Below are positions 1-64,000 of a stretch of DNA of 64,000 nt, one piece after another. The position numbers and the translations under genes are program-made. The stretch spans positions 186,001-250,000 of the forward strand of contig JAOSJV010000010.1 in the NCBI GenBank assembly GCA_027493935.1, given 5' to 3'. The notes beneath the pieces are model-generated. The model made no database searches, was not told the origin of the DNA, and worked only from the letters and a program-made list of their open reading frames with translations. The first letter of the stretch is position 1, and each line of letters opens with the position of its first letter. This DNA is from Burkholderiales bacterium. Lineage in GTDB: Bacteria > Pseudomonadota > Gammaproteobacteria > Burkholderiales > SG8-39.

Positions 1-2
1 CC

Positions 3-311
3 TGCGCGCTGGCGCTCGGCGTGCTGGGATACGCGCTGCGCCGGTCGGGATTCGAGCTCGCCCCGCTCGCGCTCGGGCTGATCCTCGGACCCCAGTTCGA
101 GGCGTCGCTGCGCCAGAGCATCATCCTGTCGCAGGGCAATCCGGGATGGATCCTCGATCGCCCGATCGCGGCCGGCATGCTGCTCGCGGTCGCCGGCGCG
201 GCGACGGTCGCGGCGGCGCTGCGCTGGCGCAAGCGCCTCGCGACGCTGCGGGGGCGCGTCGCACGGCGGGAACATCTGACGCCGTGCGCCGCGCCCTCGT
301 GCCGACCGTGA
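3..311 (+). CDS. Tripartite tricarboxylate transporter permease TctA, C-terminal fragment (truncated by window edge)
   Basis: LGYALRRSGFELAPLALGLILGPQFEASLRQSIILSQG is a TctA-like C-terminus. Confidence 0.8.
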   Translation, partial: CALALGVLGYALRRSGFELAPLALGLILGPQFEASLRQSIILSQGNPGWILDRPIAAGMLLAVAGAATVAAALRWRKRLATLRGRVARREHLTPCAAPSCRP

Positions 312-411
312 CGACGGCGCCGCCGCCGGCGGCCCGTACCCACCGCTTTCCAACCTCGGAGGAACGCCTGCCGCGGGCGAGGTCGCTGACCCGCCGCCCG
401 CGCGCGCGGAC

Positions 412-1426
412 ATGGAGACCATGAAGCTTCCGCTCACACTCGCCTGCGGGCTCTACGATCGCACCTACGGGCTGCACGACGGCTCGGTCCGGATCGAGGG
501 CGTCGACCTCAACTTCCTGCCGATGATGCCGGTGGAGACCTTCCGCCGGCAGGCGCGTCACGCGGAGTTCGACGCCTCGGAGTTCTCGCTCTCGACGTTC
601 ATGGCGCTGCACTCGCGCGGCGACCGGCGTTTCGTCGGGATCCCGGTCTACCCGTCCCGGCGGTTCCGGCACGAGCACGTCTGGGTCAACGTCGGGGCCG
701 GAATCGGCTCGCCGCAGGACCTAAGGGGAAAGCGCGTCGGGGGTGCAGGAGTTCGTGCAGACGGCGGCGCTGTGGATCCGCGGGTTCCTCCAGCACGATT
801 ACGGCGTGCTCACCTCGGACATCGACTGGCACTTCGGCGGCTACAACGAGCCCGACCCGCACTTCAAGCCCCGGATCGAGCTCGAGCTGCCTCCCGACGT
901 GCGCGCCCAAGTGATCCCCCGCGATCGGTGTATCGACGACATGCTCGAGCGCGGCGAGCTGGACGCCGCGCTCCCCGCGCTGCCCGCGTCGTTCCGGCGG
1001 GGCTCGCCGAGCGTCGCCCGCCTGTTCCCGGACTTCCGGAAGGTGGAGGAGGCGTACTTCGGGCGCACCGGGATCTTCCCGATCATGCACGTGGTCGTGG
1101 TGCGGCGGGAGATCTACGAGCGCAACCCCTGGGTCGTGCAGGCGCTCTACAAGGGCTTCGTGGAGGCCAAGGCGCTCGCCATCCGGCGCCTGACGACCTC
1201 GCCGCCGCTGCACGCGACGCTGCCCTGGCTCACCGAGCACATCGAGGCCACGCGTCGCATCATGGGCACCGACTACTGGTCCTACGGCCTGGCCGAGAAC
1301 CGCCACGTGCTGCAAACCGCGGCGCAGTACGCGTGGGAGCAAGGCCTGCTCGCCCGTCCGATCGACCGGATCGACGACCTCTTCGCGCCGGAGACGCACG
1401 CCGGCGTGCTCGACCTGCAGCCGTGA
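412..1426 (+). CDS. ABC substrate-binding-like protein of the 4,5-dihydroxyphthalate decarboxylase-annotated family; one frameshift
   Basis: MKLPLTLACGLYDRTYGL...LRGKRVG joins VQEFVQTAALWIRGFLQHDYGV across a GGGGG run near 738-742. Confidence 0.7.
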
Positions 1427-1487
1427 AGCGGGGCTTGGCGAGGCGCGGCCGTTCCGAGGCGTGCGGGACCGGGCCCGGAAGCTTTTC

Positions 1488-2198
1488 TCAGCGCAGCAGC
1501 GCGACGCCCAGCGCGACGAGCAGGACGAGCGTCAGCCGGCGGAACAGGTCCGCGCGGATCAGGCGCTCGAGCGCGAGGCCGGCCACGACGCCGAGCGCGA
1601 TCGCCGGCACCGACAGCATGTAGTGCCCCCAGACCTCGCCCGAGAGATTGCCGGCCAGCGCATGGCCGCCGATGACGAGCGCATCGCCGAGCAGGAAGAA
1701 CGCCTGCAGGTTGCCCTTGAACTCCGCCGGCGACCAGCGCCGGCACTGCCCGTAGACGATCGCCGGCGGCCCGGACACGTTGTAGGCGCCGCCAAGGATC
1801 CCGGCCAGCAGCCCCGCGCCGTAGGCCCAGCGCGCGTCGTGCAGGCGGGGCAGGCGCCGGTCCATCAGCGCGTAGAGCGAATAGCCGACGATGACCGCGC
1901 CCAGGATCGGCAGAAGGATGCCCGCGTCCACGTGGCGCAGCGCGAGCACCCCGAACGGCACGCCGACGAGCGTCCCGAGCGCGAGCCGCCTGATCGGCTG
2001 CCAGTTGAGCGCCGGCCGCCAGCGCACCAGCACCACCGCCTCCATCGTCGCCGCGACGAGCGCGACGAGCGGCGCGGCGACCAGCAGGCCGGTCAGGTGC
2101 GGCAGCAGCGCCATGGCCACCATGGCCGAGCCGAATCCGGTCAGCGTCTGGGTCAGCACGGCGGCGAAGACCGCGCCGAAGAGCAGCGCCTCGGTCAC
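1488..2198 (-). CDS. Sulfite exporter TauE/SafE family permease
   Basis: VTEALLFGAVFAAVLTQTLTGFGSAMVAMALLPHL...GGAYNVSGPPAIVYG; start overlaps the upstream stop. Confidence 0.8.
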   Translation of the reverse strand: MTEALLFGAVFAAVLTQTLTGFGSAMVAMALLPHLTGLLVAAPLVALVAATMEAVVLVRWRPALNWQPIRRLALGTLVGVPFGVLALRHVDAGILLPILGAVIVGYSLYALMDRRLPRLHDARWAYGAGLLAGILGGAYNVSGPPAIVYGQCRRWSPAEFKGNLQAFFLLGDALVIGGHALAGNLSGEVWGHYMLSVPAIALGVVAGLALERLIRADLFRRLTLVLLVALGVALLR

Positions 2199-3353
2199 CG
2201 AAGCGAGAGGCGTCCGGCCAGCGCCCTCAGGCTCGCGAGGTTGTGCGCGGCCGCGAAGTGGTCCACGAGCGGCAGCGCCGCGACCATGCCCCGGGTGAGC
2301 GGCTCGTAGGTCGGGTCTCCGAGCAGGGGGTTCAGCCACAGCACGCGGCCGGCGCGGCGCTTGATGCCGCGCAGCTCGTGCGCGAGGAGCTCCGGGTCGC
2401 CGGTGTCCCAACCGTCGGAGAGCACCAGCACGATCGTGCGCCGGTCGACGAGCGTCGGCCACGACCGGTTGAACTCCGCGAGCGCCTCGCCGATGCGCGT
2501 CCCTCCCGACCAGTCGCTCACGTCGCGCAGCCGCGCGAGCGCCTTGCGATACGAGGGTCCGCGCGCAGCAGCTCGGTGACGCGGGTGAGCCGGGTCGCGA
2601 AGGTGAACGTCTCGACCCGGCCGAACACGTTCTGCAGCGCGTAGAGGAACTGCAGCAGGAATCGGCTGTAGAGGTCCATCGAGCCGGAGACGTCGCACAG
2701 CAGCACGAGCTTCAGCTTGCGGCGCCGGCGCGTGCGCCGGCGCAGCTCGACTATCTCGCCGCGCATCAAGTTGGCCCTGAAGCTGCGCCGCAGGTCGACG
2801 GCGCCCTTGCGCCGGGTGGGCTTGCGCCGGCGGCTCACGCGCCGGGCGAGGCGCTTCGCGATCTGCGCGGTGAGCTGCGCCACCTCGTCCAGCTGCTCGG
2901 CCGAGAAGGTCGCGAAGTCCTGCTCGACGAGCACCTCGTGCGCGCTCATACCCGGGAGCTCGAGCGGCTCGCCTTCGCCCGCCTCATCGTCCCACTCCTC
3001 GAGCGCGAAATCGGCCGGCGCCGGCGGCGGCGCGGCGGCGGCGCCTTCGGGTGCGTTCTCCTTGCGGCGCCTGTCCGGCGCGGTCTCCGCGCGTCCGCCT
3101 CGGGGGCCGGCAGCGTATCGGTGCCCGCCTGCCAGAAGGCGTCGAAGCAGCGGTCGAAGACCGGCTGCTCCTCCATGCGGCTCACGAGCACCGTGCGCAG
3201 CGCGAGGTAGACCTCGCCGCGCTCGAGCAGATCGACCGCCTCGAGCGCGCGCACCGCGTCCATCTGCGCGCCGGTCGTCACCTGCAGCCTGCAGGCGCGC
3301 AGGTGCGCGCCGAAGCGCAGGACGGCGCGGGTGAGGTCCCGGCGGGACGCCAC
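2195..3353 (-). CDS. coxE: CoxE-like VWA-domain protein, frameshifted
   Basis: LKLVLLCDVSGSMDLYSRFLLQFLYALQ; LVLSDGWDTGDPELLAHEL; N-terminal part in ORF 2946..3353. Confidence 0.7.
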
Positions 3354-3359
3354 GGCGCC

Positions 3360-4222
3360 TCAGCCCCGGGCGGCGACGAAACGCCCGAGTCCGCCAGTGG
3401 CCAGCTCGCGCTTGACGCGCTTTACGTCGTCGACGTCCTTGACTACGCAGCCGAGCGTCTCGGCGACGAGCTCCTCGTCCAGATAGTCGGCGTGCAGGGA
3501 AAACAGCGCGTGCGCCCGAGTCGAGCGTCTCGGCCACGCCTGGCACCTTTGCGAGGCGCAGGGTGCGCACGGTCTCCATGAAGCCCGAGATCTCGTGCGC
3601 CAGGCGCTCGTTCACGCCCGGGACCTTGCGCGTGACGATGCGCAGCTCTTTCTCGAATCCGGGAAAGTCGATCCAGAGGTAGAGACAGCGCCTGCGCAGC
3701 GCGTCGGAGAGCTCGCGCACGCGGTTCGAGGTGAGGATAACGTACGGCGGCGCGGTCGCCCTGATGGTCCCGACCTCGGGAATGGTGACCTGGAACTCGG
3801 ACAGCACCTCGAGCAGGAAGGCCTCGAACTCCTCGTCGGCCCGGTCGATCTCGTCGATCAGCAGCACCGGCGCGCGCGCAGTCGCGCTGATCGCCTGCAG
3901 CAGGGGCCGCTGGATCAGGAACGGCGGCGAAAAAGATCGCGGCTTCCTTCTCGGCGAGCGAGTGCCCGGTGCTCTCCTCGAGCTTGATGTGCAGCAGCTG
4001 CTTCGGGTAGTTCCATTCGTAGAGCGCCTGCGCCGCGTCGAGGCCCTCGTAGCACTGCAGGCGCACGAGGTCGGTCTCGAGCATGCGCGCCATCACCTTG
4101 GCTATCTCGGTCTTGCCCACCCCGGCATGGCCCTCGATGAGCAGCGGCTTTTCCAGCGTCATCGCGAGGTGCACCGACATGGCGATCGCGGGGTCGGTCA
4201 CATAGTCGGCCGCCTCCATCAT
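3360..4222 (-). CDS. coxD: CoxD-like MoxR-type AAA+ ATPase, two frameshifts
   Basis: LLIEGHAGVGKTEIAKVMA; VLLIDEIDRADEEFEAFLLEVLSEFQVTIPE; frameshifts near 3935 (T run) and 3508. Confidence 0.75.
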
Positions 4223-4249
4223 CTCCCCCGATACGCCGGATCTCCGCTC

Positions 4250-6636
4250 TCATCGGGTCGCGATCCCCTTCTCGCGCAGCATCTCGCGGATCCGCTTCGG
4301 CGAGAGCGGCGTGCTCGTCACCTCGACCCCCGAGGTGCTCGATCGCGTCGGCCACCGCGCTGATCACCGCCGCGTACGAGTAGACCGCCCCGCCCTCGCC
4401 CATGCCCTTGTATCCGCCCGGGATCTGCGGCGCCGGCGTGGCCATGTGGATCACGTCGAAGTTGGGCACGTCGCGCGCGGTCGGCAGCAGGTAGTCGGCG
4501 AAGGTGCTGGTGAGGAGCTGGCCGCTCTCGTCGTAGACGAGTTCCTCGAGCAGCGTGCCGCCTATCCCCTGGACCGTGCCGCCGACCGCCTGGCCCTCGA
4601 CCACCATCGGGTTGATCTCGTTGCCGCAGTCGTGGACGATCACGTACTTCAGCACCTTCGTCACGCCGGTCTCGACGTCCACCTCGACCACCGGCATGTG
4701 CACCGAGTAGGGCCACGTCACGCAGATGCTGTCGCGCGGCGCGCGGAAGCTCTCGGTCGCCTCCATTCCCGGCGGGATGTCCGGCGGAAGCGACCACACC
4801 TCGGCGAACGCGACCTGGGCGATGCGCTGCAGCGTCACGCTCTTGCCGGGCATGCCGCGCACGAACGCCGCGCTCGCCTTCACCTCGATGTCCTCGGGCG
4901 CCGCCTCCAGGACGAAGGCCGCGACGCGGGCGATCTTGGCGCGCAGGGCGGTCCCGGTCTTGGCGACGCCGGGGATCACCACGCCGGCGAAGCGGGCGGC
5001 GCGCGTCCCGGAGTCGTAGGGCGTCACCGCGGTGTCGCCTTCGATCACCTCGATGTCCTCGATGCGCACGCCGAGCGCGTCGGCGGCCACCTGCGACGCC
5101 GTGATCGCGTGCGAGGTGCCGACGCTGGTGTCGCCTACGTAGATCGTGACGCGGCCGGAGACGTCCATGCGCATCGTGACCGTGGAGTAGTCCTGCGTCG
5201 GCACGTAGGCGCGCGCCATCGCCGCAGTATAGGTATTCCACCCGGCGCCTTCCACGGCGATCGCGAGGCCGATGCCGAGGTGGCGGCCCTGCTTGCGCAG
5301 CTCGGCCTGTCTGGCCTTCATGCCCTCGTAGTCGACCGCCTTCAGCGCGCGGTCGAGCGCCTCGGCGTAGTCGCCGCTGTCGTAGACCAGGCCCGACACG
5401 GTCTTGTACGGGAGCTCGTGCGGCTGGATCATGTTCTTGCGGCGCACCTCGGCGCGGTCCATGCCGAGCGCGTTGGCGATCAGGTCGACGCCGCGCTCGA
5501 TGACGAACACGCCTTTCGTGCTGCCGAAACCCCGGTAGGCGGCGTAGGAGCACTTGTTCGTCATTACCACCTTCATGTCGCAGTGGAAGCCCTTCAGCTT
5601 GTAGGGGCCCGTGATCCAGAGCCCCGCCCCGAGCGTCGGGCCGCTGATGCGCGCGTCGAGGTAGCCGCCGGCGTCTACGATGATGTTGCACTTGATACCG
5701 AGCAGCGTGCCGTCCTTCTTGTACGCGATCTGCGCGTCGAGGATCTGGTCGCGCGCGTGGATGAAGGCCGACAGGCTCTCGCGCCGGGTCTCGATCCACT
5801 TGACCGGACGGCCGAGCTTCATCGAGAGCAGGCACACCGCCACGTACTCGGGCGCGACCTGCAGCTTGTTGCCGAAGCCGCCGCCGATGTCCGGCGCGAT
5901 CACGCGGATCGCGAACTCCGGGAAGTTCAGGATCTCGGACAGGTGCGTCTTCAGGATGTGCGGGATCTGGGTCGAGGCGTGCACCGTGAGCGTCTTCTGC
6001 CCCGGGTTGTAGCTCGCCACGATGCCGCGCGGCTCGATCGGCGAGCCGGTGTGCCGGTGCATGCGGAAGCGGCGCCGCAGGACGCCGTCGGCCTCGGCGA
6101 ACGCCGCCTCGACGTCGCCGCCCTCGCGCACGAGGTGCAGCCCGACGTTGCTCTCGAGGTTGTCGTGCAGCCGCGGCGCCGACGCGGCGAGCGCGGCTTC
6201 CCGGGTCGGTGATGACCGGAAGCGGGTCGTAGTCGACCTCGACGAGCTCGGCGACGTCGTCCGCCGAGTACCGATCGGCTGCGGCCACCAGCGCGACCGG
6301 CTCGTTCATGAAGCGCACCCGCTCGGCCGCGAGGCACGGGTAGGCGGGCTTCTCGATCTTCTGCGCCGGCTCGTAGGTGTACACCGGCATCGGCCGCGAC
6401 AGCGCGACGGCCTCCGCGCCGGTCAGTACCCCGAGGCAGCGCGGGTGGACGAGCGCCGCCTCGGTGCGGACCGCCTCGACCCTGGCGTGCGCGTGCGGGC
6501 TGCGCACGAATGCGGCGAACACCATGCCCGGAAGCACGACGTCGTCGATGTAGGTCGCCGCGCCCTGGATGAAGCGCCGGTCCTCGGGACGCGGCATCGG
6601 CCGCCCGACGTAGCCCTTCTCAGCGACTTTAGCCAT
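4250..6636 (-). CDS. Xanthine dehydrogenase/CO dehydrogenase-like molybdopterin large subunit with non-canonical AYRGFGS motif; two frameshifts
   Basis: [47 protein letters not shown]; frames rejoin if single G insertions near 6205 and 4327 are removed. Confidence 0.8.
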
Positions 6637-6638
6637 GG

Positions 6639-7122
6639 TCAGACACGCTCCGTCTTCATCTTCTCGGCCGCCCACCTGATGGACTTCACGATGTTGTGGT
6701 AGCCGGTGCAGCGGCACAGGTTGCCGTCGATGCCGGCCCGGATCTCCTCCTCGGTCGGGGGTCGGCGTGCGCCGCAGCAGCTCGCTCGCCGCCATGATCA
6801 TGCCCGGCGTGCAGTAGCCGCATTGCAGGCCGTGCTCCTGCTGGAACCCCTCCTGGATCGGATGCAGCTTGCCGTCCCTGGCGAGACCCTCGACGGTCGT
6901 CACCTCGCGGCCGTCCACCCGGACGGCGAGCACGGTGCAGGACTTCACGGCGCGCCCGTCGAGGAGCACCGTGCAGGCGCCGCAGCCCGTCGTATCGCAG
7001 CCCACGTGGGCGCCGGTGAGCCGCAGCCGGTCGCGCAGGAAATGCACGAGCAGCATGCGCGGCTCGACGTTGTCCTCAATCTGCTTCTTCCCGTTTACCG
7101 TAACGCTGATCGTGCGGTTCAT
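6639..7122 (-). CDS. 2Fe-2S small subunit (CoxS-like), one frameshift
   Basis: [36 protein letters not shown]. Confidence 0.8.
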
Positions 7123-8002
7123 CGCCCCTTTGCCTTTCGTCATGCGTGCCACTGCGGTCTCGAGCGCACGGCGCACGCAGACCGGCGCCACCTCCTTGCG
7201 GTAGGCGCTGTCCGCGTGCACGTCGCTCAACGTATTGGATCCGAGCGCCGTCGCACGCGCCGCCTCCGCGGCGTCGAGGCGGTCGATCGGCTTGTCGCGC
7301 AGCGCGGCCTCGACCGCGCTCGCGCGCAGCGGCACTGGCCCGACCGAGCCGAGCACCACATCGGCCCGCGAGCAGACGCGCTTGCCGTCCGCACGCACCA
7401 CCGCGGCGACGCTCACCAGCGCGAAATCCGGCGCGCGCCGGCTGAGCTTCACGTACTCCCCACCCGTCGCCCTCGGCGAGCGCCGGCACGCGCACCTCGG
7501 TGATGAGCTCGGTCGGCCGCAGCTCGGTAACGAAGAAATCCTTGAAGAACTGCGCCGCCGGCACGACGCGCTCGCCCTCCTTCGAGCGCAGCACGAGCTT
7601 GGCGCCGAGCGCGACCAGCGCCGGCGAGTAGTTCGCCGACGGGTCGGCGTGGGCCGCGGCGCCGCCGATCGTCCCGACGTTGCGCACCTGGGGGTCGGCG
7701 ATGGTCGCGGCCGCCTTGGCGAGCAGCGGGCAGCGCTTGCGCAGCAGCTCCGAATCCTCGAGCGCGCGGTGCGTCGCGAGCGCCCCGATGCGGATGTCGT
7801 CGCCCTCGATGCCGATCGCGTCCAGGCCGCGCACCCGCCACAGGTCGACGATGTGCGCCGGCGACGCCACCCTCAGCTTCATCATCGGCAGCAGGCTCTG
7901 GCCGCCCGCCATCAGCTTCGCCTCGTCGCCGAGCTCGGCGAGGAGCGCGAGCGCCGCGTTGGCCGAGACCGGATCGTGATAGTCGAATGCGCGTGGAATC
8001 AT
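7119..8002 (-). CDS. FAD-binding medium subunit (CoxM-like), frameshifted
   Basis: [21 protein letters not shown]...[34 protein letters not shown]. Confidence 0.8.
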
Positions 8003-8066
8003 CTAGCTCGTGCCTCTCGCGTGATGGGCGATGCGGGCGGTCTCTCGCCGCCGTTTCTTGTGCATA

Positions 8067-8100
8067 TTAGATTAGGAAAGAAGGTTTGTCTATTATCTTT
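8067..8100 (-). promoter_or_regulatory. Predicted sigma70-like promoter plus operator-like motif upstream of the coxM-S-L operon
   Basis: Minus strand TAGACA-N17-TAATAT; shares AGGTTTGTCKATTA core with 19839-19872. Confidence 0.5.
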
Positions 8101-8186
8101 CTGGTGCGCTCAGCACCGTCCGCCCGGCCGGCGCGCCCGCGCTGCGCTCGGTGTGGTCCGGCCTGGGTGGACATGGCGACCGGGCG

Positions 8187-9479
8187 TCAGCCGGTGCGCG
8201 CGCGGCTGCTGAACGGTGCGAGCCGCGGCCGCTTGTGGCGGATGTCGTTCAGGTCAACCGTCGTGTCGATTCCGAGCTTGAGGTGGTTCCACCACTCGTC
8301 GACGCAGGCGTCGGCGATCACCTTCTGCCTCTCCAGAATGCGGTTGCTCACTGCCCAGAGCACGTCCTCGGCGCTGTCGATGTTAACGTCGTCGTTCACC
8401 ACGATGACGCGGTTGATGCACTGGATCTCGAGGAAGCCGCGCATGATCTCGTCGATGCGCGCGCTCGGCTCGACGGCGAGTATCGCGAGCCGGCCAAGCC
8501 CGTATTCAGGCACCGTCGCGCGCCTGACCTCCGGGTAGCGCTTCAGCAGGTCCTCGATCTCGGGCTGGAAGCGCACGATCGTGAGGATGATCTGCTCTTT
8601 CGAATCAGCGGGCATGATCGTCTGGTAGACGGGGTCGCGGCGGTGCGAGACGCAGGTGACTCTGAGTGTGGGCTTCATCTGCGGCCGCGCGTAGGCGCCG
8701 GTCCAGTCGCCGAACGGGCCCTCAGGCTCGAGCTCGGTGGAGACAACCCCCTCGACCACGACCTCGGAGCCCGTCGGAACCTCGATGTCCACCGTCTTGC
8801 ACTTCACCATCGTGAGCTCCGCGCGGTTACGCGCATCGGCCATTGCCGCGGCGACCTCGACCTCGTCACGCTCGTCCGGAATCCACTGTGCCGCCGCGGC
8901 GACCATCTCGGTGGGCGCGCCGAGGCAGAAGGCGACCTCCATGCGCTTCCCGGCGCCGGCGATACTCTGGTAGTACTGCTTGTTGTGGCGCGACTTCGGG
9001 TTGAAACCGAGCTTCTTCGGGCCCTTCACCATAAAGCGTATAAACGAGATGTTGCGCCGCCCGGTGTCGGGATCCTTCATGAACACGATGCCCGACGTGA
9101 TATAGGGCCCGGCGTCGAGCGGGTGGTACTGTATGACGGGCAGGAGCTGCGTGATGTCCGGGTCCTCGTGCACGACCTCGAAACACGGCCCGTCGGACGC
9201 GGTCGACGCCGCAAGCGGGTGCGCGATCGCGTCCTGGATCCGCGTCCACAGCCGATTTTCATCGGCGCCGACGCCGAGCCCGTAGCGTGCGTAGCTGCCG
9301 TAGAGGTTCGCGACCAGCGGCATCGAATGACCCCGGATCCGGCGGAACAGGATCGCGCGGTTCCGCCCGGCCTCCTCGGCCTTGATCATGAACGGCACTG
9401 CCTCGCGCGTCACCTCGTAGTCGATGATCGCGAGGTCGTCGAGCGATTCAAGCCTGGAAACGAATTCCCTGATGCGCAT
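8187..9479 (-). CDS. UbiD family decarboxylase
   Basis: MRIREFVSRLESLDDLAIIDYEVTREAVPFMIK...EGPFGDWTGAYARPQMKPTLRVTCVSHRRDPVYQTI. Confidence 0.85.
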   Translation of the reverse strand: MRIREFVSRLESLDDLAIIDYEVTREAVPFMIKAEEAGRNRAILFRRIRGHSMPLVANLYGSYARYGLGVGADENRLWTRIQDAIAHPLAASTASDGPCFEVVHEDPDITQLLPVIQYHPLDAGPYITSGIVFMKDPDTGRRNISFIRFMVKGPKKLGFNPKSRHNKQYYQSIAGAGKRMEVAFCLGAPTEMVAAAAQWIPDERDEVEVAAAMADARNRAELTMVKCKTVDIEVPTGSEVVVEGVVSTELEPEGPFGDWTGAYARPQMKPTLRVTCVSHRRDPVYQTIMPADSKEQIILTIVRFQPEIEDLLKRYPEVRRATVPEYGLGRLAILAVEPSARIDEIMRGFLEIQCINRVIVVNDDVNIDSAEDVLWAVSNRILERQKVIADACVDEWWNHLKLGIDTTVDLNDIRHKRPRLAPFSSRARTG

Positions 9480-9501
9480 CGCGTGCGGCTCTCCACGTTG
9501 A

Positions 9502-10272
9502 CTAGATTCCGGCTGCCCGCTCCGTCTCTTTCCACGGCGCGAGCTTCCGTTCGATGTACTTGATTAACTCGACGAACCCCACGCCGAGCAGCGATACAAC
9601 GATGATCGGTACGAACATCTTCGCGGTCTCGAAGAAGTTGCCATACTTGACGATCATGCCGCCGAGCCCAACGATCGACGTAAAGAACTCGGCGACGATC
9701 ATCGCCAGAACCGCGCGGCCGACCGCGAGGCGCAGTCCGGTCATGATGAACGGCAGCGCCGCGGGCAGCACCACCTTCCAGAAGATCTGGCGCTCGCTTG
9801 CGCCGAAGGCGGCGCCGATGTCGATCACCGACTGGCTAAGGTTCTTCACGCCACTGAAGGTGTTGATAATCACGATGAACACCGAAAGGGTGAAGATGAT
9901 GATCACCTTCGAGACGAGCCCGACGCCGAACCAGAGAATGAACAGTGGGATGAGCGCGATCGAGGGCGTCGAGTACAGCGCGTTCACGTAGGGCTCGAGC
10001 ATCCACTCCACCATGCGGATCCGGCCCATCGCCACGCCTATGGCAATGCCGATGCCGATGGCGAAGGTCACGCCAAGCGAGAAGCTGAGCAGGCTGTTCG
10101 CGATCGCGGCGGGCAACTCGCCCGAGAGCATCAGGTCGACGAAAGCGACCGCGATCCCCGACGGGGAGGACAGGAACAGCGGATTCACGTAGTTTCCGGC
10201 GATCTCCCAGGCGCCGAGCACGAGCACCAGGGTGACGGCCTTGACGACGAACGGCTTGCCTGCGCGTTTCAT
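9502..10272 (-). CDS. ABC transporter permease (SsuC/TauC type)
   Basis: Integral membrane ORF with ...[30 protein letters not shown]. Confidence 0.9.
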
Positions 10273-11058
10273 CGGTCGTAGGCCCCTCTCAGCAGCTTCG
10301 CGATGTGCAGCCTGAGTTGCACGAACTCGGGTCGTGCGCGGAACTCCTCCGGATTCTCCCAGCGCGGATGCGGCAACCGGACGTCCACGGTCTCTAGGAT
10401 GCGCGAGGGCCGGCGCGTGAACACGATCACGCGATCGGCGAGGTACACCGCCTCCTCAATGCTGTGCGTCACGAAGACCATCGTCTTCTTTTCCCGGTTC
10501 TGGATGCGCAACAGCTCCGCCTGCATGGTCTCGCGTGTCTGCGCATCGAGCGCGGCGAACGGTTCGTCGAGCAGCAGTACGCGCGGGTCGATCGCGAGCG
10601 CGCGCGCGAGGCCCACGCGCTGCTGCATCCCGCCAGAGAGCTCGTGTGGATGGTGGTGCTCCGAAGCCCTTGAGGCCGACCATTTCGATGTAGCCCCCCG
10701 CGAGCTCGGCACGCCGCTCGCGCGGAACGCTGCGGATCTCCAGCCCGAACTCGACGTTCGCCTGCACCGAGCGCCAGGGCAACAGGCCGAAGTTCTGGAA
10801 CACGAAGCCACAGTCGCGCCGCGGACCCTCGACCGGGTTGTGGTCGATGAGCACCCGGCCGCCTGTCGGCGCGAGCAGGCCCTGCACGACGCGCAGAAAA
10901 GTGGTCTTGCCCGCGCCGCTCGGTCCCACGATCACGCAGAACTCCGACTCCGCGATGCCGAAGTTGAGGTCCTGCAGCACCTCGATGGTGTGCGCGGCGC
11001 CGTCGCCAGCGCCGCGCGTGAAACTAACCGAAAGGTTCTCGACATCAATCAACGCCAT
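10269..11058 (-). CDS. ABC transporter ATP-binding protein (SsuB/TauB type), one frameshift
   Basis: [47 protein letters not shown]; frames join near 10662. Confidence 0.85.
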
Positions 11059-11072
11059 GACCGGGACCGTGT

Positions 11073-12065
11073 TCAACGCGGCGGGTAGTCGCGCTGGCCG
11101 ATCGGCGCGATGGCCTTTTCGGTCACCTCCGGCATGGTAAGCTTCGAGAGGTCGACCGACTTGCTCTGTGTCTTCGTCTTGAGGCCAAGATCCTGCATGT
11201 ATGCGAGACGCTTAGGATCGATCTCGCCGTTGATCGCCCAGACGCGCGCCTTTATGTAGCCGTCATAGATCGTGCCGAGGTCCTTGGCGTTGGTCGGCAG
11301 GTGCTTGCCGGCGGCGGCGACGAACTCCGCCTTGTTGTCGTAGGCCCCGCGCGTCGCCTTCACGAGCGCACGCTGCCAGCGCTCCAGCGCGTCGCGCTTG
11401 GCGGGCAACGTGTCGGCCCACACCGCGAGACCTTGCGCCATGTAAAGCGGCAGCTCCTGCGAGACGATCATCAGCCGGTGCAGGTTAGGATCGGCCTCGA
11501 CCGTCGGGCTGAACTCGCCCAGCGTCGCGTCGATCTTTCCAGCGATGAGCGACTTGAGGCGCGCCCCGGTACCGCCGACGGAGAGCATCTTCACTGGGTC
11601 CGGATCGAGCCCCTGACGGTCGAGCAGCGCGAGGATCACCACGTGAGGCAGGCCGCCGATACCGGAGATGCCGAAGCTGCGGCCGGAAAGATCCTTGAGA
11701 CTCTTGATGTCCTTCTTTGCGTACAGCGCAAAGTGCAGCCCCTGGCAATGGGTACCGATCACCGTGAGGTCCGCGCCGTTGCCCACAGCGCCCAGGACGA
11801 GCGCAGTCTCGACGTCGGAGACGTCGACCGCGCGCGCAAGCAGCGCGCGCATATTGATCGAACCGCTCTCGAAGTGCTGATTCTCGACCTTGACGCCTTC
11901 GCGCTCGAAGTAGCCGTTTTCCGCGGCGATGCGGTGCACAACCGTGAACATCGAGATCGACGGCAGACCGACCTTGAGCGTCGGCGTCTGCGCGCCGGCG
12001 CTGCCGGCGGCCAACGCCGCAATTACGGCCGGGATGGCTTTCGTGAAGATGTTTCGCAGCCTCAT
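11073..12065 (-). CDS. ABC transporter substrate-binding protein (SsuA/NMT1 type)
   Basis: Signal peptide MRLRNIFTKAIPAVIAALAAGSAGAQ; periplasmic-binding-like sequence. Confidence 0.85.
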   Translation of the reverse strand: MRLRNIFTKAIPAVIAALAAGSAGAQTPTLKVGLPSISMFTVVHRIAAENGYFEREGVKVENQHFESGSINMRALLARAVDVSDVETALVLGAVGNGADLTVIGTHCQGLHFALYAKKDIKSLKDLSGRSFGISGIGGLPHVVILALLDRQGLDPDPVKMLSVGGTGARLKSLIAGKIDATLGEFSPTVEADPNLHRLMIVSQELPLYMAQGLAVWADTLPAKRDALERWQRALVKATRGAYDNKAEFVAAAGKHLPTNAKDLGTIYDGYIKARVWAINGEIDPKRLAYMQDLGLKTKTQSKSVDLSKLTMPEVTEKAIAPIGQRDYPPR

Positions 12066-12116
12066 GTCTCCTCCTTTGCGGTTGATGACCTCGCTGATGC
12101 GACGTACTGCCCCGTT

Positions 12117-12533
12117 CTACTTTCTCCGCCTTGCGGCCGGGCCTCGCGCTCTTGCGTGGGACGAGCGCTTCGCCATCTCCTCGGCGAGGATGGGCACTGC
12201 AAGGTTGACCGAGTGGATACCCATCACGGTGGTGAGCTGGATCACCTCGAGGAGCTCCTCACGCGTCGCGCCCAAGCGCAGCGCGTTCTGCATGTGCCGC
12301 CGCACGCCGGGCGCGTAGAGGTGCGTCGTCGCCGCGTTGATCGCGATCATGATGAACTCCTTCACCTTCTGCGTCAGATGGCGCTTGCGGTGCGGCACGC
12401 TGCGGAACGCGAGATATACCTCGATGAACTCCGGATCCCATTGCCGCATCGTGTCCCACAGCGGGTTCCAGTCGCCCGAGCGGATCTGCTGGTCGGTGTA
12501 GGGCGTCTTCGAGACGCGTCTCTTCGCAGACAT
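12117..12533 (-). CDS. Carboxymuconolactone decarboxylase (CMD/AhpD-like) family protein
   Basis: IAINAATTHLYAPGVRRHMQNALRLGATREELLEVIQLTTVMGIH. Confidence 0.85.
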   Translation of the reverse strand: MSAKRRVSKTPYTDQQIRSGDWNPLWDTMRQWDPEFIEVYLAFRSVPHRKRHLTQKVKEFIMIAINAATTHLYAPGVRRHMQNALRLGATREELLEVIQLTTVMGIHSVNLAVPILAEEMAKRSSHARARGPAARRRK

Positions 12534-12551
12534 GCTTGCCGGTCTCCTTTC

Positions 12552-14183
12552 CTATGCGCGCGCGTCGGCGAGCACGAGGTCGGCGCCGCGCTCGCCGATC
12601 ATCATGGCGGGCGCGTTAGTGTTGGACGACGCGATCGTCAGCATGATCGAGGCGTCGATCACGCGCAACCCCGCCACGCCGTGCACGCGCAGTCGCGCGT
12701 CGACTACCGAGTCCTCCGCGCGTCCCATGCGGCAGCTGCCCACGGCATGCCACGCGGTCTGCCCGGTCGCGCGAGCGTACTCGAGTAGCTCGGCGTCGCT
12801 CGCGACAGCGGGTCCGGGGCGGTGCTCGGTGACGATGAATCGCTTCAGCGAGGGCTGGGCGGCGATGCGCCGGATGAGGCGCAGCAGCGCGACGGCGTCG
12901 GCCTGGTCGGTAGGATCCGAGAGATAGTTCGGCTGGATGCTCGGCGCTTCGAAAGGATCCGGGGAACGAGCGTGGATCGAGCCGCGCGAGCGCGGCCGCA
13001 GCTTGAAGCCGCCGATCGAGAATCCGGAGAAGGGATCTATGCCCGCCTCGGCCGAGCGTGAATAGCGGTCCTTTCCGCTGATGTGGTAGATCCGCACCAT
13101 CACGTTCGGGCAGCCGTCGTCGCCCTCGGCCGCCGTGCGGGTGATCGCATGCGCCGTCGAGGACGTTCCCGCCATCAGCCCTCTTCGCGTCGCGAGGTAC
13201 TGCAGCCCGACGCGAAGGCGGCGCAGCCTGCTGCGAAGGATGTCGTTGATCGTGATCGGGAGCGTGGTCTCGTACATGTTGCGAACCTGGACGTGGTCGA
13301 TCACGTTCTCGCCTACTGCGCGCAGGTGTGCCACGACCGCGATGCCGATACGCCGCAGAAGCTCGCCGTCGCCGACGCCGGAGAGCTCCAGCAGTTGCGG
13401 CGACTGGACCGTGCCTGCGCAAAGGAGCACCTCCCGCCTCGCCCGCACCCGGCGCGTTGCGCCGCCCGCGCGGAATTCCACCCCGACCGCCCGCAGCCCC
13501 TCGAAGAGCACGCGCGTCGCCACAGAGTGCGTCTGCGAGCAAAGGTTCGCGCGCCGGCGCGCGCCGCGCAGGTAGGCGACCGCAGTGCTGCAGCGCCGGC
13601 CGTTATGCGCCGTCTGCTCGAGATAACGCACGCCCTCGTAGCGCACCGCGTTGTAGTCCAGGGTTTCGTCGATTCCGGCTTCGATGCACGCTCGCACAAA
13701 ACCATCGGAGAGCGCGTCGCGGTCACGGCGCTTGCGGTCGGTGATCTTCACCGGCCCGCCTTGCCCCCACTGCGTGTCGTCGCTGTAGGGGTTGTCCTCC
13801 AGGCGCTTGAAGTAAGGGTGGACGTCGCGGAATCCCCAGCCAGCGCACCCGCTCGCGCGCCAGCCGTCGTACTCGGCGGGATCGCCCCAGACATATGCCA
13901 TGCCGTTCAGCGCACTCGAGCCGCCGAGCACCTTTCCGCGCGGCCAGTAGATCTTCTGTCGGTGCATGCTGGCCTGTTGCTCGGTCTCGAACCTCCACGC
14001 GTAGCGCTCGTGGGTGAGCAGCTTTCCCACGCCGAGCGGAACGTGGATCCACAGATTACGGTCCTCGCCGCCCGCCTCGATGAGAAGCACGCTGTGCCGC
14101 CGGCTCTCGGTGAGGCGCGCAGCAAGCGCACATCCGGCCGACCCCGTCCCTACGACGACAAAATCGTGCGCTGACAGTTCCAC
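12552..14183 (-). CDS. GMC family FAD-dependent oxidoreductase (choline dehydrogenase-like)
   Basis: DFVVVGTGSAGCALAARLTE; WPRGKVLGGSSALNGMAYVWG; GSCRMG. Confidence 0.9.
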   Translation of the reverse strand: MELSAHDFVVVGTGSAGCALAARLTESRRHSVLLIEAGGEDRNLWIHVPLGVGKLLTHERYAWRFETEQQASMHRQKIYWPRGKVLGGSSALNGMAYVWGDPAEYDGWRASGCAGWGFRDVHPYFKRLEDNPYSDDTQWGQGGPVKITDRKRRDRDALSDGFVRACIEAGIDETLDYNAVRYEGVRYLEQTAHNGRRCSTAVAYLRGARRRANLCSQTHSVATRVLFEGLRAVGVEFRAGGATRRVRARREVLLCAGTVQSPQLLELSGVGDGELLRRIGIAVVAHLRAVGENVIDHVQVRNMYETTLPITINDILRSRLRRLRVGLQYLATRRGLMAGTSSTAHAITRTAAEGDDGCPNVMVRIYHISGKDRYSRSAEAGIDPFSGFSIGGFKLRPRSRGSIHARSPDPFEAPSIQPNYLSDPTDQADAVALLRLIRRIAAQPSLKRFIVTEHRPGPAVASDAELLEYARATGQTAWHAVGSCRMGRAEDSVVDARLRVHGVAGLRVIDASIMLTIASSNTNAPAMMIGERGADLVLADARA

Positions 14184-14185
14184 TG

Positions 14186-15880
14186 CTACTTGCCGCGCTG
14201 CGCCCGGTGCTTGAAGGAATCGCGCCGGAAGCTATAGAGCGCGTCCGGGTCGACCTTGACCTCGACGATTGCAGGTTTGCCGCAGACGAGCGCTTCGGCC
14301 ACGACGCCTTCAATGTCCGCCGCACGCTCCACGGCGAAGCCGGCCGCGCCGAAGAGCTGCGCCACCTTGTCATAGGGTGGGTTCGGCACATCCGCGCCGA
14401 GGTAGCGGCCGTCGAAGAAATCGCGCTGGTACGCTTTCTCGGCACCCCAGCAGCCATTGTTCATCACGATGCAGACGGTGTTTATGCCGTGCGAGACCGC
14501 GGTTCCGATCTCACCCAGCGTCATGCCGAACCCACCGTCGCCCATCAGGCTCACGACGGTGCGCTCCGGGCAGGCGAGCTTCACGCCGAGGCCGCACGCA
14601 TAGGAGAAACCCACGAGCCCGAAGTCGAGCGGGGTAAAGAGCGCCGGCGGCTGCTGGTAATTGAGCACGTCGGTTGCCTGGAGACAGAGGGTGCCCGCGT
14701 CCATGGTCAACATCGCGTCGGGCGGCAGCACACCGCGCAGTGCCTTGTACAGAGTAGCGGGCTGGATCGGCTCCGCCAGCTTTTCGCCGTCGCGGTCGCG
14801 CTGCGCGAGCAGCGCTCGGCGCTTCTCCTGGAATTCCCGGGCCCAGGCGCTCGCCGCGCCTGGTACGTGCCCGGCCAGCGCGCACGCAAGCTGGTCGGCG
14901 ATGGTTCCCGCGTCGCCGCAGATGCCGACGGCCACAGGGAAGTACCTGCCGATCGCGGTCGGCTCGATCTCCACGTGGATGATGCGCGCCGCCACGTTCA
15001 GGTTTTCGTACGAGTAGAACGTCGTGTTGAAGCCAAGACGCGTTCCAAGTGCGAGGATCACGTCGGCCTCGCGCGCCAAAGTCGAGGCGACGACGTTGCC
15101 TCGTGGGCCCACCTGGCCCGCGTAAAGCGGATGGCTGCAGGGAATGGCGTCGCCGTGACCGGGTGAGAGTGCGACCGGCGCGCTAAGCAGTTCGGCGAGC
15201 TTTAGGGCCTGCGCGTGGGAGCGGCCGTTCTTCACGCCGCCCCCAGCGATGATGAGCGGCTTCTTGGCGTCCTTGAGGAGGCTCGCTGCGCGCTCGATTA
15301 GATCCTGGGCGCCGGCAACGCTGCCGGAAAAACCACGCTCGCCGGGCGCGCCGTCCGGCTCGAACTCGGCCGAGTCCGCCAGGAGATCGCGAGGCATGTT
15401 GAGCACGACCGGGCCACGCCGCGGCGTGAGCGCCACGCGGAAAGCTTCCCGCATCATTTCTGGCACGCGCTTGGTCTGCGTGAGGGTCCAGCTTTTCTTG
15501 GTTACAGGCGCGAACACCGCTTGCTGGTTGACTTCCTGGAACGCGTCCCGGTAGACGTGCTCCGAGGACAACGACCCGGCGAGGGCGATCACCGGCGAGT
15601 AGGCGGCGTTCGCCTGTGACAGCCCCGTGAGCAGGTTTGTGGCGCCGGGACCGTTCTGGCCCGCGATGATGATGCCGGCCTTACCGCTCGCGCGGGCATA
15701 GCCGTCCGCCATATGCGTGCCAGTGCGTTCGTCGCGCACGCCAATGAAGTGCACTTCCTTCGCGTCGTACAACGCATCAAAGATCTCCATACCCGCCGAC
15801 CCGATGAGGCCGAACACGTGGCTCGTGCCCTCAGCACGCAGCGCGTCAACCACCGCCTTGCCGCCGGTCATAATCGTCAT
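14186..15880 (-). CDS. Thiamine pyrophosphate-dependent enzyme (acetolactate synthase-like)
   Basis: VDALRAEGTSHVFGLIGSAGMEIFDAL; GQNGPGATNLLTGL; MGDGGFGMTLGEIGTAVSHGINTVCIVMNN. Confidence 0.9.
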   Translation of the reverse strand: MTIMTGGKAVVDALRAEGTSHVFGLIGSAGMEIFDALYDAKEVHFIGVRDERTGTHMADGYARASGKAGIIIAGQNGPGATNLLTGLSQANAAYSPVIALAGSLSSEHVYRDAFQEVNQQAVFAPVTKKSWTLTQTKRVPEMMREAFRVALTPRRGPVVLNMPRDLLADSAEFEPDGAPGERGFSGSVAGAQDLIERAASLLKDAKKPLIIAGGGVKNGRSHAQALKLAELLSAPVALSPGHGDAIPCSHPLYAGQVGPRGNVVASTLAREADVILALGTRLGFNTTFYSYENLNVAARIIHVEIEPTAIGRYFPVAVGICGDAGTIADQLACALAGHVPGAASAWAREFQEKRRALLAQRDRDGEKLAEPIQPATLYKALRGVLPPDAMLTMDAGTLCLQATDVLNYQQPPALFTPLDFGLVGFSYACGLGVKLACPERTVVSLMGDGGFGMTLGEIGTAVSHGINTVCIVMNNGCWGAEKAYQRDFFDGRYLGADVPNPPYDKVAQLFGAAGFAVERAADIEGVVAEALVCGKPAIVEVKVDPDALYSFRRDSFKHRAQRGK

Positions 15881-17280
15881 TGTGCTTCTCCTCGTTCTGC
15901 TGCCGCCCGCGCCGCAAGTAGCTTGTCGAGCTGCACCCGCACCCGGTCGAGCACTTCCCTCGGCGGCATTGACACCACGCCACGGAAGTGCGCTTTCTTG
16001 GTCGCATCGATGAACAGCTTGGAGGTGATGGCGAACTCGTAGCTCGAAGGATCGATCGGTCCCCCTCCCGTCTCCGGCACAATGAACACGTCTCGCCCGG
16101 GGTCCACACGGGTGGAAACCGCCCACAGCACGTCGTTGGTTCGAAAGATGTCGATGTCGTCGTCGACTGCGACCACGTACTTCAGCCTCGGCATGAGGTA
16201 GGTCGTCGCAAGGAGGAGGTTGCGCACAGTGCCCGGGCGGCGCAGCTTCGGATTGATCTGAACGATGCCCCAGAAATCGCGGGCCAAGTCGGCGGGACGC
16301 GTCACCCCCGTAACGAGCGGAAAGCGTTTCTGCAGTGCGTCGAGCGCCAGTGCATCTTCCAACTCGCGCCAGAACACGACGTTCTCGTTGGGCGGCTTAC
16401 CAGCGAACGCAAGGTGCATCACTGGCTTCGCGCGCGTAGTGATCGCGGTGACGCGCCAGATTGGCGCCTTGCGCCTTTCGCTCTGGTACCCGGTAAACTC
16501 GTTGAACGGGCCTTCCTCGTCCATCTCGCCGGTGTACTGAGTCTCGATGACAATCTCGGCGTCGGCCGGTATTTCGAGATCGATGGTCTCAGCCTTGACT
16601 ACGCGTAGAGGCGTACCGCGCAGCGCGCCAGCTACATCGACCTCGTAGTCGCTCACGGGGAAATCCGAGCCCGCGGCCAAGTAAAGCAACGGATCAACGC
16701 CAAGCACGATCGCCATCGGACACCCCTCGCCTATGTCCTCATAGAACAGGCGCTGGTGGTGGTCCGGAGCGATCTGCGCGAAGATTTCGTTGCGACTGCG
16801 GTACATGTTGCGGTAGATGCCCGCGTTCTTGCCCCAGACGGGGTGGGCACCCATGTTGATGCCGGCCGAGACGTAGCGCCCGCCGTCACCGACGTTCCAG
16901 AACGGGATGGGAAGCTCGTCCAAATTCACCTGATCGCCGCGTTTCACCACCTGCTTACACGGGGCGCTCTTCGCATCCACGCTCACCGGTGCGAGCCTTC
17001 GCCTCAGCCGCTCGACGATCGCACTCGCCATCTGATGTGGCTCTACACCGAGCGCCATGGCGATGCGCTTGCGCGTGCCAAAGAGGTTGGCGAGCGCGGA
17101 CATCCGATAGCCCTTGATGCGTTCAAAAAACAGCGCCGGCCCGTCGTCATCGGCTACGTGCCGGCACCAAGCGCAGATCTCGTACTCCGAATCGACCGGC
17201 TCGGGCACGCGAAGCAACTCGCCCATCTCATCTAGCTTCGCGATGAAATCCCTAAACGGATCCGTGCCGGTGTGCGGCAT
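15877..17280 (-). CDS. UbiD family decarboxylase, second paralogue
   Basis: ALFFERIKGYRMSALANLFGTRKR; EGPFNEFTGYQSERRKAPIWRVTAITTRAKPVMH. Confidence 0.85.
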   Translation of the reverse strand: MPHTGTDPFRDFIAKLDEMGELLRVPEPVDSEYEICAWCRHVADDDGPALFFERIKGYRMSALANLFGTRKRIAMALGVEPHQMASAIVERLRRRLAPVSVDAKSAPCKQVVKRGDQVNLDELPIPFWNVGDGGRYVSAGINMGAHPVWGKNAGIYRNMYRSRNEIFAQIAPDHHQRLFYEDIGEGCPMAIVLGVDPLLYLAAGSDFPVSDYEVDVAGALRGTPLRVVKAETIDLEIPADAEIVIETQYTGEMDEEGPFNEFTGYQSERRKAPIWRVTAITTRAKPVMHLAFAGKPPNENVVFWRELEDALALDALQKRFPLVTGVTRPADLARDFWGIVQINPKLRRPGTVRNLLLATTYLMPRLKYVVAVDDDIDIFRTNDVLWAVSTRVDPGRDVFIVPETGGGPIDPSSYEFAITSKLFIDATKKAHFRGVVSMPPREVLDRVRVQLDKLLAARAAAERGEAQ

Positions 17281-17302
17281 GGTCGCACTCTCAGCAGTCA
17301 GC

Positions 17303-18505
17303 TCACTTGAACTGCTGTTGCGCTGAGAAGTCGTTCATAATGCGCGACTCCACCACCTTCGGGTAGCGCAGCGGCGGCGGCGTGTTGCGGCTGCGCCCGA
17401 CAAACCGTGGCACACCAGCGGTGAAGACGCCGACCAGCGACCAGACGTCGCCGTGCTTGATCGCCTCAAGACAGGTCTTCCTAGAGCCGCCCATCGGCGC
17501 GTCAACCAGAAGCACGTCGCCGTCCTTGCCTTCGCGCAGGAACCCGTTGTTCAGCTTGTAGACTTTGGCTACGTTCCCAGTCGCCGCAGCGATCATCCAC
17601 TCCGGCGGGAATTTGGAGAGCGTCGACATCTCGGTCACCGACTTGATCATCCCGAGCGGCATCATGCCGGTGCCAGTGGGCGTGTCGGTGGCAATCAGGA
17701 ATCGGTCGAAGCAGTCGTTCTCCACGGCCAAGTTCAGGCACATCAGCGCCGTGCGGATGTTGCCGGCCTGGCAAATCTGAAGCGCGATATCGCTCTCCTT
17801 CACCACGCGCTCAAAGTCCTCGTCGGGCATGGCGATCGGCCCGCCATTTACGTGATACGAGACGTCTGCGCCCATAGCAATCAGGTGCTCGCCGTGGATG
17901 GAATTCGCGAGCGAGATCGACGCACCGCCGGTGTGCACTTGCACGGTCATGCCCGCCTTCTTGGCCGCCTTGACGAGCGGGACGTAGTCGAACGGGGTCT
18001 TGACCGCCCCGAATCCGGCCTTCGCCAGCCACACCGTGTTGCGCCTCATATCCTCGAAGTCGCTTTCCTCCAGGCACGGCTCGAGAATCACCGCACCTCC
18101 ATGCACGCGCATGCCGCCTGGTCTGAAGTTGTCCCAGCTCTTCTTTGCAGCCACCGCGAGCGCCTTGACGCCCTCGCGGTCCTTCGGCCGACCGGGGACG
18201 TGAATCTCGCTCGCAGAGATCGACGTCGTCGTTCCCCCGTGAACGTAGCTCTCGAGGAAGCCCACCGCCTGTTGTTTGGGCGTGTAGTCGCCAAATGCGA
18301 TGTGCACCTGCGAGTCGATCAACCCTGGACAGGCGGTCGTGCCTTTCGCGTCGACGACGAAATCGCAGGCCTGCACCTCATCGGCCGACGCGCTGCCTAC
18401 GCGCTTGATGACCCCATCCTCCATGAGGATGGTGTCGCCGCGGGCGAACGGGTCACGCCAGTCACCGGTGACGATCGTTGCAATGTTCGTGATGGCGATC
18501 TTCAT
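17303..18505 (-). CDS. Amidohydrolase family protein
   Basis: TTACPGLIDSQVHIAFGDYTPKQQ...HGGTTTSISASEIHVPGRP. Confidence 0.85.
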   Translation of the reverse strand: MKIAITNIATIVTGDWRDPFARGDTILMEDGVIKRVGSASADEVQACDFVVDAKGTTACPGLIDSQVHIAFGDYTPKQQAVGFLESYVHGGTTTSISASEIHVPGRPKDREGVKALAVAAKKSWDNFRPGGMRVHGGAVILEPCLEESDFEDMRRNTVWLAKAGFGAVKTPFDYVPLVKAAKKAGMTVQVHTGGASISLANSIHGEHLIAMGADVSYHVNGGPIAMPDEDFERVVKESDIALQICQAGNIRTALMCLNLAVENDCFDRFLIATDTPTGTGMMPLGMIKSVTEMSTLSKFPPEWMIAAATGNVAKVYKLNNGFLREGKDGDVLLVDAPMGGSRKTCLEAIKHGDVWSLVGVFTAGVPRFVGRSRNTPPPLRYPKVVESRIMNDFSAQQQFK

Positions 18506-18532
18506 GTTTCCTCCTCCGACCTCGAACTATCG

Positions 18533-19105
18533 TCAGCGCAAGCCGTCCTGACCGATCATCTTGTCAACGCTGTGCCCGCCGATGCGATGGTTGAGCCTGC
18601 CGCGGTTGGCGAAGCAGCAGATGATGGCGATCTCCCCAGGCATGGGCGCGTCTGGCAGCGTGACTGTCATCGCGTCGTAGTGCGAGCGTATGGTGAGCGC
18701 GTCCTTGTGCGCTAACGGAATGTCGATCGACGTGCCCGGAAGCGCGCGCTTCGCCATATGGCAGATCCAAGCCTTGCCGCCCCCGGCGGCCTCGCGCATC
18801 GTGTCGCCGAGCAGCGTGGTTAGCACCGCCTCGGCGTGCTCGACTTCCCCTTCGATCCCGACCAGGGCACCCTTTCCGTAGCTCTCGATCCGGTAGGGCT
18901 GGATCAGTTCGGCGGCGATCGCGCCGATGTGGCGTCCGACCTTTGCGCTGCCTTCGATGAGCACCGAAAGATCCTCCACGTACCGCCCGGCAGCGGGGTT
19001 AGCGCACACCGCCGCGACCGCCACCCTGCGCAGCGGAAGATCCGCCCTACGTCCGGCCTCCAGGAACAGCTCTTCAGTGGCCGTGACGATCTTTCGAATC
19101 TCCAT
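18533..19105 (-). CDS. DUF1185 (amino acid synthesis) family-like protein
   Basis: MEIRKIVTATEELFLEAGRRADLPLRRVAVAAVCANPAAGRYVEDL...HKDALTIRSHYDAM. Confidence 0.7.
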   Translation of the reverse strand: MEIRKIVTATEELFLEAGRRADLPLRRVAVAAVCANPAAGRYVEDLSVLIEGSAKVGRHIGAIAAELIQPYRIESYGKGALVGIEGEVEHAEAVLTTLLGDTMREAAGGGKAWICHMAKRALPGTSIDIPLAHKDALTIRSHYDAMTVTLPDAPMPGEIAIICCFANRGRLNHRIGGHSVDKMIGQDGLR

Positions 19106-19168
19106 GGAGCGGCCCTTCCCCGTGTACTTCGGATACCGAGACTCGCTCGCTTCAGTGCGGAGGTGCGC

Positions 19169-19837
19169 TCATGCTGGCTCGCCGACGCGGGCAGCAGGAG
19201 CATCTTCGCTCGACCCTTCGTCCATGCCGTGTGCCCGCAGGTAGCTCTGCAGGGCAAGGGCTCGCTCGCCGCTCTGCACCAGCCGCTCGACCAGCGGTAC
19301 CAATTGCAGGAACTCGGCCCGGCTCAGGCAGCCGAACTGGACGTCGTTCACCTGCCGGCGCAGGGCTGCAATGCTGTCGATCAGCGCGACCGCCTTGGGC
19401 GTCAAACTGAGCGACACGGTTCTTCGATCATCGGTGCCGCGCTCCTTGAACACTAGACCGCCTTGCTCGAGCGTCTTGGTCTCGACCGTGACGTAAGAGC
19501 TGCTCAAGCGCAGATGGTCCGCCACCGTCCTAATGTTCACCGAGCCCCTGGCGCACAGGTTGCGGATGCACAGCAGAATCGTGTATTGCTGACCCGTCAC
19601 GTCAAGGAGCGATGCATAGCCGTCGCGAATCGCGACATGAATTGACAAGAAAGTCAGCAGCCGCTGAACCAGCAGCCGGAACTGGGCGTCGCCTCGGTCG
19701 ACCAGCAGTTCTTCTCTCGACACCGTAAGCGGCGCCTTGGCCGGTCCCGCGGTCGCCGTCGCCGTGGCGCGCGAGGCTTTCGCGCGCTTGCGGCCCGGTG
19801 ATGCCCTTCCAGCCTTTCTCTGCATAAGTCGCTCCAT
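19169..19837 (-). CDS. MarR family transcriptional regulator
   Basis: VNIRTVADHLRLSSSYVTVETKTLEQGGLVFKERGTDDRRTVSLSLTPKA. Confidence 0.85.
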   Translation of the reverse strand: MERLMQRKAGRASPGRKRAKASRATATATAGPAKAPLTVSREELLVDRGDAQFRLLVQRLLTFLSIHVAIRDGYASLLDVTGQQYTILLCIRNLCARGSVNIRTVADHLRLSSSYVTVETKTLEQGGLVFKERGTDDRRTVSLSLTPKAVALIDSIAALRRQVNDVQFGCLSRAEFLQLVPLVERLVQSGERALALQSYLRAHGMDEGSSEDAPAARVGEPA

Positions 19838-19838
19838 G

Positions 19839-19872
19839 TTAGCTAGTAAAAATAGGTTTGTCGATTAGTTTT
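19839..19872 (-). promoter_or_regulatory. Promoter/operator-like motif at the marR start, similar to the site upstream of coxM
   Basis: Minus strand TCGACA-N17-TAACAT; 24/34 identical to 8067-8100 with core AGGTTTGTCKATTA. Confidence 0.5.
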
Positions 19873-20319
19873 TAAGTTGATGCACCCTGGTAGTGCCTTT
19901 TCCAAACAATCGAGCAGCGGCGCAAGACGTCCATGGGCGGCCCGCCGAGCGACGGGCGCTTGTAGTCGAATTGAACGCCTGGGTCGGGAAGGCCGGGTCG
20001 AGTCCGATCTCACCGGCCGGAAACACGTAGCATTTTGCACCGCGCAATCGCCCCAATGAGTCGGCCGGAGCGTGCCGCGAAGCCGCCGGAACCGGTCCCG
20101 ACGCCGATCAGTAGCGTAGGGAGTCAAGTAGCCATACACGCTAAGGAACTATCGCTATATATGTGGGCACTCAGACCAAATTGAACGGCCAGTTGCTGGC
20201 CTGAATAGATCGATGCCCGAGCCGCGCTCCACGCGGGGAGAAGAATTGCGCAAGAGAACGGCGTTCCAGGTCCGTGGGAGTCGGTTCTCTGCAAGGCGAG
20301 TCAGCGTGTCTGGAGACCT

Positions 20320-21227
20320 TTACCGCCGGTGGTAGACCACGAGCGCGACTCCTACGGCTGCGAGCGCCATTCCGATCGTACCCGTTGCGCTCAGCGTCTC
20401 GCCGAAGATGGCATAAGCGAAAAGTGCTGTCACCGGTGGCACGAGATAGAAGAGGCTTGCGACCTTGGTCGCCGCGCCGCTGCGAATGAGGATGAATAGC
20501 AGGGAGATCGCTCCGATCGACAGAACGAACACGAGCCAAACCATCGTGAGCACGAACTCCGTAGTCCAGTGTATCTGCATCGTCTCCAGCCAAATCGCCA
20601 AGGGCAGGATGACCACTCCGGCCGCGGCAAATTGGATCACCGAGCTCGCGCGCAGATCCACCGTCCCGCAGTAGCGCTTTTGGTACAGCGTTCCGCTCGT
20701 GATCGATATCAAGGCCATAACAGAAAGTCCGAGCGTCGCCGGGGTAATACCCGAGATCGAGCTGCGTCCCTTCACGACCAGCAGCACGCCCAAGAATCCC
20801 AGAATCAATCCGAGCCATTGACTGGCGCGAAGCCGCTCGCCGAAGAGCGGTGCGCTTGCGAATGCGGTCAAGATAGGCTGCAACCCCACGATCAAAGCGC
20901 TGACTCCGGCGGCCATTCCAAGATGAATTGAACCGAAGACGCCCGCAAGATATCCGCCTTGAATCAGTATCCCGGCCACCGCAAGGTGCGCACTTTGTGC
21001 GGGCGTCTTAGGCCAGGGGCTCGCATCAGCCACGCGAGCGGCAACATAAGAGCGACTACAAGGAAAAATCTTAGACTAAGGAAAGTCAGCGGCTCAGCGT
21101 ACGGCAATCCGTACTTTGCGCTGACGAATCCCGTACTCCAGAGCACGACGAATAGGCCTGGCATCGCGCGGACCCAAGGCCGCGCCGGCGGTCCAGGTGG
21201 CTTCTCAAAGTGAGATTGCATCACCAT
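20320..21227 (-). CDS. EamA/DMT family transporter, one frameshift
   Basis: MPGLFVVLWSTGFVSAKYGLPYAEPLTFLSLRF plus GMAAGVSALIVGLQPILTAFASAPLFGERL; frames rejoin near 21015 with one extra C. Confidence 0.8.
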
Positions 21228-21297
21228 CCAGAGGGCGCGAACCCACGCGTCAGGTGAGTCCCGCGCCGTTGGCCTGCTACATGCACCTACTGAGCTT

Positions 21298-22389
21298 TAC
21301 GTAAGTACATGACGTTAGATCGGCAACTCGGCCTGCTGCCAGAAGGCTCGGATCAGCGCTGGACGACGCTGCATCGATCTGAGCCGTCGGGTGGCGTAGC
21401 GCTTGACCTGAGCGATGGTGTCCAGGCAGAGGTTGGCGAGCTCGCGCTGTTTGGCGTAGCCGAACAGATATTCGACGGGGTTGAGTTCGGGCGCGTAGGC
21501 GGGCAGGCGCTCCAGGACGATGTCGCCGTCGAGCGAGTCGACGTAGTCGCGGACCAGGCGGCTGCGATGCGCGGGCAGCCCATCCCAGATGATCAGCAGC
21601 TTGCCCTTGATCTGGGCGCGCAAGGCCTTGAGGAATTCGACCAGCTGCGGCCCCTTGATCGCGCCGGGGAAGAAGCGAAAGTAGATGCGCCAGAAGCTCG
21701 CCCCGGCGATCAGCGAGAGCTGCTTCCAGTTGAAGCTGTACTGCAGCGTCGGCGTGCAGCCCTGGGTGCCCAGGTCTTGACCCGTGTCGGGCGCTCGCTC
21801 AGTCCCGATTCGTCGACGAAGACGATGGTTCGTCCCTGGCGTCTGGCGTTTTTTTTAGCGCCGGCCAGCGCTTGGTCTTCCAGCTGCCGATCGCCGCTTC
21901 GTCGCGCTGCAGCGCCCGGCCGGTGGGGCGCTGGCTGGAGAATCCCAGCTCGCGAATGACCCGCCAGACGTGCACGGTGCTGAACGCATGGCCAAATTCG
22001 CGCTTGATCAGCTTGGCGATGCGCGCCAAGGTCCACAGCTCGGTCGCAAAGCCATTGGCCACGGCGCCCGCAATCAACATCTTGGTGAGTCTCGCGCGCT
22101 CGGCCGCGCTCATGGCGCCCCGGCCGACCCAGCGGCCGGCGCCGCCACGCATGGGGATCCTGTGCCAGCAGTCGCACCCAACCCGAGGCTGTTTGCCGAC
22201 TTACCGCGCAAGCGCGCGCCACTTCGGCCTGCGTCACGCCACGCGCCAGCATGCGCATGCCGCGCCGGCGTCGTGCCTCCAGTTCCTTGAAGTCCCGCTT
22301 GTACCGTCTCGTCGCCATGCGCCTCCCTCGAAGTGTCGCCACTTCGATTAACGCGCATCATAGCGAAACGGTTGTCAGGCATTTACGTA
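21298..22389. mobile_element. IS630-family-like insertion sequence
   Basis: Imperfect terminal IR TACGTAAGTACATGAC (21298-21313) and GTCAGGCATTTACGTA (22374-22389), 13/16; encloses the transposase. Confidence 0.7.
21315..22319 (-). pseudogene. IS630 family transposase, frameshifted
   Basis: HTH N-terminus LEARRRRGMRMLARGVTQAEVARACAVSRQTASGW; C-terminal IWDGLPAHRSRLVRDYVDSLDGDIVLERLPAYAPELNPVEYLFGYAKQ in another frame. Confidence 0.8.
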
Positions 22390-22506
22390 ATTCTCAGTAA
22401 GAAGCCCCGCCGAATCCCACGTCTAACTACACCGCCATATCTAGTTATCTCGAGTGGCCCCGCGCGGCCTCAATCCGCCGAATACAGCGGAACTCTTCCT
22501 AGACAC

Positions 22507-24560
22507 TATGGTCGTGTTGAGGTGAGGCGGCCGGTCTCCGGCGACGTAGGTTGCGCGGCAGGCCGCGCCGAGCTACATGCTGAGAACGAGTCGTCAGCAA
22601 CCACAATGGAGACCGGCCATGGAACAAGGTATCAAAGTTTTCGTTGGACTGGACGTGCATAAGGACTCGATCGCGGTGGCCGTGGCGGAGGTAGGGCGGG
22701 CGCCGGCGCGCCTCGTAGGCACGATCGCGCACGACGTCGGCAAGCTTCGGAAGCTGTTGGCGCGTTTCGGCGATGCGGCGCAGGTTCATGTGGTCTATGA
22801 GGCTGGTCCGACCGGTTATGGACTGCAGCGCGAGCTGGCCCGGCGTGGTTATCGCTGCGAAGTGATCGCCCCGTCGCTGATCCCGCGTCGCCCAGGCGAG
22901 CGCGTCAAGACCGATCGGCGCGACGGCATCCGCTTGGCCGAGCTCTCGCGTGCCGGTGAGTTGCGCGCGGTATGGATTCCCGACCCGGCCGATGAGGCGA
23001 TTCGTGACTTGGCGCGTGCCCGCGAGGACGCGGTCAACGCCCGCACCCAAGCGCGCCACCAGCTCAAGAGCTTCCTGCTCCGCCACGAGGTGCGTTACCC
23101 GCATCGCACGTCGTGGAGCAAGACGTTCTATCGTTGGCTGGCGACGTTGAGCTTTGCCCAGTCCGGCGCGCAGACCGCCTTCACTGAGTACTGGCAAGCC
23201 GTCAGCACAGCAGATGAGCGCGTGGCGCGGCTCACCGCCGCGCTGGGCAGCTCGATCGAAGGCTGGCGCTTCGCCTCGATCGTGCAGGCACTGCAGGCGC
23301 TGCGCGGCATCGACATGATCAGCGCCATTGGCTTGGTGGCCGAGATCGGCGACATCGCGCGCTTCGCCCACCCGCGCCAACTGATGAGCTATCTTGGCTT
23401 GGTGCCGAGCGAGCACTCGAGCGGCGAGCGGGTGGTGCGTGGCAGCATCACCAAGACGGGCAATGCGCACGCGCGTCGGCTGCTCACCGAGGCGGCATGG
23501 AATTACCGCTTTCCTCCGCGTATCGGCTATCAGGCACAGCGCCGGGCGGAAGACTTGCCGCAGGCGATTCGCGACGTGGCCTGGAAGGCGCAGCTGCGAC
23601 TGAGCGCACGCTTCGCGGTACTCAAGGCCAGAGGCGTGCACCTGAACAAGGTCTGCGTGGCCGTGGCGCGCGAGCTGACGGGCTTTGTGTGGGCCATCGC
23701 TTCGACCCAAACCAGGCCTGAGCGCGCTTGAACCAACGTCGATACCACCAGATCGATCCGGTGATGCGGTACGGGCAACGATAGGGAAAACCCTCGAGGA
23801 CACTACCCCGGCATCCCGCAAGGATTGATCCATGACGCTAGAGCGAGGCAGTTCCCGCGACGAATCGGTGAAAGGTGGTAACCAACCCACGGATATGAGT
23901 CTGATTCATCGTCGCTGCAGCGCTCGTGCCGCGTCACCGGATCGATTTGGAATTCGACGAAAAAACGCACTGTTGACAACCTTGCGACCATATGAGCGGG
24001 TGGTGCGTGGCAGCATCACCAAGACGGGTAATGCGCACGCGCGTCGGCTGCTCACCGAGGCGGCATGGAATTACCGCTTTCCTCCGCGTATCGGCTATCA
24101 GGCACAGCGCCGGGCGGAAGACTTGCCGCAGGCGATTCGCGACGTGGCCTGGAAGGCGCAGCTGCGACTGAGCGCACGCTTCGCGGTACTCAAGGCCAGA
24201 GGCGTGCACCTGAACAAGGTCTGCGTGGCCGTGGCGCGCGAGCTGACGGGCTTTGTGTGGGCCATCGCTTCGACCCAAACCAGGCCTGAGCGCGCTTGAA
24301 CCAACGTCGATACCACCAGATCGATCCGGTGATGCGGTACGGGCAACGATAGGGAAAACCCTCGAGGACACTACCCCGGCATCCCGCAAGGATTGATCCA
24401 TGACGCTAGAGCGAGGCAGTTCCCGCGACGAATCGGTGAAAGGTGGTAACCAACCCACGGATATGAGTCTGATTCATCGTCGCTGCAGCGCTCGTGCCGC
24501 GTCACCGGATCGATTTGGAATTCGACGAAAAAACGCACTGTTGACAACCTTGCGACCATA
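22507..24560. mobile_element. IS110-family element, IS1111-like by subterminal IRs, with duplicated right end
   Basis: TATGGTCG at 22507-22514 and CGACCATA at 23985-23992 and again at 24553-24560, around an IS110 transposase. Confidence 0.65.
22620..23731 (+). CDS. IS110 family transposase
   Basis: MEQGIKVFVGLDVHKDSIAVAVAEVG; YEAGPTGYGLQRELARRGYRCEVIAPSLIPRRPGERVKTDRRD; LGLVPSEHSSGE. Confidence 0.9.
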
Positions 24561-24561
24561 T
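23426..24561. repeat. Two tandem copies of a 568-bp unit: transposase 3' end plus right noncoding end
   Basis: 23426-23993 repeated at +568; one substitution seen (c23461/t24029). Confidence 0.9.
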
Positions 24562-24578
24562 GAGTGTTCCGTTTTCGG

Positions 24579-25688
24579 AGTCATGTTAACGCCCGCGGCG
24601 CACGGCCTTGCGAATGATCTCGGCGGGCTTCTTGGTCCACACGAAGGGCGTGGGGTGTTCGTTCCAGTGCTCGATGTAGTCGCGAATGTGCTTGACGAGG
24701 GCCTTCACCGAGACGAAGGAACCGCGGCGCACCGAGTTGCGCGTGAGGATCCCAAACCAAGCTTCGATCATGTTCAGCCACGAGGCACCGGTCGGCGTGA
24801 AGTGAAAGCACACGTTGGGATGGGCGTCGAGCCACTGGCGCACTTGCGGGGTCGAGTGGGTGGAGGAGTTGTCCAGGATCACGTGCAGCTCGCGTCCGCG
24901 GTAGCGCCGGTGCAGCAGTTTGAGGAAGCGCAGGAAGTCCGCCCCGGTGTGCCGTGCGGTGCACTCACCCAGGACCTTGCCGGAGGCGACGTCAAGGGCG
25001 GCATAGAGGCTGGTCAATCCGTGGCGCTGGTAGTCGTGGGTCTGACCCGCCGGCAAATTGGGCCGCAGCGGCAGCAGGGGCTGGGTGCGCTCCAGGGCCT
25101 GGATCTGGGTCTTCTCATCCAGACTGAGCACCACGGCGTTGGTCGGGGGGTGAGGTACAGCCCCACCACGTCGCGGATCTTGGCCTCGGCCTGCGCATCG
25201 GTGGTGAACTTGAAGCTCTCCACCCGATGCGGCTGCAGCGCGTGCGCCTTCCAGATCCGATGCGCGGTCGCGTGAGATACCCCCACCCGCTCGGCGATCT
25301 CGCGCGTGCTCCAGTGAGTCAGCCCCTTCGGCGGGGCTTTGAGCGTCAGCGCGACGATGCGTGCGCTCTTGGCCTGGCTGAGTCGCGGCGGGCGCCCCGA
25401 GCGGGGCCGATCGGCCAGCCCCGCAAGCCCCTCCTCGGCGAAGCGGCGTCGAATGCGGCTCACCTGAATGGGGGTGTAGCCGGTGAGCCGAGCGACCTCA
25501 GTTCCGGCGACCTCATCGGCCATCAGCAGCACCGCTCGCGCCCGACGGCTCACCCCGGCGGGGCAGGAAGCCGAACGCTGCAGCCGCTCGAGTTCCACCC
25601 GATCAGCCGCCGCCAAGACAATCGCTCGCGCGTGGTTGGCCATGGACCTCCCCCCGGAAGTGTACATGGCGACAATATTAACATGACT
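24579..25688. mobile_element. Second IS630-family-like insertion sequence
   Basis: Perfect 11-bp IR AGTCATGTTAA (24579-24589) / TTAACATGACT (25678-25688). Confidence 0.65.
24586..25643 (-). CDS. IS630 family transposase, two ORFs joined by a frameshift at a C homopolymer
   Basis: MANHARAIVLAAADRVELERLQRS... and VVLSLDEKTQIQALERTQPLLP...VHVILDNSSTHSTPQV-type DDE region; shift near 25145. Confidence 0.85.
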
Positions 25689-25710
25689 TACGTTACCAAA
25701 CAGTAAGTAT

Positions 25711-26347
25711 CCCCCGGCAGAGCCGGGGGCCTTAGATTGTGAGCCGCTCAAAGCGGCTGGTTGCAGGTCGCTAACGCGACCCCGGTGTGTGGGCGCCGCC
25801 TGAAGGCGGCGCCTCAACGCCAGAGGTTCAGCTGATCGATGCGCTTGTCTTCGTCCTCTTGTTGGCGAATGTATTCCCGGATCATCGCCTCGTCGCGTCC
25901 GACCGTCGACACAAAGTACCCCCTGGCCCAGAAGTGCTGCCCGACGAAGTTGCGCTTGCGCTCTCCGTACACCCGCGCCAGGTGAATCGCGCTTTTCCCC
26001 TTGATGTAACCGATCACCTGCGACACCGCGTACTTCGGCGGGATCAAGAGCATCATGTGCACGTAATCGGACATCAGATGCCCTCCTCGACCCGGCTCTG
26101 CTTCTGCTCGGCCAGCCGGCGGAACACCTCTCCCAAATGCCGGCGTAACTCCCCGTACAGCGCCTTGCGCCGATACTTCGGAATAAACACGATGTGGTAT
26201 TTGCACTCCCACTTGCTGTGGCTTAGGCTGTCGTACTCGTCCATCCCGGATTCCTCCTCTCGTGTGCTTGGCGGCTCACGAGCGGCAGTTTCCCCGATGG
26301 ACTTCCTTTTATGTCAAACATTGGCTGCCTCCCCGGCAAAGCCGGGG
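25711..26347. mobile_element. IS200/IS605-like element with hairpin ends
   Basis: CCCCCGGCAGAGCCGGGGG at 25711-25729 and CCCCGGCAAAGCCGGGG at 26331-26347 flank tnpA. Confidence 0.6.
25814..26244 (-). CDS. tnpA: IS200/IS605 TnpA (Y1 transposase), frameshifted
   Basis: SDYVHMMLLIPPKYAVSQVIGYIKGKSAIHLARVYGERKRNFVGQHFWARGYFVSTVGRDEAMIREYI. Confidence 0.85.
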
Positions 26348-26456
26348 GGCCTCCCTTGGTAGGCTAGACGCGGGCGATACCGACACCGCATACAACGAGA
26401 GCAGAGCAGACTCACAGTCGACGCGGCCATATACAAGAAGGGGCTTGACGTCGCGT

Positions 26457-27291
26457 CTACCGGCCGGGTGCAAGGAGCTTCGCGATCGCCGGCCAGTACT
26501 CGCTGGCGTAGCCCGCCGCGACCGCCGCCTCGAGTTAGGCGAGCGCGGTGCGCGCGCCGCGCGCGTCGAGGCCTGCGCCTTGCGCGAGCCTCGAGCGCGT
26601 AGCGCACGTCCTTCAGCATGTACGCGACCGAGAAGGCGCGCTCGGGGAACTCGCCCGGCAGCATCGCCTTCATGCCGTGGTTGCGCAGCGCAAAGCTGTC
26701 GGCCGAGCCTCTCGCGAGCGTCTCGAACAGGAGCTTGCCGTCGACGCCGTGCGCGCGCGCCGCGGCGAGCGCCTCGGCCAGCGCGACGACGGTCTGCGCG
26801 AGCACGGCGTTGTTCATGATCTTCACGAACTGCCCGGCGCCGGGCGCGCCGCAGTGCGTCACGTCGGTCGCCATCGTCGCGAGCAGCGGCCGCAGGCGCT
26901 CTAAGGTCGGCCGCTCGGCGTCGACCATGATCGAGAGCGTGCCGGCGATCGCGGCCTCGCGCGTGCGCGCGACGGGCGCGCGGGCGAGCGCCACCGGCGA
27001 GGTGCCAAGATCGACGAGCGTCTGGCCCGCGCGTAGCAGCGCGACGAGGCCGTCCGCGCCGTCGCATACCTCGCCGACCTCTGCGCCGCCCGGCAGCGAG
27101 AGGAAGACGATCTCCGCCTGCGTCGCGAGCTCGCCCAGGACGCCTGCGGCGGCGACGCCGTCGGCGGCCAGGCGCTCGAGCGGTGCGCTCGTGCGGTCGA
27201 GACCGATCACGCGGTGGCCGCTCTTGCGCGCGAGGTTGCGGCACATCGGCTCGCCCATGACGCCGAGGCCGACGAAGCCGAGCACGCCCAT
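26457..27291 (-). pseudogene. NAD(P)-dependent oxidoreductase (3-hydroxyisobutyrate dehydrogenase-like), disrupted by frameshift and in-frame TAA
   Basis: MGVLGFVGLGVMGEPMCRNLARKSGHRVIGLDR; GAPGAGQFVKIMNNAVLAQTVVALAEAL; TAA near 26536. Confidence 0.75.
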
Positions 27292-27305
27292 CCCGTGATT
27301 CCCGT

Positions 27306-27791
27306 TCAGCCGCGCATCAGCTCGGCGGCGCGCTGCACGGCGCTCACGATGTTCACGTAGCCAGTGCAGCGGCAGAGGTTGCCCTCGAGCGCGTGCACGA
27401 TCTCCTCCTCGGTCGGCGCAGGGTTCTCGGCGAGGAGCCCTGCCGCGGCCATGATCATGCCCGGCGTGCAGAAGCCGCACTGCAGCGCGTGGCACTCGGT
27501 GAAGGCCTGCTGCACCGGGTGCAGGGCATCGCCGCTTCCCGGCCCTTCGATGCCCGCGAGGCCTTCGATCGTGAGGATCGCGCGGCCGTCGGCCTGCGGC
27601 GCGAGCATCGAGCACGATTTCACCGAGCGCCCATCCAGGTGCACGGTGCAGCAGCCGCACTGGGTCGAGTCGCAGCCGACGTGCGTGCCGGTGAGTCCGA
27701 GCGCATCGCGCAGCGCGTCGACGAGCAGCGTCCGGTCCTCGAGCTCGAGCGCGACCGCCTTGCCGTTCACCGTCATCGCCACCTTCGCCAT
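27306..27791 (-). CDS. 2Fe-2S binding protein (CoxS-like)
   Basis: [48 protein letters not shown]. Confidence 0.9.
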
Positions 27792-27809
27792 CGGCTTCCC
27801 TTTAGCGGG

Positions 27810-28604
27810 TCATTGGATCGCCGCCACCGCGCGCCGCGCCATCACACCGGCGAGGTTGGCGCGGTACTCGGCGCTCGCGTGGATGTCGGCGTTCAGGCCG
27901 CTCGCATCCGGCTCGAGGCCGGCGAGCGACCCGGCGTTGAACCGCTTCGCCAGCGCGGCCTCGGCCTCGCGCCAGCGGAACGCCCCGGGACCGGCGCCGG
28001 TGACGGCCACGCGCACGCCGTCGCGATGCTCCGCGACGAAGACACCGGCCATCGCGTAGCCCGATGCCGGGTGCGCGAACTTGCGGTACGCGGCACGCTC
28101 GGGCATGGCGAAGCCGACGCGGAGAACGATCTCGCCCGGCGCGAGCGCGGTCGCGAACATGCCGACCAGAAACTCCGCGGCCGGGATCGTGCGCCGATTT
28201 GTCTCGATCGTGGCATCCAGTGCGAGCACCGCCGCCGGGTAGTCCGCGGCCGGGTCGTTGTTCGCCACCGATCCGCCGAGCGTTCCGGCGTTGCGCACCT
28301 GCGGATCGCCGATGCCGGCGGCGAGCTCGGCGAGCGCGGGAATCGCGCGGCGTACCGCCACCGCGCCAGCGACTTCCGCATGCGTCGTCGCGGCGCCGAC
28401 CGTCAGCCGGCCGTCCTTGCCGTCGATGCCCCGCAGCTCCGCCAGCCGGGCGATGTCGACGACGTGCGACGGCCTCGCGAGGCGCAGCTTGAGGGTCGGG
28501 ATCAGCGTCATGCCGCCCGCGAGCAGCGTCGCCGCGGGGTGCTCGGCGAGCAGGCGCTCGGCTTCGGCGAGGCTCGCAGCGCGGCGGTATACGAGGGGGC
28601 GCAC
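27810..28604 (-). CDS. FAD-binding medium subunit (CoxM-like)
   Basis: MRPLVYRRAASLAEAERLLAEHPAATLLAGGMTLIPTLKLRLARP; NAGTLGGSVANNDPAAD. Confidence 0.9.
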   Translation of the reverse strand: MRPLVYRRAASLAEAERLLAEHPAATLLAGGMTLIPTLKLRLARPSHVVDIARLAELRGIDGKDGRLTVGAATTHAEVAGAVAVRRAIPALAELAAGIGDPQVRNAGTLGGSVANNDPAADYPAAVLALDATIETNRRTIPAAEFLVGMFATALAPGEIVLRVGFAMPERAAYRKFAHPASGYAMAGVFVAEHRDGVRVAVTGAGPGAFRWREAEAALAKRFNAGSLAGLEPDASGLNADIHASAEYRANLAGVMARRAVAAIQ

Positions 28605-28616
28605 GTCGGGCCTCCC

Positions 28617-30955
28617 TCAGACTTGCGGCGCGTGCGCGCGGCGCGAAAGGGCGCGGCCGCGCGCGGCCGCGATCGCCTCCCACAGGCGCGCGGGCGTGAA
28701 CGGCAGATCGAGCGTCGCGATGCCGAGCGGGCGCAGCGCGTCGAGCACGGCGTTCGCGAGCGCCGGCAGCGACCCGCTGCACCCGGACTCGCCGACACCC
28801 TTGGCGCCGAGCACGTTCGTCCCGGTCGGCACCGGGTGCGGGTGCACGTCGAAGCGCTCGATGATCCCGGCGCGCGGCATCGGGTAGTCGGCGAAGCTCG
28901 CGGTGAGGAGCTGCCCGGAGTCGGGCGCATAGATCGCCTGCTCGCCGAACACCTGGCCTGCGCCCTGCACGACGCCGCCGTGCACCTGGCCGCGCGCGAG
29001 CGCAGGCGACACCACCGTGCCGATGTCGTCCACCGCGGTGTAGCGCACGATGCGCGTGGCGCCGGTGTCCGGATCGATCTCGACCTCGGCGACGTGGCAG
29101 CCGTTCGGGAAGGTCGCGCCGAACGTGCCCTCGCCGAGCGCGTCGAGCGGATGCGGCGTCGGCCCGGCGAGCCGCTCGGCGAGCGCGAAGAGCCCGATCG
29201 CGCGCCCGGTGCCCTTGATCGTGAACGCGCCCCGCGCGTACTCGAGGTCCTCGGGCGCCGCCTCCAGCGCCTCGGCCGCGAACGGCCGCGCCTGCTCGAC
29301 GATGCGGTCGGCGAGCACGCGGCAAGCGCTGCCGCAGCCGGCGAGCGATCGCGAGCCGCCGACACCGCTGCCGACGAGGTCGGCCTCCGGATCGCTCGCG
29401 CGGATGCGCACGCGCTCGATCGGCACGCCGAGCCCGCTCGCCACGATCTCGGCGAACGTGGTCTCGTGCCCTTGCCCGCCCGATTGCGTCAGGGTCCAGA
29501 CGGTGAGGAAACCGTCGGCGCCGAAGCGCCCGCGCACCTGGTCCTTCGGCGCGGCGCCCGCGCCCGCCGCCTCGAGGTAGGCGGCGACGCCGATCCCGCG
29601 CAGCTTGCCGCGCGCCGCGGCCTCGGCGCGCCGCGCGGCGAATCCGGCATGGCCGGCGCGCGCGAGCGCGTCGTCCATGACCGCGGCGAAGTCGCCGGAG
29701 TCGTAGACGGTGCCGTTCGCAGTCTTGTACGGCATGGCTTCCGCCGGGACGAAGTTCCGGCGACGGAACTCGATCGGGTCGAGGCCGTGCTCGGCCGCCG
29801 CGTACTCGATCAGGCGCTCGATCGCGAAGGCGATGTCGGGCCGGCCGGCGCCGCGGTAGGCGGACACCGGCGCGGTGTTCGTGTACACGCATCGCGCGCG
29901 GCCGTACAGCACCGGAATCCGGTAGACGCCGCCCATCGTGACCGTGAGGTTGCGCGTGCCGACCCAGGCGCCGAACGGCGTGGCGTACGCGCCGAGGTTC
30001 GCGACGTGGTCCCAGCGCAGCGCGAGGATGCGGCCGGTGGCGTCGAGCGCGAGCTCGCCGGTGAGCTCGAGCGCACGGCCCTGGTTGTCGCCGAGGAAGA
30101 CTTCGCTCCGCGTGCCGACCCACTTCACCGGCCGGCCGAGCCGCTTCGCCGCGGCCATCACCACGGCGTGCTCGGGATACGCCGGGCTGCGGATGCCGAA
30201 GCTGCCGCCCACATCCTGCGCGACGATGCGCAGCCTCTCCCGCGGCACGTTCGTCAGCGCGGAGAGCGCGCCGCGCATCCCGTTCACGCCCTGCGTCGGC
30301 GTGTAGATCGTGTAGATCGCGGTCCCGGCATCGTGGCTCGCCGCGCACGCGCGCGGCTCCATCGGGTTGCCGACCAGGCGCTGGCTGCGCAGCGTGAGGC
30401 GGCTCACGTGCGCCGCCTTCGCGAACGCGGCCTCGGCGGCCGCCGCGTCGCCCGACTCGAAATCGAACGCGAGATTGCCGGGCGCCTCGGCGTGGAGCTG
30501 CGGCGCGCCCTCGCGCAGCGCGTCGGCGAGCGTCGTGACCGGGGCAAGATCGCGGTACTCGATCTGCACGAGCTCGGCCGCGTCGGCCGCAGCCGCCGCG
30601 GATTCGGCGATCACCGCCGCCACCGGCTGGCCGACGAAGTGGACCCGCTCGCGCGCGAGCGGCGGCCAGACGGGCTTGCGCATCTTCGCGCCGCCGCGCC
30701 CTCGAACGAGACGCCGCCCGGCAGGGTGGCGAACCCGGCCGCCGCGATGTCCGCATGCGTGAGCACCGCCAGCACCCCGCGCGCGGCGGCCGCCGCCGCG
30801 ACGTCGAGCGCGGCGATCTCCGCGTGCGCCCGGTCGGCGCGCACGATGTGCGCGTACGCCTGCCGCGGGAGATGCCAGTCCGCGGTGAAGCGGCCCGTGC
30901 CGGTGATCAGGCGCCGATCCTCGACGCGGGCGCCCTTGAGCGTCATGCCGGTCAC
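28617..30955 (-). CDS. CoxL-like molybdopterin large subunit, form II AYRGAGR motif, one frameshift
   Basis: VSAYRGAGRPDIAFAIERLIEYAA; N-terminus MTLKGARVEDRRLITGTGRFTADWHLPRQAYAH in another frame, joined near 30695. Confidence 0.85.
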
Positions 30956-31045
30956 GCCGTGTCGCGCGGTACGCTCGGTGCGAGCAGCATTGCGATCCGG
31001 ATCATGCCGCTTCCAGGAAGCCGCGGGTCCGCGCCCGATGCGGCC

Positions 31046-31327
31046 TCAGCCCTGCCGCCCGGTCTCGAACAGCGACGGCGTCACCCTGGCACGGCCGAGG
31101 TACTCCCGCAGGTGCTTCACGCCCTGCCGGTCGAGCACGTTGCTGCGGTGCGGGCGGTGCAGGACGCCCTCGTACCCGTTCAGCTTCACGCGGAAGCGCG
31201 CGCCCGAGAGCGGCTCGATCGCCGCGCCGAGGTGGTTGAGCAGGGACTCGACCTCCCGCCAGTGGATGTTGCCGCTGATCGGATCGTGGAAGATCTGCCG
31301 GATCAGTTGTTCGTGCTTCTGGCCCAT
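31046..31327 (-). CDS. HicA-like protein without an evident HicB partner
   Basis: MGQKHEQLIRQIFHDPISGNIHWREVESLLNHLGA...VLHRPHRSNVL. Confidence 0.6.
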   Translation of the reverse strand: MGQKHEQLIRQIFHDPISGNIHWREVESLLNHLGAAIEPLSGARFRVKLNGYEGVLHRPHRSNVLDRQGVKHLREYLGRARVTPSLFETGRQG

Positions 31328-31508
31328 GCGTGCGTGCGTCGAGCGGGTCCGTTCAGCCCGAAGGATACTGCATGGGCGCGCACAGCGGCCGCCAACGCCT
31401 TGTTGCGCCCCTCGCCCCCGGCGGCGGCGCACTCGACACCCGAGGGCCCGGGCCGCAGGGATCAGGCGCACTCGCGCTACACTCGCGCTCCGCCGAGACC
31501 AGGCACCC

Positions 31509-32660
31509 GTGAGAGAGACCTTCATCCTGCTCGCGCTCGCCGCGGCCAACAGCGGCATCGCCATGCGCATGGTCGAGCCGATGCTGCCGCGCCTCGCGAC
31601 CGACTTCGCCACGCCGATCCCGGTCGTGGCGTCGGTCATCACGGCGTTCGCGTTCGCGCAGGCGGCGGCGCAGTACTTCCACGGCCCGCTCGGCGACCGC
31701 TACGGCAAGCTGCGCATGGTGACGATCCTGATGGCGCTCTCGGCCGTCTCGGCGTTGGGCTGCGTGCTCGCCGCGGACCTCGAGTCGCTGATCGCCTGGC
31801 GCTTCGCCACCGGGCTCTTCGCCTCGGGGTCGATGGTGCTCGGCATGGCGTTCCTGTCCGACGCCGTGCCGGCCGAGCGGCGTCAGCCCGTGCTGGCGCG
31901 TTTCGTTTCCGGCACGATCATCGGTCAGTCGCTCGGACCGCTGGTGGGCGGTGCGGTGACCGATCTCGCCGGCTGGCGCGCGAGCTTCGTGGTGCTCGGC
32001 GCAGTGTTCGCGGCGGTCGCGGTCGTGCTGTTCGTGCGCACCCGCCGGCGCTGGGACGAGGCGCCGCGCTCGCCCGGGCCGGTGCTCTCGCCCGCGGTCC
32101 ACCTTGCGGTGCTGCGCGTCCCGCGGGCGCGTGCGGTGATCGTCGCGGTCTTCCTCGAGACGGTGTTCTTCTTCGGGCCCTTCTCGTTCCTCAGTCCGAT
32201 GCTGAAGGCGAAATTCGATCTGCCGCTCAGCGTCATCGGCATCCTGCTCGCCGGGTTCGGGCTGGGCGGCATGGTCTACATCGCGGTCGTGCGCGTGTTG
32301 CTCGCGCGCCTCGGGCAGCGGGGCTGCGTGACCGTCGGCGGGCTGCTCTGCGGCCTGTTCTATCTCGCGGTGCTCGTGGTGCCGTGGTGGCCGCTCGCGA
32401 TGGTGTGCACCGTCGGCGTGGGCTTCGCGTTCTACATGGTGCACAACACGCTGCAGACGAGGGCGGCCGAGATGGCGCCGCACGCGCGCGCGACCGGGTT
32501 CTCGCAGTTCTCGATGGCCTGGGCGGCCGGCCAGGCGGTCGGCGTCGCCGCGATGGGCGCCGGCGTCACCGTGGTCGGCTACGCGTGGATGATCGGCTCG
32601 TTCGCGCTCGCGTTCACCGCGCTTGCGCTCGTTCTGCGCGTGCAGCTCCACCGGCTCTGA
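31509..32660 (+). CDS. MFS transporter
   Basis: GTG start; RETFILLALAAANSGIAMRMVEPMLPRLATDF; FHGPLGDRYGKLRMV. Confidence 0.85.
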   Translation: MRETFILLALAAANSGIAMRMVEPMLPRLATDFATPIPVVASVITAFAFAQAAAQYFHGPLGDRYGKLRMVTILMALSAVSALGCVLAADLESLIAWRFATGLFASGSMVLGMAFLSDAVPAERRQPVLARFVSGTIIGQSLGPLVGGAVTDLAGWRASFVVLGAVFAAVAVVLFVRTRRRWDEAPRSPGPVLSPAVHLAVLRVPRARAVIVAVFLETVFFFGPFSFLSPMLKAKFDLPLSVIGILLAGFGLGGMVYIAVVRVLLARLGQRGCVTVGGLLCGLFYLAVLVVPWWPLAMVCTVGVGFAFYMVHNTLQTRAAEMAPHARATGFSQFSMAWAAGQAVGVAAMGAGVTVVGYAWMIGSFALAFTALALVLRVQLHRL

Positions 32661-32670
32661 GCACGGCGGC

Positions 32671-33644
32671 TCACGCCGCCCGCGGCCGGCCGGCCACGCC
32701 GGACTGCGCGATCACTTCGGCGAGCGCGGAATGGAAGCGCGGCGCCATGACGTGCGCGCCAGCGACGCCCGGGATCGTAGCAAGCTCGAGCAGCAATTCG
32801 ATGCAGATCCGCTTGCCCTCGACCTTCGGATCGGCGGCGCGCTCGAGCCGCTCGACGATCGCGTCCGGGATCGTCGTCCGCGGAGCTTCTCGCGCATCCA
32901 GCGCGCCGAGCGTGCCGAAGGGATCGGCGCGATGCCAATCAGGATCGGCAGGCGCTGCGCGATCCCGAGGTCGAGCAGCCGCGCGGCGTAGCGCCGCACG
33001 ACGCCGAGGTCCATGCAGAACTGGGTCTGGACGAAATCGGCGCCCGCAGCGGCCTTCGCGGCAAGGCTCGCCGGCTGCCAGTCCGCGGGCGGATCCACCG
33101 GCGTATCGGCCGCGCCGAGCACGAGCGGGACCTCGCCCGCGATCGCGACGCCCGAGGGCAGCGTGCGCTCGGTGCGCATGCGGTGCGCCATCGCGAGCGC
33201 ATCGGTCGTGCCCAGATCGAACACCCCCTTCGCGTCCGGCTGGTCGCCGGCCGACGGTGCGTCGCCGCGAAGCAGCAGAACGTTGCGGATGCCGAGCGCG
33301 ACCGCACCGAGCAGGTCGGCCTGCAGGGCGAGGCGGTTGCGGTCGCGGCAAGTCATCTGCAGCACCGGCTCGATGCCGGCCCGTGCGAGGAAGTGCGCGG
33401 CCGCGAGGCTCGACATGTGCGTCCGCGCGCCCGCGCCGTCGGTGACGTTCACCGCGGTCGCGACGCCTCTCAGCGGCAGCGCGTGCGCGACGAACCCGGC
33501 CGCGTCGGTGGCGACCGGCGGCGACACCTCCGCGGTCACGGCGAAGCGCCTGGCCCGCAGCGCGCGTTCGAGCGCGCCGATGTCGGGCTCGGGCGACACC
33601 GTGCGCGACGCGTCGCGCGATGCCGCATTCTTCTCGTCGGGCAA
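32671..33644 (-). CDS. Methylenetetrahydrofolate reductase-like protein, one frameshift
   Basis: VTAEVSPPVATDAAGFVAHALPLRG; VLLLRGDAPSAG; FVQTQFCMDL; C-terminus in another frame near 32890. Confidence 0.7.
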
Positions 33645-33834
33645 CCTGCGCTCCCTTTTGGCTTCGGCTGGGAGGCCGGATATTAGCAAGGCGCAGCGGG
33701 CGGTCCGGACGCGAGTGAACTTTCTGCACGGAGCGGCGCTCAAGCTGTAAGAGCGGTAACAGATTGAAACACTTGCTGCCGCGCACGCGCGCCTGGGCTA
33801 GATTGGCCGCGTCGCACATTGCGTGGAGGTCGAA

Positions 33835-34515
33835 ATGAGCAAGGGAGTGATCGCAGGCGCACTGATCGGCGCAGTCGGGCTGACCGGTTGCGCCGGCATG
33901 AGCCAGACCGAGCAGGACACCGCGAAGGGCGCCGGCATCGGCGCGGCCGCCGGCGCGGTCATCGGCGGCATCGCGCGCGGCGGACGCGGCGCGGCGGTCG
34001 GCGCCGGAGTCGGCGCAGCCGTGGGCGCCGCGGGCGGCTACATCTGGTCGAAGAACATGCAGGAGCAGAAGCGCCAAATGGAGGCCGCGACGCAGGGCAC
34101 CGGCGTCGAAGTCACGCAGACCGCGGACAACCAGCTGAAGCTCGAGATCCCGAGCGACATCTCGTTCGACGTCGGCCGGGCCGACATCAAGCCCGAGATG
34201 CGCCCGGTGCTCGACCGCTTCGCGCAGAGCCTGGGCGCGCATCCGGTCACCACGGTGCGAATCATCGGCCACACCGACAGCACCGGCGGCGACGCGATCA
34301 ACAACCCGCTATCGGTGAATCGCGCGGCGAGCGCGCGCGACTACCTGGCCGCGCGCGGCGTGAGCGCGCAGCGCATCGCGATCGACGGCCGCGGCTCGCG
34401 CGAGCCGGTCGCGACGAACGCGACGACCGAGGGCCGTGCGCAGAACCGGCGCGTCGAGATCTTCGTCGCTGAGCCCGCCCCGGCACAGCAGTCCTCCGCC
34501 GCGCCGCGCTACTGA
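33835..34515 (+). CDS. OmpA-family lipoprotein with glycine-zipper region
   Basis: Lipobox LTGCAG; GAGIGAAAGAVIGGIARGGRG; IIGHTDSTGGDAINNPLSVNRAASARDYL. Confidence 0.9.
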   Translation: MSKGVIAGALIGAVGLTGCAGMSQTEQDTAKGAGIGAAAGAVIGGIARGGRGAAVGAGVGAAVGAAGGYIWSKNMQEQKRQMEAATQGTGVEVTQTADNQLKLEIPSDISFDVGRADIKPEMRPVLDRFAQSLGAHPVTTVRIIGHTDSTGGDAINNPLSVNRAASARDYLAARGVSAQRIAIDGRGSREPVATNATTEGRAQNRRVEIFVAEPAPAQQSSAAPRY

Positions 34516-34537
34516 TCCGCAGAAACTCCCCTCCACT

Positions 34538-34635
34538 CCGAGGGGTGGCCGCGCGAGCGGCCGGGGTGGTGCGCGGCGAAGCCGCGGGTCCCTCCTCGCC
34601 GAGGAGGGGTGGCCGCGCGAGCGGCCGGGGTGGTG
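34538..34635. repeat. Two 34-bp direct repeats containing GGCCGC-GCGA-GCGGCC palindromes, 64-bp period
   Basis: GAGGGGTGGCCGCGCGAGCGGCCGGGGTGGTGCG at 34538-34571 and 34602-34635. Confidence 0.85.
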
Positions 34636-34988
34636 CGGGTCTACCCAGCACCAGCAGCCGCCGCAACCGCCCCGGCGCGCGTTCGCGCGGCACCCTTGCG
34701 CGCAATGGCGGAGAAAGCGATGCGCCGGGCGCCTCGCGGCGCCTGTATTGATGTATAATCCGGGCAGTCGTTCGGCGCCCGTTATCCGGTCGGGCGCCCC
34801 GGCGATCGCGGTTGTCCCTGCAGCAGTTTCCCCGCAGACGCCCCCGATTCCCTTCAACGTAGTCGCGACTGCCTGAACCGGTTCTGCGGCCTCACCGCCG
34901 CTGCAGGCCGCAGCAGAAGCGACGGCCTTTGCCGTGGTTTCGAGAATGTGCGGCGCGCTCCGCGCGCGCTGCCGCAGAGGAGTATTGC

Positions 34989-36488
34989 TTGACTCAATCT
35001 TTCGCTGAGCTTGGCCTCGCCGCCGAGCTCGTCCGCGCCGTCGCCGAAGAGGGCTACACGGTTCCGACCCCGGTCCAGGCGCAATCGATTCCCTTCATCC
35101 TCGCCGGCCGCGACGTCCTCGCCGGCGCCCAGACCGGCACCGGCAAGACCGCCGGCTTCACGCTGCCGATGCTGCAGCTGCTCTCGCGTCACGCGCACCA
35201 CGGCGGCCGCCACGCGGTACGCGCGCTGGTGCTCACGCCCACGCGCGAGCTCGCCGCCCAGGTCGAGGAGAGCGTGCGCACCTACGGCCGGCACATGACC
35301 CTGCGCTCGACGCTCGTCTACGGCGGTGTCGGCTTCCAGGCGCAGGCCGATGCGCTGAAGCACGGCGTGGACGTCCTCGTCGCCACGCCCGGACGCCTGC
35401 TCGACCACGCCGGGCAGAAGACGGTCAACCTCTCGCACGTCGAGATCCTCGTGCTCGACGAGGCCGACCGGATGCTCGACATGGGCTTCATCCACGACAT
35501 CCGCAAGGTGCTCGCGCTGCTTCCGAAGCGGCGCCAGAACCTGCTTTTCTCGGCCACCTTCTCCGACGAGATCCGTCAGCTCGCGGGCGGGCTGCTGAAC
35601 GACCCGGCCTACGTCCAGGTCGCGCCGCCGAACGCCGAGTCGGCGCTCGTCACGCAGCGCATCCACCCGGTCGATCAGGGCCGCAAGCGCGCGCTGCTCG
35701 CGCACCTCGTACGCACGGGCGACTGGCACCAGGTGCTCGTCTTCACGCGCACCAAGCACGGCGCGAACCGGCTTGCGGAGCAACTCTGCAAGGACGGCAT
35801 CGAGGCCACCGCCATCCACGGCAACAAGAGCCAGAACGCCCGCACGCGCGCTCTGGCGGACTTCAAGTCAGGCGAGCTGCGCGTGCTGGTCGCCACCGAT
35901 CTCGCGGCGCGCGGCCTGGACATCGAACAGCTGCCGCACGTCGTCAACTACGAGCTGCCGAACGTGCCCGAGCAGTACGTGCATCGCATCGGCCGCACCG
36001 GCCGCGCGGGTGTGACCGGCGAGGCGCTCTCGCTCGTCTCGCCCGACGAGTACCCGTACCTCGCCGACATCGAGAAGCTGCTTCGGCGCAAGCTCGAGCG
36101 CGAGGTCGTGCCCGGCTTCGAGCCGGGTAGCGTGCCGCCCTCGGGCGAAGCGCAGCCGCAGCCGCGCGGACCGGCGCCTCGTCCGCAGGGTCGGCCGCGC
36201 GGTGCGACCGCGCCGCAGCGCACCGCCCGGCAGCCGCGTCGCGATCAGCCGCGTCCGGAGCGCATCCGCGACGCTCGGCCGGCGCCGCGCCCCGCGCACG
36301 AGCAGCGCGCGAGCGGCGGCGATGCGGAGCGCCAGCCTGCGTCCAACGCCACCGCGCTGTTCCCGTCTTCCGGGGCCGTCTACGGACACGGTGGGCGGGC
36401 CGATCAGCGAGGGGCGCGGCCCGCATCGCGCGAGCGACGCCGCGAGGTGCCCGCGCTGCTCGGCGGCGCAACGCGCCGCGGCAGCTGA
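34989..36488 (+). CDS. DEAD-box RNA helicase (RhlE-like)
   Basis: TTG start; [44 protein letters not shown]. Confidence 0.9.
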
Positions 36489-36514
36489 CACAGTTTCGAA
36501 AAGAGGAGTCGCAG

Positions 36515-36784
36515 ATGGAAATTTTCGTCGGCAATCTCGCCCCGCAGACCACCGAGCAGGAGCTCGTCGACCTCTTCAAGCCGTTCGGCGAGGTGAAGTG
36601 GGTCGAGGTGAAGCGCGAGCTGTTCAGCGACCGCTGCAAGGGGTTCGGCTTCGTCGAGATGCCCGGCAAGCAGCACTCGCTCGCCGCCATCGCCGGACTG
36701 AACGGCAAGGACCTGCACGGCCAGCCGTTGCGCGTGAACGAGGCGCAGTCGCGCGCCCCGCGCGGCGGTGCGCGCCGGCGCTGA
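36515..36784 (+). CDS. RNA-binding protein (RRM domain)
   Basis: [49 protein letters not shown]. Confidence 0.85.
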
Positions 36785-36802
36785 AGATACGGAGGAAGGC
36801 CG

Positions 36803-37075
36803 ATGTCGAAGGAAGAACTGGTCGAAATGGAAGGCGTCGTCAGCGAAGTGCTGCCGAACACCTCGTTCCGCGTCACGCTGCAGAACGGCGCGGCCGTCAC
36901 CGCGTATGCCTCGGGCAAAATGCGCAAGCACCGCATCCGCATCCTCGCCGGAGACCGTGTCACGCTCGAGATGTCGCCCTACGATCTCACCAAGGGCCGC
37001 ATCAACTTCCGCCACAAGGACGACGCGCCGGCGCCGACCATGTCGGCCCGGCCGCCGATGCGACGGCGGCGCTAG
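36803..37075 (+). CDS. infA: Translation initiation factor IF-1
   Basis: [67 protein letters not shown]. Confidence 0.9.
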
Positions 37076-37091
37076 ACCGGGAGCGCCGCAC

Positions 37092-37433
37092 ATGCCCACC
37101 ACTACCGCATCGGGCCTGATCATCGACGATGTCACCGTCGGCGAAGGCGACCTCGCCACCGCCGGAAGAAACGTGACGGTGCATTACACCGGCTGGCTCA
37201 CCGACGGCGGGAAGTTCGACTCCAGCAAGGATCGCAACGAGCCGTTCGTCTTCCCGCTCGGCGGCCGGCGTGTCATCGCGGGCTGGGACGAGGGCGTCCA
37301 GGGCATGAAGGTCGGCGGCGTGCGCAAGCTCACGATTCCGCCCGAGCTCGGCTACGGGGCGCGCGGCGCCGGCGGGGTCATCCCGCCCAACGCCACGCTC
37401 GTCTTCGAAGTCGAGCTGCTCGGCGTCGGCTGA
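37092..37433 (+). CDS. FKBP-type peptidyl-prolyl cis-trans isomerase
   Basis: [49 protein letters not shown]. Confidence 0.92.
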
Positions 37434-37681
37434 GCGCCGGCAGCGTCCACGCCGGGAGCCTCGGCGAAAGACGCTCATTCGGGCGGAAGAGACCGCACGA
37501 AAACCCGCTCGCCGTTTCCGCGAAAGCGAGAGCCTAAACGCGGTTCCTCGCCTCCTCGATCACTTGCTGGATCCCCGCGTTCGCGGGGATGACCGTTTGC
37601 TTGCGCGTTGGCGGGTCTTACACGGTCTAATCACTTGCGCACCATTCCCGCGTTCGCGGGGATGACCGGCGCGGAGGCTCA

Positions 37682-38447
37682 CTAGGCCGCGAGCGCTTCG
37701 GCCTCCTTCGTGCGTCGCCGCCGGTCCGCGGCGAGCCGCGCCGCCAGCGCCCGCAGGAGCGCCGCGCCGTCGCCGCGCCACGCGCTGCCGTGCATGCACG
37801 CGAGCGTCGTCGGCCGCTCGGTCGCGAGCCGCTCGAGGATGGCACCGGTGTCGGGTGAGTGCGAGTAGTAGTCCATCGCGCCGCGGAACGCCTCGCTCGG
37901 CTCCAGGATGTCGGACTCGGTGAGCGGAGTCGTGCCAGGGCCGCCCTGGGTGAAGAGGTCCCCGCACAGCAACGTACGCGTGGACGACTCCATCATCAGC
38001 CCGCTGTCCCAGCCGTGCGGGGAGATGGTGCGCGTCGAGCCAGCGCATCACGTGCTCACCGAGCGCGACCACTTCCCCGTCGGCGAGCCCGCGCACCGGC
38101 CGGTCGGCCACGTCGCCCGCGCCGACCATCGCCCCAATGCCGCTGCACAGGCCCTCGGCCTGCGGCGCCGCCGCGAGCCATTGATTGAGCGCGCCGCACT
38201 CGTCCGGCTCGAAGTGGGAGTACGCGACGTAGCGCAGCCGCTCGACCGGCATGATGTGCGACACCGCCTCGCGCACGAGCGGGAACATCCGGCGCGGCCC
38301 GGTGTGGAAGAGCAGCGGCGCCTCGTCCACGATCAGGTACTGGTTGAAGTTGAACGGGCCGGCGGGCGTGTCGACCGGCGTGTTGATGCGGTAGATGCCC
38401 CGCGCGATCTCGTGGGCGTTGGTGCCCGACTGGCTATTGGTGATCAT
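37682..38447 (-). CDS. MBL-fold metallo-hydrolase, one frameshift
   Basis: GIYRINTPVDTPAGPFNFNQYLIVDEAPLLFHTGPRRMFPLV; SHFEPDECGALNQWL; LCGDLFTQGG. Confidence 0.7.
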
Positions 38448-38478
38448 GGCGTCTCCTTCGGGTTGGGGGTCGGAGCCC

Positions 38479-38513
38479 GGTTGTGTAACGAGCCGGCGCT
38501 GCGTTACACAACC
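38479..38513. promoter_or_regulatory. Perfect 12-bp inverted repeat in the divergent intergenic region
   Basis: GGTTGTGTAACG-N11-CGTTACACAACC. Confidence 0.6.
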
Positions 38514-38540
38514 CGTTCGTAACTAGCCTATGCTGCGCGT

Positions 38541-39119
38541 GTGCAGGATGAATCCGGCCAGGCCGAGCTCGACGATGCCGGGCTCGCGCGGCGCATCGCC
38601 GCGGCGGGCGCGCGCGGGCATGCGGCCGCCGAGGCGGAGCTCTACCGCCGGCTCGCCCCACGTGTGCGGCTCTACGGCCGCAAACATCTGCGCGACGACC
38701 ATGCGGCCGCCGACCTCGTCCAGCAGGTGCTGCTCATGACCCTCGAAGGCCTGCGCGCGGGCAGGTTGCGCGAGCCCGACCGGCTGGTCTCCTTCGTGTT
38801 CGGCACGTGCCGCATGGTCGTGCTCGAGCTGCGCCGCACCCACGCCCGGCGCGAACGGCTGCTCGGAATCTACGGCGGCGATGCCCCCGTCGCCGACCCG
38901 GCCGTCGCCCCGCGGCTCGACCACGACCGCTTGCAGCAGTGCCTCGAGCAGCTCCCCGAGCGCGAGCGCTCGGTGCTGGTGATGACGTTCTACGAGGATG
39001 CGCCCGCGCGGGCGGTGGCGGGCGCGCTCGGCCTGTCGGAGGGGAACGTGCGGGTCGTCCGCCACCGTGGGCTGCAGCGGCTGCGCGACTGCGTGTACGG
39101 GCGGGAGGCAGGTCCATGA
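38541..39119 (+). CDS. ECF-type RNA polymerase sigma factor
   Basis: DDHAAADLVQQVLLMTLEGLRAG; LEQLPERERSVLVMTFYEDAPARAVAGALGLSEGNVRVVRHRGLQRLR. Confidence 0.85.
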   Translation: MQDESGQAELDDAGLARRIAAAGARGHAAAEAELYRRLAPRVRLYGRKHLRDDHAAADLVQQVLLMTLEGLRAGRLREPDRLVSFVFGTCRMVVLELRRTHARRERLLGIYGGDAPVADPAVAPRLDHDRLQQCLEQLPERERSVLVMTFYEDAPARAVAGALGLSEGNVRVVRHRGLQRLRDCVYGREAGP

Positions 39120-39691
39120 ATCGTGCGTGCGCGTCACCGATCACGCTCGCGACGCTCGCCGAGTACTGGCTCGGCGAGCTCGACGCCGAGCGCGAAGCCG
39201 AGCTCGACGAGCACCTGCTCGGCTGCGGCGAGTGCAGTGCGGCGCTCGCCGGGCTCGCCGAGCTCGCCGGCGGCGTCCGCGCGCTGGTGCGCGCCGGGGC
39301 GGTGCGCACGGTGGTGACCGACGCGTTTCTCGAGCGGCTCGCCGCCGCCGGGCGCAAGGTGCGCGAGTATCGCGTGCCGCCGGGCGGCAGCGTGAACTGC
39401 ACCGTTGCGCCGGACGATGACCTGCTCGTCTCCCGCCTCGAGGCACCGCTCGCCGGGCTCGAGCAGGTCGACGTCGTCCTGCTCGACATCCCCGGCAAGC
39501 CTTACGAGCGGTTGCGCGACGTGCCGTTCGACGCGAAGGCTGGCGCGGTCGTCGTCACGGAGCGCGTCGACACCCTCCGCGCTGCGCCCGCGGGGCGCGT
39601 GCGCGTGCAACTCTACGCCGTGAGGGGCGAGGCCGAGCGCCTGCTCGGCGAGTACACGTTCAATCACGCGCCCTGGCCGGGGCGCGGCTGA
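39116..39691 (+). CDS. Putative zinc-finger anti-sigma factor
   Basis: LAEYWLGELDAEREAELDEHLLGCGECSAALAGLAEL; ATGA overlap with sigma gene. Confidence 0.75.
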   Translation: MNRACASPITLATLAEYWLGELDAEREAELDEHLLGCGECSAALAGLAELAGGVRALVRAGAVRTVVTDAFLERLAAAGRKVREYRVPPGGSVNCTVAPDDDLLVSRLEAPLAGLEQVDVVLLDIPGKPYERLRDVPFDAKAGAVVVTERVDTLRAAPAGRVRVQLYAVRGEAERLLGEYTFNHAPWPGRG

Positions 39692-39832
39692 GCCCAGGGG
39701 ACCCTGTCCTCGCGTCATCCGCGCGAACGCGGGGACTCACGTCGCCTCCGCGGACCGCGGACCTGGATTGCCGCTTCCCGCTGACACCCGCGGGGACAAT
39801 TCCTGGGGACGACCGGCTCTTGCGGGGCTGGT

Positions 39833-40552
39833 CTAGCGGTCGAGCTCGGGGTAGTGCCGGAAGATTCCGTGCTGGTTGAACGGAATGCGGCGCGCCGATG
39901 CGAGGTAGGCGGCGATCCGCGGCCGTGCCGCGACGCGCGTGGCGAGCGCCATCGTCCTCGGATAGCGCGAGCGCCGGCGCGCCATGGCGCGCGGGAACGC
40001 GTAGCGCAGCCCCTCCACCATCTGGAAGAGCGAGAGATCGGCGTAGCAGAGGCGCCGGCCGAGCAGATAGCTCCCGGCGGAGCGCTCCAGCACCCGCTCG
40101 AAGTAGCCGAGGAACTTCGGCAGGCGGTTGCGCAGGAAGTCGTCCGCGCGGCGTGCGGCCTCGCGCTTCTGCTCCTCGTAGTAGAGCCCGCCGCCGATCG
40201 GGTGGTGGGTGTCGTGCGCCTCGGTCAGGAAGTCGGCGATGGTGAGCTGCAGCTGGTGCGCCCACGCCCGCTCGGCCTCGCCCTTGGGTACGAGCCCGAG
40301 CCGCGGACCGAGGTAGAGCAGGATATTGGCGGTCTGTCCGATCACGAGCTTGCCCGCCTTGAGGTACGGCGGCGCGAACGCAGGACGCGGCACGTGCCGC
40401 CCCTCGATGAACTTCGCGAGTGCCGCCACGCCCATGCCGCGGCGCGATTCGCGCGCGACGTCGACGTAGTCGGCGCGGCCCTCCTCCAGCGCGAGCCGGA
40501 CGAATTCGCCGCGACCCGGAATCGAGGGCCAGTAATAGAGCTCGTAGCGCAT
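39833..40552 (-). CDS. Glutathione S-transferase family protein
   Basis: MRYELYYWPSIPGRGEFVRLALEEG...GQTANILLYLG; LLGRRLCYADLSLFQMVEGL. Confidence 0.85.
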   Translation of the reverse strand: MRYELYYWPSIPGRGEFVRLALEEGRADYVDVARESRRGMGVAALAKFIEGRHVPRPAFAPPYLKAGKLVIGQTANILLYLGPRLGLVPKGEAERAWAHQLQLTIADFLTEAHDTHHPIGGGLYYEEQKREAARRADDFLRNRLPKFLGYFERVLERSAGSYLLGRRLCYADLSLFQMVEGLRYAFPRAMARRRSRYPRTMALATRVAARPRIAAYLASARRIPFNQHGIFRHYPELDR

Positions 40553-40943
40553 CCGTGCATCTCCTGACAACGGGTCCCGTCCGGCCTCAGTTCATCACCG
40601 ACGGCAGCCAGAGGCTGAGGAGCGGAAAGGTGATCATCCGCGTCACGCCTTGAGCCGGCCGATCGTGCGCAGTATAGCGGCCCCACCGCGACGCGCTCCG
40701 CTCGCCACGTGCGCGTTCGGTTGTGCCACGACCGTCCGAGACGGCTTTGCCGCTCCCGAGAAAGCGGGAGCCCAGGCGGGCGCCGCGGCTGCTGCAGACG
40801 TCCGCTGGATCCCCGCTTTCGCGGGGATGACGATCGGGGCGGGGACGACGACCTGCGCGGCGATGACGGCCTGCGCGGGGATGACGATCCCCTCGTCAGC
40901 CACGGAGTTGACGCGCCGTGAGGCGAGCACCACTCCGGCGCGC

Positions 40944-41687
40944 TCAATGCCCGAGGATCTGGCTCAGGAAGAGCCGGGCGCGGTCGGTCTGTGGCGCACC
41001 GAAGAACTCCTGCGGGGGCGCCGCTTCGACGATCTCCCCCTGGTCCATGAAAACGACCCGGTCGGCGACGGTGCGCGCGAAACCCATCTCGTGCGTGACC
41101 ACCACCATCGTCATGCCCTCGCGCGCGAGCTCGACCATCACGTCGAGCACCTCCTTGATCATCTCCGGGTCGAGGGCCGAGGTCGGCTCGTCGAAGAGCA
41201 TCGCCTTCGGCCGCATGGCAAGCGCGCGCGCGATCGCCACGCGCTGCTGCTGCCCGCCGGAGAGCTGTCCCGGGTACTTGCCGGCCTGCTCGGGGATCTT
41301 CACCCGCTCGAGGAGCTCCATCGCGAGCGCCTCGGCCTGCCGCCGCGGCATCTTTCGCACCCACAGCGGCGCGAGCGTCAGGTTCTGCAGCACGGTGAGG
41401 TGCGGGAACAGGTTGAAGCTCTGGAACACCATGCCGACCTCGGCGCGGATCGCCTCGATCTCGCGCAGGTCGTCGCGGAGCTCGATGCCGTCGACCACGA
41501 CCGTGCCCGAGTCGTGCCGCTCCAGCCCGTTCACGATGCGGATCATGGTCGACTTGCCCGAGCCCGAGGGGCCGCACACCACGATCTTCTCGCCCGGAGC
41601 GACCTCGAGATCGATCGCCTTCAGGGCCTGAAAGTCGCCGAACCGCTTGCTCACCTTGCGCAGCTCGATCATCGGACGAGCGCTCAT
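40944..41687 (-). CDS. aapP: General amino acid ABC transporter ATP-binding protein
   Basis: [53 protein letters not shown]. Confidence 0.85.
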
Positions 41688-42802
41688 CTTCGTCTCCCCG
41701 CGTCCGCGCGCGCGAGCTCGCGCTCGAGGCTCTGGCTGTAGCGCGACATGGCGAAGCAGAACACGAAATACACCAGCGCGGCGAAGAGGTATGCCTCGAC
41801 GCCGAACCCGGTCCAGGCCGGCTCGGTCAGCGACACCTTGACCGTCGAGAGAAGATCGAACAGGCCGATGATCAGCACGAGCGAAGTGTCCTTGAAGAAG
41901 CCGATGAACGTGTTGACGAGCGGCGGGATCGAGATCCTGAGCGCCTGCGGCAGCACGACGAGCAGCGTCTTCTCCCAGAACGACAGCCCGAGCGCGTCGG
42001 CCGCCTCGTACTGCCCGCGCGGGATCGCCTGCAGGCCGCCGCGCACCACCTCGGCGAGGTAGGCGGCGGCGAACAGGATCATCGCGATCTGCGCGCGCAG
42101 CAGCTTGTCGATGGTGACGCGCTCGGGCAGGAAGAGCGGCAGCATCACGGAGGCCATGAAAAGGAGCGAGATGAGCGGCACGCCGCGCACGAGCTCGATG
42201 AACCCGACGCAGAGCCCCTGGATCACCGGCATCCCGGAGCGCCGGCCGAGCGCGAGCAGGATCGCAAGCGGGAACGCGATCGCGAGGCCGAACGTCGTGA
42301 GGAGCAGCGTGAGGATCAGCCCCCCCCAGCGCTCGTTCTCGACGTACGGCAGCCCGGGCACGCCGCCCCACATCAGCACGCCTACCGCGGCGAGCCCCGC
42401 CGCCCACAGCGGGACGAGCCGCCAGTTCCACAGGCGGCGCAGGCCGCTCGCGGCCCACAAGCCGACGAGGATCACGCACGCCACCGCCGGCCGCCAGTGC
42501 TCCTCGTACGGGTAGGTGCCGAACAGGATGAAGCGGTGCTTCTCGGCGACGAACGCCCAGCACGCGCCCTCGCCCGCCGCCGCGCGGCACGCCTTCGAAT
42601 CGGGCGCGGTCCAGATCGCGTCGAGAAACGCCCAGTCGACGAACGGCGGCAGCGCGCGCCACAGCAGCCACAGGGCGGCGAGCGTGAGGAGCGCGTTCGG
42701 CCAGCTCGCGAAGAGATTCGCGCGCAGCCAGCGCAGCGGCGCCGCGCCGCCCGCCGGTGCGCTGCCCGCGGCGTTTACGACCGGGTGCACGGGAGCCGAC
42801 AT
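41684..42802 (-). CDS. aapM: Amino acid ABC transporter permease
   Basis: Polytopic; [40 protein letters not shown]. Confidence 0.8.
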
Positions 42803-42807
42803 GCCCG

Positions 42808-43962
42808 CTACCGCTCTTTCAGCGCGATGCGCGCGTTGTACCAGTTCATCAGCGCCGAGATCACGAGCGAGATCGTCAGGTAGACCGCCATGATGATCGC
42901 AATGCCCTCGATCGCCTGGCCGGTCTGGTTGATCGTGGTGTTGGCGATCGAGACCAGGTCCGGATAGCCGATCGCCACCGCGAGCGAGCTGTTCTTGATC
43001 AGGTTCAGGTACTGGCTGGTCACCGGCGGCACGATCGCGCGCAGCGCCTGCGGCAGGACGACCAGTCGCATCGCCAGCCCGCGTCGCAGGCCGAGCGCGT
43101 AGGCCGCCTCGAACTGGCCACGGTCGATTGCGAGCACGCCGGCGCGCACGATCTCTGCGATGAACGATGCGGTGTAGACGATCAGGCCGGCGGTCAGCGC
43201 AGCGAACTCCGGGCTGAGGTGCGCGCCGCCGGCGAAGTTGAAGCCGGCGAGCGCGGGCACGCTGAACCGGGTCGGCGCGCCGCCGGCGAGCCAGGCGAGC
43301 GCCGGCGGAAGAACGAGGAGCGCGGCGGCGCCCGCCAGCACCGGCGGCCGCCGGCCGGTGCGTGCCTGGCGCCGGCGCGCCCACCGGGCGTGCGCGAGCG
43401 CCGCCCCGGCGCCGAGCGCGGTCGCGGCGAGCATCCAGCCGTGCACGGCGCTCCACGCCGGCACCGGGAAGAAGATGCCGCGGTTGGCGAGGAACACGCC
43501 GGGCAGCGGCTCGACCGCCTCGCGCGGCCCCGGCAGGTTCTCGGTGATGACCGCGTACCAGAAGAAGAGCTGCACCAGGAGCGGCACGTTGCGCACGAAC
43601 TCGACGTAGGCGGCGGCGAGCTTCGCGACCAGCCAGTTGCGCGAGAGCCGCGCGAGACCGATCAGCGCGCCGAGCGCGGTCGCGGCGACGATGCCGATCA
43701 GCGCGACCCGGAACGTGTTCGCCAGGCCGACCGCGAGCGCCCGCAGATAGGTGTCGGCGGCGCCGTACGCGATGAGCGAGGTCTCGCCGATCTCGAACCC
43801 GGCCTCGCGCCCGAGGAAAGCGAACCCGCTCGCAATCCGCCGCGCCTCGAGGTTCGCGAGCGTATTCGAGACCAGGTACCAGCCGAGAAGGATCACGGCG
43901 GCCAGCGCCGCCGCCTGGTAGGCAGCCGCCCGCAGCCGCGGGTCGCCGGTCGAGAGCCTCAC
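42808..43962 (-). CDS. aapQ: Amino acid ABC transporter permease
   Basis: [44 protein letters not shown]. Confidence 0.8.
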
Positions 43963-43990
43963 CGCTCGCGCGCCCGGCCGGCCGGCGCGG

Positions 43991-45004
43991 CTACCTGATC
44001 GGCGGCGCGTACATCAGGCCGCCCTTCGTCCAGAGGTCGTTGATGCCGCGATCGAAGCCGAGCGGCTTCAGGTTCGCATCGAACATCTCGCCGTAATTGC
44101 CGACCAGCTTCACGACGTTGAACGCCCAACGGTTGCCGAGCCCCAGCATCTTGCCGATGTCGCCGCTCGCGCCGACGAAGCGCTGGATCGACGGGCTCGT
44201 GCTGGCAGCGTTCTGCTCGATATTCTTCGACGAGAGGCCGAGCTCCTCGGCCTCGAGCAGCGCGAACAGCGTCCACTTGACGATGTCGAACCACTGGTCG
44301 TCGCCGTGGCGCACGACCGGCCCGAGCGGCTCCTTGGAGATGACCTCGGGCAGGATCACGTGGTCGGCCGGGTTCGGCGCCCGCGAGGCGCGCACCGCCA
44401 CCAGCCCCGAGACGTCGGTCGTGTAGACGTCGCAGCGCCCGGCGAAGTAGGCATTCAGCACCTCCTCGAGCTTCTCGATCACCACCGGCTTGAACGTCAT
44501 GCCGTTGGCGCGGAAGTAGTCGGCGAGGTTGAGCTCGGTCGTGGTGCCCGGCTGGACGCACACCGTGGCGCCGTTCAGCGCCTTGGCGCTCTTCACGCCG
44601 AGCTTGCCCGGCACCATGAAGCCCTGACCATCGTAATAAATCACTCCGGCGAAGTTGAACCCTAGGCTCGAGTCGCGCGCCGCGGTCCAGGTGGTGTTGC
44701 GCGACAGGATGTCGATCTCGCCCGACTGCAGCGCGGTGAACCGCTGCTGCGCGGTGAGCGGCGTGTAGCGCACCTTGGCGGCATCGCCGAAAACCGCGGC
44801 CGCGACCGCGCGGCAGAGATCGACGTCGATGCCTCTCCACTCTCCGCGGGAATCAGGCTGCGAGAAGCCGGCGAGCCCGGTGTTCACGCCGCACTGCACG
44901 TAGCCCTTCGCCTTCACGGCAGCCAGCGTGGTCTGGGCCGCGGCCCGGTCCGGCGCCGCGGCGAGCACGAGCGAAGCGGCCGTGGCGATCAGAAGCGTCC
45001 TCAT
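43991..45004 (-). CDS. aapJ: Amino acid ABC transporter substrate-binding protein
   Basis: TTLAAVKAKGYVQCGVNTGLAGFSQPDSRGEWRGIDVDLCRAVAAAVFGDAAKVRY. Confidence 0.85.
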   Translation of the reverse strand: MRTLLIATAASLVLAAAPDRAAAQTTLAAVKAKGYVQCGVNTGLAGFSQPDSRGEWRGIDVDLCRAVAAAVFGDAAKVRYTPLTAQQRFTALQSGEIDILSRNTTWTAARDSSLGFNFAGVIYYDGQGFMVPGKLGVKSAKALNGATVCVQPGTTTELNLADYFRANGMTFKPVVIEKLEEVLNAYFAGRCDVYTTDVSGLVAVRASRAPNPADHVILPEVISKEPLGPVVRHGDDQWFDIVKWTLFALLEAEELGLSSKNIEQNAASTSPSIQRFVGASGDIGKMLGLGNRWAFNVVKLVGNYGEMFDANLKPLGFDRGINDLWTKGGLMYAPPIR

Positions 45005-45273
45005 TATCGAGCCTCCTCCGGTTGACGGGCGGCCGGCGCACCCCAGCCGGCTGCGGGGCTGCCCCGGCGGGAGCATAGCAGCGTCGGGGTAGCCCGTCGG
45101 CCCCCGCCGACCGCCCGATCTGCGCTCGTCCGGAAACAATCCATTCGGTCTTCCCGGGCTAATGAATCGCCCGCTCGGCGCACTAACGGGTACCTGAGCG
45201 CTGAACGGAACGGTTCTGCGAGGCGCGCAGAAGAAAGCTAAACCCAACCAACCTTATGGATAGGAGTCTTCAA

Positions 45274-45471
45274 ATGAAAGTCAAAGCCCTGATCGCCGCC
45301 CTTGGCCTTGCCGCGGTTGCCCCGCTCGCGAACGCCGACACCGCCCAGCTCGAGCTCCTGCCGCGCGTCGGCGGCGCCGAGATCACCCAGTACGCGCCCG
45401 CGGTCTCCGCGAACGCGACGCTGGACAGCGCGTTCTTCTACGCCAACACCGGCGGCGTGTCGCCCCAGTAA
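45274..45471 (+). CDS. Small secreted protein of 65 aa, copy 1
   Basis: MKVKALIAALGLAAVAPLANADTAQLELLPRVGG...; RBS-like AGGAG upstream; terminator downstream. Confidence 0.7.
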   Translation: MKVKALIAALGLAAVAPLANADTAQLELLPRVGGAEITQYAPAVSANATLDSAFFYANTGGVSPQ

Positions 45472-45493
45472 CTGGGCTGCACCCCCCGAAGAA

Positions 45494-45518
45494 AGCCCGG
45501 CCTCGGTCGGGCTTTTTT
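45494..45518 (+). terminator. Rho-independent terminator after small secreted protein copy 1
   Basis: AAGCCCGGCCTCGGTCGGGCTTTTTT. Confidence 0.8.
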
Positions 45519-45893
45519 GCATCGGCTCGCGACGATGACCGAGTGGACCCGTCACCTGCGCCGCCACAAGCGGCTGCGGCGCCGCCCCGCGCCCGCGCCC
45601 GCACGCTGCGCCCGCGCGCCGGCACGGCTCGCCCGATCACGCCCGCGCTCCCCGCAGTTCGACAAGCCCGCAGTGCTCAAGGCGGCCCCGCCCAGCGCCC
45701 CCGCTGGCGCCGGTTCCCCGCGCCGAGCGCTTCGTGGATCTGCGCTCGTCCGGAAACAATCCATTCGGTCTTCCCGGGCTAATGAATCGCCCGCTCGGCG
45801 CACTAACGGGTACCTGAGCGCTGAACGGAACGGTTCTGCGAGGCGCGCAGAAGAAAGCTAAACCCAACCAACCTTATGGATAGGAGTCTTCAA

Positions 45894-46091
45894 ATGAAAG
45901 TCAAAGCCCTGATCGCCGCCCTTGGCCTTGCCGCGGTTGCCCCGCTCGCGAACGCCGATACCGCCCAGCTCGAGCTCCTGCCGCGCGTCGGCGGCGCCGA
46001 GATCACCCAGTACGCGCCCGCGGTCTCCGCGAACGCGACGCTGGACAGCGCGTTCTTCTACGCCAACACCGGCGGCGTGTCGCCCCAGTAA
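45894..46091 (+). CDS. Small secreted protein of 65 aa, copy 2, identical product
   Basis: Same 65-aa translation as 45274..45471. Confidence 0.7.
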   Translation: MKVKALIAALGLAAVAPLANADTAQLELLPRVGGAEITQYAPAVSANATLDSAFFYANTGGVSPQ

Positions 46092-46113
46092 CTGGGCTGC
46101 ACCCCCCGAAGAA

Positions 46114-46139
46114 AGCCCGGCCTCGGTCGGGCTTTTTTT
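46114..46139 (+). terminator. Rho-independent terminator after small secreted protein copy 2
   Basis: AAGCCCGGCCTCGGTCGGGCTTTTTTT. Confidence 0.8.
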
Positions 46140-46291
46140 GCATCGGCTCGCGACGATGACCGAGTGGACCCGTCACCTGCGCCGCCACAAGCGGCTGCGG
46201 CGCCGGCCCGCGCCCGCGCCCGCACGCTGCGCCTGCGCGCCGGCACGGGCGCCTCGCCGACGCGCGAGGATGCGCAGCGCATAATGATGCG

Positions 46292-46873
46292 GTGAATCGC
46301 ATCCACGCCTACGCTGCCGTGCTGCTGCTTCTGCTCGGGCCGGCCACCGCAGCTTCGGCGCAGGCCGCCGACGCCGTGCTGTCGTTGGCCGAGCTCGCGA
46401 AGCCCGGGCGCGTCCTGGTGTTGCGTCATGCGATCGCGCCGGGCGTGGGCGACCCGGGGCATTTCGTCCTTGGGGACTGCTCGACCCAGCGCAATCTCGA
46501 CGCTGCCGGACGCGCGCAGGCAGCCGAGCTTGGCCGGCGGCTCGCGCGCGCCGGCATCACGCCGGCCAGGGTCTACTCCAGCCAGTGGTGCCGCAGCCTG
46601 GATACCGCACGGCTGCTCGGCCTGGGGCCGGTCGAGGAACTCCCCGCACTCAACTCCTTCTTCGCCCGACCGCAGAACCGCGAGCCGCAGATGTCCGCAC
46701 TGCGTGCGTTCCTCGCCCAGCTACCGGCCGACGGACGGCCGGTCGTGCTGGTGACGCACCAGGTCGTGATCAGCGCGCTCGCCGGACGCAGCCCGGGTTC
46801 GGGCGGCGGCGTCATCCTCGCCCTGGACGGGACGCGCGAACCTCGCGTCCTCGGCGAGCTGGGGGCGAACTGA
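46292..46873 (+). CDS. Histidine phosphatase family protein with signal peptide
   Basis: VLVLRHAIAPGVGDPGHF; VYSSQWCRSLDTARLLGLG; VLVTHQVVISALAG. Confidence 0.85.
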   Translation: MNRIHAYAAVLLLLLGPATAASAQAADAVLSLAELAKPGRVLVLRHAIAPGVGDPGHFVLGDCSTQRNLDAAGRAQAAELGRRLARAGITPARVYSSQWCRSLDTARLLGLGPVEELPALNSFFARPQNREPQMSALRAFLAQLPADGRPVVLVTHQVVISALAGRSPGSGGGVILALDGTREPRVLGELGAN

Positions 46874-47413
46874 CCGCACCTCACCGGCCGACAATCACCC
46901 GCACTTGCCGCTTCCGGGACTGACGAACTCGCCCGTTCCGTCCTCGGGCATGTGCCACAGGCGCGTTTGCGCCCTCGGCTCGCCGCCCTCGTACCGCACG
47001 ACCACCGCCCGGTAGCAGGGCGCGAGCGACTCGAGCGCGATGCGCCGCAGCCCCTCCTCGGACGCGATGCCGAGCGCAATGACCCGTTTGGCTTACCTCC
47101 GCGCCCGCCGTGATCGGCGCGCGCCAGGTCACGAACCCGCGCCCGAGCGCGTGTCCGTCGCGAATTGCCGGCGTCGCACGACAGCGCGGCAGAACGCCGT
47201 CGTTGCCGCAAAGAAGGCGGTGCGAAGCCTCGGTGCTCGCTCGTGCGAGACCTGCCCGCGAACAGCGTCACCGGGCGGCGGGAGGCCAGAGTGCGGTTCC
47301 GTCCCGACTCGACGACTTACTGGCGCCCGCGTTCGCGGCAACGACTCACCGGAAGACCCGGCTTGCGCGGAGATGGCGCCCGCACAGTTTGCCCCCTGCC
47401 GGCGGGCGCTTGG

Positions 47414-49364
<1,951 letters not shown>

Positions 49365-49508
49365 CGTGGGGCGGATCGCGAAGCTGCTGCGCCTTGGTGA
49401 ACTTTCCAGTGTACCGCGACTGCAGTGTCCTTTTCCGGGCCGATTGCCGCGCGTGCGCGCAACTGCTAGGCTTCGAGCGCTTCCGCGGCGCGAGGCACCG
49501 GGTCGGGA

Positions 49509-50699
49509 TGGCCCTTCCAGGCAACACTGTCTACGACGCGCTCGTGGTGGGCGCCGGTCCGGCGGGCGCCCACCTCGCCCGCCTGCTCGCCCGGACCGGG
49601 CGGCGCGTCGCGCTCCTCGACAAGTCGCGCGTCCCGCGAGACAAGACCTGCGGCGGCGGGCTCTCGCGCAAGGCGATCGCGCTCCTCGACTGCGACGTGG
49701 CGCCGACGGCTCACGCGTGGATCAAGGGCGCGATCCTCACTTTCGGCCACCGGCTCACCCGCGTCAGGGAGTTCGAGCAGCCGGCGGGTTGCAACGGAGC
49801 TGCGCAGCGAGTTCGATCATCTTCTGGTCAGGCAGGCCTGCGGCGCCGGCGCGCGGCTGCTCGAGGCGACCGCCTTCCTCGACCTTCGCTTCCGCGGCGA
49901 TCTGGTCGAGGTGACGACGAGCCGCGGCACGCTCGCGTGCCGGCGGGTGTTTGCCGCCGACGGCGTCGCGAGCGCGGTGCGCGCGAAGCTCTTCGGCAGG
50001 CGGGCGGTCGCCTACGTCCCGGCGCTCGAGGCGCTGGTGCGCGTGCCGGCCGCCGCACACGAGCGGTTCGCCGAGCGCGTCGTGCTCGACTTCGGCGGCA
50101 TGCCGCACGGCTACGGCTGGATCTTCCCGAAGCGCGACCACCTCAACGTCGGCGTCTACTCGCCCTTCGGCGGCAGCGCGCTGCGTGCGCACCTCGAGCG
50201 ATTCATGGCGCGCTGCCCCGAGCTCGGCCGCCGCCGCGCCATCGAGCACCGCGGCTTCGCGATCCCGCTGCGCAACGCCGCCGGCGTCTTCGAGCACGGC
50301 CCGGTCGCGCTCGTTGGCGACGCAGCCGGACTCGCCGAGGCGATCTTCGGCGAGGGCATCTACTTCGCGCTCGCGAGCGCGGCGCTCGCGGCGCAGGCCG
50401 AGACCGAGTGCGAGCGCGGCGCGGCGCCGCTTCGCTACAGCGCGCTGCTGCGCGCGCGGCTGCTGCCCGAGCTGCGCGCGGCGTGGTGGCTCGCGCGGCT
50501 CCTTTTCGCCTGCCCCGAGTTCTCGTTCGGCCACCTCGTGCGCAACGACCGCGCGAGCGACCTTTTCGCCGGCGTGATCACCGGCGAGACGCGCTATCGC
50601 GATTGTCTGCGCCAGATCCTGCTCGCGGCGCCGAAGTGGCTGTTCCGGGAGCGGACGCCACATGAGCTTCCCCCGCTCGGGCCCGGCGTGCCCGGTTAG
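49509..50699 (+). CDS. FAD-dependent oxidoreductase, geranylgeranyl reductase-like, one frameshift
   Basis: YDALVVGAGPAGAHLARLLARTGRRVALLDK; GWIFPKRDHLNVGVYS; LVGDAAGLAEAIFGEGIYFAL; shift near 49790. Confidence 0.8.
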   Translation, partial: WPFQATLSTTRSWWAPVRRAPTSPACSPGPGGASRSSTSRASRETRPAAAGSRARRSRSSTATWRRRLTRGSRARSSLSATGSPASGSSSSRRVATELRSEFDHLLVRQACGAGARLLEATAFLDLRFRGDLVEVTTSRGTLACRRVFAADGVASAVRAKLFGRRAVAYVPALEALVRVPAAAHERFAERVVLDFGGMPHGYGWIFPKRDHLNVGVYSPFGGSALRAHLERFMARCPELGRRRAIEHRGFAIPLRNAAGVFEHGPVALVGDAAGLAEAIFGEGIYFALASAALAAQAETECERGAAPLRYSALLRARLLPELRAAWWLARLLFACPEFSFGHLVRNDRASDLFAGVITGETRYRDCLRQILLAAPKWLFRERTPHELPPLGPGVPG

Positions 50700-50893
50700 G
50701 AAACCGCCGGTCCGGTCACCCCCGGACGCGGGGATCCAGGAAAGCGCCGACTGCTCACGGGCGCACGCCCCCCGGCGCGCGCGGGGATGACGGGTTGCCC
50801 GCCGATCAGCGGACTTTCACACGGCCTGTTGCGCGGGAATGACAAGCTCCTCCGCGGTCGGTCTGCTCCGCCTTCGCCGGAACGACGCCCGCC

Positions 50894-53392
50894 TCAGGTG
50901 TTCGAGAGCATCTTGATCAGGTTCGGCATGCCGCTGCCCTGGATGTACGGGTCGCGGCCGAGGTCGGTGCAGTTGCCGAGCAGGATCCGCTTGACGCGCT
51001 CCGGGTAGCCGACGAACTCCTTGCGGATCGAGAGGAAGGCGGCGAGCAGCCCCGCCACGTGCGGCGTCGCCATGCTGGTGCCGCTCATCTCGATGTAGAG
51101 ATCGCGCGCGGTGGGGTTCGCCTTCTTCCTGAACGCGTGGTACGCGGAGAGGACCTGCTCGCCCGGAGCCACCAGGTCGGGCTTGCGCCGCCCGTCGGCG
51201 GTCGGACCGCGCGACGAGAAGAACGACACGCCGTAGGTGTGCGGGCGCGACTTGTGGATCGAGCCGATCGCGATCGCCTCCTCGAGGTTGGCCGGATCGC
51301 CGATCGAGAGATCCATGTTGGCCGGCACCTCGCCACCCTCGGCCTTGAGCAGTGCGTAGCCCTCGTTGCCGGCGGCGAGGCACACGAGCACCCCCTGGTT
51401 CCACAGCCGCCGCAGCTCCTGGCAGAGCGGCGTGTGGCCGCAGCCGTACACGCTCGGGTCGAAGCCGCCGCCGAGGCTCAGGTTGACGCCGTGGACGAGG
51501 AGCTGCCCGGCGCGCTCGTTCAGCTCCGCGACCTTGTCAAGCGCCTTGATGATCCAGGAGTCCTGCCCGTTGCCGCCGTCGTCGAGCACCTTGAAGCCGT
51601 AGAGCTTCGCCTGCGGCGCCATCCCCTGGAGCTCGACCGCGTCGCCGCCCGCCTCGAGCGGCACCTTCATCCGGCCGGCGATGATCCCGGCGACGTGGGT
51701 GCCGTGCCCGTTGCCGTCGAGCGCGGCGAAACCCTGCTCCCCGGGAAGCAGCTCGCGCGCCTCGCCCTGCTGGGTGCAGTCCCACTGCGCCACGACGTTC
51801 GCGAACTCGGCGAAGTGCGGATGATCCGCGCGGATGCCGGTGTCGAGCACCGCCCAGTTGATGCCGCGGCCGGTCGCCTGGTAGCCGATGCTCGCCGGGC
51901 GCGCCTGGATCGTGTGGGTCGACTCGTGGATCAGCGCGCGCTTGCTCGCGTTGCGCCAGACCTTCTCGATCTTGAGGTCGAAGAAGAGCGTGCGCAGGCT
52001 CTCGAGCTCGAGCCGGGTGAGCTTCGCCGCGACGAAACGGCGCATGAGGTCGATCTCGGCCTCGGCCACCGGGTCGCCGGTCGTCTCGACCAGTTGCGCG
52101 ATGGTCGACCGCACGCGCTCACGGATCGCGTCGAGCGAGCCGCCGGCCGACGTTCCGGCATCGGGCGCGCGCAGCTGGATGAGCGTCGGATGCCGCGCCT
52201 CGCGACGCCCGTTCTCGATGTCGCGCACGAGATCCTTCACGAGCACCGCGCGCCCGGTGATCTGGGCGAACGCGTGGCCGACCACCTCGCGCACCGCCTC
52301 GCGCGCGAAGCCGGTGCGCAAGTAGCCGGTCGCCGAGTGCGGATGGCGCGGCGAGTCGGGGTTGAGGCCGACCCCGGCGTGGTTCTCGATCGTGCCGCCC
52401 TCGAAGTCGTTCGAGATGTCCGGGTCGGCCGCGACCGGATCCAGGCGATCGGCGATGTTCACCCAGCGCGCGACGCACTCCGGCACCTCGAGCGGGCCCC
52501 ACTCCTTCAGCACGTCCTGCACCTCGTCGAGGCCGAGCGGCGAGCCGAGCGTCAGGAAGAGGCGCACGTCCGCGTCGGCCCTGGCGAGCCGCCTGAGCAC
52601 GTTGTAGGCGATCATGGTGCCCTGGCTGTGCGCAACGACGACGAACGGCCCGCCGCCCGCGCTCAGCCGGTCGACGAGCGTCTGCTCCATCCTCGCCCGG
52701 CGATCCGGGTGGAACAGGAAATCGTTGACGTCGCGCAGGAACGTGCTCGAGAGAAACCGCGTCACGAGCTTGCGCAGGAACGGCGGCAGCGGAAGGATCT
52801 TCACATGGACGTCGCGCGCCGCGGGTCCGGCCGGCGGCACTGCGCCCGCGAGGATGCGCCCCGAGAGCTTGCGCAGCATGCGCTGCTCGGCCGGATCGGT
52901 CGTGAGCGTGCGGATCTCGGCGTCGAGCGCCGCCGCGGCATCGAACTCGCGCCCCGCGGCGAGCGCGGAGGCCGCGGCGACGCCGCTGCTCGCGCTGCCG
53001 GCGAGCCCGCCTTCGTCCGAGATCGTGTCGCCCGCCGAGCAGTCCTCCGCGAGCGGCTCCGGGTAGTACTCGCGGTTCGCCCAGTACGCCATGCGCGTCC
53101 GGTCGCCCATCTCGACGCCGAAGAGCCCCGTGTCCCACTGGCACTTGAGGATCGAGGCCTCGGGCTTGTTGCCGATGCCGTGAATGAAGATCACCGTCTG
53201 CGCGGCCGGCTGGACCCCCGACTTCACCGTCAGGGGAGCGCGCACCGGCGCCGGCCGGCGTCGAGGCCTTGCGCCGGCGCCGGCCGGCGCCGAGAGCTTC
53301 AAGCGCTCGAGACGCGCGCTCTTCTTGCGTGCTGTGGCCGACTTGCGGGAACCCTTGGCGCTCGATCTCGCGGCGCGCTTTGCCATGGCCAT
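50894..53392 (-). CDS. Alpha/beta-hydrolase (lipase-like) fused to S8 subtilisin-like serine peptidase, 832 aa
   Basis: FIHGIGNKP and VVAHSQGTMIAYN; then VLDTGIRADHP, GHGTHVAGIIAG, SGTSMATPHVAGL in one uninterrupted ORF. Confidence 0.85.
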   Translation of the reverse strand: MAMAKRAARSSAKGSRKSATARKKSARLERLKLSAPAGAGARPRRRPAPVRAPLTVKSGVQPAAQTVIFIHGIGNKPEASILKCQWDTGLFGVEMGDRTRMAYWANREYYPEPLAEDCSAGDTISDEGGLAGSASSGVAAASALAAGREFDAAAALDAEIRTLTTDPAEQRMLRKLSGRILAGAVPPAGPAARDVHVKILPLPPFLRKLVTRFLSSTFLRDVNDFLFHPDRRARMEQTLVDRLSAGGGPFVVVAHSQGTMIAYNVLRRLARADADVRLFLTLGSPLGLDEVQDVLKEWGPLEVPECVARWVNIADRLDPVAADPDISNDFEGGTIENHAGVGLNPDSPRHPHSATGYLRTGFAREAVREVVGHAFAQITGRAVLVKDLVRDIENGRREARHPTLIQLRAPDAGTSAGGSLDAIRERVRSTIAQLVETTGDPVAEAEIDLMRRFVAAKLTRLELESLRTLFFDLKIEKVWRNASKRALIHESTHTIQARPASIGYQATGRGINWAVLDTGIRADHPHFAEFANVVAQWDCTQQGEARELLPGEQGFAALDGNGHGTHVAGIIAGRMKVPLEAGGDAVELQGMAPQAKLYGFKVLDDGGNGQDSWIIKALDKVAELNERAGQLLVHGVNLSLGGGFDPSVYGCGHTPLCQELRRLWNQGVLVCLAAGNEGYALLKAEGGEVPANMDLSIGDPANLEEAIAIGSIHKSRPHTYGVSFFSSRGPTADGRRKPDLVAPGEQVLSAYHAFRKKANPTARDLYIEMSGTSMATPHVAGLLAAFLSIRKEFVGYPERVKRILLGNCTDLGRDPYIQGSGMPNLIKMLSNT

Positions 53393-53615
53393 CCCCCGAA
53401 CTCGAGCGTGGATAGACAGCGACGTGCAAGGTACGATACCACGAGGATGCGCGCCCTCAATCCCGAAAGCATGGTCGCCGTCCCCGCACGAGAACCGCCG
53501 TCATCCCCGCGAACGCGGGGATCCACTGGGCCCTCGACCGGGCCGGAGACGCATTGCGCGCTCCCGCCCCCGACAATCTCCTTCGGGAGCAGGCTTCGCG
53601 AGCGCGACGTACCCT

Positions 53616-53882
53616 TCAAACCCGCTTGCGCCGGTCGGAAAACGCGACCAACTCCGCGCGCACCTCGTCGATGTTCGCCTTGATCCGGGCCCGGACTTCC
53701 TCGGGGACTTCCCGCGTGAGCTCCTCCGCGATCGCGGCTTGCCGCTCGACGCTCGCGAGCAGGTCCCGGCGCAAGCGCTCGATCCTGGCCGCGAGCTCGT
53801 GCAGCGTCGGCTGGCTCGCAATCGTTGCGGCGGCGCCCCGGGGCTCCCCCGGCAGCGCGACGACTTCAGCACGGCGGCGCAT
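53616..53882 (-). CDS. Hypothetical small protein, probable coiled coil
   Basis: LHELAARIERLRRDLLASVERQAAIAEELTREVPEEVRARIKANIDEVRAELVAFSDRRKRV; overlaps the upstream stop. Confidence 0.5.
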   Translation of the reverse strand: MRRRAEVVALPGEPRGAAATIASQPTLHELAARIERLRRDLLASVERQAAIAEELTREVPEEVRARIKANIDEVRAELVAFSDRRKRV

Positions 53883-54181
53883 CAGGCGTACCGCCGGATG
53901 CGCCGGTGGCGGTGCCCGACGGTGGTGAGCGCAGCGTCGCGCGCCATCACCGCGCAGGTGCTCGGTCCCTTGCCGAGCGCGTTCAGCGACGCCTCGCCGA
54001 GCGCGCGCTCGATTCTGCGACGCCCGCGCTCGTCGAGGTAGAAGACGCTCGGACCGCGGGGCTGGTGCTCGGCGCGGCGGAACGCGAGGCGCGTTGCGCG
54101 CCCGGCGTCGTCGATGCCGCGCGGCCTGATGCGCGTGCGCGCATGCGCGGTGCATTGGGGCGGAACACTGCCGGCCTCCAT
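53882..54181 (-). CDS. Hypothetical small protein
   Basis: MEAGSVPPQCTAHARTR...SLNALGKGPSTCAVMARDAALTTVGHRHRRIRRYA; coupled stop/start with the next gene. Confidence 0.4.
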   Translation of the reverse strand: MEAGSVPPQCTAHARTRIRPRGIDDAGRATRLAFRRAEHQPRGPSVFYLDERGRRRIERALGEASLNALGKGPSTCAVMARDAALTTVGHRHRRIRRYA

Positions 54182-54857
54182 GGACGCCTCCCTGCCGAAG
54201 AAGGCTCCCCCTTTTGGCCGGCATTGTAGAGTGGCATTCGCGCCGCGGCCCGGCGAAATTGCGGCTCGACGGCCCAAGCGGATGATTTTCCGGAACCGGT
54301 TGCGAAGTAGTGCGCACGATCGAGCCGTGCCTACGGGGTACCGCACGCATCCCGCCCCTGGCCGCCGTCTGCGGCCCGCACGCGACGCGGTCGAGGAAGT
54401 CTGCCCGGCACGCACCCGCGTCTCACCGATACGTGTCGCCGCAAGGACCTGCGTCCACCCCTAGGACCCGACCGAGCATCGCTCCGACGAAACCTTCGTC
54501 CCCCGGACGCACCGCTTCGGCGGGACGCGGGTTGACGCCCGAGGGATCGCCTGCCTGCTCGCGCGAGGCATCACCTTCCCGCTGCGATGCGGTGCGAGCA
54601 TGCGCAATCAACGGCTTGCCGGATGCCCGGCTTCGCGGAGAAGACTGATGCACAGCGCTCCCAGACGCGATCTCGGCAAGATCGCAGCCCTGCTCCCGAG
54701 GGCGCGACGAATGGAGTCCGACAGCGGTGCGCGCGGCCCGCGCAGCCATTCGGCCGCATCCGCAATCTTGCGAGGAATCCCGCTGGCCGCTCGGCGTCCG
54801 CAGGGCCGCTCGCCGAGCAGCGCAGCGCTCGCCGGCGCGCAAGTACCGCTCGAGGTG

Positions 54858-55589
54858 TCACGCCGCGAGCGCGGTCTGCGCCCGCCAGGGGTCGAACTCC
54901 GGCGGCAGCAGCTCGAGGATCGCCTGCCCCGGCATGCCGTAGACGTCGTAGGTCACGTCGAGCTGCTGGAGCACGCGCACGAAGCGGCGCACCGTGCCCG
55001 GCGCGGCATTCGACTGCGCGCCTCGCCTCGGCAGGCCGCGCGCTCGCTCGAGGTAGAGCCCATTCAGCGCCTCGAGCACGCCGCGGCTCGCGATGAGATC
55101 GGTGCGGCTCGTGATCTCCTGGTACACCTGCTGCTCGACGTGCAGCGGTCCCGAGAGCACGAGGATCGCGTGGCCCCGATGGCGGCGGTAGACCGCATAC
55201 GGCCCGTAGAGCAAGTGCCGGTAGCGATAGCGGAAGCTGAAGTCCGGCACGTGGCGGTAGTCGAGCCCGGGACGGCGCGCACCCTCGGCGCGCGGCGGGC
55301 ACACCTGGTCGAAGTAGTAGAGCGAGAGCCACGCCCACAGGCCGCGGTTGCCCTCCACCTCCTCGGGCGGGAGCGGCGCGAGCCGCCGCCACAGGTACTC
55401 GCCGGCGCTCCAGCGCATCGCGAAGCGCTCGCGCTCGACCGTCGCCTCGGCCGAGAGCGCGGTGCTCGCCTGCGGGTCTTCGAGCAGCGCGGCGGGCGGC
55501 GCCTCGCGCGCCCCCTCGCGCACCCGCGCGAGATAGGCGCGAAACTTCTCGAGCCCCGCCGGCGTGAGCGCGCGCACGAGCTCGGTCAT
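54858..55589 (-). CDS. Hypothetical protein, DUF6339-like
   Basis: YRHLLYGPYAVYRRHRGHAILVLSGPLHVEQQVYQEITSRTDLIASRGVLEALNGLYLERARGLPRRGAQ...LLPPEFDPWR; ATGA overlap with 55589..56362. Confidence 0.6.
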   Translation of the reverse strand: MTELVRALTPAGLEKFRAYLARVREGAREAPPAALLEDPQASTALSAEATVERERFAMRWSAGEYLWRRLAPLPPEEVEGNRGLWAWLSLYYFDQVCPPRAEGARRPGLDYRHVPDFSFRYRYRHLLYGPYAVYRRHRGHAILVLSGPLHVEQQVYQEITSRTDLIASRGVLEALNGLYLERARGLPRRGAQSNAAPGTVRRFVRVLQQLDVTYDVYGMPGQAILELLPPEFDPWRAQTALAA

Positions 55590-56362
55590 CAGAGCGCCCC
55601 TCGCCCGAGCGCGCGTTCGAAGCGCACGCGCGCGTCGCGCGCGCGGCAGAACGCTTCCACCGCCTGGTCGATCCACTGCGTCTTGCGCGCGGCCGCCTCC
55701 TCGCCCACGCCCTGCGGCGGCGCCTCCACGCCCGGCAGCGCGCAGGCGTAGCGCAGCCACAGGCTCGTCCAGTCCGACGCATCGAAGTCCGGGTCGGCCT
55801 GGTCCTCGTCGAAGAGCACCGCGTGCAGGATCTGGCGCACCACCTCGGGATAGACGAGTGCGAGGAACGGAGTCGGCCGAGCGCGCGGCCTCGCCCACGT
55901 CGGCGATGCGGCGGTTGAGCTCCAGCACCGGCCAGTCGGTGAGCTCGAGCCGCCACACGCGCTCGCCGAGATCGGTGAGCTCCACCGGCAGCAGCGGCTG
56001 CTTGCGCGTCTCGTCCTCCTCGGGCCTGAGCGGCGAGGAGCTTGTCGGCCACCGCGAGCAGGAGCCCGTGGCGGTCGTCCACCACCTGTGAGGCGGAACT
56101 TCGGCAGCGGGCTCCGCGTGATCTCGGCCAGGCGCAGGTCGGCCGGGGTCTCGCGCTTCGCGACCGTGCCGAACGCGAAGCGCATGTAGGAAGTGGCGTT
56201 GTAGGCCTCGACGTACACGCGCGAGGCGGGCGGGAAGTCGAATTCGCCGAGGTCGTAGTCGGCGTCGAACGCCCACACCCCGCCCGCCGCCGGCACCAGG
56301 CGCACCGTCACCTTCGCGCGCGGGATGCGCCGGCGGCCGGTGAAGTTCAGGCGCCGCATCAT
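55589..56362 (-). CDS. Hypothetical protein of the GHKL-ATPase module, frameshifted
   Basis: MMRRLNFTGRRRIPRAKVTVRLVPAAGGVWAFDADYDLGEFDFPPASRVYVEAYNATSYMRFAFGTV...; overlapping junctions on both sides. Confidence 0.65.
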   Translation of the reverse strand: MMRRLNFTGRRRIPRAKVTVRLVPAAGGVWAFDADYDLGEFDFPPASRVYVEAYNATSYMRFAFGTVAKRETPADLRLAEITRSPLPKFRLTGGGRPPRAPARGGRQAPRRSGPRRTRRASSRCCRWSSPISASACGGSSSPTGRCWSSTAASPTWARPRARPTPFLALVYPEVVRQILHAVLFDEDQADPDFDASDWTSLWLRYACALPGVEAPPQGVGEEAAARKTQWIDQAVEAFCRARDARVRFERALGRGAL

Positions 56363-58282
56363 GGCGCCGCCTCCTCGTCGAGCGGGACCGCCTTCACCCG
56401 CACGTCGCGGCGCGGATCGAAGCCGCGCACCGCAGAGCCGCGAAGCCCGGCGCGTCGATGCGCAGCACGATCGTGTTCCCCGCGCGGCGCAGCACCTCCG
56501 CGCCCGCGGCCTCGAGCGCGAACCGCGACCCGGCGAGATCGAAGTCGAACGGCTGGTAGAGCGCGAACGGGTTGCCGCGGCGCACCTCGTAGGCCGCCTG
56601 CACCGCCGCGAAGCGCGGCACCGCGCCCACCGCGCCCGCGCCGCTCAGCCGGAAGCCGCCGGCGAGCTTCTGCAGCAGGAACTGGCGGTCCTTGCCGACC
56701 GTGTCGACCTCTTTCGTCGGGCCGCTGCCGTCCGAAGCCGGCGCGCTCGGCGCGGCGCGCGTCGCGCTCGGCGATCGCCGCCTCGGTCGGCACGTCGAGC
56801 GCGAAGAGGTGCCGGAGCAGCGTGAAGTCGCGCCCCGCCGCCGGCCGCGTGAGCACGCGCACGATCTCGCGCGGCGCACCCTTCACGTAGCGCAGCGTGA
56901 AGGGCCCGTGCCGGTAGCGCTCCTTGAAGCGCGGCGAGCGCTCCTGCCACTCGGTGTGCGCCGGGTTCTCCGAGTCGCCGAGTAGCCCCGAGAGCGCGCG
57001 CTCGCGCACGTGCACGATCGCGCGCACGCCGGCCTGCACGGGGCTGCGCACCCCCGCCACCGTGATGCCGTCGCGCACGAAGTGCTCCTCGCCGCCGGCG
57101 AGCGCGTCGTCGCGCTCGAGATAGACGTCGAAGGCGGCGAGCGAGGCTTCGCCCGCGGCGGGCTTCACCCACACCGGCACCTCGACCGCGACGCGCTCGC
57201 CGCGCGCGAACGCTTCGCGCAGCGGCGCGAGCGCGGTCTCCAGCGCCGCATCGCCCGTCCAGCGCGGCGCGGTGGCCGCGCTCGGCTCGGGCAGGCGCAC
57301 GCGCCGCCGCGCGCCGTGCACGAGCCCCCATTGCGCGAGCTCGACCAGGCGCGCGAGCGCGAGCCCCTCGCTCCAGCCCGCGCGCCCGAGCACGCGCGGC
57401 AGCGAGTCGGCGTCCAGCACCTCGCGCCGGCCGTCGTGCACCACCTCCACCTCGAGGTCGCCGGCGAGGATCGGCACGAAGTAGTGCCGCACCACCGAGG
57501 GCAGAAACGCCGCCGGATCGAGCTCGGCGTCCGGATAGGGCACCACCACCGAGAGGCCGGGCGCGCGCCCGCGCGCAAGCCCGAAGTCGGCGCAGAACGC
57601 CTCCACCCGCGTCGCGTCCTCGACCGGCAGCGCGAAGTCGCCCTCGAAGGCGCCGAAGTACCCGTAGGGGTAGTAGCGCGCGCCGGCGAGCTTGTGGATC
57701 CGAAGCACCGCTTGCCCCATCAGCAGGCGCCGCCCGTCGTCGCGCCGCGCGGTCACCGCGAAGAACGCGTTCAGCCGCGAGGTCGCCGGGAAGACCGTCT
57801 TGCCCAGGCCCCAGCGCCCGAGATCGGTCGCGCCCTTGCGCGAGCGCCCGACGTTGCGCCAGAAGTAGTAGAAGTCGTTCCTCGGCGCCTCCGCGCCGAG
57901 CGCCTCGTCCTCGCTCTGGCGCGGATCGCCCTGCAGCCCGCGCGTGCCGAAGTCCTCGATCGCGACGAAGTCGAGCGGCGCGCCCTCCTCGGGCAGCTGC
58001 GCAAGCCCGCTGCGGTCGGCGGCGAGGTGCGGCCACAGCCCCGCGAGATAGCGCGCCGCGCGCTCGGCCGGAATCCCCGCCCCCCGGCGCCGAGAAGGCG
58101 ATGCGCACCCGCGCCCGCTCACCCGGCGCGCGCGCGTCGAGCGAGTTCTGGATCGCCTCGCGCACCAGCGCGTCCGCGAGGCTCTCGAGCGCCTCCGTCG
58201 AGAAGAACTCGCTCTCGATCGGGTCGATGTTCATCTCGCCGGGGTGCATCCGGCGGAATTGCCACGCCGGTGGCTGACTCAC
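56359..58282 (-). CDS. GHKL/HSP90-like ATPase domain protein, frameshifted
   Basis: FSTEALESLADALVREAIQNSLDA (Bergerat-type N box); FVAIEDFGTRGL; DLGRWGLGKTVFPATSRLNAFFAVT. Confidence 0.75.
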
Positions 58283-58400
58283 TCGAACTCCCTCCACCGC
58301 TCCACGCAGATCGTCGTGCCCTCCGGTCGAGTTGCGCAGCGGCCCGCCATCCAGTGCTCCCGCTCCGTGTACCAGGGGCGCGGAATCGCGATGCAGCGCC

Positions 58401-58763
58401 TCAAGCTCGAAGCCGCGTGATCCGCGTGCGCCGAGGCTGGAGCACGATGAACGCTCCCCGGAGACTTTCGCCTTCGCGCTGCACCAACTGCACGACGCGC
58501 GTCGCAAGTGCAGAGCGCGCCGACGCGGGAGAGCGGATCAGGACCACGCCGACCGATTCGCGGTTCGCCGCGAAGACGAGCTGTCCGAAGTCCTTGTCCT
58601 CGGTAAGGAGCACGCGCGCTTCCCGTACCGAGAGGGCGACCACTTCGTCGTCGGTCGCGCCGGGAGCGCGTTCGAGCACGGCCAGAACGTCGAACCGCGC
58701 TGCGCGCAACGCTCGGACCGCCAAGAAATCGCAGCTCTCGTCCGCAAGGAGTTGGACGCTCAC
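58401..58763 (-). CDS. DUF5615 family PIN-like protein (putative toxin)
   Basis: MSVQLLADESCDFLAVRALRAARFDVLAVLERAPGATDDEVVALSVREARVLLTEDKDFGQLVF. Confidence 0.8.
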   Translation of the reverse strand: MSVQLLADESCDFLAVRALRAARFDVLAVLERAPGATDDEVVALSVREARVLLTEDKDFGQLVFAANRESVGVVLIRSPASARSALATRVVQLVQREGESLRGAFIVLQPRRTRITRLRA

Positions 58764-58784
58764 CGCACGACCCGGAGGGGGACT

Positions 58785-59012
58785 TCAATCGGCGGCTGCG
58801 GTTTCCTCGTGCGCGACGGCATCGGCGGCGAACAGCATCGCCGCCCGAATGTCCTCGCGGGTGAGGTTCGGATGGGCGTCCAGAAGCTCGGCCTCGCTCG
58901 CACCCTCGCCGAGCTTCCGCAGGATCCGCTCGACCGGAATCCGGGTGCCACGGATCACCGGCTTTCCCAGCATGATCTTCGGATTGATCTCGATTCGCTC
59001 GTTTGCGGCCAT
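58785..59012 (-). CDS. DUF433 domain protein (putative antitoxin)
   Basis: IEINPKIMLGKPVIRGTRIPVERILRKLGEGASEAELLDAHPNLTREDIRAAMLFAADAV. Confidence 0.8.
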   Translation of the reverse strand: MAANERIEINPKIMLGKPVIRGTRIPVERILRKLGEGASEAELLDAHPNLTREDIRAAMLFAADAVAHEETAAAD

Positions 59013-59104
59013 CGCCCCTCCACATGCCCAGGCGTCGGGCGTCGCGACCCGGACAGGCTCCAGAATAGCACTGCCAGACGCAAGCGGCCCCTGCGGCGCC
59101 AAGA

Positions 59105-59332
59105 TCACCGCGGGACAACCGTCCTGGTCGGGAGCCCGCGCGCGCCGAGCGAGTTCTGGATCGCCTCGCGCACCAGCGCGTCCGCGAGGCTCTCGAGCGC
59201 CTCGGTCGAGAAGAACTCGCTCTCGATCGGATCGATGTTCATCTCGCCGGGGTGCATCCGGCGGAACTGCCACTGCGGCATACGGGTCCAGTCTACGCGA
59301 CTGCGCTCGTCCTGCGCGAGGCCGCGACTCAT
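59105..59332 (-). pseudogene. Truncated second copy of the GHKL ATPase N-terminus
   Basis: QWQFRRMHPGEMNIDPIESEFFSTEALESLADALVREAIQNSL then divergence; near-identical to 58140-58265. Confidence 0.8.
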
Positions 59333-59740
59333 GGGTGCTCGGTTCCCTCGTTCAGAACGGCCAGATACCATACCGGTCGTAAACGAAGAGCCGGTTCCGC
59401 CGCTTCCCGGTGAGCTCGCGCGCAACCGCCAGCTCGACGAGCAGCTCCATCCCCGACGAGGCGGCGGGGAACGACAATCCGGTCGTCCGGCAAACTTCCG
59501 CCAGCGATACGACCGGCCGCGCCTTGAGCGCATCGAGAAACGGATGAATCGTTTCGAACTGAACGCGCGCAATCCCCTGCGCGCACAAGCAGTGAATCCG
59601 CAGTCGCGTACAGAAAGCGCTCGAGCGCGGCCATGCACTCTGGCACGCGGGCATGCGGGGGCGGCACGAATACGGCATTGCCCGGTCGGGTGCCGCCGAT
59701 CCGGTTCTGCGAACGGCCCTGTTTTGCCGCGCTTCACCCT
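59329..59740 (-). pseudogene. Fic family protein remnant lacking the GNGR half of the catalytic motif
   Basis: FETIHPFLD runs directly into ALKARPVVSLAEVCRTTGLSFPAASSGMELLVEL...RELTGKRRNRLFVYDRY. Confidence 0.7.
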
Positions 59741-60081
59741 CCATGCCGCATTCAGCAATGCTGGATTGGGCTCCGAATCATTAAGACTTTGCATCGAGGT
59801 CTGAATAGCTGAGCGCGCGACTGCAAGCTCTGCGCACGGACTGACGTGGCTTGCGGCGACGTCGCCGCAGCCCTGCGGCGCCGAGCTGCGACCGAAACCT
59901 CGCGAGCGGGCGCGGCACACGCGGGGTTCGGGCGCGGCCGGGCGCTGGGCACGAACGAAGCCGGCGAGTGGGCGACCTTGCCGGGAATGCGGGGTAAGGC
60001 GATGGATCCGCGCGCGTGCCCGGCGTGGTTACGCTTGACTCCGGTGCCAGGCGCCAACCGCCGTTCCGGTACGGGCGCGTC

Positions 60082-60630
60082 CTACCGGGCAGACCGGACA
60101 AACCTGGTTCGGTCCTCGGCGAGCGCCTTGTAGGCGCGATCGCGCTCCGCGTCATCCAGAAACCTCGTCTCGCGGAACCGGCTTTCGATCGTCGGCGCCG
60201 AGAGAAGACCGGCGGCGAGGCCCGCCTGGATCCACTCGCGATCACGCGGTTCGCCACGTGCATACTTCGAGACTGCGGCATCGTTGAGATCGAGGAAGAA
60301 CACGACGATGCCGTTCCGGAGCGGCACTTTCACGAGTCGATACTCCCACTGCGCCGGGAGGGTGGGAAGCTCGGGCGAGATGGGATCCAGGAAATACCCG
60401 TGACTCGCGTCGAACGGACTACCTTCCCCCAGGCTTTGGGTCAACTCGAAGACGCGGCCCGGGTCCTGACGCGTGTAGCAATCGACGTCGATCGACACGA
60501 GCATTCGCGCAGGGATCTCTCTTCCCTGCGCGACGCCGAGTATGGACAAGCTCCCGACAACGACGAATTCCGTATGCTGGGTGAGCTTCCTGGCTTGGTT
60601 GAAGAGCTCTTGCAGATGGCCTAGTTCCAT
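60082..60630 (-). CDS. DUF6036-like nucleotidyltransferase (AbiEii/MNT-type candidate toxin)
   Basis: ELFNQARKLTQHTEFVVVGSLSILGVAQGREIPARMLVSIDVDCYTR. Confidence 0.65.
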   Translation of the reverse strand: MELGHLQELFNQARKLTQHTEFVVVGSLSILGVAQGREIPARMLVSIDVDCYTRQDPGRVFELTQSLGEGSPFDASHGYFLDPISPELPTLPAQWEYRLVKVPLRNGIVVFFLDLNDAAVSKYARGEPRDREWIQAGLAAGLLSAPTIESRFRETRFLDDAERDRAYKALAEDRTRFVRSAR

Positions 60631-61145
60631 GCCCAGGACCAAGGCGAATTCTGAAACAGCGCATCCTCCCATTCGCCAAGCGCGGCCATTGCCTGGGCAA
60701 GCTTGCGCGGCGGCATTGCAAGAAGCTCCGCCCAGCGTTCGATGTAGTACGGACTGCAGGATCGCTTGCTACGCCACAGCGCGACGCGCGCGCGAGCCTT
60801 CTCCACCATCGCCGCGGCCGCTTGTTGATCGTCGGCCAGCGCGATGGCCAGCCGCAAGTGCCGGTTACGCTGGTGTTCGAGTTTCCTTGCCTGCTCGGCG
60901 CGAGCAAGCCTCCGCGCGTCGTCGCGCGCCGGGTGGTCGAGGACTTCTGCGTGGATATCGAGCGCGCGCAACAGCCGCTCGATCGTGTCCGTTTGCACGG
61001 GGTGCGGTTTGCCCTGCTCGAGCCGCGACAGGACTGCGCGCGACACGCCGGCCGCAGCGGCAAGCTCTTCCTGCTTCAGCCCTTTACGCGCTCTCTGCGC
61101 CTTGATGAGCTGTCCATACTGCTCGGCAAGCATTGGCGTACTCAT
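60621..61145 (-). CDS. XRE-family HTH protein (candidate antitoxin)
   Basis: LIKAQRARKGLKQEELAAAAGVSRAVLSRLEQGKPHPVQTDTIERLLRALDI; overlaps the nucleotidyltransferase. Confidence 0.8.
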   Translation of the reverse strand: MSTPMLAEQYGQLIKAQRARKGLKQEELAAAAGVSRAVLSRLEQGKPHPVQTDTIERLLRALDIHAEVLDHPARDDARRLARAEQARKLEHQRNRHLRLAIALADDQQAAAAMVEKARARVALWRSKRSCSPYYIERWAELLAMPPRKLAQAMAALGEWEDALFQNSPWSWAWN

Positions 61146-61378
61146 TGGGAAACTTCGTACATTATAGTAGACATCAGACGCGAAGTCATTCTGGAAGGTT
61201 CCACCCAAGATCAGACGCGCTTAAAGGCGGCCCGGGAAGAATTTCCTATTTCTTTTCAGTTATGTATCTGACCAGAACGACCGCCGCTTCAGGTGGCGGC
61301 CGCCCGAGTACACTCGCCGACGGGGATCACGTCTGGATCCGCGGGGCGCAGAATGACGCCCTCTGGGACTGAACCGAT

Positions 61379-61490
61379 GACCCGAGACGACCTCCTGAAG
61401 CGTATCTGGATCGACCCCGCCCGCTGCGGGGGACGGCCGTGCATCCGCGGGCACCGCATCTGGTATCGAACGTCGAATTCCGGGTCGTAG
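61379..61490 (+). pseudogene. Truncated DUF433 fragment
   Basis: MTRDDLLKRIWIDPARCGGRPCIRGHRIW then stop. Confidence 0.6.
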
Positions 61491-61557
61491 TCGGCAGTAC
61501 TTGCCCCCTTCAGATGCAGCGAACGCGGCCAGGAACTGTCGCTCCCGAGCCGGCCGG

Positions 61558-61920
61558 TCAAGCAGCCCGCTTCTCGATCGGTTTCACGGCGAGCCGAAGC
61601 CCGGTCGCTTTGAGCAGTGCGTTCAGGCTGCGAAGTTCCGGATTGCCTGTCTTGGAGAGCATCTTGTACGTCGCCTCGCGAGTGAGCTTCGCTCTGCGGG
61701 CGATCGCGGCGATACCGCCCTGCGCCTGGGCAACTTGGCGCAGCGCCAGCATGATCGCGGCCTGGTTGCCGCCCTCGATCACAGCCTCGAGGTATGCCGC
61801 GGCCTCCGCCGGGTCCTTGAGCTGCTCGATGAGCCAGGACTCGTAAGGCAGGCTAGCGGCGGGCGCGCGTCTTTTTCCGCGCAGTCCGCGCCTTGTAGTC
61901 CGCGAAGTACTCTTTCGCAC
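61558..61920 (-). CDS. HigA-like addiction-module antidote protein (HTH)
   Basis: DPAEAAAYLEAVIEGGNQAAIMLALRQVAQAQGGIAAIARRAKLTREATYKMLSKTGNPELRSLNALLKATGL. Confidence 0.8.
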   Translation of the reverse strand: MRKSTSRTTRRGLRGKRRAPAASLPYESWLIEQLKDPAEAAAYLEAVIEGGNQAAIMLALRQVAQAQGGIAAIARRAKLTREATYKMLSKTGNPELRSLNALLKATGLRLAVKPIEKRAA

Positions 61921-62203
61921 GGTCGATATCCTTCTGCTGCGTCCGCTTGTCTCCTCCGCAAAGGAGAAGAACCACTACCTGTCCCAGCCGGGCGAAATAG
62001 GCCCGGTATCCCGGGCCCCAATCGATTCTGAGCTCGAGCACACCTTCGCCCACCGGCTCGGTATCGCCGAAGCTGCCAACCGCGACACGGGCAATGCGCG
62101 CCTCGATCCGCGCGCGCGCCTGCCGGTCCTTCAGGTCCCGCAGCCATTCGACGAATGGCTGCTCGCCGGTCGGGGTCTGGTAATAGCGAAGCTCGATGGC
62201 CAT
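61853..62203 (-). CDS. RelE/HigB-like addiction-module toxin
   Basis: FVEWLRDLKDRQARARIEARIARVAVGSFGDTEPVGEGVLELRIDWGPGYRAYFARLGQVVVLLLCGGDKRTQQKDIDRAKEY. Confidence 0.85.
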   Translation of the reverse strand: MAIELRYYQTPTGEQPFVEWLRDLKDRQARARIEARIARVAVGSFGDTEPVGEGVLELRIDWGPGYRAYFARLGQVVVLLLCGGDKRTQQKDIDRAKEYFADYKARTARKKTRARR

Positions 62204-62421
62204 TGTAATTTATAGTTAACAGAGAAGTCAACGCGAGCCTACGCCCCTTCAACCGTCGGGCGAGCGGGAACCGCGGAATAGACGCATCGCGCGCAGTTTC
62301 GCGCCCGGGGTGGCTCAGCGAATGAGCCACGCCTCGCAGCACGGCCGCACAGATGGCAGCGAGCCTACCTTGGCTGCAAAGTCCAGAGAAAACGCACAGG
62401 GCCTGTATCCTTCGGACGCCT

Positions 62422-62781
62422 CTACCTGTGACACGCCCAGCGCCGGTACGCCTCGATCCACTCCGCGCCCGCGGGTAACGGGGTGGGCAAGGGCAAGTCG
62501 AGGATCGCGATTGCCTGGCGTGTTCGCCCGCGCGCGCAGATGGCGACGATCTCCTCGGCGTCGTTCAGGTCGACGCGTTCAACCGTGACCTCGCACCCGA
62601 GGACCTGCGTCTTGAACGGCAGCTCGAGGCTCTCGTCGATCATCGTATAGAGGGCGGTCCGCTGCTCCGACTCGTTGTACGCATCGACGACTGCTTCCTC
62701 GACGAGTCGGTCGAGCTTGCGCGGATTCACGGACGGTCGGGCGCGTCTTTCCTTCGAACGGTTTCCAGGCGGCTTGCTCAC
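62422..62781 (-). CDS. CcbP-like putative calcium-binding protein
   Basis: LYTMIDESLELPFKTQVLGCEVTVERVDLNDAEEIVAICARGRTRQAIAILDLPLPTPLPAGAEWIEAYRRW; GTGA overlap. Confidence 0.65.
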   Translation of the reverse strand: MSKPPGNRSKERRARPSVNPRKLDRLVEEAVVDAYNESEQRTALYTMIDESLELPFKTQVLGCEVTVERVDLNDAEEIVAICARGRTRQAIAILDLPLPTPLPAGAEWIEAYRRWACHR

Positions 62782-63146
62782 CCGACAGGCGATGGCCGCT
62801 TGACTCGAAGCTTCCGGTCGCTCAGCACGGCGAAACAGCCTGCGAGAGCGTCCAGTGGATGCTCGTTGGCGGCCCAAGTCACCCGTTCGATGAGCGCATT
62901 CGCCCCGGGTGCGCGTAGCCGCACAACCAAGATGCCAGGATGCGACCCGGGCGCGAACTGGCGAACATCCGAAAAGTCGAGATCCTGCGTGATGAAGAAG
63001 CGCCCGGCGCCTCGCACCGCCGCCCAGACGTCGGGGTCGGGCTTGCCGGTGAGCTTCTCGGCGGGAACGGTGTCGACCTCGTGGCACAATGCTTCCAGCA
63101 GCGCGACGAGACGTGCGGGCATGATCTCGTCGAGCTTGACCTTCAT
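62778..63146 (-). CDS. DUF5615 family PIN-like protein (putative toxin)
   Basis: MKVKLDEIMPARLVALLEALCHEVDTVPAEKLTGKPDPDVWAAVRGAGRFFITQDLDFSDVRQF. Confidence 0.8.
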   Translation of the reverse strand: MKVKLDEIMPARLVALLEALCHEVDTVPAEKLTGKPDPDVWAAVRGAGRFFITQDLDFSDVRQFAPGSHPGILVVRLRAPGANALIERVTWAANEHPLDALAGCFAVLSDRKLRVKRPSPVG

Positions 63147-63388
63147 GCCACGGAAGGCGCCGGCGGCACGGGGAGATCCTCTTCGGCCGAGGCAGCGGCG
63201 AACGCGATCACGGCCTTGACTGCCGCGTCGTCGAGCGTGGGAAAGTCGCGGAGAATCTCGGCGACCGTCATCCCTTCGGCCAGGCTCGCCAAAACCGTTC
63301 GCACCGTAACGCGCGTCCCGCGCACGACCGGCTCTCCGCCGCAGATCGCAGGATCGCGCACGATGTGCGCCTGGTAATCGATGGCCAC
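63143..63388 (-). CDS. DUF433 domain protein (putative antitoxin)
   Basis: IVRDPAICGGEPVVRGTRVTVRTVLASLAEGMTVAEILRDFPTLDDAAVKAVIAFAA. Confidence 0.85.
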   Translation of the reverse strand: MAIDYQAHIVRDPAICGGEPVVRGTRVTVRTVLASLAEGMTVAEILRDFPTLDDAAVKAVIAFAAASAEEDLPVPPAPSVA

Positions 63389-63523
63389 TGAGGCACTCCT
63401 CTATCTGGTCTTGCCCGTAAGGCTACCCGAACTTCCGTCTTCTGCCCACGGACCACGCTTCGCCGACATGGCGAATCGCGCACCGCGTCGTTACCGTGCG
63501 CGCCAATTTCTCCTCCGTTCCGG

Positions 63524-64000
63524 TCAGGACCGCCGCGCCCGCGGCTTCGGCCGGGGCGGCGTGGACACCGGCGCGCTCTCCTCGGCCGGGCGCAGCGCGA
63601 GGTCGCGGGCGAGCGCGCCGGCCGCCTGGTAGAGTGGCGCGAGCACCTCGGCCGGGGGTTCGTCGAGCGACCATGACGGCGGCGCGCCGAGCTGGCGCAG
63701 GAGCGTCGCGGACGACGCGGGCGGCTCGATCCGGAAGTGGAGGTTGAGGGGCGGGCCGCGGTGCCGCTCGTACTCGGCCGGATCGCGTTTCGCGAGCGAG
63801 ACGAAGGGAATCTGCGCGGCGCCGGGTGCCGCGCGCTCGGCGCCATCCGCCGCACCAGCCGCACCCGCGCGGCGCTTGCGCAGCGCGCCGAGCACGTCCT
63901 CCTTGCTGCGCCCGCGCAGCTCGAAGAGGAGGAACGGGTCTTTGTCGAAGGCCTCGCCCAGAACGTAGTGCGTCGCGGCCACGTGCTTGCAGGGATTGGC
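63524..64000 (-). CDS. SWIM zinc-finger family protein, C-terminal part (N-terminus outside window)
   Basis: ANPCKHVAATHYVLGEAFDKDPFLLFELRGRSKEDVL. Confidence 0.75.
   Translation of the reverse strand, partial: ANPCKHVAATHYVLGEAFDKDPFLLFELRGRSKEDVLGALRKRRAGAAGAADGAERAAPGAAQIPFVSLAKRDPAEYERHRGPPLNLHFRIEPPASSATLLRQLGAPPSWSLDEPPAEVLAPLYQAAGALARDLALRPAEESAPVSTPPRPKPRARRS

What the first reader, a model, noticed from the sequence alone, without database searches (positions are those of the whole stretch)
50894..53392. Intact 832-aa alpha/beta-hydrolase plus subtilisin fusion with no obvious secretion signal
Seen: one uninterrupted ORF carries a lipase-like FIHGIGNKP / VVAHSQGT block (nucleophile elbow) followed by a full S8 triad set (DTGI, GHGTHVAG, SGTSMATPH). 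The N-terminus is Lys/Arg/Ala-rich rather than a typical signal peptide. Established: S8 peptidases are usually exported and matured by prodomains. Inference: a possibly cytoplasmic dual-hydrolase protein whose N-terminal domain could be an effector released or gated by the protease, or the reverse.
Basis: partly seen in the sequence, partly recalled or inferred. Interest (0 to 1): 0.78.

Follow-up and report, generated by a model that had tools for sequence, protein, structure and literature searches.

The report
Protease fused to its lipase-like effector
One bacterial gene joins a lipase-like enzyme to a subtilisin protease with no export signal; relatives encode the same two kinds of enzyme as separate neighbouring genes, so it looks like a protease chained to a toxic lipase that it switches on, probably for defence against viruses, though no activity has been tested.

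Summary
The 832-aa ORF is real and intact. It lies on the minus strand, 53392 to 50894. It is a lipase/phospholipase-like alpha/beta-hydrolase (S256-D318-H352) followed by a complete S8 subtilase (D517-H563-S773), with no signal peptide or TM helix. Ten full-length fusions form one clade, scattered over Burkholderiales, Alphaproteobacteria, Methylomirabilota, Chloroflexota and two integrase-flanked IMG/VR proviral contigs. Each domain has split relatives that are genetically paired. Near relatives of the hydrolase are encoded next to, or fused to, trypsin-like proteases or caspases. In 8 of 9 randomly sampled loci, the S8 subclade is followed within 60 bp by a different alpha/beta-hydrolase or an LmuA/Avs1a-type MBL nuclease, sometimes with a patatin as well. 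The best reading is a cytoplasmic protease-gated effector unit packed into one chain. It works like the published gated nuclease-protease pairs and the fungal HET-Q2/HET-Q1 pair. Autoprocessing, the trigger, toxicity and phage defence are all untested. A canonical I9 prodomain could not be shown. The kind (protease plus gated effector) is known. The single-chain lipase-S8 form, and the S8 subclade coupled to lipases or nucleases, were not found in the papers searched. I call it a new variant of a known kind.

The parts
50894..53392 (-). 832-aa fused alpha/beta-hydrolase - S8 subtilase gene
   Evidence: dN/dS 0.21 against L007
53213..53392 (-). residues 1-60: K/R/A-rich disordered tail, poorly conserved, no signal peptide
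52268..53212 (-). residues 61-375: lipase-like alpha/beta-hydrolase domain
52793..53041 (-). residues 118-200: variable insertion in the hydrolase with two low-confidence segments (about 121-149 and 186-199) around a helical lid; dN/dS 0.67; candidate gate or cut region (inference)
52625..52627 (-). hydrolase nucleophile S256 (AHSQGT)
52439..52441 (-). hydrolase acid D318 (RLDPVA)
52337..52339 (-). hydrolase histidine H352 (HPHSATGYL)
51923..52240 (-). residues 385-490: conserved linker in the place of a subtilase prodomain; I9 identity not shown
   Evidence: (low confidence)
50897..51895 (-). residues 500-832: S8 subtilase domain of the 'C[GR].[TS]P[LV]C.E..RL' subclade
51842..51844 (-). S8 catalytic D517 (DTG)
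51704..51706 (-). S8 catalytic H563 (GHGTHV)
51074..51076 (-). S8 catalytic S773 (SGTSMA)

Best explanation
The gene encodes a cytoplasmic, single-polypeptide protease-effector unit. The N-terminal lipase/phospholipase-like hydrolase is the toxic effector, held inactive in the chain. The C-terminal S8 protease is its activator. On an unknown trigger, most likely foreign DNA or phage infection, the protease becomes active and cuts the chain, in the variable hydrolase insertion (118-200) or in the 385-490 linker, freeing the hydrolase to attack membrane lipids and stop or kill the cell. Shown: the architecture, both intact triads under selection, no export signal, spread over unrelated lineages as one gene without a constant neighbour, and genetic coupling of each half to partners of the other kind. 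Inferred: cytoplasmic location, lipase substrate, cleavage as the switch, and a defence role.
For: Both triads are invariant across fusions and dN/dS shows selection on both domains. The hydrolase domain folds as an alpha/beta-hydrolase; its nearest structures are A. fulgidus lipase, the Nir2 DDHD domain, LPLA2 and LCAT, and the profile hits LPLA2 at E=8e-4. Hydrolase relatives sit in 2-gene operons with trypsin-like proteases or caspases, and are fused to trypsin in two Actinomycetota ORFs. S8-subclade relatives are followed by alpha/beta-hydrolases or LmuA/Avs1a-type MBL nucleases, in 8 of 9 random-sample loci with 11-55 bp gaps. The S8 tree splits cleanly by partner. The fused hydrolases are sister to the trypsin-paired ones. 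PADLOC 'subtilase' model hit E=4.8e-79. Two fusions lie beside a phage-type integrase; relatives lie on conjugative plasmids and near cyclase/TIR genes. Proteolytic activation of a gated effector is proven for MBL nucleases with trypsin-like or caspase partners (PMC12799240), and a subtilase activates gasdermin in fungi (PMC10989679).
Against: No activity, cleavage or phage-defence data exist. The fusion has no linked sensor gene in any locus, and only one locus (L008) has another protease-hydrolase pair alongside. Several loci (Malikia between housekeeping genes, Methylomirabilota) are not obvious defence islands. The wider hydrolase family includes many members with no protease partner, notably in Chloroflexota. 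The hydrolase of the split S8 pairs belongs to a different alpha/beta-hydrolase family (hhalign probability 2.7%), so the coupling is by kind, not by inheritance of one pair. The insertion is not longer in protease-paired than in unpaired hydrolases, so a specific gate is not established. Foldseek TM-scores are low (0.15-0.4).
Confidence: 0.58

Rival explanations
1. Reverse roles: the hydrolase domain is the sensor or targeting part (binding or cleaving a lipid, acyl group or ester made in infection or stress) and the S8 protease is the executioner that degrades cell or phage proteins.
For: S8 alone can be a toxic effector (general reasoning), and the hydrolase precedes the S8 domain in the place of the N-terminal regulatory extension (about 160-300 aa) of most split S8 relatives.
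Against: In split relatives the protease is what stays constant while the partner changes between lipase-like, patatin, Tle1-like and nuclease types, the pattern expected if partners are effectors.
Confidence: 0.15
2. A cytoplasmic catabolic or housekeeping bifunctional hydrolase (lipid, polyester or protein turnover) with no role in conflict.
For: Some loci are in chromosomal core regions with no mobile genes (L003-L006, L002), and no phage data exist.
Against: Patchy spread over distant phyla as one clade; integrase neighbours; relatives coupled to LmuA/Avs1a nucleases, caspases, trypsin-like proteases, TIR and cyclase genes; rare in random genomes, 2/319 Pseudomonadota for the whole S8 subclade.
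Confidence: 0.15
3. An exported or surface enzyme that uses a non-classical route, with the hydrolase as a second digestive module.
For: Most characterised S8 peptidases are secreted (general knowledge; secreted S8 hits).
Against: No hydrophobic N-terminal segment in any of 8 homologues. All fused and split members of the subclade end exactly 57 residues after the catalytic-serine motif, with no C-terminal sorting or anchor domain.
Confidence: 0.07

Closest known systems
Gated MBL nuclease-protease pairs of Hachiman (HamM/HamA), Avs1, Lamassu and DRT, and caspase-nuclease Canu (PMC12799240)
   Same: A protease coupled to a hydrolytic effector; the S8 subclade here is itself paired with LmuA/Avs1a-type MBL proteins in L026, L175, L176, L190 and L196.
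   Different: Protease is S8, not trypsin or caspase; the effector is a lipase-like alpha/beta-hydrolase in the same chain; no HamB, STAND, SMC or RT partner gene; cleavage not shown.
Caspase plus alpha/beta-hydrolase pairing in VMAP ternary systems (Kaur et al. 2020, PMC7159879)
   Same: Protease plus alpha/beta-hydrolase; caspase-paired hydrolases found here belong to the same wider hydrolase family.
   Different: Here the protease is S8 and fused; no MoxR, vWA or VMAP genes near the fusion.
HET-Q2 subtilase / HET-Q1 gasdermin of Podospora (PMC10989679)
   Same: A subtilase that activates a membrane-attacking death effector encoded next to it.
   Different: Effector is a pore former, not an enzyme; separate genes; fungal; no sequence test was made here.
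IetS, S8 anti-phage peptidase of IetAS
   Same: Cytoplasmic-type defence S8 peptidase; weak model matches (E=4.7e-11 PADLOC, 7e-7 NCBIfam).
   Different: Far below the NCBIfam cut-off (27.9 against 900 bits), no linked IetA ATPase, different architecture.
PADLOC 'subtilase' model PDLC03014
   Same: Best model match, E=4.8e-79, also matched by the split S8 relatives.
   Different: The library gives no system or mechanism for it, and the model (391 aa) covers only part of the fusion.

Membership tests
S8 subtilase family | D-H-S triad in DTG / HGTHV / GTSMA motifs and Pfam PF00082 above cut-off | tested here: met
   154.2 bits against cut-off 21.8; D517, H563, S773 invariant
S8 subtilase family | canonical I9-type prodomain | tested here: inconclusive
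   no Pfam or PDB profile match for residues 390-490; only a low-confidence beta-alpha-beta-alpha-beta prediction
alpha/beta-hydrolase superfamily | alpha/beta fold with nucleophile elbow and Ser-Asp-His triad | tested here: met
alpha/beta-hydrolase superfamily | a curated Pfam family above its cut-off | tested here: not met
   all Pfam hits below cut-off
gated nuclease-protease pairs (PMC12799240) | MBL-fold nuclease as effector | tested here: not met
   effector domain is an alpha/beta-hydrolase; only other members of the S8 subclade pair with MBL nucleases
gated nuclease-protease pairs (PMC12799240) | trypsin-like or caspase activating protease | tested here: not met
   S8 domain
gated nuclease-protease pairs (PMC12799240) | proteolytic activation of the effector | not testable with these tools
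   needs expression and cleavage assays
VMAP / MoxR-vWA ternary systems | MoxR, vWA and VMAP genes in the locus | tested here: not met
   no such genes recognised among neighbours read by sequence; no constant neighbour in fusion loci
Lamassu | LmuB SMC-like ATPase and LmuC in the locus | tested here: inconclusive
   none recognised among window or homologue neighbours; not every neighbour was scanned against PADLOC
IetAS | IetS model above cut-off plus IetA ATPase gene | tested here: not met
   27.9 bits against 900; no IetA recognised

The most novel reading that the evidence does not exclude
A complete one-gene immune executor: a single cytoplasmic chain that holds the sensor or oligomerisation part (N-terminal tail and linker), an S8 activating protease and a lipase death effector that it releases by self-cleavage. 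This would be a new class of proteolytically activated effector (lipase instead of nuclease or gasdermin), with the pair also existing in split form.
Probability: 0.33. Interest if true: 0.78.

Novelty: new variant of a known kind. Interest (0 to 1): 0.6.

Why it matters
Tuck et al. (PMC12799240) suggested that enzyme classes other than MBL nucleases might be protease-activated in antiviral immunity. This family is a concrete candidate: one S8 subclade coupled to lipase-like hydrolases or MBL nucleases, and one hydrolase family coupled to S8, trypsin-like or caspase proteases. The single-chain version puts protease and presumed substrate in one small gene that can be tested directly with two point mutants. 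It would extend the subtilase-executes-death theme known from fungal HET-Q2 to bacteria.

Tried and rejected
(1) Full-length AlphaFold2 with 8 homologues failed (pLDDT 43); only the hydrolase domain was modelled well. (2) An I9 prodomain for residues 390-490 was suspected from the motif pattern; Pfam, PDB-profile and combined tests were negative, so it stays open. (3) A longer gate insertion specific to protease-paired hydrolases: lengths overlap with unpaired ones, not supported. (4) The hydrolase of the split S8 pairs as ortholog of the fused hydrolase: rejected (hhalign probability 2.7%). (5) A conserved neighbour gene for the fusion: none beyond the same genus and unrelated transporters. 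(6) IetS membership: rejected. (7) Viral-contig scans with the trypsin-paired hydrolase alignment gave no relative; the S8 scan gave only weak ones. (8) Paper searches for PADLOC plus subtilase and for hydrolase-protease anti-phage systems found nothing. (10) A simple ORF caller first picked antisense frames in this GC-rich window; it was re-trained on known genes. (11) The label 'caspase' for hydrolase partners L159 and L161 rests on reading the N-terminus by eye; Pfam finds only a STAND/NACHT-type NTPase in L159.

Full report
OBSERVATION. The reported ORF exists, uninterrupted, at 50894-53392 on the minus strand. Pfam finds a full S8 peptidase at residues 509-815 (E=6e-45); hydrolase models match only below their cut-offs. 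Eight full-length proteins align end to end: the window plus L002-L008, 57-90% identical. S256, D318, H352 and D517, H563, S773 are invariant; the codons were checked. Against L007, the same-genus relative (90% identity), dN/dS is 0.10-0.17 in the hydrolase core, 0.155 in S8, 0.67 in the insertion 118-200 and 0.48 in the N-terminal tail. No homologue has a hydrophobic N-terminal segment or TM-like stretch; SignalP was not available.

WHAT THE N-TERMINAL DOMAIN IS. A profile of the domain hits lysosomal phospholipase A2 at the nucleophile elbow (E=8e-4). An AlphaFold2 model of residues 58-385 is good (pLDDT 78.5, pTM 0.82), with two low-confidence segments at about 121-149 and 186-199 around a helical lid. 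Foldseek returns A. fulgidus lipase, the Nir2 DDHD domain, LPLA2 and LCAT, mostly at high probability but with marginal E-values and low TM-scores. It is therefore a lipase/phospholipase-like alpha/beta-hydrolase; the substrate is inferred.

THE LINKER. Residues 385-490 are conserved and lie where a subtilase prodomain would be. The failed full-length model shows beta-alpha-beta-alpha-beta there at low confidence. Profile searches against Pfam and PDB found no I9 match. Whether this is an inhibitory prodomain is open.

RELATIVES OF THE HYDROLASE. Stand-alone relatives sit in tight two-gene operons with a protease of another class. Trypsin-like: Rhizobium etli L027, Agrobacterium fabrum L028, Sinorhizobium L029, and random Pseudomonadota genomes L034 and L035. 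Caspase: Hymenobacter L031, L036, L037, L039, L041 and L056, and Actinomycetota L155-L158. Two Actinomycetota ORFs are trypsin-hydrolase fusions (L164, 715 aa; L160, 689 aa), in the opposite domain order. Many weaker relatives, notably in Chloroflexota, have no protease neighbour. In the hydrolase tree the S8-fused sequences are one clade (100/100) next to the trypsin-paired clade (grouping support 96/92).

RELATIVES OF THE PROTEASE. The S8 domain belongs to a discrete subclade with signature C[GR].[TS]P[LV]C.E..RL. At E<=1e-50 it occurs in 2 of 319 sampled Pseudomonadota genomes (window included) and 8 of 237 Actinomycetota. Of the nine sampled loci other than the window, eight have an effector-type gene 11-55 bp downstream: an alpha/beta-hydrolase in six (L191, L193, L194, L195, L197, L198) and an LmuA/Avs1a-type MBL protein in two (L190, L196), L190 with a patatin fragment upstream. 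L192 has none. Plasmid examples agree: alpha/beta-hydrolase in L024, L025, L177; MBL in L026 (next to cyclase, E2 and TIR genes), L175 (with patatin) and L176 (with a Tle1-like phospholipase). The S8 tree splits into three partner-specific groups: fused, separate alpha/beta-hydrolase, MBL (100/100, 92/90, 100/100). The alpha/beta-hydrolase of the split S8 pairs is a different family from the fused one, so a similar combination arose more than once.

CONTEXT OF THE FUSION. No neighbour is shared between fusion loci outside the genus, apart from general transporters and enzymes, so the gene moves alone. Two IMG/VR contigs carry it beside a tyrosine integrase. L008 has a caspase plus a second hydrolase directly upstream; L007 has a calpain-like protease downstream and a DUF3376 patatin nearby. 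In the window it lies next to a cluster of toxin-antitoxin-like genes and a weak PADLOC candidate (PDC-M33A) at 54.8-63 kb.

MECHANISM. Most likely the protease activates the hydrolase by cutting the chain, with the hydrolase as executioner. Proteolytic activation of a gated effector is proven for MBL nucleases with trypsin-like or caspase partners (PMC12799240). Caspase with alpha/beta-hydrolase is a known genomic pairing (PMC7159879). Phospholipases replace gasdermins in some CARD-NLR systems (as stated in PMC13236601). A subtilase activates gasdermin in fungi (PMC10989679). Shown here: architecture, conservation, coupling. Inferred: cut, trigger, substrate, defence.

NOVELTY AND SCORE. The kind is known; a lipase-S8 single chain and an S8 subclade coupled to lipases or nucleases were not found in the papers searched. 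That library holds only open-licence papers, so absence is weak evidence. I score it as a new variant of a known kind, interest 0.6.

Noticed in passing
window 54858-58507 (-): Three-gene cluster with a GHKL-ATPase-like start (MNIDPIESEFFSTEALESLADALVREAIQNSLDA). The start and the body of the large gene lie in different frames (56645-58507 and 56359-58122); weak PADLOC hit PDC-M33A, E=7.7e-6.
   Followed up: partly
window 59105-59332 (-): A partial second copy of the 5' end of that GHKL-like gene, with the DUF433/DUF5615 pair (58401-59012) between the copies; looks like an insertion with duplication.
   Followed up: no
window 58401-63388 (-): Several toxin-antitoxin-like modules: DUF433 + DUF5615 (58401-59012) and a similar-looking pair at 62778-63388, a Gp49/HTH pair (61558-62203), and DUF6036 nucleotidyltransferase + HTH (60082-61133).
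   Followed up: partly
window 49394-50699 (+): Geranylgeranyl-reductase-like FAD enzyme that seems frame-shifted here (two ORFs) but is one 397-aa ORF in L007 18442-19635.
   Followed up: partly
window 45274-45471 and 45894-46091 (+): Two copies of the same 65-aa small ORF (MKVKALIAALGLAAVAPLANA...), 620 bp apart.
   Followed up: no
L164 5014-7158 (-); [quoted passage not shown]
   Followed up: yes
L175 1832-6099; L190 3808-7545; L176 3101-7239: Three-gene sets: patatin + S8 + LmuA-type MBL (L175, L190; the L190 patatin call is short) and S8 + MBL + Tle1-like phospholipase (L176).
   Followed up: partly
L008 6341-9771: Separate alpha/beta-hydrolase + caspase operon directly upstream of the fused hydrolase-S8 gene in an alphaproteobacterial MAG; same pair in L081.
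   Followed up: partly
L007 12774-14138 and 5596-8649: Calpain-family protease downstream of the fusion and a 1017-aa DUF3376 patatin nearby in the same-genus relative; neither was found beside the window's copy.
   Followed up: no
L003 2835-3524; L006 12458-13147: Amidase_3-like gene 13 bp downstream of the fusion in two Malikia genomes; not found in the related MAG L004.
   Followed up: no
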